Of a stretch of 51,756 nt of DNA, positions 1 through 51,756 are shown piece by piece (within the stretch, counting starts at the first letter, position 1; every line of letters begins with the position of its first letter). The position numbers were made by a program, and so were the translations under genes. The stretch lies in contig NZ_MDSS02000022.1 in assembly GCF_001758425.2 (NCBI RefSeq), positions 1 to 51,756 on the forward strand. Reading direction: 5' to 3'. This DNA comes from Nesterenkonia sp. PF2B19 (GTDB taxonomy: Bacteria; Actinomycetota; Actinomycetes; Actinomycetales; Micrococcaceae). The notes under the pieces are model-generated. The model had not been told where the DNA came from. It ran no database searches and was given only the letters and a program-made list of their open reading frames with translations.

Positions 1-326
1 CAGCCACGCGACGGCGCGCCCCGGCGCCCCACGGCCGTGTCGACCTCATCGCGCACACCAAGGCACCCGGGCTCCCGTGCGGGCGTGACCGTCCTCTACG
101 AGACCAGCAGACGACGACACTGAGCCACACCAGCCCAGCCACACCACCGAACTCCCCGCTGCCTGACCTGCTCAGCCGAGCACGTCGTCGCGCCGGTCCT
201 CCACGCACGGGTCGGCCCCGGCGGACCTGCGAATCCTCACCGAGGCAGTTGGAGGAGACCAGCCGCACCACGTCCTCCAGCACCCGCGCCAGCACCATCA
301 GCTCCGTCCTGGCTGCGGCCTTCCGA
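1..326. other. Left edge with no assignable gene
   Basis: No reading frame here looks like a complete protein. A plus-strand frame ending with TGA near position 123 could be the 3' end of a gene entering from the left, but its sequence is not recognisable and it would itself need a frameshift. Nothing else is visible before the acyl-CoA dehydrogenase stop codon at 327-329. Confidence 0.4.
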
Positions 327-1496
327 TCAGACGAAGGCCGAGACCCCGGTGAGTGCCCGGCCCACGATCAGGGAGTTGATCCCGTAGGAGCCCTCATAGG
401 TATAGATGGCCTCGGCGTCCCCCATGAGCTTGGCGACCTCGTAGTCGGTGGTGATGCCGTTCCCGCCCAGGGCCTCCCGCCCGAGGGCCGCGGACGCCCG
501 GGCCAGGCGGGTCGCAGTTGCCTTCGCAGCAGCCGCGTGCACCATCTCCAGCTGTCCCTCCTGCTGGAGTGCGGTGATCTGCGTCATCAGCGCCTGTGTC
601 GCCGTCAGGTTCCCCGAGATCTCGGCGATGGCCTGCTGGATGAGCTGGAATGAGGCCAGCGGGCGGCCGAACTGCTCGCGATCGGTCACATAGGTGCGCA
701 CCACGTCGAGCACCGCGTGCTGCAGACCGACCGCCTGCCAGCCGACCCAGGCCCGTGAGCTGCACAGCAGCACGTTGGTGTCCGCGAAGCTTCGGGCGCC
801 GGGCAGCTTGGCCTCAGCCGGAACCCGCAGATCCTCCAGCACGACGTCGGCGTTGGGGATGCCGCGCAACCCCATCTTGTGGCGGATCATCTCCGCGTGG
901 TACCCGGGAGTGTTCGTCTCCACGAGGAAGCACTTGATGGCGTCGTCGGCGACGTCACGGGCCCAGATGAGGGCGATGTCAGCGATGGTGGCCATCCCGA
1001 TCCAGCGTTTGGTGCCGTTGATGACCCAGGAGTCGCCCTCCCGGCGAGCCGTGGTCGCCAGACCGCCGGCGATGTCCGAGCCGTGGTCCGGCTCGGTGAG
1101 ACAGAAGGCGCCGAGCGCCTCAAAGCGGGATAGGCGCCCCAGCCAGGCCTCCTTCTGCTCCGCGGAGCCATAGGCGTGGATGAGACCCACGATGAGCTCG
1201 TTGTGGATGCCCAGCACTGCGGACATGGAGACGTCGGCCTGGGCGACGGCGGCGTGCGCCAGGCCCTTGAAGAGACGGGACGTGCCGTCGATCTCCAGAC
1301 CGCCGAGCCCCAGGTCCGCCAGGGACGGCAGCGCCTCGGCCAGGAACCGCTCCTCGTTCCACGCTTCGAGGGAAGGCTTGCGGAGCCTCTCCTGCACGAA
1401 GGCCTCGATGTGACGGAGGCGCTCGTCCTCCTCAGCGGACAGGTGGCGCCTGGTCTTCAGCAGGTCGCCCTCGGGGTACTGGACAGCAACGGTCAC
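327..1496 (-). CDS. Acyl-CoA dehydrogenase, glutaryl-CoA dehydrogenase-like
   Basis: A flavoprotein of about 389 residues that would oxidise a short or branched acyl-CoA at the alpha-beta bond and pass electrons to ETF. It carries the family motifs AFCLTEPDHGSDIAGG (FAD and substrate binding), the middle-domain segment WVINGTKRWIG, REQFGRPLASFQLIQ, and the C-terminal YTYEGSYGIN holding the expected catalytic glutamate. LGGNGI and the DHGSD pattern place it nearest the glutaryl-CoA dehydrogenase branch; the substrate is not proven. The frame stays open upstream to 1799, but that extension is arginine/proline-rich shadow. The GTG at 1496 lies 9 nt after AAGGAG, which decides the start; GTG at 1502 is the alternative. 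It is divergent from the acyl-CoA synthetase. Confidence 0.9.
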   Translation of the reverse strand: MTVAVQYPEGDLLKTRRHLSAEEDERLRHIEAFVQERLRKPSLEAWNEERFLAEALPSLADLGLGGLEIDGTSRLFKGLAHAAVAQADVSMSAVLGIHNELIVGLIHAYGSAEQKEAWLGRLSRFEALGAFCLTEPDHGSDIAGGLATTARREGDSWVINGTKRWIGMATIADIALIWARDVADDAIKCFLVETNTPGYHAEMIRHKMGLRGIPNADVVLEDLRVPAEAKLPGARSFADTNVLLCSSRAWVGWQAVGLQHAVLDVVRTYVTDREQFGRPLASFQLIQQAIAEISGNLTATQALMTQITALQQEGQLEMVHAAAAKATATRLARASAALGREALGGNGITTDYEVAKLMGDAEAIYTYEGSYGINSLIVGRALTGVSAFV

Positions 1497-1682
1497 CGTC
1501 ACCAGCTCCTTCGCATGGTCGCCGGCTCCTGGAGCCGGCCATGATGAGCCGCGCCGGGGCCGGGATGGGGAGGCGCGCCCCCTCGGGAGGGACGCACCCC
1601 GGTCTCGGGTCCCGGGCGGTGCCGGATCTCGGCCTGGCCGCCTCGGGACCCTCAGTATATGGCCTGACCGGTGACGCGCATC

Positions 1683-1701
1683 ACAGGACGTCAGGTCCTG
1701 T
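1683..1701. promoter_or_regulatory. Inverted repeat in the divergent acyl-CoA dehydrogenase / synthetase region
   Basis: ACAGGAC and GTCCTGT form perfect 7-bp arms around a 5-nt spacer. The site lies about 90 bp upstream of the synthetase ATG and 190 bp upstream of the dehydrogenase start. An AT-rich patch with TATA at 1656-1660 precedes it. The shape suits a dimeric repressor of acyl-CoA genes (TetR/FadR type), but no regulator gene adjoins it, so the protein is unknown. Confidence 0.4.
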
Positions 1702-1787
1702 CGTAGGCTGGAGCTGTCAGCCCGGCGATCACGTCGGGTCCCGTGTCGACTGACGCCGCACGCAGCCAGTGGGAGGTTCTCCAGGAC

Positions 1788-3557
1788 ATGACCAGCCACA
1801 ACGCCTCACTCGACTCCAGCGCCCTGACCAGCGCCGAGCGCGCCGCCGCGTTCCGCCAGGCCCGGGACCGCCTGGTGGCCTGCCAGCAGGACTACGACCG
1901 GGCCCGTGAGGAGTTCCGCTGGCCTCGGTTCTCCCACTTCAACTTCGGCCTGGACTGGTTCGACGTCGTCGCCTCCGGGGAGCGAGCCGACCAGGACGCC
2001 CTGGTGATCGCCGAGGCCGACGGCACCGTGCTGCGCCGCACCTTCGCCCAGCTGCGCGACGCATCGAACCGAGTGGCGAACTGGCTGACCGCTCAGGGCG
2101 TCCGACGCGGCGACCGGATGATCCTCATGCTGGGCAACCAGGTGGAACTCTGGGAGGTCATGCTCGCCGGCATCAAGCTGGGCGCCGTGCTGATCCCCAC
2201 CACCACGCAGATGGGGCCCGCCGACCTCCAGGACCGGGTCAGCCGCGGACAGGCGCGCTGGGCCGTGGCCGGCCCCGCAGACCTGGCGAAATTCCAGGAG
2301 GTCGACGGCGACCTCACCCTCATCCACGTGCCGGGGGCGGGGGCGCCGCCGGACAGCGGGCGGACTGTGCTGGACTACGAGGACTCCCGGCACGCCTCCG
2401 CGACATTCACCCCCGTGCAGCCGACCCCGGCTGACGAGACCCTGCTGCTCTACTTCACCTCCGGGACCACCTCGCTGCCCAAGCTGGTGGAGCACACCCA
2501 CACCTCCTACCCGGTGGGGCACCTGTCCACGCTGTACTGGATCGGCATGCAGCCGGGAGACGTCCACCTCAACGTCGCCGGACCTGGGTGGGCCAAACAC
2601 GCCTGGTCCAACTTCTTCACCCCGTGGATCGCCGAGGCCACGATCTTCATCTACAACTACACCCGCTTCGACGCCGCCGAACTGATGGCCCAGATGGACG
2701 CCCACCGGGTGAGCAGCTTCTGCGCCCCGCCCACCGTCTGGCGGATGCTCATCCAGGCCGACCTCACCCTGCTGCAGCACCCGCCCCGGGTGACCGTCTC
2801 CGCCGGGGAGCCGCTCAACGCCGAGGTCATCGACCAGGTGGAGCGGGCCTGGGGCTGCACCATCCGAGACGGCTTCGGACAGACCGAATCCACGCTGCAG
2901 GTGGCCAACACTCCCGGCCAGCCGGTGACGCGCGGCTCGATGGGTCGGCCCCTTCCCGGCTTCGACGTGGTGCTGATCGATCCCCGCACCGGGGAGGAGG
3001 CCGAGGAGGGGGAGCTGTGCCTGCGCGCCGAGCAGTCCGGGACGCGCCGGCCCGTGGGACTCATGAAGGGCTACGCGGGAGACCCCGAACGCACGGCGGA
3101 GGTCTTCCGCGACGGCCTGTACCACACAGGAGACGTGGTCCGACGGGGTGAGGACGGGGTGCTGACCTACGTGGGCCGCAGCGACGACGTCTTCAAGTCC
3201 AGCGACTACCGGATCTCGCCCTTCGAGCTGGAGTCCGTGCTGGTGGAGCACCCCGCTGTAGCGGAGGCCGCCGTCGTGCCCGCCGCGGACGAGCTGCGGC
3301 TGGCGGTGCCCAAGGCCTACGTGGTCCTGGCGGCCGGCTGGGACTGGGATGAAGAGACGGCCACCTCGATCCTGGCGTCCTGCCGGGAGAAGCTGCCGCC
3401 GTTCAAGCGGATCCGGAGGATCGAGCGCATCGAGCTGCCGAAGACCATCTCCGGGAAGATCCGCCGGGTGGAGCTGCGGGCACTGGAGGAGAGCCGGGGC
3501 GGCGAGCGCGGCACCGAGGAGTTCCGCGACGCCGAGCTGCCGGCGCTCCGGACCTGA
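1788..3557 (+). CDS. Acyl-CoA synthetase (AMP-forming)
   Basis: A 589-residue ANL-superfamily ligase that activates a carboxylic acid to its CoA thioester through an acyl-adenylate. Visible motifs are the P-loop YFTSGTTSLPK, the adenylate-binding DGFGQTES, the hinge region YHTGDVVRRGEDG followed by YVGRSDDVFKSSDYRISPFELE, and the C-terminal catalytic lysine in LPKTISGKIRR. The arrangement matches acetyl- and medium-chain acyl-CoA synthetases (AcsA/MbcS type). I chose ATG 1788 because GGAGG sits 11 nt upstream; the GTG at 1743 has no ribosome site. Divergence from the acyl-CoA dehydrogenase suggests the two act on the same acid, perhaps a branched-chain or propionyl-type substrate. Confidence 0.9.
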   Translation: MTSHNASLDSSALTSAERAAAFRQARDRLVACQQDYDRAREEFRWPRFSHFNFGLDWFDVVASGERADQDALVIAEADGTVLRRTFAQLRDASNRVANWLTAQGVRRGDRMILMLGNQVELWEVMLAGIKLGAVLIPTTTQMGPADLQDRVSRGQARWAVAGPADLAKFQEVDGDLTLIHVPGAGAPPDSGRTVLDYEDSRHASATFTPVQPTPADETLLLYFTSGTTSLPKLVEHTHTSYPVGHLSTLYWIGMQPGDVHLNVAGPGWAKHAWSNFFTPWIAEATIFIYNYTRFDAAELMAQMDAHRVSSFCAPPTVWRMLIQADLTLLQHPPRVTVSAGEPLNAEVIDQVERAWGCTIRDGFGQTESTLQVANTPGQPVTRGSMGRPLPGFDVVLIDPRTGEEAEEGELCLRAEQSGTRRPVGLMKGYAGDPERTAEVFRDGLYHTGDVVRRGEDGVLTYVGRSDDVFKSSDYRISPFELESVLVEHPAVAEAAVVPAADELRLAVPKAYVVLAAGWDWDEETATSILASCREKLPPFKRIRRIERIELPKTISGKIRRVELRALEESRGGERGTEEFRDAELPALRT

Positions 3558-3569
3558 GGCGGAGCCGGG

Positions 3570-4103
3570 TCAGGCCTTGACCATCTGCCAGATCCCGACG
3601 GCGGCGACCCCGACGACACCTGCGCCGCCGACCCAGGTGAGCCAGAACAGCGGCATCCCCGGCATGGCCCCGACCATCCCCCAGCAGAGCACCGCCGCCG
3701 ATGCGGCCAGGGCGATCAGCATCCTCTCCCCGAGTCGGTACATGTCCTGCACGTTCTCACTGGTCAACGGCTTCGGGAAGTTGAAGATCCGCGGGTGCCG
3801 GGAGAGCAGCGTCATGCCGAGCACGCAGAGCAGCCAGATCAGCACGGGGGCGAGGAACAGCTCCCAGGGTGATCCCATCCTGTTCACCGACCCGTCCATG
3901 GCGAAATGCACCGGCACCTGACCGGGCTCCTCCAGGGCACGCCAGCCGATGAGCAGCATCGGCACCGCACCGACCACCACGCTCGCCCAACGCAGGGTCC
4001 TCCACCCCGAGCCCAACTCATAGTCCGGCTCCGGACGGTCCTGCCATCCGCCATACACCTCCGGCTCCGGCGCCTGCGCCCGGCTCGTCTCAGCGTCCCC
4101 CAC
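3570..4103 (-). CDS. DUF1648-domain membrane protein
   Basis: A 177-residue protein with a charged, proline-rich N-terminus (to about residue 34) and four likely membrane segments. The region after the first segment (QVPVHFAMDGSVNRMGSPWELFL) is the DUF1648 signature, in which a VPxHF motif is followed by a G-rich turn. The function of the family is unknown; related domains occur beside SdpI-type immunity proteins and in small actinobacterial membrane proteins. The GTG start at 4103 has AGAGG 7 nt upstream. It lies 42 nt downstream of the next membrane protein on the same strand and is probably co-transcribed with it. Confidence 0.75.
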   Translation of the reverse strand: MGDAETSRAQAPEPEVYGGWQDRPEPDYELGSGWRTLRWASVVVGAVPMLLIGWRALEEPGQVPVHFAMDGSVNRMGSPWELFLAPVLIWLLCVLGMTLLSRHPRIFNFPKPLTSENVQDMYRLGERMLIALAASAAVLCWGMVGAMPGMPLFWLTWVGGAGVVGVAAVGIWQMVKA

Positions 4104-4145
4104 AGCCAGTCCTCTCTCCTGTCTTGCGCGTGATGTGCGTCCTCA

Positions 4146-4823
4146 TCAGTCGAAGTCCCCGAGCCCGCCGTCGAGCAACCAGTGATGGCGCAGGGTCAGC
4201 GCCCGCTCCAGGGCCGCACCCACCGCCGCGACCGTCAGGGTGACGTTCGCCCAGCCGGGCAGGGTCACCGGGGAGATGAACACGCCCCAGGACTCCGGTA
4301 CGACGTCCCAGCGGGACACCACCTCGGCCAGCTGCAGCCCGCCCACCACGAGCCCGACGACCAGGATCACGACGGCGGCCCAGCCCACCGCACGACTGGC
4401 CCGGGGGCGCCGACGGTCGAACTCTGCGCGCAGCCCCTCCATGGAGCGGGGGTCCGGCTCCAGCATGCGGGTGGGCCCTCCGTCGTCGGGCACGTAGTGC
4501 ATGCGCTTCAGACCGTAGAGGCTGGCGGCGAACTCCACCACACCACCCGGCACGGAGAACGCGGCCGGGGAGGCGCCGACGCCTACCTGGCGGCCCTCAC
4601 GGTACAGCGAGGCCTCGAACTCGGCGGAGAAATGGTCCACATCGACCTGGTAGTCCACCGTCGGCCGCGCCTCGTCAGGCCCACCGGCGGCCCCGTCGGA
4701 GACGGGAAGCTCCAGATGGAAGGCCGAGCGGTGCAGCACATGCCACCACTGCATCGGAACGAAGGCACGGCCGTCCCCCGGACGGACCTTCCGCTGCCGA
4801 CGCCGCTTGCCCCATTCCTTCAT
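4146..4823 (-). CDS. Hypothetical membrane protein
   Basis: A 225-residue protein of unknown function. It begins with a lysine/arginine-rich segment, then a soluble, probably beta-rich part of about 130 residues (residues 15-145), a strong hydrophobic helix near 148-168, a linker and a second hydrophobic stretch near 188-208. Two-helix topology with the N-domain on the cytoplasmic side is inferred from the positive charge. It is co-directional with, and just upstream of, the DUF1648 protein. I recognise no enzyme motif. Confidence 0.65.
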   Translation of the reverse strand: MKEWGKRRRQRKVRPGDGRAFVPMQWWHVLHRSAFHLELPVSDGAAGGPDEARPTVDYQVDVDHFSAEFEASLYREGRQVGVGASPAAFSVPGGVVEFAASLYGLKRMHYVPDDGGPTRMLEPDPRSMEGLRAEFDRRRPRASRAVGWAAVVILVVGLVVGGLQLAEVVSRWDVVPESWGVFISPVTLPGWANVTLTVAAVGAALERALTLRHHWLLDGGLGDFD

Positions 4824-4910
4824 GGGCTCCAGCCTGCCAGGCGTCGCGCCGCGCGAGGATCAGCCGGAAGGATGATTCGTCCTCACGGCCCACACGGCAA
4901 CAGGCGATGA

Positions 4911-5693
4911 CTACCGGTGCTGCCAGGTGGGCTTCCGCTTGTTCGCGAAGGCGTCCATACCTTCGGACTGGTCCTCCGTGGAGAACAGCGAGTGGAAGAT
5001 TCGGCGCTCGAACTGCAGCCCACTGGCCAGCGGCATCTCAAAGGCCGCAGCCACCGCCTCCTTGGCCATCTGTGCGGCCGGCTTGGACTTGGAGGCGATC
5101 AGCTCGGCCACCGTCTTCGCCTCGGCGTCGAGCTCCCCGTCCGGGACCACCCGCGAGACGAGGCCGATCCGCTCGGCCTCCTCGGCGTCGATGTGGCGGC
5201 CGGTGAGCACCATGTCCATGGCCTTGGCCTTGCCCACGGAACGGGTGAGCCGCTGGGAGCCGCCCATCCCCGGGATGACGCCCAGGTTGATCTCCGGCTG
5301 GCCGAACTTCGCCCCGGTGCCCGCGATGATGATGTCGGCCATCATCGCCAGCTCACAGCCGCCGCCCAGCGCGTAGCCGGAGACGGCGGCGACGATCGGG
5401 GTCCGCACTCGAGCCAGGTCCTCCCAGCGGCGGAACCAGTCCGCCGCGTACATGTCGGCGAAGGACTGCTCGGACATCTCCTTGATGTCCGCCCCGGCGG
5501 CGAACGCCTTCTGCGAACCGGAGAGCAGGATCGCACCGATCTGCGGGTCGGCGTCGAAGGCCACGGTCGCAGCGACCACTTCCTCCATGGTCTCTGCGTT
5601 GAGCGCGTTCAGCGCGGCGGGCCGGTTCAGCTGGATCCTCCCGACCCGCTTGGCGGAGGAGACCTTGATGGTGGTGTACGTCTGTTCAGTCAT
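4911..5693 (-). CDS. Enoyl-CoA hydratase
   Basis: A 260-residue crotonase-fold enzyme that hydrates 2-enoyl-CoA to 3-hydroxyacyl-CoA, here probably in fatty-acid or branched-chain amino acid degradation. The oxyanion hole ([10 protein letters not shown], then [16 protein letters not shown]) and both catalytic glutamates of canonical hydratases (the E of GGGCELAM and the E of [16 protein letters not shown]) are present, so it should be active. It resembles mycobacterial EchA8. The ATG at 5693 overlaps the stop of the upstream hydrolase (ATGACTGA), indicating translational coupling. The much longer open frame running in from 6797 is an artefact of a frameshift in that upstream gene. Confidence 0.92.
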
Positions 5694-6794
5694 GGGGCAG
5701 CTCCAGAATCTTGTGGGGCACCGGGGTGAAGAAATGGTCGAGCAGGTCGTCGTCGACGTCGGCCAGCCGGGCGGGGTTCCAGCGCGGGCTGCGGTCCTTG
5801 TCCACCAGCTGGGCACGGATCCCCTCCCGGAAGTCATGGGAGCGCAGCATATGCATCCCCACCGTGTACTCCTGGATGAGGCACCCGCCAGGGAGAGCTC
5901 CGCCGCCGTGGTGATGGCACGATGCGCGACCCTCACGGACAGCGGGGAACGCGCCCGCAGCGTGGACGCCGCCTCGGCGGCCTCCGGGATCTCCCCGGCC
6001 ACACCGTCCAGCCGGGCGAGGATGATGTCCACATCATTGCCGGAGTAGACGTGGTTGATCCACTCGGCCGCGCCCAGGGCGGAGTCTCCCGGCTCCACGG
6101 CGAACTCCGGCAGCGCCTCATCCACTGGGCGACTGGTCAGCTCGCGGATCAGCGCTTCGATGGACCCCGAGTCGATCCGGGTGTCCGCCAGTCCGGCGAA
6201 GATCGCATCCGCGGCTCCCAGGTGGAGCCCCAGCATCCCCGCGTGCAGGCCGACCTTCCTCGGCGCATGACCCAGCAGGAAGGTACCGCCGACGTCGGGC
6301 GAGAACCCGATGGTGGTCTCCGGCATCCCGGCCCGGGTGCGTTCGGTGACGATCCGGTGGGAGCCGTGCGCGGAGATGCCCATGCCCCCGCCGAGCGCCA
6401 ACCCGTCCATCAGCGCGATGTACGGCTTCGGGTACTGGGAGATCAGCAGGTTCATGCGGTACTCGACCGCCCAGAAGTCCTCGGTGGCGAAATGCGCCTG
6501 ATAGGCGGGGGTGCCGTCAGGAAGCATCGGGCCGCCGTCGTGGTCCTGATGCTCCACCATGTCCCGGTAGACGCCGACGACGTCTCCGCCCGCGCAGAGC
6601 CCCCGCTCCCCCGCGCCCCGGACGAGCACCTGGGCGACGGCGTCGTCGGCAGCCCATTCCTCCAGCTGGATGAGCACGGACTCGCACATCCGCTGCGTCA
6701 GCGCGTTCATGGCCTTGGGCCGGTTCAACGTGATGATGCCGAGATGTCCTCGGACCTCGAATGCGACGTCGCCGGTGAAAGTCTCCCTGCCCAT
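5686..6794 (-). CDS. 3-hydroxyisobutyryl-CoA hydrolase (frameshifted in this sequence)
   Basis: A crotonase-family hydrolase of the valine pathway, releasing 3-hydroxyisobutyrate from its CoA ester. The N-terminal part reads [14 protein letters not shown], then [44 protein letters not shown], typical of HIBCH. Near 5882-5889 the frame breaks; from there the family C-terminus ([29 protein letters not shown], ending [10 protein letters not shown]) is in another frame. One missing base in the G run restores a 369-residue protein ending at TGA 5686-5688. ATG 6794 follows AAGGAGG. It forms an operon with the enoyl-CoA hydratase. I read the shift as a probable sequencing error, not real decay. Confidence 0.88.
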
Positions 6795-6895
6795 CACGCC
6801 TCCTTGCCGGTCCGCGGACCCGTCGGTCGATGAGAACCCAGAGCACAGGGAGTGACCTGGGTCTCACCACAATGTACCGGCCCACAGGGACGCGT

Positions 6896-8218
6896 TCAAC
6901 GCGCCGACGACGGCACGGACGCGGCGCTGATCAGGAGGTTCCGGAACCCGGTCGGCTCAGTGCGCCACCGGACCCGCCGGCGCCGCGGAGGCTCGATCTG
7001 CCAGGGCCGGACCACCAGCAGGGCCACCGCGGTGGCCGCGGCCATGCCTCCAGCGATGACGACGGCCATCCCTGTCGCGCCTGCGGCGAGCACGCCCACC
7101 AGCGGGGCCGTCAGGGCGGCCACGCCGAACTGGACGGCGCCCAGCAGTGCGGCGGCGGTGCCCGCGGCCTCCCCATGACGGGAGAGCGCCAGCGCGGGCG
7201 CATTGGGCAGGGCGAGCCCGCAGGCGCCAGGACCAGCCACAGCGGGACGAGCAGGCCAGGCAGACCGCCGACGCCGTGGCGGCGAGCTGCAGCAGGACAC
7301 GCCCGCGGCGGTGCCGGCGACCAGAGCGCCGGTCATCACCTGGGCGGGGGCGAAACGGCGGAGCAGCCGCACGTTGCACTGCGTGGCGATGATCAGGCCC
7401 ACTGCGCCCAGGCCGAAGACGATCGCGTACTGCTGCTCGTCCAGCCCGTAGACCTGCTGGAAGACGAACGAGGACCCGGAGACGTAGCCGAACAGGGACG
7501 ACATCGCCAACCCGGCCACGAGGATCAGACCCACGTACGGCCGGTCGCCCAGCAGCCGGCCGCAGTCCCGCAGCGTGCCGAGCGGGCCTCCGCGGCGCCG
7601 GTCCTCCGGCGCCAGCGTCTCCGGCAGCAGCATCGCGGCCACCACGGTGATCGCGACGCCGAGGATCGCCAGCACCACGAACACGCCCCGCCAGGACACC
7701 AGAGCCAGGACCAGCCCTCCGAGCGTGGGGGCCAGCACCGGGGCCGCACCCATGACCAGCATGAGACGGGAGAGGATCTTCGCGGCCGCCATGCCGACGA
7801 ACAGATCCCGGACCACGGCCATCGCGACGACGGCGGCCGCGGCCGCCCCGAGGCCCTGCAGGACCCGCATGCCGCCGAGGGCGACCAGGTCCGGGGCGAG
7901 CGCGCAGCCGACGGAGGCCACCACGTGGACGGCCACCCCCACCAGCAGCGGACGACGACGGCCCACCGCGTCCGAGAGCGGGCCCACCAGCAGCTGTCCC
8001 AGACCCAGGCCGGCGAGCGTACCGGTCAGCGTCAGCTGCACGGCGGCCTCCGTGGTCATCAGGTCGTCGCGGATGGCCGGCAGGGCCGGCAGGTACATGT
8101 CCACGGTGAGCGGACCCAGCGCGATGAGCACGCCCAGCACCAGAATGAGCCGCAGCCGCTCCGCCGGGGTCAGCAGCTCCCCGGGCGTCAGCGCGGTCCG
8201 CTCCTGACAGTCAGGCAC
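6896..8218 (-). CDS. MFS drug-efflux transporter, Bcr/CflA type (local frameshifts)
   Basis: A 12-helix major-facilitator exporter of about 440 residues. The start region GPLTVDMYLPALPAIRDDL and the loop motif GPLSDAVGRRRPLL are characteristic of the Bcr/CflA drug:H+ antiporter group. Between about 7215 and 7310 the translated sequence turns into an arginine/proline/cysteine run, while hydrophobic helix sequence (LLQLAATASAV, then GLPGLLVPLWLVLA) continues in the two other frames before the original frame resumes. Three single-base deletions within 100 bp explain this and leave the overall frame open. The GTG start is 3 nt after the stop of the upstream CitE-like gene, implying one transcript. 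Substrate unknown. Confidence 0.85.
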   Translation of the reverse strand: MPDCQERTALTPGELLTPAERLRLILVLGVLIALGPLTVDMYLPALPAIRDDLMTTEAAVQLTLTGTLAGLGLGQLLVGPLSDAVGRRRPLLVGVAVHVVASVGCALAPDLVALGGMRVLQGLGAAAAAVVAMAVVRDLFVGMAAAKILSRLMLVMGAAPVLAPTLGGLVLALVSWRGVFVVLAILGVAITVVAAMLLPETLAPEDRRRGGPLGTLRDCGRLLGDRPYVGLILVAGLAMSSLFGYVSGSSFVFQQVYGLDEQQYAIVFGLGAVGLIIATQCNVRLLRRFAPAQVMTGALVAGTAAGVSCCSSPPRRRRSAWPARPAVAGPGACGLALPNAPALALSRHGEAAGTAAALLGAVQFGVAALTAPLVGVLAAGATGMAVVIAGGMAAATAVALLVVRPWQIEPPRRRRVRWRTEPTGFRNLLISAASVPSSAR

Positions 8219-8221
8219 GGC

Positions 8222-9066
8222 TCAGGCGTTCCAGAGGCCGTAGGAGTCGGCCAGGGACGCGATCTTCTGGGCACGGGCCAGACGCGGCAGGTAGGAGCCG
8301 TCACCGATGGAGGCGCCCTTCTCATGCGCTTCGATCAGTTCGCGGGCCCAGTTGAGCTCATCCTCGGAGGGGCTGAGACCCTTGTTGACCAGGTCCACCT
8401 GCCCGCGGTTGAGCGAGAGCTTGCCGGTCATGCCCATCGAGGCGGTCACACCGCAGGCTTCGATGACAGCGGCCTCCTCCGCATCGGGCGGCGTCGGGCC
8501 GTCGATGGCGCCCGGCAGGCCGCCCACACGGGAGGCGATGACCAGACGCGACCGCGCATAGGCCAGCGCCATGGGGTCGGCGGAGACGCCGACGCCTTGC
8601 GGAAGTCATTGGTGCCGAAGGCCAGGCGGAAGGTGCCGGGAGCCGAGGCGATCTGTGTGGCGTTCTCCACGCCGAGGGCCGACTCCACCAGCGCGATCAC
8701 CGGAGTTCCGGCCCGCAGACGCATGGCCGTGTAGGTGACCTGCTCCGGCCGCTCGGTCTCGGCAAGCATGACCCCGCGCAGCCCCTCGGCCTTGGAGAGC
8801 GCGGCGACGTCGTCCTCCCAGTGCGGAGACGAGGTGGGGCTGATGCGGACCCAGGCGGTCATCCCGCCGTTGAGCGCCTCCAGCACGGCGGCCCGGGCGG
8901 CGACCTTGCCGTCATCGGGCACCGAGGCCTCCAGGTCGAAGATCACCGAGTCCGCCTCGCTGGCGAGGCCGGGGGCGAAGTCCTCCTGCTTGGCCGCATT
9001 GATCAGCAGCCAGGAGCGGGAGAGCTTGGCAGGCAGAGCGGCGGCGCGTCGGTTGCGAATCGGCAT
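8222..9066 (-). CDS. CitE-like HpcH/HpaI aldolase / CoA ester lyase (frameshifted)
   Basis: A TIM-barrel lyase of the citrate-lyase beta-chain family, which cleaves or forms malyl- or citramalyl-CoA-type esters with Mg2+. Features are DSVIFDLEASVPDDGK (metal and substrate region), VIALVESALGVENATQIA (metal-binding Glu) and LAFGTNDFRK. After this lysine the frame breaks near 8595; the family sequence (VGVSADPMALAYARSRLVIASRVGGLPGAIDGP) continues in another frame to TGA 8222-8224. Adding one base gives 281 residues, normal for the family. Its position among acyl-CoA genes suggests a role in C5 or propionyl-CoA-related metabolism; the exact substrate is open. Confidence 0.85.
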
Positions 9067-9572
9067 GGGCCCAGCTATCGTCCCGCCGCCTGGTGGGCCG
9101 GGCTGACGCACCCGCCTCCCGCATGCTGAGAAGCACCGATGGGGGCACCCCCGGCGCTCCCGGGCTCCCCACCGACGCCGCCCATGCCTGCCACGATCGA
9201 TGGTCGCTGTCCGCGGCGATCGACGACGGTTCGGCGGAACGTGGCGGGGATTGACACCGGCCGCCGTGCGGAGGAACATAGTGATGGGCCACGGTTCAAC
9301 TTTGAACCGTCATGGAGACATCCCCCTCGTCTCCGGCCCGACAGAAAATCGATGTCCGAGTTTCCGTTCCCTCGGGCATCGTGTTCTGCCCCGTGAGAAG
9401 ATCTGCTGGCCGGGTGCGCATCATCCCACCCCTGACAGCCGCCCGGTCCCTTCTCGCCCAGCGGGCGGGAGGCACCCCCGTTCTGGCCTCCCGCCCGCTC
9501 CCTCCACCTCGTGACACCTGCGGAGCTCCGCCGAATTCGCTGAACCGCGGAAGGGCTCGTATTCTGGCTCCC
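9067..9572. other. Long intergenic region with promoter-like elements
   Basis: About 500 bp between the divergent CitE-like gene and the GerMN lipoprotein. It contains the promoter and palindrome at 9251-9310 listed separately. The frames in it have no protein character. A 27-codon minus-strand frame starting near 9380 (MPEGTETRTSIFC) has no recognisable match, and I do not call it. Confidence 0.5.
9251..9310 (+). promoter_or_regulatory. Promoter-like TTGACA with downstream 20-bp palindrome
   Basis: TTGACA at 9251-9256 is followed after 18 nt by AACATA (9275-9280), a plausible -35/-10 pair. About 10 nt further, ACGGTTCAA-CT-TTGAACCGT (9291-9310) is a perfect 9-bp inverted repeat with a 2-nt spacer, placed where a repressor would block the start of transcription. 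The next plus-strand gene begins 262 nt later, which is unusually far. Confidence 0.5.
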
Positions 9573-10244
9573 ATGACTCTCCGCCGTTCCCTGCGCCTGT
9601 GCGGCGCGGCCGCAGCTGCTGCGCTGCTGCTGGCCGGCTGCGGCGGCGACGACGAGGACGCTCCCACGGAGCCGGACCAGGCCATCCCAGCACCCGAACA
9701 TGAGGCCGATGACACGGTCCGCCTGCCCCTCGGGCTGGTGAGCCCCCAGGGCCACAGCGTCAACGCCCCGATCGACGAGGAGGGCGTGGTCCGGATCCGG
9801 GAGGACGTCGGGAGCGTGCAGCAGACCGAGGTCTACCGGACCGACACCTTCGGCTGCGAAGACACCGTGTCCGTGATCGCCTCCGTACCGATGGTCACCG
9901 AGGACCCGGCACGCAGCGCCGTGGAGTTCCTGCTGCAGGACCAGCACTACCACCACGGGGACCCCGCCTACCTGAATCCGCTGGCCATCTCCGAGGGACT
10001 GGAGCTCGACTCCGTGACCGTCGACGACGACGTCGTCACCGTGGATCTCACTGGGGAGCCCACGGTGCGCGGCGCCTGCGAGTCCTGGCAGATCCACTCC
10101 CAGCTGGAGGCCACCGCCCGCGCCGCCACCGGCGCCGAGGAGGCCGAGATCCTGCTCGACGGGGAGCCGTTCGCCCACGTGCTGGGCATCGAGGTGACGG
10201 AGGGTCCGCTGACCCTGCAGCGCGTCACCGACATCATCCGCTGA
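9573..10244 (+). CDS. Lipoprotein with GerMN-like domain
   Basis: A 223-residue secreted lipoprotein. A signal peptide with lipobox LAGC (Cys23) is followed by an acidic linker. The segment AVEFLLQDQHYHHGDPAYLNPLAISEGLELDSVTVDDDVVTVDLTGE resembles the GerMN fold, in which a leading helix precedes paired strands ending in vdLtg. GerMN proteins occur in cell-envelope and sporulation contexts; in non-sporulating actinobacteria such lipoproteins include LpqB-like envelope proteins. The frame is open upstream to 9312, but only ATG 9573 places the signal peptide at the N-terminus. It is transcribed toward the bkd operon, so it is probably monocistronic. Confidence 0.75.
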   Translation: MTLRRSLRLCGAAAAAALLLAGCGGDDEDAPTEPDQAIPAPEHEADDTVRLPLGLVSPQGHSVNAPIDEEGVVRIREDVGSVQQTEVYRTDTFGCEDTVSVIASVPMVTEDPARSAVEFLLQDQHYHHGDPAYLNPLAISEGLELDSVTVDDDVVTVDLTGEPTVRGACESWQIHSQLEATARAATGAEEAEILLDGEPFAHVLGIEVTEGPLTLQRVTDIIR

Positions 10245-10285
10245 CCCTGCCCGGGACGCCGACGTCGTCAGTCCACCAGGCGCCC

Positions 10286-11746
10286 TCAGTCCAGAAGCAG
10301 TCCGGGCTGTTCGAGGACCGCACCGACGTCGCTGATGAACCGTCCGGCGTGGTCGCCGTCGATGAGGCGGTGGTCGAAGGACCCGCCGATGGTCATCACG
10401 TCCCGGGGGACGATCTGCTCACCCACCACCCAGGGCTTGCGCCGCACGGCGCCGAGCAGGACGATCGAGGCCTGGCCCGGAGGCAGGATCGGGGTGCCGC
10501 CGTCCAGGCCCAGCGGGCCGACGTTGGTGATAGAGATCGTGCCGCCCTGCATGTCCGCCGGGGCAGTCTTCCCATCCCGGGCGTCCACCGTCAGCTGAGT
10601 GATGGCGGCCGCGAGGCCACGGGTGCTGTAGGTCTGCGCATCATGGATCACCGGCACCATCAGGCCCCGCGGGGTGGCCGCAGCGATCCCCAGATTCACA
10701 TAGTTCTTCACCGAGTAGTGGCTGTCATGCCAGGTGGCGTTGACCTGCGGGTTGCGGCGGGCGGCCCAGATGATCGCCTTGGCCGCGAAGAGCAGCGGAG
10801 ACACGCTCAGTCCCTCGTAGGAGGGGTCCTGCTTCAGCGCGGTCCGCAGCTCCATGGTGCGCGTGACGTCGATCTCCTTGAACACGCTGACATGCGGCAC
10901 CTCGGAGGCGGAGGCGCTCACATTCGTCGCCGTCGCCTTCCGGATGCCGCGCACCGGAACCTTCTCCTCCCGGGGGCCCTCGCGGAGCAGGCCGGTGAAC
11001 GGCGGCTCGGCCGGGGTCGCTGTCGCCGGGGCCTTCTCCCCGTTCTTCTGACGAGCGCGGCGCTCGACGTCGTCGCGGGTGATCTTGCCGTTGCCGCCGG
11101 AGCCGACCAGCTCCCAGACCGCCACACCCAGACGCTTGGCCAGCGCCCGGACCGGCGGGCTCGCCTTCGCCACGAGATCGCCGATGTCCGAGGCGCCCGC
11201 AGCGGGAGCCGGGACGACGTCGCCGGGGCGCCCGCCTGAAGGGTCCAGGTCCGGGAGTCCCAGATCCGAGACGTCCACCAGGTCAGGGGTGGTGTGCCCG
11301 CTGCGCGGACGGCGCCGGGCCGAGTCCGCCTTGGGCCCGGAGCCGATCAGCGAGTCCTCGCTCTGCGAAGAGGAGGCCGGGGTGGAGGTCGACGTCGCCT
11401 GTGCCGCAGAGCTCGTCGTCCCGGCAGACTCGTCGTCGACGGGGGCGGGGGCGGCCGCCGGTTCCGCCGACTGAGCCGCTGACGGCTCGGTCTCGGGGCT
11501 CGGGGAGCCCTCCACAGCGATGCGGATCAGCGGACTGCCGACCTCGATCGTCTCGCCCTCGTCCGCGACGAGCTCCTGGACCTGGCCGGCGTACGGGATG
11601 GGGAGCTCCACCAGCGATTTGGCGGTCTCGATCTCGACGACGATGTCGTTGACCTCGACCGTGTCCCCGACCCCCACACGCCAGGAGACGATCTCCGCCT
11701 CGGTGAGCCCCTCGCCGACGTCAGGCAGGTTGAAGGTGTCGACCAT
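10286..11746 (-). CDS. bkdC: Branched-chain 2-oxoacid dehydrogenase E2 (dihydrolipoyl acyltransferase)
   Basis: The 486-residue E2 core of a 2-oxoacid dehydrogenase complex. It has one N-terminal lipoyl domain (residues 1-80) with the lipoylated lysine in VEIETAKSLVELP (about Lys43). An Ala/Pro/Ser-rich linker follows, then the peripheral-subunit-binding domain (SPPVRALAKRLGVAVWELVGSGGNGKITRDDVERR), and the acyltransferase domain ending with SFDHRLIDGDHAGRF, which holds the catalytic His and Asp. It is last in the gene order E1alpha-E1beta-E2, with a 35-nt gap from E1beta. The gene order and E1 sequences favour a branched-chain rather than a pyruvate complex. No E3 gene is in the window. Confidence 0.92.
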   Translation of the reverse strand: MVDTFNLPDVGEGLTEAEIVSWRVGVGDTVEVNDIVVEIETAKSLVELPIPYAGQVQELVADEGETIEVGSPLIRIAVEGSPSPETEPSAAQSAEPAAAPAPVDDESAGTTSSAAQATSTSTPASSSQSEDSLIGSGPKADSARRRPRSGHTTPDLVDVSDLGLPDLDPSGGRPGDVVPAPAAGASDIGDLVAKASPPVRALAKRLGVAVWELVGSGGNGKITRDDVERRARQKNGEKAPATATPAEPPFTGLLREGPREEKVPVRGIRKATATNVSASASEVPHVSVFKEIDVTRTMELRTALKQDPSYEGLSVSPLLFAAKAIIWAARRNPQVNATWHDSHYSVKNYVNLGIAAATPRGLMVPVIHDAQTYSTRGLAAAITQLTVDARDGKTAPADMQGGTISITNVGPLGLDGGTPILPPGQASIVLLGAVRRKPWVVGEQIVPRDVMTIGGSFDHRLIDGDHAGRFISDVGAVLEQPGLLLD

Positions 11747-11781
11747 GCTCAGTCTCTCTCCGTTCGTTGTCGACGCCGGGA

Positions 11782-12963
11782 TCAGCGGCGGGGATGGCTG
11801 AAGCTGCGGTCCACGGCCTCCAGCATGCGATCGATGTCCGGCAGGTAGCGGTGCTCCTGCTGCGACGGCGGGTACGGCATGTGGAAGCCGCCCACCCGAA
11901 GCACCGGGGCGACGAGTCGGTGGTGGGCCCGCTCGCTCACTCGGGCGGCGATCTCCGCGCCGAAGCCGCCGAAGGTGGGGGCCTCGTGGGCGACGATGAG
12001 CCGCTGCGTCTTCGCCGCCGATCGAGCGATGGTCTCGTCGTCGAGCGGGCTGATCGAGCGGACGTCGACGACCTCGATGCTGCGTCCGTCCTGGGCCGCC
12101 GCCTCCGCGGCCGCGAGAGCCACCGGCACAAGGGGCCCGTAGCAGGCGATCGTGGCGTCGGTGCCTTCGCGCACCACCTGGGCGGTGAAGGCGTCCTGGG
12201 CGGGGGTGGAGAAGTCCACCATGCCCTTGAGCCAGTATCGGCGCTTGGGCTCCAGGATGATGACCGGGTCCTCGCAGCGCACCGCCTGACGCGTCATCCA
12301 GTAGGCGTCATGCGCGTTCGACGGCGTGATGATGCGCAGACCCGCTGTGTGCGCGAAGAGCGCCTCCGGAGACTCGGAGTGATGCTCGATCGAGCCGATG
12401 GAGCCGCCGTAGGGCAGCCGGATCGTCACCGGCAGGTGCACCTTCCCCGCGGTGCGGGAGCTGATCTTGGCCAGCTGGGTGGTGATCTGGTTGAACGCCG
12501 GGAAGACGAAGCCGTCGAACTGGATCTCGGCGACCGGACGGTGCCCGCGCATCGCCAGACCGATGGAGGTGCCGACGATTCCTGACTCCGCCAGCGGAGA
12601 GTCGATGACCCGCCGGGGGCCGAACTCCTTCTGCAGCCCGTCGGTGACGCGGAAGACGCCGCCCAGGGCGCCGATGTCCTCCCCGATGAGCAGGGTGCGC
12701 GGGTCAGCGGCGAGCTCATCGTGCAGCGCCGCGGTGATCGCCTTGGCGAGGACGAGTTCCCGCGGAGGTGCGGGCGTCTCGACGCCGTCGTCGTGTCCGA
12801 CCGCCTCCTGGGCGCTGCGTGCCGAAGAGGCCGTGGAGACGACGTCCGGTGAGGACGGTGTGGGGGCCGCGGGGCGCGTCCCGCGTGCACCTCGGCGGGA
12901 GCTGCGTGCCGAGGGCGCGTGGGACTCCGCCCGGCGTGCCTGGCCATGGTTCATCAGTGTCAT
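11782..12963 (-). CDS. bkdB: Branched-chain 2-oxoacid dehydrogenase E1 beta
   Basis: A 393-residue transketolase-type beta subunit that forms the thiamine-diphosphate site with E1alpha. Recognisable stretches are LIGEDIGALGGVFRVTDGLQKEFG, RVIDSPLAESGIVGTSIGLAMRGHRPVAEIQFDGFVFPAFNQI, and LPYGGSIGSIEHHSESPEALFAHTAGLRIITPSNAHDAYWM. The first 75 or so residues are a disordered Ala/Ser/Arg-rich extension not usual for the family. The true start could be later, but ATG 12963 overlaps the E1alpha stop by 4 nt (ATGA), which supports it. Confidence 0.92.
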   Translation of the reverse strand: MTLMNHGQARRAESHAPSARSSRRGARGTRPAAPTPSSPDVVSTASSARSAQEAVGHDDGVETPAPPRELVLAKAITAALHDELAADPRTLLIGEDIGALGGVFRVTDGLQKEFGPRRVIDSPLAESGIVGTSIGLAMRGHRPVAEIQFDGFVFPAFNQITTQLAKISSRTAGKVHLPVTIRLPYGGSIGSIEHHSESPEALFAHTAGLRIITPSNAHDAYWMTRQAVRCEDPVIILEPKRRYWLKGMVDFSTPAQDAFTAQVVREGTDATIACYGPLVPVALAAAEAAAQDGRSIEVVDVRSISPLDDETIARSAAKTQRLIVAHEAPTFGGFGAEIAARVSERAHHRLVAPVLRVGGFHMPYPPSQQEHRYLPDIDRMLEAVDRSFSHPRR

Positions 12964-14087
12964 CGGGCACCAGCCTCTCCGCCGGCCAGGGCGTCGTCAT
13001 CGACGAAGCCGGCCTCGTACTCCTTCAACCACGCCTTGTCCGTCTCGACCTGCCGGTGCGGCTCGGCGTAGACGGCGTCCATGGCCTCCTCGAGCGGCAG
13101 CGGATCGATCTCCTGGACGGCCCGGCGTAGCTCGGCCGCGACCTCGGCGGCCTCCTGGTCCACCTCGGAGAAGTAGATGTCATCGGCGAGGTCCTCGGCC
13201 TCGAGCCAGCGACGGTACCGGTCCAGCGGGTCCTTGGCGCGCCAGGCCTCCACCTCGTCCGCGCTGCGGTACTTGGTGGGGTCGTCGGCCGTGGTGTGGG
13301 CGCCCATCCGGTAGGTGACCGATTCGATGAGCTTCGGTCCGCCGGCGCGCACCTGTCCCGCCATGTGGGCGGCCACCGCATAGCTGGCGAGCACATCGTT
13401 GCCGTCCACCTGGACCCCCTCGAAGCCGTACCCGGCGGCGCGAGCGGCCAGCGGGCTCCGAGACTGCGTGGAGGAGGGCACGGAGATCGCCCAATGGTTG
13501 TTCTGGATGAAATAGAGCACCGGCAGCTCGTAGGAGCTCGCGAAGACCATGGACTCGTGGACGTCTCCCTGGCTGCTGGCACCATCGCCGAGGCAGGCCA
13601 GGACGATCTCGTCCTCCGCCCGCCCGTCGGCGAGGTCCCCCGCTTCGAGCTCCCGCTGGATGCCCATCGCCCACCCGGCGGCGTGGAGGGTCTGGGCGCC
13701 GAGCACCACCATGTAGACGTTCATGGCGTGCTCACGGGGGTCCCAGCCGCTGTGCGCGGTGGCGCGGAAGAGCTGGATGATCTGGTCCGGGCGGATGCCG
13801 CGGTGGAGGGCCATGACGTGTTCCCGGTAGGTCGGGAAGATCATGTCCGTGGGCTTCAGCGCTGAGACGGTTCCGGCCTGGGCGGCCTCCTGTCCGAGGG
13901 CAGGCACCCAGAGGGCGAGCTGGCCCTGGCGCTGGAGCGAGGTCGCCTCAGCGTCCATGCGCCGCTCCGTGGCCATGAGTCGATACAGGTCGCGCAGATC
14001 CTGCTCTCCGAGCGCGGCGATGTACTCGCTGTACACGTCATGCTCGGTGTAGGTTCCGTCGGGCGCGAGCAGCTGGATGGGCTGCAC
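12960..14087 (-). CDS. bkdA: Branched-chain 2-oxoacid dehydrogenase E1 alpha
   Basis: A 375-residue ThDP-dependent decarboxylase subunit that decarboxylates the 2-oxoacids of Val, Leu and Ile. The ThDP motif reads CLGDGASSQGDVHESMVFAS and ends in QNNHWAIS, and the substrate and phosphorylation-loop region is YRMGAHTTADDPTKYR, as in BCKDH E1alpha. The start is GTG 14087, 6 nt after GAGGAG. It leads the bkdABC operon on the minus strand. No BkdR/Lrp-type regulator is adjacent. Confidence 0.93.
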   Translation of the reverse strand: MQPIQLLAPDGTYTEHDVYSEYIAALGEQDLRDLYRLMATERRMDAEATSLQRQGQLALWVPALGQEAAQAGTVSALKPTDMIFPTYREHVMALHRGIRPDQIIQLFRATAHSGWDPREHAMNVYMVVLGAQTLHAAGWAMGIQRELEAGDLADGRAEDEIVLACLGDGASSQGDVHESMVFASSYELPVLYFIQNNHWAISVPSSTQSRSPLAARAAGYGFEGVQVDGNDVLASYAVAAHMAGQVRAGGPKLIESVTYRMGAHTTADDPTKYRSADEVEAWRAKDPLDRYRRWLEAEDLADDIYFSEVDQEAAEVAAELRRAVQEIDPLPLEEAMDAVYAEPHRQVETDKAWLKEYEAGFVDDDALAGGEAGAR

Positions 14088-14145
14088 GGCGTGCTCCTCT
14101 CCGGTGGCATCAAGGGTGGGCCACCGTTCATTCTGTCAGCTGCGG

Positions 14146-15300
14146 TCAGCTCGTCCGTGTGTAGGTCTTACACAACTGGATCAGCCGATCGTTGGCTTCG
14201 GTTTCGCCGATGCTGACTCGTACACCGTCGCCGTCGAAGGCCCGCACGGCGAGGGCCTGGAGCCCGGCCTCGTGGGCGAAGTCACCTGCGTGGTCCCGCA
14301 ACGGCAGCCATATGAAGTTGCCCTGCGCGTCCGGCACGTTCCACCCCGCGTCGATGAGGGCGTCCCGGACTCTCTGTCGTTCTTGTACAAGATTCTGCAC
14401 CCTGGAGTTCACCTCGTCCAGAGCTTCCAGCGATGCGATCGCTGCGACCTCACCCAGCGTGGAGACGCCGAACGGGACCGCGACCTTGCGCAGGTGCTGG
14501 GTCACCTCCGGTGAGGCGATGGAGTAGCCGACCCGCAGGGCCGCGAGACCGTGTGCTTTGGAGAAGGTCCGCAGCACCACGACCTGCGGGTGCTCGCGGT
14601 ACAGCGCGAGCGTGTCCACGGGGTCCTCGATGCGCACGAACTCCAGGTAGGCCTCGTCGATGACGACGACGACGTCGCGGGGGACCTTCCCCAGGAAGTC
14701 CACGACCTCCTGATGCCGCAGCGCGGGCCCGGTCGGGTTGTTGGGTGTGCACAGCAGGATGACCCGGGTCCGGTCCGTGACCGCGGCGGCCATCGCCTCG
14801 AGATCGTGGCGACCGTCCTGCGTGACGGGCACCGGGACATCCTGGGCGCCTGCAGTGCGGACCACAATGGGGTAGGCCTCGAAGGAGCGCCAGGCGTAGA
14901 TCACCTCGTCAGGAACGCCGTCGGGCCCTGTGCCGGCGAAGGCGCTGATCACCTGGGTCAGGGCGCCGAGGCTGCCCGTTCCGGTGACGATGTCCTCCAC
15001 CGGCACGTCGAGGGTCTCGGCGAGCGCGGCACGCAGCTGCTCCGCACCGGGGTTCGGGTAGCGGTGGACGGTGTCCACCGAGGCGATGGCCCGTTCCACG
15101 GAGGGGACCGGGCCCAGCGGATTCTCGTTGGAGGAGAGCTTGTAGGGGGTGAGCCCCTCGGCGGGGCGAGGCGGCTTGCCTGCGGCATAGGTGGGCAGCA
15201 GGGACAGGGCAGGGCGCGGGGTGACCGTGCCCGCGACGCTGCGGGTCAGCCGGTCAGCCGTCCGGGCGGTGTCGTGGTCTGTGGTGCTCATGGGTCGCAT
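14146..15300 (-). CDS. HisC-family aminotransferase (histidinol-phosphate or aromatic/branched-chain)
   Basis: A fold-type I PLP enzyme of about 384 residues. The N-terminal LSSNENPLGP, CTPNNPTGPALRHQEVVDFL, VIDEAYLEFV and the PLP lysine in RTFSKAHGLAALRVGYSIA are textbook HisC-family motifs. It could make histidinol phosphate (HisC), but it sits directly upstream of bkdA with no his genes nearby. The PatA/aromatic or branched-chain aminotransferase role is therefore equally plausible and would supply 2-oxoacids to the dehydrogenase. Two start ATGs (15300 and 15291) share one GAGAGG; 15300 is taken. It is divergent from the holin-like gene with a 34-nt gap. Confidence 0.85.
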   Translation of the reverse strand: MRPMSTTDHDTARTADRLTRSVAGTVTPRPALSLLPTYAAGKPPRPAEGLTPYKLSSNENPLGPVPSVERAIASVDTVHRYPNPGAEQLRAALAETLDVPVEDIVTGTGSLGALTQVISAFAGTGPDGVPDEVIYAWRSFEAYPIVVRTAGAQDVPVPVTQDGRHDLEAMAAAVTDRTRVILLCTPNNPTGPALRHQEVVDFLGKVPRDVVVVIDEAYLEFVRIEDPVDTLALYREHPQVVVLRTFSKAHGLAALRVGYSIASPEVTQHLRKVAVPFGVSTLGEVAAIASLEALDEVNSRVQNLVQERQRVRDALIDAGWNVPDAQGNFIWLPLRDHAGDFAHEAGLQALAVRAFDGDGVRVSIGETEANDRLIQLCKTYTRTS

Positions 15301-15334
15301 GATCCTCTCAGGGTTCTCTCATCTCTGACATGAG

Positions 15335-15742
15335 ATGATCGTCCTCGTGAGAATCCTACTGGCGATCGTGCTCAACGCCTGCGCCCTGGGCGCGGCGGCT
15401 CTGCTCCTCCCTGGGATCGGCGTCGAGGGCGCCGGTGACGACATCGGGATGGTCCTGCTGGCCTATCTCTTCGTCGGGGCTGTCTTCGGGGTCATCAACG
15501 CCGTGATCAAACCGGTCCTCTCCCTCCTGGCCCTGCCGATCACCTGCCTGACGCTGGGCCTGTTCGCCGTGGTGATCAATGCCGCGATGCTGATGCTCAC
15601 CGGCTGGGTCACCTCCTTCTTCCCCGTACAGTTCGTCGTCGGGTCGTTCTTCTGGGATGCGATCCTCGGGGCCATCATCGTCTCCCTGGTCTCCGCGATC
15701 CTAGGCCGGTTCCTGGTGGATCCGGCGGCACGCGCGGCCTGA
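15335..15742 (+). CDS. Phage holin family (4-TM) membrane protein
   Basis: A 135-residue protein with four hydrophobic helices and the family signature VFGVINAVIKPVLSLLALPITCLTLGLFAVVINAAMLMLTGW. It belongs to the widespread chromosomal phage_holin_4_2 family (YvlD-like), whose members are not phage lysis proteins and whose function is unknown. The first residues could begin at ATG 15335 or at GTG 15347, which gives the more usual MRILLAIVLN start. It is probably monocistronic. A long minus-strand frame covering this gene is a shadow extension of the adjacent hydrolase. Confidence 0.85.
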   Translation: MIVLVRILLAIVLNACALGAAALLLPGIGVEGAGDDIGMVLLAYLFVGAVFGVINAVIKPVLSLLALPITCLTLGLFAVVINAAMLMLTGWVTSFFPVQFVVGSFFWDAILGAIIVSLVSAILGRFLVDPAARAA

Positions 15743-15766
15743 GCACCGGGCCGCCGGGATGGGGGC

Positions 15767-17742
15767 TCACCGCTCCGGCGGGCCGATGACGGCCGGGGTG
15801 AGCGGCTGCGGTAGGGACGGTTCGCCGTCGTCGGCGCCCGGCGCGGACCGGACCGTGGGGTGGTCGGGATGATCACGCCGGGGGTGAGCGGCTGCGCGCG
15901 GTCACGGTGGCCGCGGACCGGTTCCTGGGGATTCGCGGCGGCTTCCGCCTGGCTCCGCACCGCCGAGGCGTCGGATCCGACGGCGCCGCCGAGCGACTCC
16001 TCCCCAATAGCACCTCCGGGCTCCCCAGCCAGGCCCTGACCGTCCTCCTCACCGGCAGATCCCAGTGCGCCGGCGTCGAGGGTGCCGGAGTCGAGGGTGC
16101 CGGCGCCCCGTGTCCTCTCGGAGGGAGAAGGTGGTGCGGTGTCCTCGAGGTCCGGCGTTCCTGGCGTCTCGGGATCCTCCACCGGTGTCACCGGGCCGAA
16201 CGCGTCTCCGATCCCCAAGACGTCCAACCGCTCGATGGACTCCCAGACGCCGGTCGTCAGTCCCGTGGCTTCCCAGAACTCCGGGTCGAACAGGTCCGGG
16301 TCCTGGCTGTCCGGGTTCTCCTCCCATCCCGTCCGGAAGACGTGCGTCTCCGCCTGGCCCTGGTACAGCGTGGAGAAGTCTCGCAGCAGCGCATCCCCGC
16401 CCTCACCGAGGTGCTCCTCCGGGTTGGTCTCTAGCTCCTCGACGATGTCGAGGTAATACTGGTAGCTGTGGGCATCGCCGAACAGCGAGGGGTCCTCGGG
16501 CCGGGCGTCCTCGTCGTGATGGGCGACCTCGATGACCTGTCGGTTCACCCCGGTTCCTTGGTGCTCGCCGAGGAGGTGCGGCACAGGATCGCGACGGTCC
16601 TGGATATGCGTGGTCGAGGTCTGCGTCCCTGGCGGGAAGCCGCCGTGTCGGCCCGGGGCTCCGATGCTCGTCGCGGCGACCAGGTCATACTTCTCCCCCA
16701 GCCTGCCGTTCCGGACCAGATTGGTCACCCCGATCCCGCCGAGACTGTAGCCGGACAGAGCGATCTGGTCTCCTTCCTGCGCCCCCAGGCTCTCCAATGC
16801 CTCATCGACCACATCGGCGAGCTGCTCGGCGTCGTTGAACGCCGAGTCGACCAGACCCAGGTACCCCCTGCCGTCCTGCCGGTTGAGGTCGGTGATGTCC
16901 ATATCCAGTCCCGGCAGATGCACCATGTACGTGGTCTCGCCCGAGTCTCCGGCGACGGTCGTCACCGCGAGGTCCCCCTCCTCCGAAACCTGGCCCATCT
17001 GCTGGTACCACGCGTGCAGCGTTCCGTCGCCGTGGTGGAAGGACGTTCCCGTCTGATCACCCAGCCTCAAATCATGTCTCGTCATCTCATACGCGGCCAG
17101 CGCGTTCTCCTCCTGGAGCTTCGCGATCGCCAGGAACCCGAACCCGGCACCGTCCTCGAACCGATCGCGCCCGCTGGGCCTGCCGCCCCCGAGGCCTGAT
17201 CGCCCACGCGTGAAGTACGCCGCCACCAGCCGAAGCGCCTCCTGCCCGCCGAGCACACCGAGGCTGCGGGCCCAGTCGCCGGCCAACCTCCCGTCCCCCT
17301 GACCGGCCTGATCGATGACGTAGGAGGTCTCCGAGATGAGCTCGCTGATCTGCAGCCATCGGCGGATCATCGACTCGCCCTCGCGGTACTTGTCGTGGGA
17401 GTACTCGATCGCCGACACACACTTCTCCACCAGACCGCTGATCCAGATGATCCGCATGCTGAGACTCGCACTCCGGGCCACCAGCAGCGGCGCCCGCCAG
17501 TGGGGGATCTGAGGACGTGGCACCACCAGCAGCGTGTTGTTCGCGGCGACGTCGTCCAGCTGCCTCCCCGCGAGCTCCTGAGCCGCCCCGACGTGGGACG
17601 AGGCCGCGAGGAGCGTCTCCCAGGCGACGTCGATCGTCGTGTCCCCGCCAGAGACCCTGACGGTGAACGGACCGTGATCGGCGGTGTGCGGGCGCACGGG
17701 CACCGGCACGGGGAACTGAGGGGCAGGAAGATCCATGGTCAT
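15767..17742 (-). CDS. Putative secreted-type alpha/beta hydrolase with helical N-terminal domain (C-terminal frameshift)
   Basis: About 658 residues. Residues 1-240 are helical and lack a signal peptide. A serine hydrolase domain follows, with nucleophile elbow GYSLGG (Ser333), acid HIQDRRDPVP (Asp385) and GDAHSYQYY (His425). Residues 520-658 form an acidic Pro/Gly/Ala/Thr-rich tail with a 15-bp tandem DNA repeat at 16075-16104. One base missing in the run at 15857-15860 throws the frame antisense into the holin gene; restoring it gives a clean end (LPQPLTPAVIGPPER) at TGA 15767-15769. It is co-transcribed with the WXG-like gene 56 nt upstream, which suggests a type VII secretion substrate or lipase-like effector. 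Family not certain. Confidence 0.75.
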
Positions 17743-17798
17743 CTCCTGACAGTGTGTCGTCGACGGGGTGGTGGATGGGGCGGTTGATGGAGTGGCCG

Positions 17799-18284
17799 TC
17801 AGGTGGCGTTCGGCTCGACAGGCGGTCGCAGGACCTCTGCGATCACGTCGCCGAGCCCAGGCGGAACTCCCCCGTAGTCGTCGAGGAAGCTCCCCAGGGA
17901 CATGACGTCGTCCACTGCCGCGCGCGCTCGTCGCAGCAGGACCTCGCCGGAGATCCCCACGATGTCCAGCCCGGCCACCGCGTCGAGGATCGCGGCCAGA
18001 TGGCGCGCGACCTGCGCTCCCTCCCGCATGACCCCCGCGAGGATCGACGCCTCGGACGCCAAGTCCTCAGCTTCCTCGCTGACCCCCGCGCTGTCGGCCA
18101 TCAGCAGGTCGATCAACCCGCGGAAGGCGTCCCCGGCCAACGATTCCCACCGCACCGCGTCCTGGGCGAGGACGAGCTGCGTCCGCTGCTGAGGGCCCAG
18201 ACCCGCTGCGCGCCGGTACCGGGCGGCCATCTCGTCATAGACCGTGGCGACCTGGTCCAAGTGGGCAGCTGCGGCACTGTACAC
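17799..18284 (-). CDS. WXG100-like helical protein
   Basis: A 161-residue, almost wholly helical protein with no signal peptide. The VRWESLAGDAFRGLI turn resembles the WxG-type hairpin loop of ESAT-6-like proteins (W-x-S-x-A-G-x-A-F). The protein is longer than the usual 100 residues and has a proline-rich end. GTG 18284 follows GAGGAG by 5 nt. It is the first gene of a two-gene unit with the hydrolase. I infer a chaperone or partner for that hydrolase in a type VII-like export route; no secretion ATPase is in the window, so this is not proven. Confidence 0.6.
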   Translation of the reverse strand: MYSAAAAHLDQVATVYDEMAARYRRAAGLGPQQRTQLVLAQDAVRWESLAGDAFRGLIDLLMADSAGVSEEAEDLASEASILAGVMREGAQVARHLAAILDAVAGLDIVGISGEVLLRRARAAVDDVMSLGSFLDDYGGVPPGLGDVIAEVLRPPVEPNAT

Positions 18285-18493
18285 GGGAACTCCTCGGGGC
18301 TCGGCCGCTCGACGGCGGCTGGCTGAACAGGGACGACGCCGTCGACGCTAGGCGGCGCACCGCTCACTGCGCCGCCCGGGGCGGCGGTCTGTGGACAGCC
18401 CGGGCATGTCGCCGCCGTCGTCCGGCCCCTGTGGAGGAGCCCGCCTGTGACGGGCCTGCACCTGCGCCCCTCGGCCGTGGAAGAATGTCGGGC

Positions 18494-19957
18494 ATGGCCA
18501 ACTCTGTCTCCTCCCCTGCCGTGTCCACGCCGTCCTCCGCCGACCAGGACCGCGTCAGCCTCGCCGCCGCCGAGCCGCAGATCGCCCTGGGTGCGCTGGA
18601 CGGTCGGTACCGCCCCGCCGTCGCGCCGCTGATCGACCACCTCTCCGAGGCCGCGTTGAACCGCAACCGCATCCACGTGGAGGTCGAATGGTTCATCCAC
18701 CTCTGCACCGAGCAGGCGCTGCCGGGCCTGCCCATCCTGACGGAGGAACAGATCGCCGGGCTCCGCGGCATCGTGACCGGATTCGGGCCGGACCAGGTCG
18801 CCGAGCTGGCCGCCATCGAGGCCGAGACGGTCCATGACGTGAAGGCGGTGGAGTACTTCATCGCCCGTCGCCTCGACGGACTCGGACTCGGTGAGCTGAC
18901 CCCGCTGGTGCATTTCGCCTGCACCAGTGAGGACATCAACAACCTCAGCTACGCGGTGGGCATCCGTGACGCCGTCGAGCAGGTGTGGCTTCCTGCGGCC
19001 CGCACGGCGCTGGACGGTCTGGGCGCCCTGGCCGCAGAGGCCGCCGAGGTGCCGATGCTCTCCCGTACCCACGGCCAGCCAGCGACTCCCAGCACCCTCG
19101 GCAAGGAGATCGCCGTCTTCGTCCACCGCCTGGCCCGCCAGGTGCGTCGTGTCGAAGCTCAGGAGTACCTGGGGAAGATCAACGGCGCCACGGGCACCTA
19201 CGCCGCCCACCTGGCGGCCGCACCGGAGCTGGACTGGCCGGCGCTGGCACAGCGGTTCGTGGAGAAGCTCGGACTGACGTTCAACCCGCTGACCACCCAG
19301 ATCGAGTCTCATGACTGGCAGGCGGAGCTCTACGCGGACATCGCCCGCTTCAATCGGATCCTGCACGGGCTGTGCGTAGACATCTGGTCCTACATCTCCA
19401 TCGGCTTCTTCCGTCAGATCCCCGTGGCCGGGGCCACCGGGTCTTCGACGATGCCGCACAAGGTCAACCCGATCCGCTTCGAGAACGCCGAGGCCAATCT
19501 GGAGATCTCCAACGCCCTGCTCGACTCCCTCGGCTCCACGCTCGTGGCGTCCCGATGGCAGCGCGACCTCACCGACTCCTCGGGCCAGCGCAACATCGGC
19601 ACCGGCATCGGCCACTCGGTGCTGGCGCTGAGCAACGTCACCAAGGGCCTGAAGCAGCTCGACGTCGCCGCCGAGGTCATCGCCGCCGACCTGGACGCCA
19701 ACTGGGAGGTCCTGGGAGAGGCGATCCAGACCGTCATGCGCGCAGAAGCCATCGCGGGCACCTCCGGCATGGAGAACCCCTACGAACGGCTCAAGGAGCT
19801 GACCCGCGGCCGCCGCGTGGACGCCGAGAAGCTCCAGGAGTTCGTCGCCGGACTCGGGCTGAGCCCCGCCGCCGAGGACCGGCTGAAGAGCCTCACCCCG
19901 GCCCGGTACACCGGCCTCGCGACGCGGCTGGCCCGGGAGTTCGCCGGCACCGAGTGA
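18494..19957 (+). CDS. purB: Adenylosuccinate lyase
   Basis: A 487-residue enzyme that removes fumarate from SAICAR and adenylosuccinate in purine synthesis. The argininosuccinase/fumarase-superfamily signature GSSTMPHKVNPIRFEN is intact, with HFACTSEDINNLSYA and MLSRTHGQPATPSTLGKE (catalytic His) as expected. Sequence and length match the E. coli-type PurB group rather than the Bacillus type. ATG 18494 has GGAAG 10 nt upstream; ATG 18485 is in frame but too close to it. It is followed by a strong terminator and appears monocistronic. Confidence 0.96.
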   Translation: MANSVSSPAVSTPSSADQDRVSLAAAEPQIALGALDGRYRPAVAPLIDHLSEAALNRNRIHVEVEWFIHLCTEQALPGLPILTEEQIAGLRGIVTGFGPDQVAELAAIEAETVHDVKAVEYFIARRLDGLGLGELTPLVHFACTSEDINNLSYAVGIRDAVEQVWLPAARTALDGLGALAAEAAEVPMLSRTHGQPATPSTLGKEIAVFVHRLARQVRRVEAQEYLGKINGATGTYAAHLAAAPELDWPALAQRFVEKLGLTFNPLTTQIESHDWQAELYADIARFNRILHGLCVDIWSYISIGFFRQIPVAGATGSSTMPHKVNPIRFENAEANLEISNALLDSLGSTLVASRWQRDLTDSSGQRNIGTGIGHSVLALSNVTKGLKQLDVAAEVIAADLDANWEVLGEAIQTVMRAEAIAGTSGMENPYERLKELTRGRRVDAEKLQEFVAGLGLSPAAEDRLKSLTPARYTGLATRLAREFAGTE

Positions 19958-19987
19958 CCGGCACCGAGCGAGCAGCGCAGACACGGT

Positions 19988-20015
19988 GAAGGGGGCCGCT
20001 TCGGCGGCCCCCTTC
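19988..20015 (+). terminator. Rho-independent terminator after purB
   Basis: A perfect 12-bp stem (GAAGGGGGCCGC / GCGGCCCCCTTC) closed by a UUCG tetraloop lies 31 nt after the purB stop. A long T tract is missing, as is common in high-GC actinobacteria. It also separates purB from the convergent ABC permease gene. Confidence 0.88.
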
Positions 20016-20072
20016 GTCGTTCACGGCCGCATGGGCCGCACAGCCTGTCAGCGCCTCAGACGGTCAGCGCCT

Positions 20073-20957
20073 TCATCGTGTCACCTTGCGCGGGAACACG
20101 ACCGCGGTGAGCCACACCGCGAGGATCACGAAGCCGAGGCACCAGAGCGGGCCGCCCCACCAGGTCGAGGGAACCTCCGTCCCGGTGATCAGCGCGCGGG
20201 CGGCATCGATGATGGGTGTCATCGGCTGGTGCTGTGCGAAGCCCTGCAGCCATCCGGGCATCGTCTCCACGGGCGCGAAGCCGCTGGAGACATAGGGCAG
20301 GAACAGCAGGATGAACCCGTAGCCGTTGGCCGACTCCGCCGAACCGGAGATCAGCCCCAGCAGGGCGAAGACGCAGGTGATGGCCAGGATCCAGAGGGCG
20401 ATGAGCCCCACTGCTCCCAGCAGCTGGGGCAGGCCCGCATCCGTGCGGAAGCCGACGGCGAAGGCCACCCCGAGCACCACGGCTGTGGCCAGCAGGTTGC
20501 GCACCATGGAGGCCACCGTGTGGCCCAGCAGCACCGTGACCGCCGGGAAGGGCATGGTCCGCAGCCGGTCCATGAAGCCGGTGGTGACGTCGTTGCTGAC
20601 GACGACGGCGGTGTGGGAGGCGCCGAATCCGGCGGCGGTCAGCGCGATGGCCGGCAGCACGAAGGCCAGGTAGTCGGCCCGGCTGCCGTCCCCGATCGCC
20701 ATGGCCTCCCCCATGACGAAGGTGAAGATCAGCATGAGCATGACCGGCAGCAGCACGGCCATCAGCACGGACTCCACGTCCCGGAAGGAATGACGGAGAC
20801 TGCGCAGAGAGAACTGCGTCAGGCCTGTCAGCAGCCCGGCTCCGGGCGCCCCAGGGGGAACCCGAGTCGGTGTCTGCGGCATCTCGGCGCCCTCGGCGCC
20901 CTGGTGTTGACGGGCGGGCCGGACGGCGGCGAGCTCGTCGGTGCTCGTACTGGTCAT
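20073..20957 (-). CDS. ABC-2 type permease (DrrB-like)
   Basis: A 294-residue integral membrane component of a drug or lipid exporter. About 45 cytoplasmic residues precede six helices. FRDVESVLMAVLLPVMLMLIFTFVMGEA, RLRTMPFPAVTVLLGHTVASMVRNL and FLPYVSSGFAPVETMPGWLQGFAQHQPMTPIIDAAR are typical of DrrB-type permeases. The start overlaps the ATPase gene by 4 nt, so the two are translationally coupled and form one exporter controlled by the divergent TetR gene. Confidence 0.92.
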   Translation of the reverse strand: MTSTSTDELAAVRPARQHQGAEGAEMPQTPTRVPPGAPGAGLLTGLTQFSLRSLRHSFRDVESVLMAVLLPVMLMLIFTFVMGEAMAIGDGSRADYLAFVLPAIALTAAGFGASHTAVVVSNDVTTGFMDRLRTMPFPAVTVLLGHTVASMVRNLLATAVVLGVAFAVGFRTDAGLPQLLGAVGLIALWILAITCVFALLGLISGSAESANGYGFILLFLPYVSSGFAPVETMPGWLQGFAQHQPMTPIIDAARALITGTEVPSTWWGGPLWCLGFVILAVWLTAVVFPRKVTR

Positions 20958-21889
20958 GACAGGGCCTCCTCGGTGATCTGATCGGTGGGCGGGGCGCCGG
21001 TGAGCTGGAGGAAGACCTCGTCCAGGCTGGGGCGACGCACCGTGACACGCATGCCCGGGCGGGACTCAGCGATGCCGTGCAGCACCCGCGCGACGTCGTC
21101 GACCTCTCCCCCGGTGGGGATCTCCTCACAGACGTGCCCGGCGTCGTCGCGCAGTTCGATGGTGGAGCCGCCCACCTGCGCCTTGAGCTCCTCGGCAGTG
21201 CCCCTGGCGATGATCCGACCGCCGTGGAGCACCAGGACCTGATCGGCCAGGACGTCGGCCTCCTCGAGGTACTGGGTGGTCAGGAACACGGAGGTGCCCT
21301 GGTCGGCGAGGGCCTGGATCTCATCCCAGAGCGCCTGACGGCTCCGTGTGTCGAGCCCGGTGGTGGGCTCGTCCAGGAACAGCAGCCGCGGCTCGGGGAT
21401 CAGCCCGACGGCGATGTCCAGCTTTCTGCGCATGCCTCCCGAGTACGTGCCGGCCCGGCGGCGGGCGTGCTCGGTGAGGCCGAACCTCGCCAGCAGCGTC
21501 TCGGACCGCTCGCGGGCTCGGGACCGGGACAGTCCGAACAGGCGGCCCATGAGCTGCATGTTCTCCTCCCCGGAGAGGGACTCGTCGACCGCGGCATGCT
21601 GACCGGTCAGGGAGATCAGCCGCTGCAGTCGCCGCCGATCGGCCCAGGGATCCAGTCCGAGCACCCGCACCTCGCCTGAGTCCCGGGGGATCAGGGTGGA
21701 CAGGATCGAGACGAACGTGGTCTTGCCGGCGCCGTTGGGACCCAGCAAGGCGTGGACGCCCGGGGGCAGTGACAGGGTGAGGTCGTCCAGGACTCGATGG
21801 CGTCCGTGGCTCTTCCTCAGCCCGGTGACATGGATGAGCGGAGGGGCGTCCTCCGGCGCGGCCGCGCCGCGACTGTCTGTGTACGTCAT
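20954..21889 (-). CDS. ABC transporter ATP-binding protein (DrrA-like)
   Basis: A 311-residue ATPase that drives the adjacent permease. Walker A is LGPNGAGKTT, the signature is YSGGMRRKLDIA, Walker B is LLFLDEPTTGLD, and the switch region is STIELRDD onward with the DrrA-type C-terminal extension (RRPSLDEVFLQLTG). The start is taken at ATG 21889; the frame is open 14 codons further, but that stretch is the operator. With -10 near 21903-21908 the transcript would begin only a few bases before the ATG, so it may be leaderless. Confidence 0.92.
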   Translation of the reverse strand: MTYTDSRGAAAPEDAPPLIHVTGLRKSHGRHRVLDDLTLSLPPGVHALLGPNGAGKTTFVSILSTLIPRDSGEVRVLGLDPWADRRRLQRLISLTGQHAAVDESLSGEENMQLMGRLFGLSRSRARERSETLLARFGLTEHARRRAGTYSGGMRRKLDIAVGLIPEPRLLFLDEPTTGLDTRSRQALWDEIQALADQGTSVFLTTQYLEEADVLADQVLVLHGGRIIARGTAEELKAQVGGSTIELRDDAGHVCEEIPTGGEVDDVARVLHGIAESRPGMRVTVRRPSLDEVFLQLTGAPPTDQITEEALS

Positions 21890-21925
21890 ACATAGAGTAT
21901 GACATACACAGTGTAGTTCGTACAC
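21878..21925. promoter_or_regulatory. TetR operator and promoter of the DrrAB-like exporter
   Basis: Two palindromes lie side by side. At 21878-21910, TGTGTACGTCATAC and GTATGACATACACA form 14-bp arms with one mismatch and a 5-nt spacer. At 21911-21925, GTGTA and TACAC flank 5 nt. On the minus strand TTGACT (21926-21931) with a -10 about 17-18 nt away places the exporter promoter inside both. Repression by the TetR protein encoded at 21961 is the natural reading. Confidence 0.82.
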
Positions 21926-21960
21926 AGTCAATGTCAGGTGGTACTCGTCCAGGTGAGAGA

Positions 21961-22758
21961 ATGCACGTCATGGTCGACACCACTGAGACAGGCCTCCCCC
22001 GCGCGGTCGCCGTCGCCTGGGGCATGCAGGAGACGCCGCAGCGCGGCCCGAGCCGCGGCCTGAGCCATGAGCGGATCGTGGCCGCTGCGGTCCGCATCGC
22101 CGACGAGGAGGGCCTGGCCGCCGTCACGATGCAGGCCGTGGCGAAGTCCTTGGGATTCACCACGATGTCGCTGTACCGCTATGTCTCCGGCAAGGAGGAG
22201 ATGCTGCAGCTCATGGGTGATGCGGCCGCGCGGCTCTCTGAGAAGGTCACGCTCGATCCCGACTGGCGCCAGGCGCTCCGACAATGGGCCGCGCTGATCC
22301 GCGAGGCCTGGCGGGCCCACCCCTGGCTCCGCGAGATCCCCCGGGGACAGGTCTCGGTGCTGATGCCCAACCAGATGCGCCTCGCCGACCTCGGGCTCCA
22401 GGCTCTGGAGTCCCTGCCCCTGACCAGGGACGACAAGATCGGCGTCATTCTCGTGGTCTCCCAGCACGTGGCCTCGATGACCGAGCTGGAGCTCGCCCTG
22501 GCGCAGGAGGGCCAGCTGACCGTCACCGAGGAGGGCGCCGCGATGCTCAAGGAGGTCATCACCGAAGAGCGCTACCCCCACGTGGCTCCGCTCTATCAGG
22601 CCGGCGACTACTCGCCGGGGTCCACCGCCTCACCCCCAGCCACTGACGAACCCCCGGTGGAGAACGTCGAGGCGGAGTACGACCTCGGTCTGGACCTGAT
22701 CATCGCGGGCCTGGAGTCCCGCGCCGGCGGCGCTGCGGAGACGGCGACTCGACACTGA
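21961..22758 (+). CDS. TetR-family transcriptional regulator
   Basis: A 265-residue repressor with an N-terminal HTH (about residues 40-85: ERIVAAAVRIADEEGLAAVTMQAVAKSLGFTTMSLYRYVSGKEEML) and a TetR C-terminal ligand domain of the TetR_C_1 type often paired with DrrAB exporters. ATG 21961 has AGGTGAG 3 nt upstream; upstream frame sequence is operator DNA. It is divergent from the exporter across two operators and probably also represses itself, responding to a substrate of the pump. Confidence 0.92.
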   Translation: MHVMVDTTETGLPRAVAVAWGMQETPQRGPSRGLSHERIVAAAVRIADEEGLAAVTMQAVAKSLGFTTMSLYRYVSGKEEMLQLMGDAAARLSEKVTLDPDWRQALRQWAALIREAWRAHPWLREIPRGQVSVLMPNQMRLADLGLQALESLPLTRDDKIGVILVVSQHVASMTELELALAQEGQLTVTEEGAAMLKEVITEERYPHVAPLYQAGDYSPGSTASPPATDEPPVENVEAEYDLGLDLIIAGLESRAGGAAETATRH

Positions 22759-22768
22759 CCAGCGCGGG

Positions 22769-23404
22769 TCACCCCACCGCCAGGACCACAGCTCCCAGGC
22801 TCGGCAGCCCGAGGACCAGATGGGCCCGCTGCCACAGACCGGCATCCCCTGCGTCCTGCTCCCATCGCTCCCCGAATCGCACGGCCAGCCACCCCGTGGC
22901 CAGGCCCGCGACGACGGCGGCGACCCGCACCGCCGTGTCCAGGCCAGGGACCACGACCACCCCGATCATCACGACCGGAAGCCCGAGGAACACCACGGAG
23001 CCCGCCTGGTCGTGCCGCCGGTGCCGCCGGGACAGCACCTCGGGGTCGCCCGCGGGACTGCCCGGCGGATATCCCCGCATGGGGTCCATGCGGAACAGCC
23101 CAGAGGCCACCACGGCGAGGCCCAGGACCGCGACGCCGCCTGCCCAGATCAGGTCTGCCCAGGGGACGTCTGACCCAGAGACGCCGCTGAAGGCCTGTCG
23201 GATGAGCACGGAGGCCCCGAGGATGAGCGCGCTGCCGAGCTGGAGGAAGTTGGCAGTCTGGACCCAGCCGCGAGAGCTCAGGGCGAGGGCGCTGACGGGT
23301 TGGCGGCGAGGATCGTAGCCGGGCCGTGTGGCCCCGTCGATCAGGAAGACCGCGATGAACAGGACAGCGCCGAACAGCGGCGCTCCCAGCAACAGACTCG
23401 ACAT
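22769..23404 (-). CDS. DUF998 family membrane protein
   Basis: About 211 residues with six hydrophobic helices. The pattern IDGATRPGYDPRRQPVSALALSSRGWVQTANFL, then SGLFRMDPMRGYPPG and HDQAGSVVFLG, is the DUF998 signature. The family has no established function. GTG 23410 and ATG 23404 are both possible starts after GAGAGG. It is convergent with the TetR gene, ending 10 nt from its stop. Confidence 0.82.
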   Translation of the reverse strand: MSSLLLGAPLFGAVLFIAVFLIDGATRPGYDPRRQPVSALALSSRGWVQTANFLQLGSALILGASVLIRQAFSGVSGSDVPWADLIWAGGVAVLGLAVVASGLFRMDPMRGYPPGSPAGDPEVLSRRHRRHDQAGSVVFLGLPVVMIGVVVVPGLDTAVRVAAVVAGLATGWLAVRFGERWEQDAGDAGLWQRAHLVLGLPSLGAVVLAVG

Positions 23405-23694
23405 GCTCACAGCACCCTCTCCGACGGGCCGAGCTACGGATGCCTCAGCTTAGGGGGCGGATCCCTTGCGAGGCACGTGCCGATGGTCACGAACGTCGTG
23501 ACGCGCGGGATCTCGAACCCCGGGCGAGCGGCCCTTCCCCTCGCGTGCGAACCGGAGCACGATGACAGGCACAGGCCCCTCCGCGGCCGGCGGGAACCCG
23601 ACCGAGTCTCTCGGCATCCGCCGTCGCGGTACGGACCCACACCACCTGTGACTCGAGGCCCGAGCGGCCCCGACCCTGCGAGGAAGGCTCCATC

Positions 23695-24123
23695 ATGGCT
23701 GTCGCGCTGACCCCCTACCTGCAGCTCCCCGGCACCGCCCGCGAGGCGCTCGAGACCTACCATGCCGTGTTCGGCGGAGAGCTGGGCATGCTCACCTACG
23801 GCGAAGGCATGGGGGTCGACGACCAGAACAAGGACAGCATCATGCACGGTTCGCTCTTCGTGGACCGCGGCCTGCACGTGATGGCCTCCGACCTGCCGCC
23901 CGGGATGGAGAGCAACGGGCTGGGCACCATCGCGCTCAGCGTCAACGAGCCCGACGCCTCGGAGAACACGAAGCTCGAACGCTGGTGGAACGACCTGAGC
24001 GAGCACTCCGAGGTCCTCATGCCGCTGGAACGCGCACCCTGGGGTGACCGGTTCGGCATGCTGAAGGACCGGTTCGGGGTCACCTGGATGTTCAACACCG
24101 CCGAGACCGCCTCGCAAGGCTGA
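23695..24123 (+). CDS. VOC-family (PhnB/glyoxalase-like) protein
   Basis: A 142-residue two-module beta-alpha-beta-beta-beta protein. TPYLQLPGTAREALETYHAVFGGELGMLTYGE, and the ending APWGDRFGMLKDRFGVTWMFN, are the PhnB/3-demethylubiquinone-like subgroup signature. Members bind a metal or small ligand; the substrate is not known. ATG 23695 has AGGAAGG 7 nt upstream. The 290 bp before it contain no recognisable gene. It ends 35 nt before the erm leader peptide, inside the palindrome GGCTGATCAGCC. Confidence 0.88.
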   Translation: MAVALTPYLQLPGTAREALETYHAVFGGELGMLTYGEGMGVDDQNKDSIMHGSLFVDRGLHVMASDLPPGMESNGLGTIALSVNEPDASENTKLERWWNDLSEHSEVLMPLERAPWGDRFGMLKDRFGVTWMFNTAETASQG

Positions 24124-24158
24124 TCAGCCCCAGACCGGCCTCTGCTATCCTCATGCCC

Positions 24159-24233
24159 ATGGGTTCCTTCAACGCCATCTACATCATCGCCGTGGCCCGT
24201 CCCCGCACGGGCTCAGCGGCGATGAGCAGCTGA
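24159..24233 (+). CDS. Erm leader peptide with IAVA stall motif
   Basis: A 24-codon frame beginning MGSFNAIYIIAVARPRTG and ending with TGA at 24231-24233. It lies 240 nt upstream of the erm start. Its start resembles the ErmC leader (MGIFSIFVI...) and its core IAVA resembles the IAVV of ErmA-type leaders; in those systems macrolide-bound ribosomes stall at such sequences and free the methyltransferase ribosome site. TATCCT at 24145-24150 is a likely -10, so the mRNA would start very close to the leader ATG (also an in-frame ATG at 24153). The role is inferred by analogy. Confidence 0.78.
   Translation: MGSFNAIYIIAVARPRTGSAAMSS
24195..24212 (+). promoter_or_regulatory. Hairpin at the leader-peptide stall site
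   Basis: GCCCGT and ACGGGC form a perfect 6-bp stem with a 6-nt loop, starting just after the codons for IAV. A ribosome paused at IAVA would open it. It is therefore a candidate first element of the erm attenuator, whose alternative pairings include CTCGAGG 24236-24242 with CCTCGAG 24285-24291. Confidence 0.55.
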
Positions 24234-24444
24234 ACCTCGAGGCGTGGTCGCGGCACGTCCGCGCTCGGCGCTGATCTAGGCGTCCCTCGAGCTCCGTCTC
24301 TTCCCGTAGTCCACCGCTGGCCTCTGCCTGCCTGCGCGCCCGCGCGCCGTCGGCAGCCCTGCCCTGGTGACCCGGACGAGTCCCTGATGCTCTCCCGCCG
24401 CCGCAGCTGACCACCACGCTGCGCGGCGCCTCGTGCTGCCCAGC

Positions 24445-24476
24445 GTGATCCCTGCGCGATCTGGAGATCACTTGTG
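24445..24476 (+). promoter_or_regulatory. Erm ribosome-binding site with sequestering hairpin
   Basis: GTGATC (24445-24450) can pair with GATCAC (24466-24471), enclosing the Shine-Dalgarno GGAG (24463-24466). The GTG start follows 7 nt after it. TGATCT at 24272-24277 is a competing partner for the same AGATCA. Such sequestration is what translational attenuation of erm genes requires. Confidence 0.5.
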
Positions 24477-25238
24477 CACACCTATGCCCACAGCCGTCAC
24501 GAACACGGCCAGAACTTCCTCATCGACCCCCGCGCCATCCGGACCGTGGTGGCGCTCGTCGCCCGCACCGAGGGCCCGATCCTGGAGATCGGCCCCGGAG
24601 ACGGCGCCCTGACCCTGCCGTTGCAGACGCTGAGACGCCCCCTCACCGCAGTGGAGATCGACACCCGCGCGGCCCGGCGTCTGGACCAGCGCACCGGCCG
24701 ACGCACCCGGGTGGTCGAAGGGGACTTCCTCACCCACCGTCTCCCCCGGGAGCCCCACGTGGTGGTCGGCAACCTCCCCTTTCACCTGACGACGGCGATC
24801 CTGCGGCGGCTGCTCTATGCCCCCGGCTGGACCGATGCCGTGCTGATGACCCAATGGGAGGTCGCCCGCCGACGTGCCGGCGTCGGGGGATCCACCATGA
24901 TGACCGCCCAATGGGCCCCGTACTACGCATTCAGGTTGGAGGGACGGATCCCCGCGTCGGCGTATCGACCCCGCCCTGCCGTGGACGGCGGACTGCTGAC
25001 CATCGCACGGCGGGAGCGCCCTCTGGTCCCCCACACGGACCGGAGAGCGTATGCGGCCTTCGTCCACCGGGCGTTCACCGGACCGGGCCGCGGCATGGGG
25101 CAGATCCTGCAGCACGGCCTCGGACTGTCACGCCGCGAGGTGGGCCCGCTGTTGGGCGCTGCGGGGGTGCGTCGCGATGCTGCCCCCGGCCGTCTGACTG
25201 CTGAGCAGTGGGCCGCCCTCTGGCGGCGGGCCCCCTGA
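24474..25238 (+). CDS. erm: 23S rRNA (adenine-N6)-dimethyltransferase Erm
   Basis: A 254-residue SAM-dependent enzyme that methylates A2058 of 23S rRNA and confers macrolide-lincosamide-streptogramin B resistance. HGQNFLIDPRAI opens the protein; motif I is EIGPGDG (residues 38-44); the catalytic motif IV is NLPF (100-103), followed by HLTTAILRRLLYAPGWTDAVLMTQWEVARRRAGVGG. These stretches look like actinobacterial Erm enzymes (Erm(X)/Erm(36)-like) and not like the housekeeping KsgA. Base composition matches its neighbours and no mobile element is nearby, so it looks resident. Expression is probably inducible through the upstream leader. Confidence 0.94.
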   Translation: MHTYAHSRHEHGQNFLIDPRAIRTVVALVARTEGPILEIGPGDGALTLPLQTLRRPLTAVEIDTRAARRLDQRTGRRTRVVEGDFLTHRLPREPHVVVGNLPFHLTTAILRRLLYAPGWTDAVLMTQWEVARRRAGVGGSTMMTAQWAPYYAFRLEGRIPASAYRPRPAVDGGLLTIARRERPLVPHTDRRAYAAFVHRAFTGPGRGMGQILQHGLGLSRREVGPLLGAAGVRRDAAPGRLTAEQWAALWRRAP

Positions 25239-25275
25239 CTCGGTCAGCGCAGGGTTCAGTCGGTCGACCCTGGGC

Positions 25276-26475
25276 TCAGCCGCGGTGGAAGGCCACGATC
25301 CGGTCGAGACCCTCGGCGACGGCGGTCGGCCCCGGTGCCAGGGACAGGCGCACCCACTCGTGACCGGTCACGGGATCGAAGTCAGTGCCGGGGACGATCG
25401 CCACCCCGGCCTGCTGCAGGACCGCCTGGCAGTAGGCCGGGGAGTCCCCGAACTCCGCCAGGTGCTCGCCGATGTGCGCGTAGACGTAGAACGCGCCGTC
25501 GGCGGGCGCCAGCTGGCCCCAGCCGAGCTCCGACAGCCGGTCCAGCACCAGCTGACGGGCAGAGGCGTACTGCTCCACCTGTGCTCCGGCGAAATCCATC
25601 GACTCCGAGCTGAAGGCCTCCACGGCGGCCAACTGGGAGCCGTGCGGCGGACACAGGGAGACGTTGCCGGCCAGCCGCGAGACCGGATCCACCAGATGCT
25701 CCGGCAGGACCGCCCAGCCCAGGCGCCAGCCGGGCATGCCCCAGTACTTGGAGAACGAGGACACCACGACGGCGTCGTCGGTCAGTTCCAGTGCGCTCAC
25801 CCCGGGAGACGGGCGACCGGTGGCCGGACCGGCCCCTCCATAGGTGATGCCGTGATAGATCTCATCGCTGACCAGGTGCACGTCCTGCTCCCGGCACCAG
25901 TCCACCAGAGAGGTGAGCTCCTCACGGCCGATCATGGTGCCGGTGGGATTGGCCGGGGACGCGAGGATGAGCCCGGACAGCGGGCCGCCGTCGGCCGCCG
26001 CCTGCTCCAGGAGCTCCACGGTGGGCTGGAAGCGGACCTCAGGGCCGCAGTCCAGATCCACCACCTCGATGCCGAGGCTGGCCAGGATGTTCCGGTAGGC
26101 GGGATAGCCGGGCCGGGCGAGCGCCACGCGGTCGCCCGCGTCGAAGGCCGCCAGGAAGCTCAACAGGAACGCCCCGGATGACCCGGTGGTGATGGCCACC
26201 CGCTCGACGTCGACCTGGACGCCGTACCAGTCGGCGTAGTGGGCGGCCACGGCCTCCCGCAGCGGCCGGATCCCCAGCGCGGCGCTGTAGTTGAGCACCG
26301 TGCCCTGGGCGTGGATCTCCGCGGCGGCGCGATTGACCGCCGGAGGAGCGCCCGAGCCTGGCTCGCCGGCGGTCAGCGAGACGACGTCGCGGCCCTGCGC
26401 GCGCAGGGCATCGATCTGAGCGAGGATGCTCATCACCTGAAAGCCGGGGACCTCGGAGCGCTGCGACGGTTTCAT
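25276..26475 (-). CDS. Class I/II pyridoxal-phosphate aminotransferase
   Basis: A 399-residue fold-type I enzyme. The PLP lysine lies in VVVSSFSKYWGMPGWRLGW; SPANPTGTMIGREEL and HLVSDEIYHGITYGG carry the cofactor-binding Asn and Asp/Tyr; the terminal Arg is in HEWVRLSLA. It resembles AspC-like or valine-pyruvate-type transaminases of actinobacteria; substrate unknown. The frame extends upstream to 26706 without protein character; ATG 26475 begins the conserved part. It is convergent with erm, with 37 nt between stops. Confidence 0.88.
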   Translation of the reverse strand: MKPSQRSEVPGFQVMSILAQIDALRAQGRDVVSLTAGEPGSGAPPAVNRAAAEIHAQGTVLNYSAALGIRPLREAVAAHYADWYGVQVDVERVAITTGSSGAFLLSFLAAFDAGDRVALARPGYPAYRNILASLGIEVVDLDCGPEVRFQPTVELLEQAAADGGPLSGLILASPANPTGTMIGREELTSLVDWCREQDVHLVSDEIYHGITYGGAGPATGRPSPGVSALELTDDAVVVSSFSKYWGMPGWRLGWAVLPEHLVDPVSRLAGNVSLCPPHGSQLAAVEAFSSESMDFAGAQVEQYASARQLVLDRLSELGWGQLAPADGAFYVYAHIGEHLAEFGDSPAYCQAVLQQAGVAIVPGTDFDPVTGHEWVRLSLAPGPTAVAEGLDRIVAFHRG

Positions 26476-26519
26476 GCCCGCCAGCCTATCGGCCGCAGCC
26501 GCGGTGAAGCGGTGCGTGC

Positions 26520-27865
26520 TCAGTCCTCGGCGGCGGCGAGCTGGCCGCAGGCGCCGTCGATCTCCTTGCCGCGGGTGTCCCGCAGCGTGGTGGGCACACC
26601 CTTGGCCTCGAGCCGTGCGATGAACTCCTGCATGACCTCCGGCTCGGAGGACGTCCAGATGGAGCCCGGGGTGGGGTTCAGCGGGATCGGGTTCACGTGC
26701 ACCCATCCCCGCCCGCGGGCGTTGAGCTTGTCCGCCAGCAGGTCCGCGCGCCAGCCGTGGTCGTTCATGTCCTTGATGAGCGCATACTCGATGGAGACCC
26801 GCCGGCCGGTGGTCTCGTAGTAGTAGTACGCGGCATCGATCGCCTCGTCGGCCTTCCAGCGCGAGTTCACCGGGATGAGCTCGTCGCGCAGCTCGTCGTC
26901 GGGGGCGTGGAGGCTCAGGGCGAACGTGATCGGCAGGTCCTCATCGGCCAGCTTCCGGATCGCCGGCACCAGGCCGACGGTGGAGATGGTGATGCCCCGG
27001 GCGCTCATCCCCAGGCCCTCGGGGGCGTCATCGATCATCCGGTGCACCGCATTCATCACCCGCTTGTAGTTCGCCAGCGGCTCACCCATGCCCATGAAGA
27101 CGATGTTGGAGACCCGCTGCGGACCGGTGCGCTGCGTCCCGCCCGCGGCAGGCTCAGGCCCCTCCTCGGCGAAGTCGGTCTCCTCACCGAGGCCGGCGTG
27201 GTCCCGCTCCTCGGCGATCTCCGCCGCACTGGGGGCGTCGAGTTCTCCGGCGGCGATGGCCCGGTTCGCCTGGACGATCTGGTCCACGATCTCCGCGGTG
27301 GACATATTGCGGGTGAGCCCGTTCTGGCCGGTGGCGCAGAAGGGGCAGTTCATCCCGCAGCCGCACTGGGAGGAGATGCACAGGGTGATGCGGTTCCGGT
27401 ACCGCATCAGCACCGACTCCACCAGGCGCCGTCGAAGAGCCGCCAGAGGAACTTGATGGTGGCGCCGTCGTCGGTGCGCAGCCGACGGACCTCGGTCAGC
27501 AGCGGCGGCAGGAACTCGGAGACCATCGCCTCCCGCGTGGCCGCCGGCAGGTCCGTCATCTCTGAGGGGTCCGAGGTGTAGTGCTGGAAGTAGTGCACGG
27601 AGAGCTGCTTGGCCCGGAAGCCCGGGTAGCCCAGCTCCTTGGCGCGAGCGATGCGCTCCTCCAGGCTCATGTCCGCCAGGTGCTTGGGCGGCTGGGTGAC
27701 ACGTGCGGACTGGGCGAACTGCAGCTGCGGGCGCCCGTCGGGACCCATGGGCTGCTTCCACCCCTCCGGCTTGGGCCGGACCTGAGGGCGGGCATCGTCG
27801 GCACGGGTGGGGCGCTGCGCCGCGGCCGCGCGCGGCGTCTCCGGGTTCTTCGGTGAAGTCGACAT
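26520..27865 (-). CDS. rlmN: 23S rRNA (adenine-C2)-methyltransferase RlmN (frameshifted)
   Basis: A radical-SAM enzyme that methylates A2503 of 23S rRNA and A37 of certain tRNAs. The N-terminal part ([26 protein letters not shown]) runs to FLWRLFDGA, where one base is missing near 27423-27430; [16 protein letters not shown] continues in the other frame with the cluster motif [10 protein letters not shown] and later [14 protein letters not shown]. Restoring it gives 448 residues. A 40-residue acidic insert before [10 protein letters not shown] is common in Micrococcales. The first 60 residues are a disordered extension. ATG 27865 is assumed; GTG 27871 is possible. Confidence 0.92.
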
Positions 27866-27924
27866 CGACACCAGTGTCCCATGCCGGGGCGGCCTCGGGT
27901 CAGGGGATGAGCCAGGGGGACGGG

Positions 27925-28997
27925 TCAGGCGCTGGCGCGGCCCGCCTTCCAGTACCCCATGAAGGAGACCTGCTTGCGGCTCATGCCGATGCCCTTGACC
28001 AGGTGGCGGCGCAGACCGGTGATGACGCCGGCCTCTCCAGCCAGCCACGCGTACTCCCGGAATCCCTCGGGGTCGGCGACCTCCCAGAGCACGGCGTCCT
28101 CGCTGACCTCGGGCAGCTCGCCGGTGTCCGGGGCACCGACGGCGGCGCGCGCGGCTCGCAGGCGGCCTGCCGGGCGGCGAAGATCTCCTCCCGGCGGCGC
28201 GCCCAGTCCTCGACGGCCGCGGTGAGCCGCTCCCCCAGAGGCGCACCGTCGCGGCCGAGCCAGTGGACGGTGACACCGCAGCGGGTGGTGACCTCGAGGG
28301 CGTCCTCGCTGCTGGGCACCTCCAGGTACGCTTCACCAGTGATGCCCTCCGGCAGGGACTCGAGGATCGCGCACATGGCAGGCACGGCGGTCTCATCCCC
28401 GGCCAACAGCACGTCCCGGGCGGTGCCGGGGTTCCATTCGATGCCGGCCCCGACCTCATCGGAGCGCCCGTCCGGGCCGATGACGATCAGCTCATCACCG
28501 GGACGGGCGGCGCTCACCCAGGCGGAGGCCGGACCCTCGGTGTCGTGGACCACGAAGTCGATGTCGATCTCGCGCTGCTCCGGACGGATCGCGCGCACCG
28601 TGTAGGTGCGGATGGGATTGCGCTCCGCGTCGTCGAGCTCGCGCCAGCGGTGGTACCACTCCATGATCGTGGGGGCCGGGTCGGCGAAGAGCCCGATCTC
28701 CGGATACTCGCCGTCGGCACGGGGCAGGAAGACCTTGATCCGCTGGTCCAGCCCGCCGGTGTAGAAGTGGCGGAGGTCCTCAGCGGTCACCGTCACCCGG
28801 ATGAAATGGGGACTGAGCCGTACGACGTCGGCGACCGTGGTCCGGAACGCACGGGTCGCCGGGATCGGGCGAGCCACGGCCGTCGACCCGTCGGTCGGCA
28901 CGGTCGGCGCCGTGGCGCGGCGACCCGAGCCTTCCACGGCACGGATCTCCGGGCGGGCGGGTGTCGCCTCGGCGACATCGACCGGCTGTGCGCTCAT
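27925..28997 (-). CDS. Siderophore-interacting protein, FAD-dependent ferric reductase (frameshifted)
   Basis: About 357 residues of the ViuB/SIP family, which releases iron from ferric siderophores by reduction. The FAD-binding barrel contains HFIRVTVTAEDLRHF and NPIRTYTVRAIRPEQREIDIDFVVH; the NAD(P)-binding half has VLLAGDETAVPAM. Near 28160 one base is missing; the usual C-terminus (ITGLRRHLVKGIGMSRKQVSFMGYWKAGRASA) follows in another frame to TGA 27925-27927. ATG 28997 has GGAGG 5 nt upstream. It is probably iron-regulated by the box just upstream. Confidence 0.9.
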
Positions 28998-29049
28998 GGG
29001 ATCCTCCACAGGTCGGGGCGACCCCGATGCGCTCGATCGAGCCATCAGG

Positions 29050-29068
29050 GAAGGTTCGCCTCACCACA
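29050..29068 (-). promoter_or_regulatory. DtxR/IdeR-like iron box before the SIP gene
   Basis: On the minus strand TGTGGTGAGGCGAACCTTC matches the IdeR consensus TTAGGTTAGGCTAACCTAA at 13 of 19 positions. It lies 53 nt before the start codon, directly after a -35 TTGCGA and -10 TACTGT separated by 18 nt, where bound repressor would block transcription when iron is plentiful. Confidence 0.65.
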
Positions 29069-29134
29069 GTAGACGCCCTTTAGCGAACTTCGCAATGACG
29101 AAACCGACTGTGACGCCGCTGTCACCGGACCCGC

Positions 29135-31468
29135 TCACCGGGCCCGCGCACGGAACCCGCGCAGCCGCAGGCTGTTGCCGACCACGGACAACGAGGAGAG
29201 CACCATCGCCGCCCCGGCGAGCATCGGGTTCAGCAGGCCCAGCGCGGCCAGCGGGATCGCCGCCGTGTTGTACAGGAACGCCCAGAACAGATTCGAACGG
29301 ATCGTGGTGAACGTCTTCCGGGAGAGCCGCACGGCGTCGGCCACACTGCGCAGGTCTCCTCGGATGATGGTGATGTCGGCGGCGTCGATCGCCACATCGG
29401 TGCCGGTTCCCATGGCGATGCCGAGATCCGCCTGCGCCAGGGCGGCGGCGTCGTTGACGCCGTCGCCGACCATCGCCACCGTGCGTCCCTGGCCCTGCAG
29501 ACGCTTCACGGCGTCGACCTTGTCCTCGGGCAGCGCCTCAGCGATGACCTCAGCGATGCCGACCTCCTCGGCCACGCGCTCGGCGGTCCCCGTATTGTCA
29601 CCGGTCAGCAGGACGGGAGTCAGCCCCAGCCCCTTCAGCTGGGAGACCGCCTCCGCTGAGGTCTCCTTGACTGCGTCGGCGACGATCAGCACGCCGGCGA
29701 AGGCGCTGTCGACGGCGACCAGCACGGGCGTCCGCCCCTCGCGCTCGACGCGGCGGCACATCGCCAGGACCTCGTCCGGCAGGTCCACGTCCTGCTCGGC
29801 GAGGAAGCTGCGCCGCCCGACCCAGACGTCACGCCCCTGGACCTGGCCGGAGACGCCGCGACCCTCATGGTTCCGGAAGCCCTCCACCTCGGGCAGGGAG
29901 CCGTCCCGCTCCCCGTGGGTCTCCCGGGCCGCGGCCGTGACGGCGCGGGCGATGGGATGCTCGGAGTAGGACTCCAAGGCGCCGGCCAGGCGAAGGAGCC
30001 GATGGTCGGCGTCGGTCACCGGCTCGGGCTCCGTCTCCGGAGCGCCGATCGAGTGGATCGCCGTCAGCCGCATGGAGCCGGTGGTCACCGTGCCGGTCTT
30101 GTCCAGCACCACGGTGTCCACGGTCCGCGAGGACTCCAGGACCTCGGGCCCCTTGATGAGGATGCCCATCTGGGCACCCCGGCCCGTGCCGACCAGCAAC
30201 GCGGTCGGGGTGGCCAGCCCCAGGGCACAGGGGCAGGCGATGATCAGCACGGCGACGGCGGCGGTGAACCCGGCTTCGGCGGGGTGTCCGATCAGCAGCC
30301 AGGCCAGCAGGGTGATCACGGCGATCACCAGCACCACCGGCACGAAGATCCCGGAGATCCGGTCCGCCAGCCGCTGCACCTCAGCCTTCCCGGACTGGGC
30401 CTCCTCCACCAGGCGCGCCATCTGGGCCAGCTGAGTGTCGGCTCCGATGCGGGTGGCCCGCACCACGAGGCGCCCGGAGGTGTTGACGGTCGCTCCGGCC
30501 ACCGGGCTGCCCGGTGAGACCTCCACGGGGATGGACTCCCCGGTGAGCATCGACATGTCCACTGCCGAGACGCCGCGGACGATCTCCCCGTCGGTGGCGA
30601 CCTTCTCGCCGGGTCGGACGACGAACTCGTCCCCGACGGCGAGCTGCTCCACCGGAATGCGGACCTCCTGAGCTGCGCGCAGCACCGAGACCTCCTTGGC
30701 CCCCATGCGCAGCAGCGAGCGCAGTGCGGCCCCGGCCTGCCGCTTGGAACGCTTCTCCAGATAGCGGCCCAGCAGCAGGAAGGCGGTCACGGCGGTGGCG
30801 ACCTCCAAGTAGATGTTGGCCGCGCCGTCCACATGCTCGGGGAAGAGGCTGAACTCGTGGCGCATTCCGGGATCTCCGGCCGTGCCGAAGACCAGCGCGT
30901 AGAGCGACCAGATCAGCGCCGCCAAGGTCCCCAAGGAGATGAGCGTGTCCATGGTGGCCATGCCGTGCCGCGCATTGAGGGCCGCGGCCCGATGGAAGGG
31001 CCATCCGGCCCACAGCACCACCGGCAGGCTCAGCACCAGGGAGACCCACCCCCAGCCGTCGAACTGGGTGACCGGGACCATCGCCCAGACCACCACGGGC
31101 GCGCTGAGCACGGCGGCGATCACCAGGCGACGCTTCAGCCCGCGGAGCTCGCGGTCGGCGCGCTCGTCCTCCTCCGACTCATCCTCCTCAGGAAGCTCAG
31201 CGGTGTAGCCGGTCTTCTCGACGGCGGCGATGAGAGCCTGGACGAAGTCCTGGCGGTCTTCGACGTTCTCGCCGCTGATCCAGGCCTTCTCCGTGGCGTA
31301 GTTGACCGAGGCGGTGACGCCGTCGAGCCGGTTGAGGCGCTTCTCCACGCGGTTCGCGCAGGAGGCGCAGGTCATCCCGCCGATCTCCAGCTCCAGTCGC
31401 TCGACGCCGTCGGAGCTCTCAGCCCTGTGCGGCGGCGCAGTGCGCGCAGATCCGGAGGCATCGGTCAT
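29135..31468 (-). CDS. copA: Copper-exporting P1B-type ATPase
   Basis: A 777-residue Cu(I) pump of the cytoplasmic membrane. It has one N-terminal heavy-metal domain (GMTCASC, Cys34/Cys37), eight expected helices with the ion-path motif [21 protein letters not shown], the phosphorylation site [11 protein letters not shown], the P1B HP motif (YSEHPIARA) and the hinge [26 protein letters not shown]. Its start overlaps the copZ stop by 4 nt. It forms the copZ-copA operon divergent from csoR and should be derepressed by copper. Confidence 0.95.
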
Positions 31469-31686
31469 GAGGCGCGCACCGCCTCGTATCCGGCCTCGTC
31501 CACGGCGGCGATGACGGCGTCGTCGGAGACCCGCTCCGGGTCCTCAGCCGTGAGGCGCAGCGTGCCGCTGGCCGCGCTGACCTCGACGCCCTGGACGCCG
31601 TCGAGGGCCTCGACCTCCTGCCGGACGGCACTCTCGCAGTGCGAGCAGGTCATGCCGGTGACGGTGTACTGCAGGGTGGTGGCCAT
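31465..31686 (-). CDS. copZ: Copper chaperone CopZ
   Basis: A 73-residue heavy-metal-associated domain with the metal loop [12 protein letters not shown] and a beta-alpha-beta-beta-alpha-beta length, delivering Cu(I) to CopA. It leads the operon and overlaps copA by ATGA. The minus-strand promoter lies within the CsoR operator upstream. Confidence 0.93.
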
Positions 31687-31728
31687 GGTGCTCCTCCGTG
31701 ACGTGAGTGATCATCCGATGCCGGCAAC

Positions 31729-31760
31729 TATACCCCTAGGGGGTACAATTGTATACCCCT
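31729..31760. promoter_or_regulatory. CsoR operator between copZ and csoR
   Basis: TATACCCCTAGGGGGTA at 31729-31745 is a near-perfect palindrome of the GC-rich, TA-flanked type bound by CsoR, and a further half-site GTATACCCC follows at 31751. TACAATTGTA (31744-31753) overlaps as an AT-rich core that can serve as -10 for either direction. Both the copZA and csoR promoters should be covered. Confidence 0.85.
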
Positions 31761-31798
31761 CTCCAGTACACTTTCGTCACATAAGGAGGCCATGACCG

Positions 31799-32173
31799 AT
31801 GAGCGAGACGACGACCGCCGCCCCCAGCGAGGGCACGGCAGGCACCGACAGCACGGCGACTCCCGAACCCCGCGAGCACGCCGAACACACCCATCACGGA
31901 TACATGTCCGACAAGTCCCGATACCTCTCACGACTGCGCCGCATCGAAGGACAGGCTCGAGGCATCCACCGGATGATCGAGGACGACACCTACTGCATCG
32001 ACATCCTCACCCAGATCAGCGCCATGACCTCCGCCCTGGAGAACGTGGGCCTGGCCCTGCTGGACGACCACCTGAAGCATTGCGTCGCCGGCGCTGTGGC
32101 CGAGGGAGGCGCCGACGGCGAGGAGAAGCTCAAAGAAGCCTCCGACGCCATCCGACGCCTGGTCAAGTCCTGA
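31799..32173 (+). CDS. csoR: Copper-sensing repressor CsoR
   Basis: A 124-residue all-helical DUF156 repressor. The Cu(I) ligands are Cys66, His91 and Cys95 (DDTYCIDIL and HLKHC), with exactly the 25- and 4-residue spacing of M. tuberculosis CsoR. The first 35 residues are a disordered tail containing several His, unusual in length. AAGGAGG lies 9 nt before ATG 31799; an out-of-frame ATG at 31792 is nearer to it. It autoregulates through the operator upstream and represses copZA. Confidence 0.95.
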   Translation: MSETTTAAPSEGTAGTDSTATPEPREHAEHTHHGYMSDKSRYLSRLRRIEGQARGIHRMIEDDTYCIDILTQISAMTSALENVGLALLDDHLKHCVAGAVAEGGADGEEKLKEASDAIRRLVKS

Positions 32174-32201
32174 CGAGCCGCTCCCCCGTCACAGCGCTCA
32201 A

Positions 32202-32221
32202 GCGCACCGGCACCGGTGTGC
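32202..32221 (+). terminator. Hairpin between csoR and the DMT transporter
   Basis: GCGCACCGG and CCGGTGTGC pair at 8 of 9 positions around a 2-nt spacer, 28 nt after the csoR stop and 12 nt before the next start. It could terminate csoR mRNA, or be an operator, since no T run follows. Confidence 0.4.
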
Positions 32222-32233
32222 CACACTGACCGC

Positions 32234-33154
32234 ATGGTGACTCCGCTGAAGGGCACGCTGCTCCTCCTGGCCGGGACCTTCGCCCTCGGCGGCACCTCAC
32301 TGCTGATCTCCACCATCGCGGCAGACCCCCTGGTCATCGCCTCCCTGCGATGCCTCCTCGCCGTCCCGATGCTGCTGCCCCTGGCGCTGTGGGAGCTGCG
32401 TCGCGTGGACCGGGCCGCGTCACTGCCCCGACGGACGGTGATCGGTGCGCTGATCGCCGGACTCGCCCTGGGGATCGACTACAGCTTCTGGAACACCTCC
32501 ATCGGTCTGGTGGGTCCCGGCATCGCCACCGTGCTGCTCAACATCCAACTCGTCGCCCTGCCCCTGATCGCCTGGCTGGTGGAGCGCGCACGGCCCATGC
32601 CGCAGCTGGCGGCGATCATCCCGCTGATGCTCACCGGAGTGGCGATGACCGCCGGAACCTTCGACGTCGGCGGGGTCCAGCTGGGCGGAGTGCTGGCCGG
32701 ACTGGCCGCCGGCACCGCCTATGCGATCTACCTGGCGGTCATCCGTCGGACGGCACCGGCGACCACCAAACCCGCACCGTTCACGGTCCTCGCCCTGGTG
32801 TGCCTCTCAGCCGGAGCCGCGGCCGGAGTCGGCGCCGTGATCACCGGAGACGCCCACTGGCCCGCCGAACCTGGCACGTGGGGCCAGCTGCTGGCCCTGG
32901 CGTTCGTGGGCCAAGTGGTCGTGTTCTGGTGCCTCAACGTGGGCATGACCGGCATCTCGGAGACCGCGACCTCCACTCTGCTGCTGCTGCCCGGAGTGTT
33001 CGCCCTGGGGCTGTCGTCAGTGCTGCTGCGAGAGACGCCGTCACCGATCCAGCTGACCGGCTGCGCGGTGATCATCCTGGGCGCCTGGTGGGCGTCCCTC
33101 GCCTCCCATCGGAGACGGCGGGGCCGGGAGTCATCTGCTGTGGATCGGCGCTGA
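32234..33154 (+). CDS. EamA/DMT-family transporter
   Basis: A 306-residue drug/metabolite exporter with ten hydrophobic helices arranged as two EamA repeats (first around LVIASLRCLLAVPMLLPLALWEL, second with STLLLLPGVFALGLSSVLLRETPSPIQLTGCAVIILGAW). The ligand cannot be read from sequence; amino acids or small metabolites are common for the family. ATG 32234 starts the first helix; no strong ribosome site is visible. It may be read from the csoR transcript if the intervening hairpin leaks. Confidence 0.85.
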   Translation: MVTPLKGTLLLLAGTFALGGTSLLISTIAADPLVIASLRCLLAVPMLLPLALWELRRVDRAASLPRRTVIGALIAGLALGIDYSFWNTSIGLVGPGIATVLLNIQLVALPLIAWLVERARPMPQLAAIIPLMLTGVAMTAGTFDVGGVQLGGVLAGLAAGTAYAIYLAVIRRTAPATTKPAPFTVLALVCLSAGAAAGVGAVITGDAHWPAEPGTWGQLLALAFVGQVVVFWCLNVGMTGISETATSTLLLLPGVFALGLSSVLLRETPSPIQLTGCAVIILGAWWASLASHRRRRGRESSAVDRR

Positions 33155-33174
33155 CCAGGGGTAGCCTCGGCGGC

Positions 33175-34300
33175 ATGAGCACCCGACTTCAGCGGCTGCT
33201 GAGCCAGCTGCGCTCCCCCATCCTCCAGGCCCCGATGGCCGGCGGTCCGGCGACGCCGCGCTGGCGCCGCGGTGCACCGCGCCGGTGCGTTCGGCCAGCT
33301 GGCCGCCGGCAACCTCTCTGCCGCCGCGCTGGCCGCCCAGCTGGACAGCACCCGGGAGCTCCTGAGCTCCCCTGCCTCGCCGGACGGGGCCCTGCCGGTC
33401 GAGCCTCTGCCGGTCGCGCCTCTGCCGGTGGGCGTGAACCTGTTCGTACCCGACCCGGACACCGCCGAGGCCGCCGCACTGGAGGGGTACCGAGCCGCTC
33501 TGCGCCCGGTGGCGGATGCCCTCGGCGCGGAGGTTCCTGAGGTTCCCGCATGGTCGGATGACGACTTCCCCGCCAAGGTGGAGCTGCTGGTCTCCCGGCC
33601 GGTCGCCGTCGTCTCCTTCACCTTCGGCCTCCCGGCGGCGGAGGTGGTGCGCCGACTGCAGGAGGTCGGCTCCGCCGTCGTGATCACCGTGGCCGACCGG
33701 CCCGGTGCGCTGCGTGCTGCGCAGCTGCGGCCTGACGGCCTGGTGGTGCAGGGGCAGCAGGCGGGCGGACACCGCTCGGTGCTGGACATGCACGACGATC
33801 CCGACCCGATCGACACGGCCGACCTGCTGCGCACGGTGCGCGGCGCGCTGGAGGGCCACCGCGACGGAGATGACGGCGACGGCGGTTCGGCGAGTCTGCC
33901 GCTGATCGGGGCCGGAGGGGTCGGGACGGCCGAGGACGTGGCCGCCCTGTGTGACGCCGGCGCGCAGGCCGTGCAGGTGGGGACCCAGTTCCTCACGGCG
34001 TCCGAGGCCGGCACCCGCGCGCCCCACCGGGAGACGGTGCTGGATCCGGCACGCCGGGAGACCGTGGTGACCCGGGCGTTCTCCGGACGGCCGGCGCGGG
34101 GCCTGCGCAACCGGTTCATCGACCAGATGGACCGACACGCGGTGACCGGCTATCCGCAGGTGAACCAGCTGACCGCCCCGCTGCGTGCGGCCGCGGCAGC
34201 CGCCGGAGATGCTGAGCACCTGAGCCTGTGGGCAGGCACCCGCACCGATGCCTGCCGGGAGGAGCCCGCCGCCGACGTCGTCGCCCGCCTCACGCCCTGA
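33175..34300 (+). CDS. Nitronate monooxygenase / 2-nitropropane dioxygenase-like (frameshifted)
   Basis: An FMN TIM-barrel oxidoreductase. The N-terminal LRSPILQAPMAGGPATP is in frame with ATG 33175. Two bases are missing between about 33255 and 33268, after which the family sequence continues (VHRAGAFGQLAAGNLSAAALAAQL) to TGA at 34298-34300. The FMN phosphate site LPLIGAGGVGTAEDVAALCDAGAQAVQVGTQFL and the catalytic-region VVQGQQAGGH are present. The repaired product is about 375 residues. A 15-bp unit repeated three times at 33389-33433 encodes LPV repeats in a loop, so this loop may vary in length between strains. Confidence 0.85.
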
Positions 34301-34451
34301 CCTCCCGAACTGGCGTCCGTGACGGGATTCCGCCCGGCTCCTCGCCCGTGGATCGTCCGCCCCTGAGAAATCGTCCCTGAGTCTGGCGACGATCTGTCAC
34401 TGAGAGACGATCTCTTGGCTGAATTGGACTGACAGAAGCCCGCAGACAGAA

Positions 34452-34494
34452 CGGCGGCCCGGCCCAGAGCTGATGCTCTGTGACCGGGCCGCCG
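34452..34494. terminator. Bidirectional hairpin after the nitronate monooxygenase gene
   Basis: An 11-bp GC stem (CGGCGGCCCGG / CCGGGCCGCCG) carries an inner 5-bp stem AGAGC-TGAT-GCTCT. The position between two converging genes suggests a terminator usable from both strands. Confidence 0.65.
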
Positions 34495-34537
34495 CCCACC
34501 TACCTTGCCAGGGGTGTCATGCGCTGCGCCGTCATGC

Positions 34538-34563
34538 CCGGAGATCCGCCCAAGAATCTCCGG
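34538..34563. repeat. Hairpin CCGGAGAT / ATCTCCGG
   Basis: A perfect 8-bp inverted repeat with a 10-nt loop, second in the row of hairpins between the two converging genes. Function unknown. Confidence 0.4.
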
Positions 34564-34590
34564 CGGCGACAGCGCCACCCCATCTCGCAC

Positions 34591-34650
34591 CTGCCAGGAG
34601 GAGTCCGCTGACGCTGTCCGTGACACCGTCAGCGGTGTCGGGTCTGGCAG
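34591..34650. repeat. Nested hairpin, possible structured RNA or terminator
   Basis: Outer arms CTGCCAG (34591-34597) and CTGGCAG (34644-34650) enclose inner arms CGCTGACG (34606-34613) and CGTCAGCG (34627-34634). Nested perfect arms separated by internal loops resemble a folded RNA. It ends 31 bp from the aztD stop and may terminate aztD on the minus strand. Confidence 0.4.
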
Positions 34651-34680
34651 AACCACCCGAGTCCATCAGGGACGCCCGAC

Positions 34681-36174
34681 TCAGTGGTCGTGATCGTCCT
34701 CATCATCGTGATCATGGTCGTCATGATCATCGTCATCGTCATCGTGGTCGTGGTCATCCTCGTCGCCATGGTCCTCGTCGCCATGGTCGTGACCCTCGTG
34801 GTCGTCCTCGTCTCCGTCGTCCTCGTCACCGTCGTGCTCGCCCTCGAAGTCGTCGGACACACCCTCCACGGGGCGGCCGTCCACCGCGGCGATCTCGTTC
34901 GGTGCGAAGTCCAGCTCGGCCTCGTGAATGATCTCCAGCTCGTTCAGGTCCACCATGTGGATCGTCTGAGCGTCCGGCTCGGTGATGTAGGCGATGTCGT
35001 CCACCACGCGGATGGCCGGTCGCGGTTCCTGCCACTCCTCCGGCTCGGTCCATTCGTCCATGATCTGGAGGTGGTCGATGTGTTCGCCGGTCTCCTCGTC
35101 GATGACGTGCAGCTGCCCGTCCTCGGCGATCACCAGCGCCTCACCCTCGGGGCCACGCGCCAGGGAGCGGAAGTTGTAGGCGGCGTCGATGTCCGCCAGC
35201 ACGATCTCTTCCGTCTCGGAGTTGACCAGGGCCACCTCCGTCATCGGCTCCTCGCGGTCCTCATCCAGCAGGTAGTCGCCCAGCAGCACCGGGGAGTCAT
35301 CGTGGGGGAAGAGGTTGCCGATCCGCGCGAAGTCCTCGCCGGCCTCGACCTTGGTGAACTCCTCGCCGTCGAACAGGAGGACACCGTCCTCGCAGCCCAC
35401 TGCGATGGTGTGGTCCGGAAGCGCGGCCTCACCGTGGACCCCCGGGCACTCCTCGCTGCGGGCGACCTCCTCGCCGTCGGCGTCCAGGAAACGGGCACCG
35501 CTGCGATCGGCCAGGGTCTCGAAACGGGAACCGTCGGCGTTGACCACGGCCACGCCGTGGTGGGCCTCCTCGGTCTCGGCCACCTCCGCCTCGATCTCGG
35601 ACTCGGCGTCGAGGCTGCCCAGGTCGTAGCTGTGGATCTCCCCGTTGCCGTCGAAGAACAGGGCACCGACGCCGTCGTGGGCCACGACGTGACCGGGCTC
35701 GGGACCGTCGACGGTGATGTCCGTCAGCAGCGGATCGGTCGTGTAGTAGTGGTTGTGCTCGCCGTGCGGAGCACCCCAGGTGCCGCCGTCGAGCAGGCGG
35801 AACGACTCACCCTCCGAGAGGAAGAAGTGGCGGCCATCCCCGGCGGAGTTGACGCGCACGAAGCCCTCGGCGTCGAAGTCTCCGAGAACATCCAAGGTCG
35901 CCCCGTCGAGCACGGCGACTCCGCCGTCATGGGTCACGGCCAGACGAGTCGTCGGCCCGCCGGCCTCATGGGTCTCCCTGTCAGACGGTTCGACTCGCTC
36001 GTCCTCGGAGTCCTCCTCCTGCGCACCGTCCTCGTCACCGGCATCCGTCTCCTCGGTCTGCGCGGCGGTGTCCAGCTCCTCGTCGCTGGTGGCGGCGCCT
36101 TCATCGCCGCAGGCGGACAGGACCAGAGCCGAAGCCATGGCCAGGGAGGTCAGAGTGAGTGCATTCCTATTCAT
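34681..36174 (-). CDS. AztD-like zinc-binding lipoprotein
   Basis: A 497-residue lipoprotein (lipobox LSAC, Cys22). After a 60-residue acidic linker comes a beta-propeller-like domain (RLAVTHDGGVAVLDGATLDVLGDF... GHVVAHDGVGALFFDGNG) of the AztD zinc-metallochaperone family, which hands zinc to the AztC solute-binding protein. The tail of about 65 residues is almost only Asp, Glu and His, a likely metal trap, encoded by a low-complexity GTCATC-type repeat (34684-34860). No aztABC genes are in the window. ATG 36174 is preferred to ATG 36183 because it lies 8 nt after a good -10, making the mRNA leaderless. Confidence 0.82.
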   Translation of the reverse strand: MNRNALTLTSLAMASALVLSACGDEGAATSDEELDTAAQTEETDAGDEDGAQEEDSEDERVEPSDRETHEAGGPTTRLAVTHDGGVAVLDGATLDVLGDFDAEGFVRVNSAGDGRHFFLSEGESFRLLDGGTWGAPHGEHNHYYTTDPLLTDITVDGPEPGHVVAHDGVGALFFDGNGEIHSYDLGSLDAESEIEAEVAETEEAHHGVAVVNADGSRFETLADRSGARFLDADGEEVARSEECPGVHGEAALPDHTIAVGCEDGVLLFDGEEFTKVEAGEDFARIGNLFPHDDSPVLLGDYLLDEDREEPMTEVALVNSETEEIVLADIDAAYNFRSLARGPEGEALVIAEDGQLHVIDEETGEHIDHLQIMDEWTEPEEWQEPRPAIRVVDDIAYITEPDAQTIHMVDLNELEIIHEAELDFAPNEIAAVDGRPVEGVSDDFEGEHDGDEDDGDEDDHEGHDHGDEDHGDEDDHDHDDDDDDHDDHDHDDEDDHDH

Positions 36175-36211
36175 GCGAATCATTATCAGAAATCGCTCGC
36201 AATAGATGCAA
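36174..36211 (-). promoter_or_regulatory. Zur-like box over the aztD promoter
   Basis: On the minus strand -35 TTGCAT (36206-36211), an 18-nt spacer and -10 GATAAT (36182-36187) precede ATG 36174 by 8 nt. TGATAATGATTCGCA (36174-36188) is a pseudo-palindrome of form TGxxAATGATTxxCA, like Zur/Fur boxes, and lies exactly on the -10. Zinc-dependent repression would follow. Confidence 0.65.
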
Positions 36212-36338
36212 ACCGTTCGCAGTTTGTGACGACGAGGTGACGACGCGTCCCACCGCAGGCGAGCGCGGCGACCCACCAGGTGTCGGAATGTGTCCCGGCC
36301 CCTCGGTTCCGCTGACCAGCGTCCATAGAATGACAGCC

Positions 36339-37124
36339 ATGCCCAGTACCCAGTGGAACCCGGGTGCGTATCTGACCTACGCGTCCGAGCGCACGCAGCC
36401 CTTCATCGACCTCCTCCAGCGCGTCCGCCTCCCCCAGGCGGAGACCATCCTGGACCTGGGCTGCGGCCCCGGAAACGGCATGCCCGTACTGCGCGGCATG
36501 TGGCCGCACGCGACGATCACCGGCGTCGACTCCAGCGCGGAGATGCTCGACCGCGCCCGGGAGGCCACCGACGACGACCGCATCAGCTACATCCGCTCGG
36601 ACATCCGGAACCTGGAGGTCCCCGAGCCGGTGGACCTCGTGGTCTCCAACGCGGCCCTCCAGTGGCTCCCCGACCATCGGGACGTGCTGCCCCACATCCT
36701 GGACATGGTGGCGCCCGGCGGGGCCCTGGCCGTCCAGATCCCGGGGAACTTCAGCGCACCCAGCCACTCGCTGCTGGCCGACTTCGCCTCCCGCGAACCC
36801 TATGCCACCCATATCGACCAGGACTCCCTGCTCCAGCCGACCCACGCGCTGACCGACTACATGCTCGACGTCGCCCGCCCCGGCTGGGAGGTGGAAGCCT
36901 GGGAGACCCGCTACCACCATGTGCTGCAGGGCGAGGACCCGGTCTTCCAGTGGATCTCCGCGGCGGCCGCGCGCCCGGTGCTCCAGGCCCTCCCGGAGCC
37001 CGAGCTGAGCCGGTTCACCGAGGAGTACAAGGCCGCTCTGCGCGAGGCGTACCCGCAGACCTCGCTCGGCACGGTCCTGCCGTTCCGTCGCCTGTTCTTC
37101 ATCGCTCGTCGCCCAGCGCAGTGA
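36339..37124 (+). CDS. tam: SAM-dependent methyltransferase, trans-aconitate 2-methyltransferase-like
   Basis: A 261-residue class I methyltransferase. Motif I is ILDLGCGPGNGMPVLR, the acidic loop is VDSSAEMLDRAR, and SNAALQWLPDH and the C-terminal LLPTHALTDYMLDVARPGWEVEAWETRYHHVLQGEDPVFQW-type sequence closely follow Tam, which methylates trans-aconitate. CATAGAAT about 8 nt before ATG 36330/36339 is a plausible -10 for a leaderless mRNA. It is divergent from aztD with no evident functional link. Confidence 0.85.
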   Translation: MPSTQWNPGAYLTYASERTQPFIDLLQRVRLPQAETILDLGCGPGNGMPVLRGMWPHATITGVDSSAEMLDRAREATDDDRISYIRSDIRNLEVPEPVDLVVSNAALQWLPDHRDVLPHILDMVAPGGALAVQIPGNFSAPSHSLLADFASREPYATHIDQDSLLQPTHALTDYMLDVARPGWEVEAWETRYHHVLQGEDPVFQWISAAAARPVLQALPEPELSRFTEEYKAALREAYPQTSLGTVLPFRRLFFIARRPAQ

Positions 37125-37263
37125 TGTGCGTCGCGGCCGCGCTCGGACTCCCGGGCGCGGCCGCGCAGGCCTTCTGCGTCTCGGTCAGGACGTCAAGCCA
37201 GACCCCGTATCATCGGGGGCTGGACCGGACCTTCCCCTGACCGTGAGACCAGTGAGGCCTCCC

Positions 37264-38367
37264 ATGTCGCAGCACTCCCCTGACACCCGACCGGCAGCCC
37301 AGGAGCCGTCCGACGGCGTGCCTGTACGCACCGCCCCGGCCACTCCGCGGACCCCGCTGGTGATCATGAGCACCTATCTGATCCTGGCTCTGGCCCTGGG
37401 TTGGCTCATCGGCCTGCCCCTGGTGCTGATGGAGGCGCCGGACCGGCACGCCGCACCGCTGGACATCTTCTTCAACCTGTTCATGCTCAGCCCCGCACTG
37501 GCAGCCGTGGCCGTCCACGTGATGGAACGGCGCCAGCCCGCCCAGGTGCTCTACGGCCACTTGGCGCGGACGCGTGAGGCCGAGCCCGACGCCGACGCTG
37601 AGCACGACGCTGAGCACGACTCAGCGGCCGACGTCGACATCACCACTCGCCTGCGGCCGCAGACGGTGACCGACGCGCTCGGCATCACACCGCTGCGCCC
37701 GGTGTCTCGACTGATCAGCTGGTCGGTGCTGGGCATCCTGCTGTTCTTCGCGTTCAGCATGGCCGCTCTGCCGATCGGCGGCCTGCTGGGGGTCTACGCC
37801 TTCGACCCGTCCATGCCGGTCTTCGTCCAGGATCTGGGCCAGCGTCTGGGCCACGACCCCACCGAATTCATCGCCACCGGCCTGATGGTCGAGGCCGGGA
37901 TCATCTTCGCCGCCGCCATCGGCTTCGTCTTCCTCCATGTGGGCGCGGAGATCGGCTGGCGCGGCTGGTTCTTCCCCCGGGCGCAGCTGCGCTGGGGCAC
38001 CACTCGCGCGGTGCTGATCACCGGGGCGGCCAACGGACTCTGGTATGCGCCGCTGCTGGCCGTCGGCTTCTTCTACGACCAGGCCGACGTCTTCCAGGCC
38101 ATGGGGCTGATGATCGTCTTCTGCATCATCATCGGCGGAGTCCTGGCCTGGCTGCGCATGCGCTCAGGATCAGTCTGGCCGGCCGCATTCGCCCAGTCGA
38201 TGATCACCGCGGCGACGATCCTGGCCTACTGGTTCACCTCCTTCGGCGAACAGCTCGACTTTCGGCAGGCCACCCTGCAGGGCTGGTCCGGCTGGCTGCT
38301 GCCGGCCGCTCTGCTGGGCGTGCTGCTGCTGACCCGCCGCCGCAGCTTCGCCCCGGCGAGCGCCTGA
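37264..38367 (+). CDS. CPBP-family membrane protein lacking protease residues
   Basis: A 367-residue membrane protein with about eight helices and the CPBP (Rce1-like) core. The family motif EExxxR appears as AEIGWR (228-233), so the first Glu is Ala. The second-motif His is replaced in GLWYAPLL (Tyr261). The third motif reads FAQSMIT (309-315), with Gln for His and Thr for Asn. All expected metal or catalytic ligands therefore seem lost, which implies a non-proteolytic role. A cytoplasmic insert (103-120) carries a DAEH repeat from a 12-bp tandem duplication at 37594-37617. GAGG lies 6 nt before ATG 37264. Confidence 0.8.
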   Translation: MSQHSPDTRPAAQEPSDGVPVRTAPATPRTPLVIMSTYLILALALGWLIGLPLVLMEAPDRHAAPLDIFFNLFMLSPALAAVAVHVMERRQPAQVLYGHLARTREAEPDADAEHDAEHDSAADVDITTRLRPQTVTDALGITPLRPVSRLISWSVLGILLFFAFSMAALPIGGLLGVYAFDPSMPVFVQDLGQRLGHDPTEFIATGLMVEAGIIFAAAIGFVFLHVGAEIGWRGWFFPRAQLRWGTTRAVLITGAANGLWYAPLLAVGFFYDQADVFQAMGLMIVFCIIIGGVLAWLRMRSGSVWPAAFAQSMITAATILAYWFTSFGEQLDFRQATLQGWSGWLLPAALLGVLLLTRRRSFAPASA

Positions 38368-38387
38368 CGTCTGCCGGCCGCTTCACC

Positions 38388-39326
38388 TCAGCGGAAGTCG
38401 ATCTCCTCCAACGCGTCGATCTGGGCGGTCAGGTGCTCCTCGAGGGCCTGTTCGTCGCCCTCCTGGACGAAGCGCGCGTAGAGATGGACACCGTCGCCGT
38501 CCCAGGCCGCGACCCCGGCGGTGCCGGTCATCCCCTCATACTCGGTGGAATACCAGAATCCCCCGACATCCGGATCGTCCCAGGGTTGCATCTCGACGAC
38601 GAGTCCGTCGTCTCCCTCCACCGTGGGGCAGGCATCGGGGAGGTCAGCGTGGAGCCCGGCGACGTCGTCGTCGCCTTCTGCGGTGAACAGCTTGATATGA
38701 GCCATCCCGTCCTCCTCACCAGGAATGTGGAAGGTCGACTCCACGAGCCCCGTGCTGATCACGATCAGCCGACGCAGCTCTGCCATCGCCTCGTCACAGT
38801 CGGCTCCCGTGACCGCGTCCTCCGCAGAGATCTCGAAGTCCAGAGGCGTGGAGTCCCCTCGCCGTCGGTCCTCGCTCAGGTATGCCGTGGGACCCTCTGA
38901 GTACGTCCAGCCTTCTGGAAGCTCATCGTCGTCCAGGGCGGCCTCCAGGAGATGCCGCTCAGTCTCCGGAGGCTCTCCGTACCGTTCCACCAGTTCCTCG
39001 TCGGAGAGGTCGTCGTACTCCTCCAGCTCATCCAGCTCGTTCTGTTCGTCCAGCTCGTCGTCGGGATGCTCGACAGGCTCATCATCGGCGGCATCGTCCG
39101 GCGAGGCCTCGGCGTCCGAGTCCTCAGCCGTCACGGTGTCAGCGTCCTCCACCTCGGCAGCAGTCTCGGAGTCCTCGCCGGAATCACCGCAGGACGTCAG
39201 GGTCAGGGCCAGCGCGGAGAGCGCGGCCCCCCGCATCGACAGCAGGGAGGCTGACCACCGAGAGGTTGTCTGGTCGAGCAGCTGTGGCTCCGTCGAGCCG
39301 TCGGTGAACCGAGTCGTGGGGGTCAT
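38388..39326 (-). CDS. Acidic lipoprotein, paralogue 1 of 3
   Basis: A 312-residue protein of unknown function: a signal peptide with TSC lipobox (Cys46; ATG at codon 31 is an alternative start), a 60-residue Asp/Glu linker, and a conserved domain beginning LPEGWTYSEGPTAYL. The domain contains two cysteines (ADCDEA and DACP), GGFWYSTE and VAAWDGDGVHLYA, and ends EEIDFR. These landmarks recur in the next two genes. ATG 39326 follows AGAGG. The same leader (palindrome, GACGACGACGG, ribosome site) precedes paralogue 2. Confidence 0.75.
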   Translation of the reverse strand: MTPTTRFTDGSTEPQLLDQTTSRWSASLLSMRGAALSALALTLTSCGDSGEDSETAAEVEDADTVTAEDSDAEASPDDAADDEPVEHPDDELDEQNELDELEEYDDLSDEELVERYGEPPETERHLLEAALDDDELPEGWTYSEGPTAYLSEDRRRGDSTPLDFEISAEDAVTGADCDEAMAELRRLIVISTGLVESTFHIPGEEDGMAHIKLFTAEGDDDVAGLHADLPDACPTVEGDDGLVVEMQPWDDPDVGGFWYSTEYEGMTGTAGVAAWDGDGVHLYARFVQEGDEQALEEHLTAQIDALEEIDFR

Positions 39327-39350
39327 GGGGAGAGTCCTCTTCCGTCGTCG

Positions 39351-39364
39351 TCACAGGTCTGTGA
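39351..39364 (-). promoter_or_regulatory. Palindrome before lipoprotein paralogue 1
   Basis: TCACAG-GT-CTGTGA, a perfect 6-bp inverted repeat, lies 24 nt before the start codon. The identical palindrome and about 30 bp of shared flank occur before paralogue 2, so the regulatory region was duplicated or conserved along with the gene. Confidence 0.5.
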
Positions 39365-39457
39365 GAACGATCGGCCTGGTCTCTCCCTGCCAGCGCGTCG
39401 ATCGGGGTGCCTTCAGGTTACCAGGGGGTACCGGCACAGCGGGAGGGGTCGACCGCA

Positions 39458-40384
39458 TCAGGAGGGGTGGGCCGCCTCGAACCACGAGATGAGGTGCTCC
39501 ACCAACGCTTCCGCCGCGTCACGTTCAGTGAGGTCACGCGCCTGGAGATGGAAGGCCACCCCGTCCCCCACCCACACGTACCCGCTGCTCGACCCAGCGA
39601 TCTCTTCATCGGTGAGCGCGTCGTAGAGTGCGACGTCCAACCAGAAGCCGACGGCGTCCTCTCGCTCCCACGTGTCCTTGACCAGTTCCTGACCGTCCTC
39701 GGTCACGAGCTCTCGGCAGTCGGTGATCATCTCCTGGTATGCCCACAGCAGGTCGGGGAACGCGTCAGCGACATACACGGACAGTCCGGCCCCCGAGAAC
39801 TCCATGGCCTCGTGGACGAGCACCACGGACATCCCTGCCTCGCCCTCGCGCAGCCCGGTGAGCCGCTCACGCGCGATCTCACACTCTCGGTCCGTCTCCT
39901 CCACTCCCAGCCAGCCGAACGCATCGTCCCATGGGGGCGAGAAGTCGTGCCGCACCCCGCCGAAGTCGTCGACCGCCGGCTCCGGGCCCTCCACGATGGC
40001 CCACCCCGCGGGGAGATCCTGCTCCTCGGGGAACACCTCCAGCAGCACCTGCTCTCCTGCTTCGCGGCTCGCGCGCTGCTCCGCCTCCCCTGCCGGGAGG
40101 TCCTCATCCTCCCCGTTCCCCTCAGCCTCGGCCTCCTGCTCGGCGTCGGCCTCTCGCCCATCGTCCGGTGTCTCATCGTCGGGCAGGCCGGGGTCGGCCT
40201 CGGGCGTCTGCGGTGTGGGGGTCGCGTCGGCATCCGCCGTACCCCTCTCCTCGGGCGCGTCGGCGCAGGCGGCCACCAGCGCCACGGCCGCGCACACGCA
40301 GGCGAGGCGAGCTGGGACGGACCAGCTGGGCCCACCGTGCGCCGACTGGCGGCAGGACAAGCGTTCGAGGGCGTGCTCACGCAT
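39458..40384 (-). CDS. Acidic lipoprotein, paralogue 2 of 3
   Basis: A 308-residue protein with lipobox VAAC (Cys40) and an acidic linker (residues 42-105). The domain carries the shared landmarks LPAGWAIVEGPEPAV, a first Cys (DRECEIA) and second Cys (ITDCREL), VGFW and YVWVGDGVAFHL. It is the most divergent of the three and lacks the EEIDFR end. ATG 40384 has GAAGGGA 7 nt upstream; the frame's earlier GTG at 40411 lies inside the palindrome and is rejected. Confidence 0.75.
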   Translation of the reverse strand: MREHALERLSCRQSAHGGPSWSVPARLACVCAAVALVAACADAPEERGTADADATPTPQTPEADPGLPDDETPDDGREADAEQEAEAEGNGEDEDLPAGEAEQRASREAGEQVLLEVFPEEQDLPAGWAIVEGPEPAVDDFGGVRHDFSPPWDDAFGWLGVEETDRECEIARERLTGLREGEAGMSVVLVHEAMEFSGAGLSVYVADAFPDLLWAYQEMITDCRELVTEDGQELVKDTWEREDAVGFWLDVALYDALTDEEIAGSSSGYVWVGDGVAFHLQARDLTERDAAEALVEHLISWFEAAHPS

Positions 40385-40407
40385 CGGGAGATCCCTTCCC
40401 GTCGTCG

Positions 40408-40421
40408 TCACAGGTCTGTGA
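40408..40421 (-). promoter_or_regulatory. Palindrome before lipoprotein paralogue 2
   Basis: TCACAG-GT-CTGTGA again, 23 nt before the start, with the flanking GTCGTCGTC and GAGAACGATCG identical to those at 39341-39372. The spacing from the start codon is the same within one base as in paralogue 1. Confidence 0.5.
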
Positions 40422-40503
40422 GAACGATCGAGCCGGCTCTCCCTTCCGGCACACCGATCTGGTGAGCCCAGAGGCTACCAGGCGTCACCTCCGAGCGGGT
40501 AGG

Positions 40504-41535
40504 TCAGCGGAAGTCGATCTCCTCGAACGAGGCGATCTGGTCCGCGAGGAACTCTTCGATGAGCTCCTTGTCGTCGATGCCTTCGACGAACATGTACAGG
40601 TGGACGCCGTCGCCGTCCCAGACGGCCAGCCCGGTGGAGATCTCGTGTCCCGAGATGACCTCCTCGGCCCAGAACCCGCCGATGTCGTCATCGTCCCAAG
40701 GCTCCAGCATGGCCTCATCCCCGTCCTCGTACACCAGCTCCGAACAGGCGTCCGCCAGGGCGCTGTAGGGGCCCATGAGGTCAAGGCTCCGGTCCGTGGT
40801 GAACACGTCCATCTCCACCACCCCGAAGGCGTCGTCGTAGATGACCGCCTCCCCGGATCCTGACGCGCTGGTGGAGAGGTCATCGATGTCCGCGAGCGCG
40901 TCCTCGCAGTCCTCATCGAGGTCGTAGCCGGTCCAGTCCAGCGAGAAGTCGTACCGGATGCGCTCCTCGCCCGGCTCGATCTCGGTCAGATACGGCGTGG
41001 GGCCCTCCTGATAGAGCCAGCCGTCCGGCAGGTCATCGGGGTCGAGGTACCCGGCGAGGATGTCCTGCTCGATGGCCGGGCCCTCCCCGACGTCGTCGTC
41101 CTCGTCGTCATCCTCATCGTCTTCCTCGTCGTCCTCGTCGTCCTCGCCCTCGCGGTCCAGGTCCGGGCCGAGCGAGTCGTCTTCCTCGTCGTCAGCCTCA
41201 TCATCGTCGGAGTCATCGTCCTCGGCGTCGCGGTCCTCAGTGTCGTCGGACCCGGTGTCTCCGTCGGCGTCTCCGTCGACGTCTCCGTCCTCATCCACGG
41301 TCTCCTGGTCGTCGGGCTCGGCGTCGGTCGCCTGTTCATCCCCCAGGCTCACGCAGCCGCTGACCAGCAGCATCGCCGCCGAGAGCAGCCCGGCCGCCCG
41401 CAGCCGCGCCGTCGGCGACCGTCGGTCTCCCCTCGGCTCATCCTCGGTCAGCCCTCCCCTGTCCTCCGGTGCGCGGCGGCCGCCCGCCGTCACCGCAGCG
41501 GCCAGCGCTCGTCGGTCCACCCCATGTCCGCTCAT
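40504..41535 (-). CDS. Acidic lipoprotein, paralogue 3 of 3
   Basis: A 343-residue lipoprotein (lipobox VSGC, Cys61) with an extreme Asp/Glu linker of about 95 residues (DNA low complexity at 41090-41300), then LPDGWLYQEGPTPYL, two cysteines (DEDCEDA and ADACSEL), GGFWAEE, AVWDGDGVHLYMFVEG and the EEIDFR end shared with paralogue 1. ATG 41535 follows GGAAGGA by 7 nt. The GTGACGGGACGG stretch before it resembles the leaders of the other two, but the palindrome is missing. Divergent from narK. Confidence 0.75.
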   Translation of the reverse strand: MSGHGVDRRALAAAVTAGGRRAPEDRGGLTEDEPRGDRRSPTARLRAAGLLSAAMLLVSGCVSLGDEQATDAEPDDQETVDEDGDVDGDADGDTGSDDTEDRDAEDDDSDDDEADDEEDDSLGPDLDREGEDDEDDEEDDEDDDEDDDVGEGPAIEQDILAGYLDPDDLPDGWLYQEGPTPYLTEIEPGEERIRYDFSLDWTGYDLDEDCEDALADIDDLSTSASGSGEAVIYDDAFGVVEMDVFTTDRSLDLMGPYSALADACSELVYEDGDEAMLEPWDDDDIGGFWAEEVISGHEISTGLAVWDGDGVHLYMFVEGIDDKELIEEFLADQIASFEEIDFR

Positions 41536-41911
41536 GAGTCCGTCCTTCCGTCCCGTCACTCAACCTGCGACGCACCCGTGTGAGCCCCCTCGGCCCTGGC
41601 ACCGGCCCGCTGCCCCGACAGTAGCAACGCCGGCGGCAGACCGGGAGATGCCGCGCCTCGGCGCGGCCCGCGCACCGCACCCGACGACGGGGCCAGACGA
41701 CGGTGCCACACAACGGTGCCATTCCGCGGCCATCCGGCACCTCACCACCGGACGGCCTGGTGCTGAGGCTGGTTTTTCCTGGCCGAAACTCTGCGATGCC
41801 CAGGGCGAAACACCGAGTTGGAATCGTGGGGCTCACCGTGAGGCCCCGTCTCACGCTCCCAGCCCAGGTTCCACCACGTGCCCGCCGTCGAGCGGAGGAG
41901 AGCAGGACACC
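41536..41911. other. Divergent regulatory region, lipoprotein 3 / narK
   Basis: This 376-bp region has no gene. Its notable content is the phased GAAAC pair listed below; the rest shows no clear -10/-35 pair or repeat. Confidence 0.5.
41785..41811 (+). promoter_or_regulatory. GlnR-like box upstream of narK
   Basis: GAAAC at 41785-41789 and again at 41807-41811 are exactly 22 bp apart, with ATGCC midway (41796-41800) and TTTTC 11 bp before the first. This follows the actinobacterial GlnR pattern gTnAC-n6-GaAAC-n6-gTnAC-n6-GaAAC, although the gTnAC halves are weak. It lies 100-127 nt before the narK start, suitable for activation under nitrogen limitation. Confidence 0.6.
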
Positions 41912-43345
41912 ATGACCCCGCAGCCCTACAGCACCGGACCCCTCACTGACACCGAGCAGCACCGCGCCGCCCCGCCTGCCGAGGTCGGCCAGGCCCCCGA
42001 AGACCGTCTGGTCGTGGAACGCGGCCGCTGGATCACCAACTGGCAGCCTGAGAACTCCCGCTTCTGGGAGGGACCAGGACGGGTGACCGCCCGGATCAAC
42101 CTCATCTGGTCCGTATTCTGCGAGTTCCTGGGCTTCGCCGTCTGGCAGCTGTGGTCCGTCACCGTGGTCTTCCTCCCCCAGGTGGGCTTCGACCTCACCA
42201 CCTCCCAGCAGTTCTGGCTGGTGTCCCTGCCGCCGCTGGTGGGCGCCACCCTGCGCGTCCCCTACAGCTTCACCGTCGCGATGTTCGGCGGACGCAACTG
42301 GACCATCGTGTCCTCCCTGCTGCTGCTGATCCCGACCCTCGCCATGGCCTTCAGCCTCGGCAACCCCGACACCCCCACCTGGGTCCTGTTCGCGATCGCG
42401 GCGGCCGCCGGATTCGGCGGCGGGAACTTCGCCAGCTCGATGGCCAACATCACCTTCTTCTACCCGGCCAAGGAGAAGGGTGCGGCACTGGGCGTCAACG
42501 CCGCGGGCGGGAACCTCGGTGTCGCCGTCGCCCAGTTCACGGTGCCGATCGTGGTGACCGCCTTCGCCTTCGGCACCTTCCAGCCGAACCTGCCCATGGC
42601 GGGGATCTTCTGGATCCCGTTCATCCTGCTGGCCACCTGGGGCGCCTGGAAGTACATGCACAACCTCTCCCACGCGAAGAACGACCTCAAGGGGTCCCTG
42701 TCCACGCTGAAGGAGAAGCACCTGTGGATCATCGCGGTCCTCTACATCGGGACTTTCGGCTCGTTCATGGGCTTCGGCTCCGTCTTTCCCACGCTGATCA
42801 ACATGACCTTCCCGGAGTTCTCCAGCTTCCAGGTCCTCGGCGCCGCGCTGTCCCTCGCCTTCATGGGCCCGCTGGTCGGCTCCCTGGCCCGTCCCTACGG
42901 CGGCAAGCTCGCCGACCGCATCGGCGGCGCCCGCATCACCGCCCTGTGCTTCATCCTCATGGCCGGCGTCACCGCCCTGGTGGTGCTCACCCTGCCGATG
43001 GCCAGCTTCTGGATCTACCTGCTGCTGTTCCTGACCCTGTTCACCCTCACCGGCATCGCCAACGGCTCCAGCTACCGGATGATCCCGCTGGTCTTCAAGC
43101 TCTCCGTCAGTGCCGACGACCGAGTCGGCCATGAGCGGAAGGCCTCGGCGGCGCTGGGCCTGATCGGCGCCGTCGGCGGCTACGGCGGCTTCGCCATCCC
43201 ACAGATCCTCAACTTCTCCCACAACTCCACCGGCGGATTCGACGTCGCCTTCTGGTGCTTCGCGGCGGCTTACATCGGCTTTGCAGGACTGACATGGGCC
43301 GTTTACATGCGACCGGGCACAATCTTCGCCAAGGCCAACGTCTGA
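41912..43345 (+). CDS. narK: Nitrate/nitrite transporter NarK (MFS)
   Basis: A 477-residue transporter of the nitrate/nitrite porter family with 12 helices. LVSLPPLVGATLRVPYSFTVAMFGGRNW carries the substrate-binding Arg, and both nitrate signatures are present (AAAAGFGGGNFASSMANITFFYP with AALGVNAAGGNLG, and TGIANGSSYRMIPLVF with AALGLIGAVGGYGGF). It resembles NarK2-type nitrate importers. AGGAG lies 11 nt upstream of the ATG. It begins the nitrate assimilation cluster and is followed by the reductase after 51 nt. Confidence 0.94.
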   Translation: MTPQPYSTGPLTDTEQHRAAPPAEVGQAPEDRLVVERGRWITNWQPENSRFWEGPGRVTARINLIWSVFCEFLGFAVWQLWSVTVVFLPQVGFDLTTSQQFWLVSLPPLVGATLRVPYSFTVAMFGGRNWTIVSSLLLLIPTLAMAFSLGNPDTPTWVLFAIAAAAGFGGGNFASSMANITFFYPAKEKGAALGVNAAGGNLGVAVAQFTVPIVVTAFAFGTFQPNLPMAGIFWIPFILLATWGAWKYMHNLSHAKNDLKGSLSTLKEKHLWIIAVLYIGTFGSFMGFGSVFPTLINMTFPEFSSFQVLGAALSLAFMGPLVGSLARPYGGKLADRIGGARITALCFILMAGVTALVVLTLPMASFWIYLLLFLTLFTLTGIANGSSYRMIPLVFKLSVSADDRVGHERKASAALGLIGAVGGYGGFAIPQILNFSHNSTGGFDVAFWCFAAAYIGFAGLTWAVYMRPGTIFAKANV

Positions 43346-43396
43346 CGAGCTGCAACTGACGACCCCGGCTGACCCCGACCCCAGGAGCATTCCCCG

Positions 43397-45683
43397 ATGA
43401 CCCCCACGGCGCGCACCCGCACAGGTTCGACGCGCACAGGTTCGACGCGCACAGTGCAGACCCACTGTCCGTACTGTGCTCTGCAGTGCGCCATGGACCT
43501 CACGGTGGTCGAGCAGCCCGGAGCACCGGACAGCTTCAGCGTCGACGGCACCTCCTTCCCCACCAATCAGGGCAGGCTGTGCCGCAAGGGCAACACCGCC
43601 GCCGAGCTGCTGACCCGCCGTCACGACCGGCTCACCGCACCGTTGCTGCGTGGAGACGACGGCGAGCTGCACCCCACCACCTGGGAGGCCGCCCTGACGC
43701 ATGTGGTCACCGAGATCCGCCGCATCCAGGACGAGCACGGGCCCGACGGCGTCGGCGTCTTCGGCTCGGGAGGCCTCACCAATGAGAAGACCTACGCACT
43801 GGGGAAGTTCGCGCGGGTGGCCCTGGGCACCGCGCAGATCGACTACAACGGCCGGTTCTGCATGTCCTCGGCCTCGAAGGCCTCCACCCTGGCCTTCGGG
43901 CTGGACCGCGGGCTGCCGTTCCCGCTGACGGACCTCGACGCCGCCTGCACCGTGCTGCTGCTGGGGTCCAATGTGGCCGACACGATGCCGCCGTTCGTGC
44001 AGCACCTGGAAGGTGCCCAGGCCTCCGGAGGTCTGATCGTGGTGGACCCGCGGCGCAGCGCCACCGCGGAGCTCACCGCCGACGGCGGCGGCCTGCACGT
44101 CGCCCCCGCCCCGGGCGGAGACCTGGTCCTGCTGCTCTCCGTGGCGCAGGTGGTCCTGGAGGAGGGGTTCGCCGCCGAGGACTACCTCAGCCGGCGGGTC
44201 ACCGGGCTGGACGCGTTCCGCCGCACCGTGGCCCACTGGTGGCCCGAACGAGCCCAGGCCGCCACCGGTGTCGGAGCCGATCAGATCCGTCTGGTGGCCC
44301 GCCGGCTCGGCCACGCCGCCCGGGCCGCGCGCGCCGGCGGCGACCCCGTCTACATCCTCACCGGACGGCGGCGTCGAGCAGCCACAGGACGGCACCGACA
44401 CGGCCCGCGCGGCGATCAGCCTGGCCCTGTTGCTGGGGCTGCCCGGCACCCGCGCCGGCGGATACGGCACCCTGACCGGGCAGGGCAACGGGCAGGGGGC
44501 CGGGAGATGGGCCAGAAGACCGACCAGCTGCCCGGCATCCGCTCCATCACCGATCCGGCCGACCGCGCGCACATGGCCCGCATCTGGGGCGTGGACGAGG
44601 AATCCCTCCCCGGCCCCGGCCAGCCCGCCGCCCAGCTGCTGCACACCATGGGGCGCGACGGCGGCGTGAAGGGCCTGCTCGTCCACGGCTCCAACGTGGC
44701 GATCTCCGCGCCCGACGCCGGCCGGGTGGTGGAGAACCTGCGCGCCCTGGACCTGCTGGTGGTCGCCGACTTCTTCCTCTCCGAGACCGCCGAGGAGGCC
44801 GACGTCGTGCTTCCGGTGCTGCAGTGGGCCGAGGAGGACGGCACCATGACCAACCTGGAGGGCCGGGTGCTGCGCCGTCGGAAGCTCGTGGAGCCGCCGT
44901 CGTCCGCTGACCCGGACTCTGGGCCGCGCTCGGAGCTGTGGATCTGGCACGAGCTCGCCCGCCGACTGGGCCGCCCCAGCGGCTTCCCCGTGGACCCGGC
45001 AGAGGTCTTCGCCGAGATCCGCCGGGCCACCGCCGGCGCCGCCGCCGACTACTCGGGGCTCGACTGGGACCTCATCGACGCCGGCCATGCCCCGTACTGG
45101 CCGGTCCCCTCGGCGACGCTCAGCGGCGAGGCCTCCCTCACCGGGGAGCCGATCATCGGCACCACCCGGATGTTCCTGGAGCGCTTCGCCCACCCCGACG
45201 GGAAGGCGCGGCTGGCCGCCATCACCCCCGGGAAGATCCCCGCCCCGGCCCCAGGGCAGCTCACCCTGACCACCGGCCGGCACATGGAGCACTATCAGTC
45301 CGGCACGCAGACCCGCCGCGTACCCGCCCTGCTGGACACCCACCCGGAGGCGACCGTGGCCGTGCATCCGGCCACGCCCTGGAGCACGGCCTCGACGACG
45401 GCGACCAGGCCGTCATCGCCAACGCCCAGGGCGAGATGACCGCGCGGGTGGTCTGCGACGCGGCATCCGCACCGACACGATCTTCGCCCCCTTCCACTAC
45501 GCCGGCGCCGGGACCGCGAACCGGCTCACCCAGGCGCTGACCGACCCGCAGAGTCGGATGCCCGAGTTCAAGAACACGCCCGTGACGCTGCGCCCGGCCG
45601 GGGCGTCTCGCACGGCGCCGGCCGGGGTGACCCGTGACGCTGAGCCTGCTGTGACCGCCCCTTCGAAGGAGACCCGCCTGTGA
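43397..45683 (+). CDS. nasC: Assimilatory nitrate reductase catalytic subunit (several frameshifts)
   Basis: A molybdopterin-bis-MGD enzyme that reduces nitrate to nitrite in the cytoplasm. An N-terminal [4Fe-4S] cluster site (Cys24, 27, 31, 62: THCPYCALQC ... LCRKGN) precedes the Moco domains (NGRFCMSSASKAS with the Mo-ligand Cys, LLLGSNVADTMPP, VDPRRSATAELTA). The frame breaks near 44366-44372 (one extra base), 44495-44499 (one G missing), 45375 and 45461 (one base missing each). Repair gives about 762 residues ending at TGA 45681-45683, with the C-terminus FAPFHYAGAGTANRLTQ. A 15-bp direct repeat (43421-43450) duplicates GSTRT near the start. Confidence 0.9.
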
Positions 45684-47383
45684 CGTCCCCGTCGACCGCC
45701 CCCCGTCCCGCCGCTGACACCTTGTCCTCCGGCACCTCCGACATCGAGGCCTCCCCCGCGGAGACCACCACCGCACCGGCGCCTCACGTGGTGGTGCTGG
45801 GCTTCGGCCCCGTGGCCGCCCGCCTGCTCGAGCAGCTGCGTGACGACGTCGCCGCCGGTCACCTGCGCGTGACCGTGGTGGGCTCCGAGTGCGTCCCGGC
45901 GTACCAGCGGATCAGGATCGGCGACGTCAGCGTGGGGCGCAGCGAACCGGAGGACCTGGCCCTGGCCGACGAGGCCGAGCTGGCCGAGACGGGAATCGAG
46001 GTCCGCTGCGGGGTCACCGCCACCGCCCTGCATGCCGCCTCCCGGATCATCACCCTCGACGACGGCGGCATCCTGCACTACGACAAGCTGGTCCTCGCCA
46101 CGGGCGCGGAGCCGACCGTCCCGCGGATGTCACTGGAGATGCGCCGCGACGGCCACATCGACGCCGAGCTGACCATGAAGGCCAACGGCCGCTCGGCGGG
46201 GCGCAGATCTCGCGCGCCGGGGGCGGAGTCTGAGGAGCCCCGCCGGTACCCGGAGGGGGTGATGGCGCTGCGAGACCTCGATGACGCCCGACGCATCCGC
46301 GAGATCGTCTCCCGCCGTGAGCGGGCCGTGGTGCTCGGCGGCGGCGTGCTCGGAGTGGAGGCCGCCCTGGCGATCGCCGAGGTGGGCGGTGAGGTGACGC
46401 TGCTGCACCGCGGCACCGTGCCGATGGGCCGACAGATCGACACCGACTCCGGGATGCTGCTGCGCCGTCAGCTGGTGGACGCCGGCGTGGACGTCCGCTC
46501 CGCCTGCGACGTCAACACGGTGGTCGCCGACGACGGCCGGCTCTCCGCCGTGCGCACCTCGCTGGGCGAGAAGATCGACACCTCACTGCTGATCACCTGC
46601 ACCGGGGTGCGCCCGCGCGACGGCCTGGCCGCCGATGCCGGACTGCCCACCGCCTGGGGCGTGGTGGTGGACCGGCAGTGCCGCAGCACCGGGGACCCAC
46701 ACGTCTTCGCGGTGGGTGACTGTGCCGCCGTCGAAGGGCGCGATCCCAGCGGGCTCATCGGCCCCGGCTGGGCGCAGGCCGAAACGGCCGCCGGCACTCT
46801 GCGTGCCGACCTGGGACTCAGCGCGCCCACCGAGCACGACGCCGCCGGGCGTCCCGTCGATCTGACGGCGTCGGCTCCAGCGAGGGCCGCGACGGCGGGC
46901 GCCGCCCCGCAGACGCTGGATGTGATCCTGGTGAAGTCGAAGACGCTGTCCGTGGCCTGCGCTGGGGAGACTGCTGTGGATCCCTGGGACCCCGAGGCGC
47001 CGACGGTGTCCACCTGGTCCGACCCCAAGGCCGGACAGTATCTGCGCATCGTCACCGAGGGTGATCGTCTGCTGGGGTTCGTCTCGGTGGGGATGCCACG
47101 CTCCGCGGCGGAGCTGGCGCTGCACTGCACCCGCGGCACCCTGCCCGTGGCCGACCGCACCGCCCTGCTCGCCGCCGAGCACGCCACCAAGGAGGCCGAG
47201 CTCGGGCCCGACGACGTCCTGTGCCGCTGCTCCGGGGCGACCGCCCGACAGGTGGAGGAGGCGGCATCCTGCTGTGACACCGTGGAGGAGGTCGGGGCGG
47301 CCTGCCGGGCCGGCACCGGCTGCGGCACCTGCCACCGGAACATCGAGAGGATGCTGGCCGCGGCCGAGCCCGCCGTGGTCTGA
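45680..47383 (+). CDS. nasB: Nitrate reductase electron-transfer subunit: FAD/NAD(P) oxidoreductase with BFD-like [2Fe-2S] domain
   Basis: A 567-residue flavoprotein. The FAD motif is HVVVLGFGPVAARLL (37-51), the NAD(P) motif AVVLGGGVLGVEAAL, and the FAD-closing motif HVFAVGDCAAVEG. The C-terminal 70 residues form a BFD-like [2Fe-2S] domain with LCRCSG and GCGTC cysteines. It probably passes electrons from NAD(P)H to the reductase, like NasB; NirB shares this architecture. GTG 45680 overlaps the reductase stop (GTGA). The first 30 residues are a Pro/Ala/Thr-rich tail. Confidence 0.87.
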   Translation: MTSPSTAPRPAADTLSSGTSDIEASPAETTTAPAPHVVVLGFGPVAARLLEQLRDDVAAGHLRVTVVGSECVPAYQRIRIGDVSVGRSEPEDLALADEAELAETGIEVRCGVTATALHAASRIITLDDGGILHYDKLVLATGAEPTVPRMSLEMRRDGHIDAELTMKANGRSAGRRSRAPGAESEEPRRYPEGVMALRDLDDARRIREIVSRRERAVVLGGGVLGVEAALAIAEVGGEVTLLHRGTVPMGRQIDTDSGMLLRRQLVDAGVDVRSACDVNTVVADDGRLSAVRTSLGEKIDTSLLITCTGVRPRDGLAADAGLPTAWGVVVDRQCRSTGDPHVFAVGDCAAVEGRDPSGLIGPGWAQAETAAGTLRADLGLSAPTEHDAAGRPVDLTASAPARAATAGAAPQTLDVILVKSKTLSVACAGETAVDPWDPEAPTVSTWSDPKAGQYLRIVTEGDRLLGFVSVGMPRSAAELALHCTRGTLPVADRTALLAAEHATKEAELGPDDVLCRCSGATARQVEEAASCCDTVEEVGAACRAGTGCGTCHRNIERMLAAAEPAVV

Positions 47384-47421
47384 GGCCCCTCCATCCGGGG
47401 TCCCTGAGCGGGCACACGAGC

Positions 47422-47505
47422 GTCGAGGAGTCACTTCCCGGCACCCCTCACCCCGCCTGACACGCGTCAGGTGGGGTGAGATGCACGGGGAACTGACTCC
47501 TCGAC
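47422..47505. repeat. 84-bp imperfect inverted repeat between nasB and nirD
   Basis: Two 40-nt arms (47422-47461, 47466-47505) match at 33 of 40 positions around a 4-nt loop; the outer 12 bp (GTCGAGGAGTCA / TGACTCCTCGAC) are perfect. It lies between converging genes, so a bidirectional terminator is the simplest role. Its length and perfect termini also fit a REP/MITE-like element. Confidence 0.75.
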
Positions 47506-47554
47506 ATGAGGACCAGACCAGAGAGGCGGACCGGAGCACCCCGGCCCGCCCCTG

Positions 47555-47944
47555 TCACAGGCTGACGTGGACCCTGCCCTCGGCATCGACGTCCACTGCG
47601 AAGACCCGCAGCGCGAGCCCGTCCTCGCTGAGGCACTGACCCGACTCGAGGTCATAGACCTGCTTGTGGATCGGCGAGGCCAGAGTGGGCCGTCCGCCCT
47701 TGGTGCCCACGATCCCGCGAGCCATCACATGGGCCTTCGCGAAGGGGTCCCACTGGGAGACGGCGAACACGCGGTCTCCGGGAACACGGATCAGGGCGAT
47801 CTGCACGCCCTCGACCAGGGCCGCCTCGCCCCAGAAGGGCTCGAGGTCCTCCAGCCGGCAGACCGCGTGGCGCCCGTCGGTCGACGCCGCGGCGTCGGCG
47901 AGCGTCAGGTCGGGCTCTTCGGTGAGATGCAGTGCTGTGGTCAT
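47555..47944 (-). CDS. nirD: Nitrite reductase small subunit NirD
   Basis: A 129-residue Rieske-fold protein that partners NirB in NADH-dependent nitrite reduction. VCRLEDLEPFWGEAALVEGVQIALIRV, VFAVSQWDPFAKAHVMARGIVG and PIHKQVYDLESGQCL are diagnostic; like other NirD proteins it lacks the Cys-His pairs that bind a Rieske cluster. It is on the strand opposite to nirB and transcribed away from it, unlike the usual nirBD operon. ATG 47944 has only a weak ribosome site. Confidence 0.93.
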   Translation of the reverse strand: MTTALHLTEEPDLTLADAAASTDGRHAVCRLEDLEPFWGEAALVEGVQIALIRVPGDRVFAVSQWDPFAKAHVMARGIVGTKGGRPTLASPIHKQVYDLESGQCLSEDGLALRVFAVDVDAEGRVHVSL

Positions 47945-47966
47945 ACATCCACGCTAGGCGTGCGGG

Positions 47967-48004
47967 ATTTCCCCCATCGTGCGCGCGTGTTTCCCCCCGG
48001 TGAA
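47967..48004. promoter_or_regulatory. GlnR-like box between nirD and nirB
   Basis: Read on the minus strand, TTCAC-n6-GAAAC (48004-47989) is followed after 11 nt by GAAAT (47971-47967), so the GAAAC-type halves are 22 bp apart, as upstream of narK. Each is preceded by a G run (GGGGGAAA). The divergent position allows joint nitrogen control of nirD and nirB. Confidence 0.55.
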
Positions 48005-48170
48005 ACGTCCTTCAGCACCCCGGATCACCACGCTGAACGCCTCGTCATATTGGCTTTACAAAGGCGATACGGCAGGGAAATCGCCTCTCCCTACGCTGGA
48101 TCCAACCCCGAGCACAGGGCACCGTCACGGTGCCTCTGACACGCTCTTCTCGACCGGCAAGGTGAGGATC

Positions 48171-50888
48171 ATGTCTGCACCCAGCACAGCGACCCCGACT
48201 CCGAGCGACGCCGAGACGCGGCACATCGTCGTCGTCGGCGGCGGCCCCGCGGCCCACCGGCTGACCGAGGCCCTCGTCTCCCGCGAGCTGCCCGGCACCC
48301 GGATCAGCGTCTTCACCGAAGAGATGCTGCCGCCCTACGACCGCGTCGCCCTGTCCAAGCGCTTCGAGATCGACGACGACCTCCTCCTCGGCGAGCCCTC
48401 CCTCTGGGAACATCCCACCGTCACCCTGCACACCGGACGGTCCGTCACCGCGCTGGACGTCGCCGCCCAGCGGATCACCACCGCCGACGGCGAGACCCAC
48501 GGCTACGACGAGCTCGTCCTGGCCACCGGCTCCTCCGCCCCGCGGCCCCGGCTGGCAGGCGCCGAGGAGATCGCGGTCTACCGCACCCTTGATGACGTCG
48601 ACTGGCTGCGTCAGCGGGTGGCGGACCTCGCCGTCGAGCTCGGCCGCACTCCGCAGTGCGCCGTCATCGGCGGCGGCCTGCTCGGGCTCGAGGCCGCCGG
48701 CGGGCTGAAGGGGCTGGGCGCACAGGTCACGGTGGTGCACTCCAAGCCGTGGCTGATGAACGCCCAGCTGGACGAGTTCGGCGGCCGCACCCTGAACCGC
48801 CTGCTGGAGAAGGAGGGCTACGACCTCCACTGCGGCGAGCGCCCCGCCGGCCTGGAGATCCGCGACGCCGCCGCCGCGGGAGATGCCCGGTCCGCCGCTC
48901 CACAGCCTCGCTACGCCCTGACCTTCCCCGCCATGGACACGGTGGAGGCGGATCTGATCGTCGCGGCGATCGGCATCACCGCCCGCGACGAGCTCGCCCG
49001 TGAGGCCGGTCTGGACATCGGGTCCCGCGGCGGGGCCGTCATCGACGCCACCTGCGCGACCTCGGCGCCGCATGTGTGGGCCATCGGTGAGGTCGCCTGC
49101 TTCGAGGACATCTGCATGGGCCTGGTGGCTCCGGCCAACGCCATGGCCGAGGTCGTCGCGGACCGGCTGGCTGGCGGGGCGGCCGAGTTCGACGGCTTCG
49201 ACACCGCCGCGAAGCTCAAGCTCGCCGGCATGGACGTGGCCTCCTTCGGGGACGGCTTCGCCGAGACCGACGGCGCCCTGGAGGTCGTCTACGCCGACCC
49301 GGCCGGCGGCGTCTACCAGAAGCTGGTGGTCTCCGAGGACGCCAAGACGCTGCTGGGCGGCATCTTCGACGGCGACGCCTCCCCCTACTCCTCGCTGCGC
49401 CCGCTGCTGGGCCGCGAGCTGCCGGCCGAGCCGGGCGCCTTCCTCTCGGCAGCCGGCGGCGAGGTCGCCGACCTGGACCTGCCCGACGACGCCCAGGTGT
49501 GCTCCTGCAAGGACATCTGCGCGGGCACCATCCGCAAGGCCGTGGTCGGCGACGGCGTCGCCCCGCCGTGTGCGGACATCGGCGCACTGAAGTCGTGCAC
49601 GAAGGTGGGCACCCAGTGCGGCTCGTGTCTGCCGATGGCCAAGAAGATCATGGAGAAGGAGATGGTCGCCCAGGGGATGGAGGTCTCCACCGCCCTGTGC
49701 GAGCACTTCGGCCTCTCCCGCGCTGGGCTCTTCGAGGCGGTGCAGGCCACCGGGCTCACCTCCTTCGCCGAGATCATCGAGCGCTTCGGGACCCCCGCGG
49801 ACGCCAGCGTCAACTTCGGCTGCGACATCTGCAAGCCGGTCATCGCCTCGGTGCTGGCGGCGCAGCATGACGAGTACATCCTCGACGGCGGCCGCGGCAC
49901 CCTGCAGGACACCAACGACCGCGCCCTGGCGAACATGCAGAAGGACGGCACCTATTCGGTGGTGCCGCGGGTCCCGGCCGGGGAGATCACCCCGGAGAAG
50001 CTCGCCGTGATTGCGGAGGTCGCCCAGGAGTTCGACCTCTACACCAAGATCACCGGCGCCCAGCGGATCGACATGTTCGGCGCCCGTCTCGAGCAGCTGC
50101 CGCTGATCTGGAAGCGCCTGGTGGAGGCCGGCTTCGAGTCCGGGCAGGCCTACGGGAAGGCGCTGCGCAATGTGAAGTCCTGTGTGGGCTCCACCTGGTG
50201 TCGCTACGGCGTCCAGGACTCGGTGGCGATGGCCATCGAGCTGGAGATGCGGTACCGAGGGCTGCGCTCCCCGCATAAGCTCAAGTTCGGCGTCTCCGGC
50301 TGCGCCCGCGAGTGCGCGGAGGCCCGTGGCAAGGACGTCGGCGTCATCGCCACCTCGGAGGGATGGAACCTCTACGTGGGCGGCAACGGCGGCGCCACGC
50401 CCGCCCACGCCGAGCTGCTGGCCAAGGACCTCGACGACGAGACCCTGCTGCGCTACATCGACCGCTACATCATCTACTACGTGCGCACCGCTGACCGGCT
50501 GCAGCGCACCGCCCGCTGGATGGAGGAGCTGCCCGGCGGGGTGGACCACGTCCACGACGTCGTCGTGAAGGACACCCTGGGCATCGCCGAGGACCTGGAG
50601 GCCGCCATGGCCACCCACGTGGGCCGCTACGAGGACGAATGGGCCGCCACCCTGCGGGACCCGGAGAAGCTGCGGCGGTTCCGCAGCTTCGTCAACGCCC
50701 CCGACGCCCCGGACACGGGGCTGGCCTACGTGGTGGAGCGGGACCAGCGACGCCCGGCCACCGCGGAGGAGGTCGAGGCGGCCGCCGCCGGCGAGGGGCC
50801 CGTGCTGCTCTCCGGTCCCCGCATCCCCGTGCGTCAGGACGGCGGCGAACCCGCCGCGGCCGCTGCTCAGCCGGTGGGGGGTGCGGTC
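48171..50888 (+). CDS. nirB: Nitrite reductase large subunit NirB (frame continues into CobA)
   Basis: About 906 residues to the CobA start. Order of parts: FAD/NAD(P) oxidoreductase (VVVGGGPAAHRL at 20-31; VIGGGLLGLEAAGGLKGLGAQV), BFD-like [2Fe-2S] domain (VCSCKDIC ... CGSCLP), a second Cys pair (CDICKP), and the sulfite/nitrite-reductase halves with the [4Fe-4S]-siroheme ligands SCVGSTWCRYG and SGCARECAEARGKD. It reduces nitrite to ammonium with NADH. AGGTGAGG precedes ATG 48171. No stop codon separates it from cobA: after RIPVRQDG a 20-residue Ala/Pro/Gly linker leads in frame to the CobA methionine. Confidence 0.93.
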
Positions 50889-51703
50889 ATGATCGGGCAT
50901 GTGACCCTGGTCGGCGGAGGGCCGGGTGCGGCGGATCTGATGACCGTCCGCGCCCGGGACGCGCTGGCCGCCGCCGACGTCGTCTTCTACGACCGTCTCG
51001 CCCCCACCGACGGCCTGCCCGACTGGGCGCCGGGGGCTGAGCTGGTCGACGTCGGTAAGCGGCCTGGACATCACCGGGTCCCGCAGGAGACCATCCACCA
51101 GATGATGATCGAGGCAGCACAGTCAGGGAAGGCCGTGGTGCGGCTCAAGGGCGGAGACCCGTTCGTGTTCGGCCGCGGCTGCGAGGAGGTCGCCGCCTGC
51201 CGGGAGGCCGAGGTGCCGGTCACCGTGGTGCCGGGGATCTCCTCGGCCATCGCGGTCCCGGCCGCCGCCGGCATCCCGGTCACCGCCCGCGGCGTCTCGA
51301 AGGCGTTCACGGTGATCTCCGGGCATGATCCGCTCAGCGAAGAGGAGCTGGCCGGTCTCGTCGGGCTCGGGGGCACCACCGTCATCCTCATGGGTGTCGG
51401 CACGCTGGGCCACACGGTCTCCGGGCTGCGCCGCCACGGACTGGGCGACGACGTCCCGGTGGGCATCGTGGAGCACGGCTTCAGCGCCGACCAGCGCGTG
51501 TCGATCGCGCCGCTCGGCGAGATCCTCGGCGTGGCCGCGCACGCGCGGATCAGCCACCCCGCGGTGCTGGTGATCGGCGAGGTGGTGCGACTGGCCGCCG
51601 TCGAACCCCTGACGGGAGAGGCCGCCCACCCGGTGTCTGTCAGTGGGCCGACGGCGAGCGCGGCGTCCAGCGGATCCGCGCCCTGGCGGGGGCGGTGCTG
51701 TGA
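50889..51703 (+). CDS. cobA: Uroporphyrinogen-III C-methyltransferase (siroheme synthesis), in frame with nirB
   Basis: A SUMT domain that makes precorrin-2, the siroheme precursor that NirB needs. VTLVGGGPGAADLMTVRARDALAAADVVFYDRL opens it, followed by VDVGKRPGHHRVPQ, VVRLKGGDPFVFGRGCEE and VPGISSAIAVPAAAGIPVTARG. It may be fused to NirB, or it may start at ATG 50889 with a missed nirB stop in the overlapping TGA (50890-50892). In the NirB frame no stop occurs before the window ends. A one-base deletion near 51640 would instead give the ending RIRALAGAVL with TGA at 51701-51703, overlapping the next GTG. I prefer that end. Confidence 0.82.
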
Positions 51704-51756
51704 GCCCGTCGCTGAGCACCACCGGACTCCCCACTGGACCCTCTGCCGGGCCCTCC
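51700..51756 (+). CDS. Start of a further gene, cut by the window end
   Basis: GTG at 51700 overlaps the probable cobA stop (GTGA) and begins MSPSLSTTGLPTGPSAGPS. Only 19 codons are visible and no family can be named. Its position suggests a siroheme-biosynthesis or nitrogen gene, for example a ferrochelatase or uroporphyrinogen-III synthase. This is inference. Confidence 0.4.
   Translation, partial: MSPSLSTTGLPTGPSAGPS

Follow-up and report, generated by a model that had tools for sequence, protein, structure and literature searches.

A putative leaderless leader with an Arg-Pro-Arg motif upstream of a chromosomal erm gene in Nesterenkonia, and related leaders in actinobacteria

Introduction

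The well-studied erm attenuators come from Firmicutes and have a leader that is led by a Shine-Dalgarno sequence. ErmC and ErmA, whose leaders carry the motifs IFVI and IAVV, respectively, follow this arrangement. In actinobacteria, leaders with the residues Arg-Leu-Arg (RLR) are found in front of erm, for example MLISGTAFLRLRTNR in Corynebacterium and MLISDTAFLRLRSNR in Rothia nasimurium, which we take to be of the Erm(X) type. According to excerpts of PMC8298421, Arg-Leu-Arg is also present in ErmDL, the leader of ermD, for which a stall-driven refolding has been proposed. Erythromycin-dependent arrest motifs given in excerpts of PMC6238534 are +X(+), the general XP(X), +X(W) and XP(W), and the excerpts of PMC8298421 add X+P to them. 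Ribosome-mediated attenuation of ribosome-protection genes in actinobacteria appears in excerpts on lmrC, tiaA and are5sc of Streptomyces (PMC8546547, PMC12421871). As described there, the uORFs of tiaA and are5sc have ribosome binding sites and stalling takes place at the start codon with lincosamide-type drugs, not with erythromycin.

Among the open-licence PubMed Central articles covered, judged by title, abstract opening or excerpts, none describes leaderless erm leaders or such an RNA in actinobacteria, and the text of PMC11264731 makes no mention of actinobacteria, ermX, IAVV, RLR, Streptomyces or leaderless. The uORF4u tool, according to excerpts of its description, includes a Shine-Dalgarno search for prokaryotic uORFs. 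Because searches of this type look for a Shine-Dalgarno sequence, a class of leaderless leaders may have been overlooked.

Here, we have analysed a leader upstream of erm in a window of 51,756 nucleotides from Nesterenkonia sp. PF2B19 (contig 49 of a 3.7 Mb genome). The leader resembles the actinobacterial RLR leaders in that it is short, starts right after a -10 box, has an RxR motif near its end and is followed by the same order of RNA segments. However, it is longer than these, with RPR followed by 8 more codons and about 130 extra bases between segments 2 and 3. With ErmDL it shares, as far as the excerpts go, a +X+ motif in a leader located before erm, although X is Pro in the window and Leu in ErmDL, the comparison covering the motif. 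With the ErmC and ErmA leaders it has in common the principle of attenuation by alternative hairpins, while the motifs of those leaders do not belong to the conserved part of window-type leaders. The uORFs of tiaA and are5sc differ from it in their ribosome binding sites and in the site and drug of stalling. This kind of attenuation is itself known; new here would be the probable leaderless start, the proposed RNA relay and the sharing among unrelated resistance genes.

Results

The erm gene and the sample of relatives

Features of the locus are collected in Table 1. An intact 23S rRNA methyltransferase gene is present, whose product scores 264 bits against the curated family NF000499 (cut-off 212) and is therefore an Erm methyltransferase. 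The top-scoring models are those of Erm(46), Erm(38) and Erm(55), each below its own cut-off. The region under study starts at 24124, the first base 3' of the upstream VOC gene, and 240 bases separate the end of the leader ORF from the start of erm.

Table 1. Features of the leader region and erm in the window.
Feature	Position	Strand	Details
-10 box TATCCT (TANNNT) of the leader promoter	24146..24151	+	ends 7 nt 5' of the leader ATG
Leader ORF MGSFNAIYIIAVARPRTGSAAMSS, probably leaderless	24159..24233	+	24 sense codons; ATG 24159, stop TGA 24231-24233
Hairpin 1:2; includes segment 1, over the arrest codons, and the beginning of segment 2 (about 24216-24230)	24184..24225	+	minimum-energy folds
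Putative macrolide arrest motif Arg14-Pro15-Arg16 (CGT CCC CGC)	24198..24206	+	Pro15 would sit in the P site and Arg16 in the A site
Segment 3 (TGCTCTCCCGCCGC...GCAGC)	24388..24407	+	folds: with segment 2 if the ribosome is stalled, else with segment 4
Segment 4 (GCTGCGCGGCG; GCYGGGCGG in most aligned relatives)	24418..24428	+	held-out covariance-model match
Segment 5 (GTGCTGCCCAGCGTGATC), partner of segment 4 or segment 6	24433..24450	+	covariance model
Segment 6, including the erm Shine-Dalgarno GGAG (24463-24466)	24461..24471	+	exact inverted repeat GTGATC/GATCAC
erm, 23S rRNA adenine N6-methyltransferase, 254 aa	24474..25238	+	GTG start; NCBIfam NF000499 match

Within the genus, erm is present in 12 of the 30 genomes (E <= 1e-30). 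By coordinates, it adjoins an aminotransferase gene of the window type in three of them (G029, G007 and G021) and lies within about 4 kb of it in four others (G004, G005, G010 and G013), while in the remaining four the two genes are on separate contigs. This shared neighbourhood suggests that erm is a chromosomal gene of the genus. The leader peptide in G029 is identical to that of the window, with an Erm that is 77% identical. A second, distant Erm match in the same genome as the window (L002, G000:C84:18284-19000; 36% identity) is probably the housekeeping KsgA/RsmA. Two other regions of the window were noted near erm: ORFs at 20073-22758 which by eye resemble an ABC transporter permease and ATPase beside a divergent TetR-like regulator, a possible drug-efflux unit, and an RlmN-like 23S rRNA methyltransferase at 26520-27761 that falls below the curated cut-offs as framed.

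Relatives were taken from a search of 84,980 species genomes, of which the best 80 of 167 matches were kept, and from searches of the genus, family, order and class, in two of which the best 30 of 55 and 30 of 32 were fetched. The resulting 165 erm loci gave 137 distinct upstream regions, 136 of them long enough for use; since the set was seeded with the window Erm, it is biased to the relatives of this protein and is not representative of all Erm.

A short ORF directly behind a promoter

The 24-codon frame reported in the initial annotation is present upstream of the intact erm. A second in-frame ATG is located at 24153, 1 nt 3' of the -10 box. No GGAG-like site occurs in the 20 nt 5' of the leader ATG, so the leader has no Shine-Dalgarno sequence of its own if the -10 box is real. 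Neither a promoter consensus scan nor comparison of the leader promoters reveals a clear -35 in the window.

Short ORFs with the spacing of the window, that is an ATG or GTG 6-8 nt after TANNNT followed by 8-40 codons, are found in 128 of the 136 erm upstream regions, and in 117 of the 136 such an ORF carries R/K-x-R/K/W. The reverse strand yields 5 and 1, respectively, and 20 dinucleotide shuffles yield on average 5.8 promoter-spaced ORFs (maximum 10) and 1.8 motif-bearing ones (maximum 7). Spacing from TANNNT to the start of motif-bearing short ORFs peaks at 7 nt (93), with 14 at 6 nt and 15 at 8 nt. Eight of the 136 regions are without a promoter-spaced leader. At L046, which is scored as a miss in these counts, the promoter rule chose a wrong ORF, and the locus was excluded from the later leader tests; at L042 the rule preferred an overlapping GTG frame to the ATG frame, which makes its row doubtful both here and in the later tests that include it. 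In addition, TANNNT lies 1 nt before the start codon of 17 motif-bearing short ORFs in erm upstream regions.

Comparison of the window with its nearest relative (L003) reveals where conservation begins. Between -60 and -14 the two agree at only 16 of 47 bases, whereas 12 of 13 match at -13 to -1 and 74 of the 75 bases of the leader ORF are identical, the single change being synonymous; the boundary thus falls at the -10 box. Related leaders are also present at the other close Nesterenkonia erm loci. A short conserved ORF therefore stands right before erm behind a promoter, on what would be a shared transcript. Because TANNNT-7-ATG/GTG is kept in relatives and the conservation boundary coincides with the -10 box, transcription probably begins at the leader ATG or beside it and the leader mRNA would thus be leaderless, as the initial annotation had suggested. 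N. halophila has a strong palindrome (L004, 1176-1260) some 20 bp 5' of the leader -10 box; it is likely a hairpin repeat or terminator and gives sub-threshold matches to miRNA families.

The putative arrest motif of the leader peptide

The stall motif was initially annotated as IAVA. IAV is found in 5 of the 11 close Nesterenkonia leaders, against RPR or RPW in all 11 (RPR in four, RPW in seven), and IAVA was rejected as the stall motif; a conserved motif of the IAVV/IFVI type (ErmA/ErmC class) is likewise not observed among these 11 leaders. A search with an IAV/IFV-like pattern missed most relatives, and the broader pattern altered the conclusion on the stall motif. The Arg and Pro codons of RPR/RPW vary synonymously among the close leaders, and a remote member of the genus (L013) has RIR. 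The window, with its RPR, falls in the RLR-like class of leaders defined by R/K-x-R/K or W.

The same motif class is present in 116 of the 128 leaders that were picked by promoter alone, compared with a mean of 45.0 and a maximum of 61 when residues are shuffled. Ten of the 12 leaders without it share the peptide MLISGSVF[M/I]RPLT[S/N]R, which has Arg-Pro only and no +X+ (L062, L065, L067, L072, L079, L081, L086, L088, L093 and L125). Across 88 distinct motif-bearing peptides, the middle residue X is Leu in 28, Pro in 18, Asp in 14 and Ile in 13, with others making up the rest; the motif opens with Arg, coded by CGN or AGG, in 87 peptides and with Lys in 1, and its third residue is Arg in 80 and Trp in 8. 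The first + codon is CGG in 27, CGC in 26, CGT in 24, AGG in 10 and AAG in 1, and this variety points to a constraint at the protein level. The IAVA of the window directly precedes the motif (positions -4 to -1), in a stretch where relatives often have A, V, S or F; A, for instance, is found at -3 in 38 of 87 distinct peptides. To judge from this frequency, these residues may have an auxiliary role in stalling.

The initial annotation had expected the frame to be conserved at the codon level in relatives. This is true of the motif only: outside it the peptide drifts, and whole leaders of five close pairs contain 9 synonymous and 10 non-synonymous codon changes, with no excess of the former. 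Its description of the leader as a blend of an ErmC-like start and an ErmA-like core found no support in the comparison either; the nearest relatives found are the actinobacterial RxR leaders.

RNA segments between the leader and erm

The hairpin noticed at the stall codons (24195-24212; GCCCGT-CCCCGC-ACGGGC) does form in the minimum-energy fold, where it is the tip of the longer stem-loop 1:2. The hairpin reported around the erm Shine-Dalgarno sequence is present as well; the 6-bp inverted repeat GTGATC (24445-24450) and GATCAC (24466-24471) places three bases of GGAG in the loop and the last in the stem. In the window, the 351-nt leader as a whole is of ordinary stability (z -0.94, with 19 of 100 shuffles folding equally well or better), and the 2:3 duplex is matched by 127 of 485 equal-sized blocks in this GC-rich DNA. 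The case for an attenuator therefore rests on relatives. No Rfam 15 family reaches its gathering score in the window, and a search of 10 loci by E-value gave just five sub-threshold miRNA-family matches.

We aligned 35 nonredundant compact leaders out of 80 (32 of them in alignments A1 and A2, from which L013, L042 and L160 were left out) and numbered the segments ourselves. Their order is CGCCGC (1), which lies over the arrest codons, GCGGCGG (2), CCGCCGC..CAGC (3), GCYGGGCGGC (4), GTGCTGCCCGG (5) and CGGAG (6). Pairing of adjacent segments was compared between same-locus and swapped combinations in 42 nonredundant leaders, the segment pattern having matched in 82. Same-locus pairing is stronger for all adjacent pairs, with z of -2.6 (1:2), -6.1 (2:3), -4.6 (3:4), -4.2 (4:5) and -6.5 (5:6), whereas non-adjacent combinations range from -2.3 to +1.8, except for 2:6 at -3.9. 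Reversed controls are about zero for 1:2, 2:3 and 3:4, but are not clean for 4:5 (z -2.8) and 5:6 (z -2.6). The row of the window is uninformative in this test as its segment 3 was misplaced, and its 2:3 pairing was read from the fold. Of all pairs, 2:3 alone gives a clear signal of classical covariation, with 19 double-change cells against at most 17 in shuffles; in the 35 compact leaders 4:5 is paired in 96% of cells, which are mostly invariant.

A covariance model of the 3' part, trained with no Nesterenkonia sequence, has its best match in the window at 24392-24468 (27.2 bits, E 0.0038), the next reaching 18.5 bits (E 0.15). It also matches directly upstream of erm in 8 of the 11 other genus loci, L008-L010 being the exceptions, and gives one extra weak match elsewhere in L013. 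In whole-genome searches with this and the whole-leader model, the copy in the window stays below threshold.

Modelling of a stalled ribosome

Folding with a stalled ribosome masked out changes the mean number of expected pairs in the 35 leaders from 2.35 to 3.99 for 2:3, from 5.47 to 7.64 for 4:5 and from 3.60 to 1.56 for 3:4. Stalling adds more than one 2:3 pair in only 17 of the 35 (0.486). The loss of 1:2 is a consequence of the masking itself, and so is the loss of 2:3 when the ribosome stands at the stop codon. For part of the leaders, modelling and comparison together thus indicate alternative pairing states tied to the position of the ribosome.

The predicted accessibility of the erm Shine-Dalgarno sequence in 116 leaders is 0.22 when free, 0.28 when stalled and 0.25-0.28 for a ribosome placed on the other codons that were tried, so folding with ribosome masking reveals no release specific to the motif. 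The window itself gives 0.32 free and 0.35 stalled. For the 35 compact leaders the mean rises slightly from 0.12 to 0.19, with the site opening by more than 0.1 in 37% and closing by more than 0.1 in 20%. By analogy, Shine-Dalgarno release would be the output step.

Matching leaders upstream of other resistance-type genes

In the class, the 3' model matched 4 of 148 genomes (five matches, E <= 0.001), with two matches before erm and three before MFS genes. With the model of the whole compact leader, 43 matches (E <= 0.01) were obtained, in 39 of 374 genomes. Thirty of these 43 loci were fetched; 14 lie before Erm, several of which are training loci of the model and match by construction, 14 lie before other genes, and at two (L197 and L198) no gene was found by the ORF script.

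Five of the non-erm loci have ABC-F-like genes, in frames cut at the locus end (L175, L182, L186 and L194 by NCBIfam, L183 by its Pfam ABC domain only). Four have DHA2 MFS genes (L180, L188 and L191 by NCBIfam, L189 via the overlapping locus L171), and another four have further MFS genes (L196 and L200 LmrA-like, L192 and L201 compared with Pfam only). The remaining locus, L190, has an Lnu(F)-like gene. For these non-erm genes no listed NCBIfam score reaches its curated cut-off, while Pfam MFS_1, ABC_tran and LinB-like_C pass theirs. L169 is an additional LmrA-like locus, and L170 is also listed among the loci with the leader before other gene types.

In 13 of the 14 non-erm loci the leader starts exactly 7 nt after TANNNT, and none was found in L180. 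Eight of the 13 leaders contain +X(+/W), as RLR, RPR or RPW before ABC-F genes and RVR, RLR or RTR before DHA2 genes. +X+ is absent from the Lnu-type leader and from leaders of the LmrA type, which end in VTR[TA][LPS]R; in the LmrA-like and related MFS loci (L169, L192, L196, L200 and L201) this ending follows an Ala/Cys-rich stretch. VTR[TA][LPS]R is possibly a different arrest signal, perhaps for lincosamides.

Discussion

It is likely that the leader is part of a drug-inducible attenuator before a chromosomal erm, with stalling at Arg14-Pro15-Arg16 on a leaderless leader mRNA. RNA polymerase would start at or beside the leader ATG and ribosomes would load on the leaderless mRNA. A ribosome carrying a macrolide would halt at Arg14-Pro15-Arg16 and cover segment 1, leaving segment 2 to pair with segment 3. 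Segment 4 would thereby become available to segment 5, and segment 6, with the Shine-Dalgarno sequence of erm, would be released. When the drug is absent, the ribosome would run through, 1:2, 3:4 and 5:6 would form and erm would stay low. The spacing between promoter and ORF, the conservation of the arrest motif and the pairing of adjacent segments are the parts backed by comparison, while stalling, induction and release of the Shine-Dalgarno sequence are steps that this scheme would add. The leader looks real and functional, which agrees with the initial reading of a leader-peptide-controlled erm, and from its sequence it would work like an ErmDL-type (+X+) attenuator and not as a member of the IAVV/IFVI type.

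If the output lay instead at the level of transcription, hairpin 3:4 would act as the terminator, and the 2:3 pairing brought about by a stalled ribosome would let the polymerase read into erm. In relatives, the 8 nt that follow segment 4 are enriched in T (mean 2.76, expectation 1.54; at least 4 T in 14 of the 42 nonredundant leaders counted out of 94), though this stretch could also represent the loop of hairpin 4:5. Transcription attenuation would fit with the missing predicted release of the Shine-Dalgarno sequence, and there are precedents in Streptomyces, as excerpts describe transcription attenuation for lmrC and drug-induced transcription for are5sc (PMC8546547, PMC12421871) and the title of a reference cited there names transcriptional attenuation for tlrA. 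However, a terminator scan of the window at 24080-25300 gives no terminator-like site, and cognate 5:6 pairing around the Shine-Dalgarno sequence beats swapped pairing, albeit with a reversed control that is not clean. We regard a transcriptional output as possible but less likely.

An ErmA/ErmC-like stall at IAVA, with RPR kept merely since its codons build the hairpin, appears improbable. IAV runs do recur shortly before the motif in the distant leaders L052, L060, L061 and L085, the frequency of A at -3 could be read in the same way, and a ribosome stopped at IAVA would likewise disturb hairpin 1:2. Against this stand the counts in the close Nesterenkonia leaders and the codons themselves: the third position is CGC or CGT for Arg or TGG for Trp, which keeps an arrest motif despite the codon change, and the first is also AGG, or AAG for Lys, in relatives. 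It is more improbable still that there is no attenuator and that erm is constitutive or regulated by its promoter only, for example through WhiB7, with the ORF as a by-product. WhiB7-type promoters have an A/T-rich element just 5' of a -35. The promoters of 92 distinct erm leaders resemble this type in an A-rich triplet, located at -37 to -35 when counted from the end of the -10 box, and in a weak TTG with a spacer of 18, whereas the window promoter shows neither an A-rich element nor a clear -35. In excerpts of PMC4974804, erythromycin induced 7 of 8 WhiB7-regulon homologues of M. abscessus, a list that includes erm41. However, a promoter alone would not require the conservation seen in the arrest motif, the start spacing and the RNA segments.

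Returning to the proposed attenuator, the occurrence of matching leaders before other genes inclines us, with some reserve, to a broader reading, namely a modular leaderless stall sensor that forms an ancient actinobacterial cassette before Erm, ABC-F, DHA2/LmrA-type efflux and Lnu-type genes, its peptide tuned to the drug class, as with VTR[TA][LPS]R at LmrA-type loci. The cassette would consist of a -10 box fused to the start codon, a peptide of 10-25 codons mostly with +X(+/W) and the six-segment RNA relay. A leaderless leader would mean that the drug is sensed by a ribosome starting at the 5' end of the mRNA. The natural RPR, RPW, RDR, RIR and RLR leaders form a test set for the context specificity of macrolides on actinobacterial ribosomes. 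If the reading is true, one RNA and peptide signature would predict inducible resistance genes of actinobacteria together with the class of drug.
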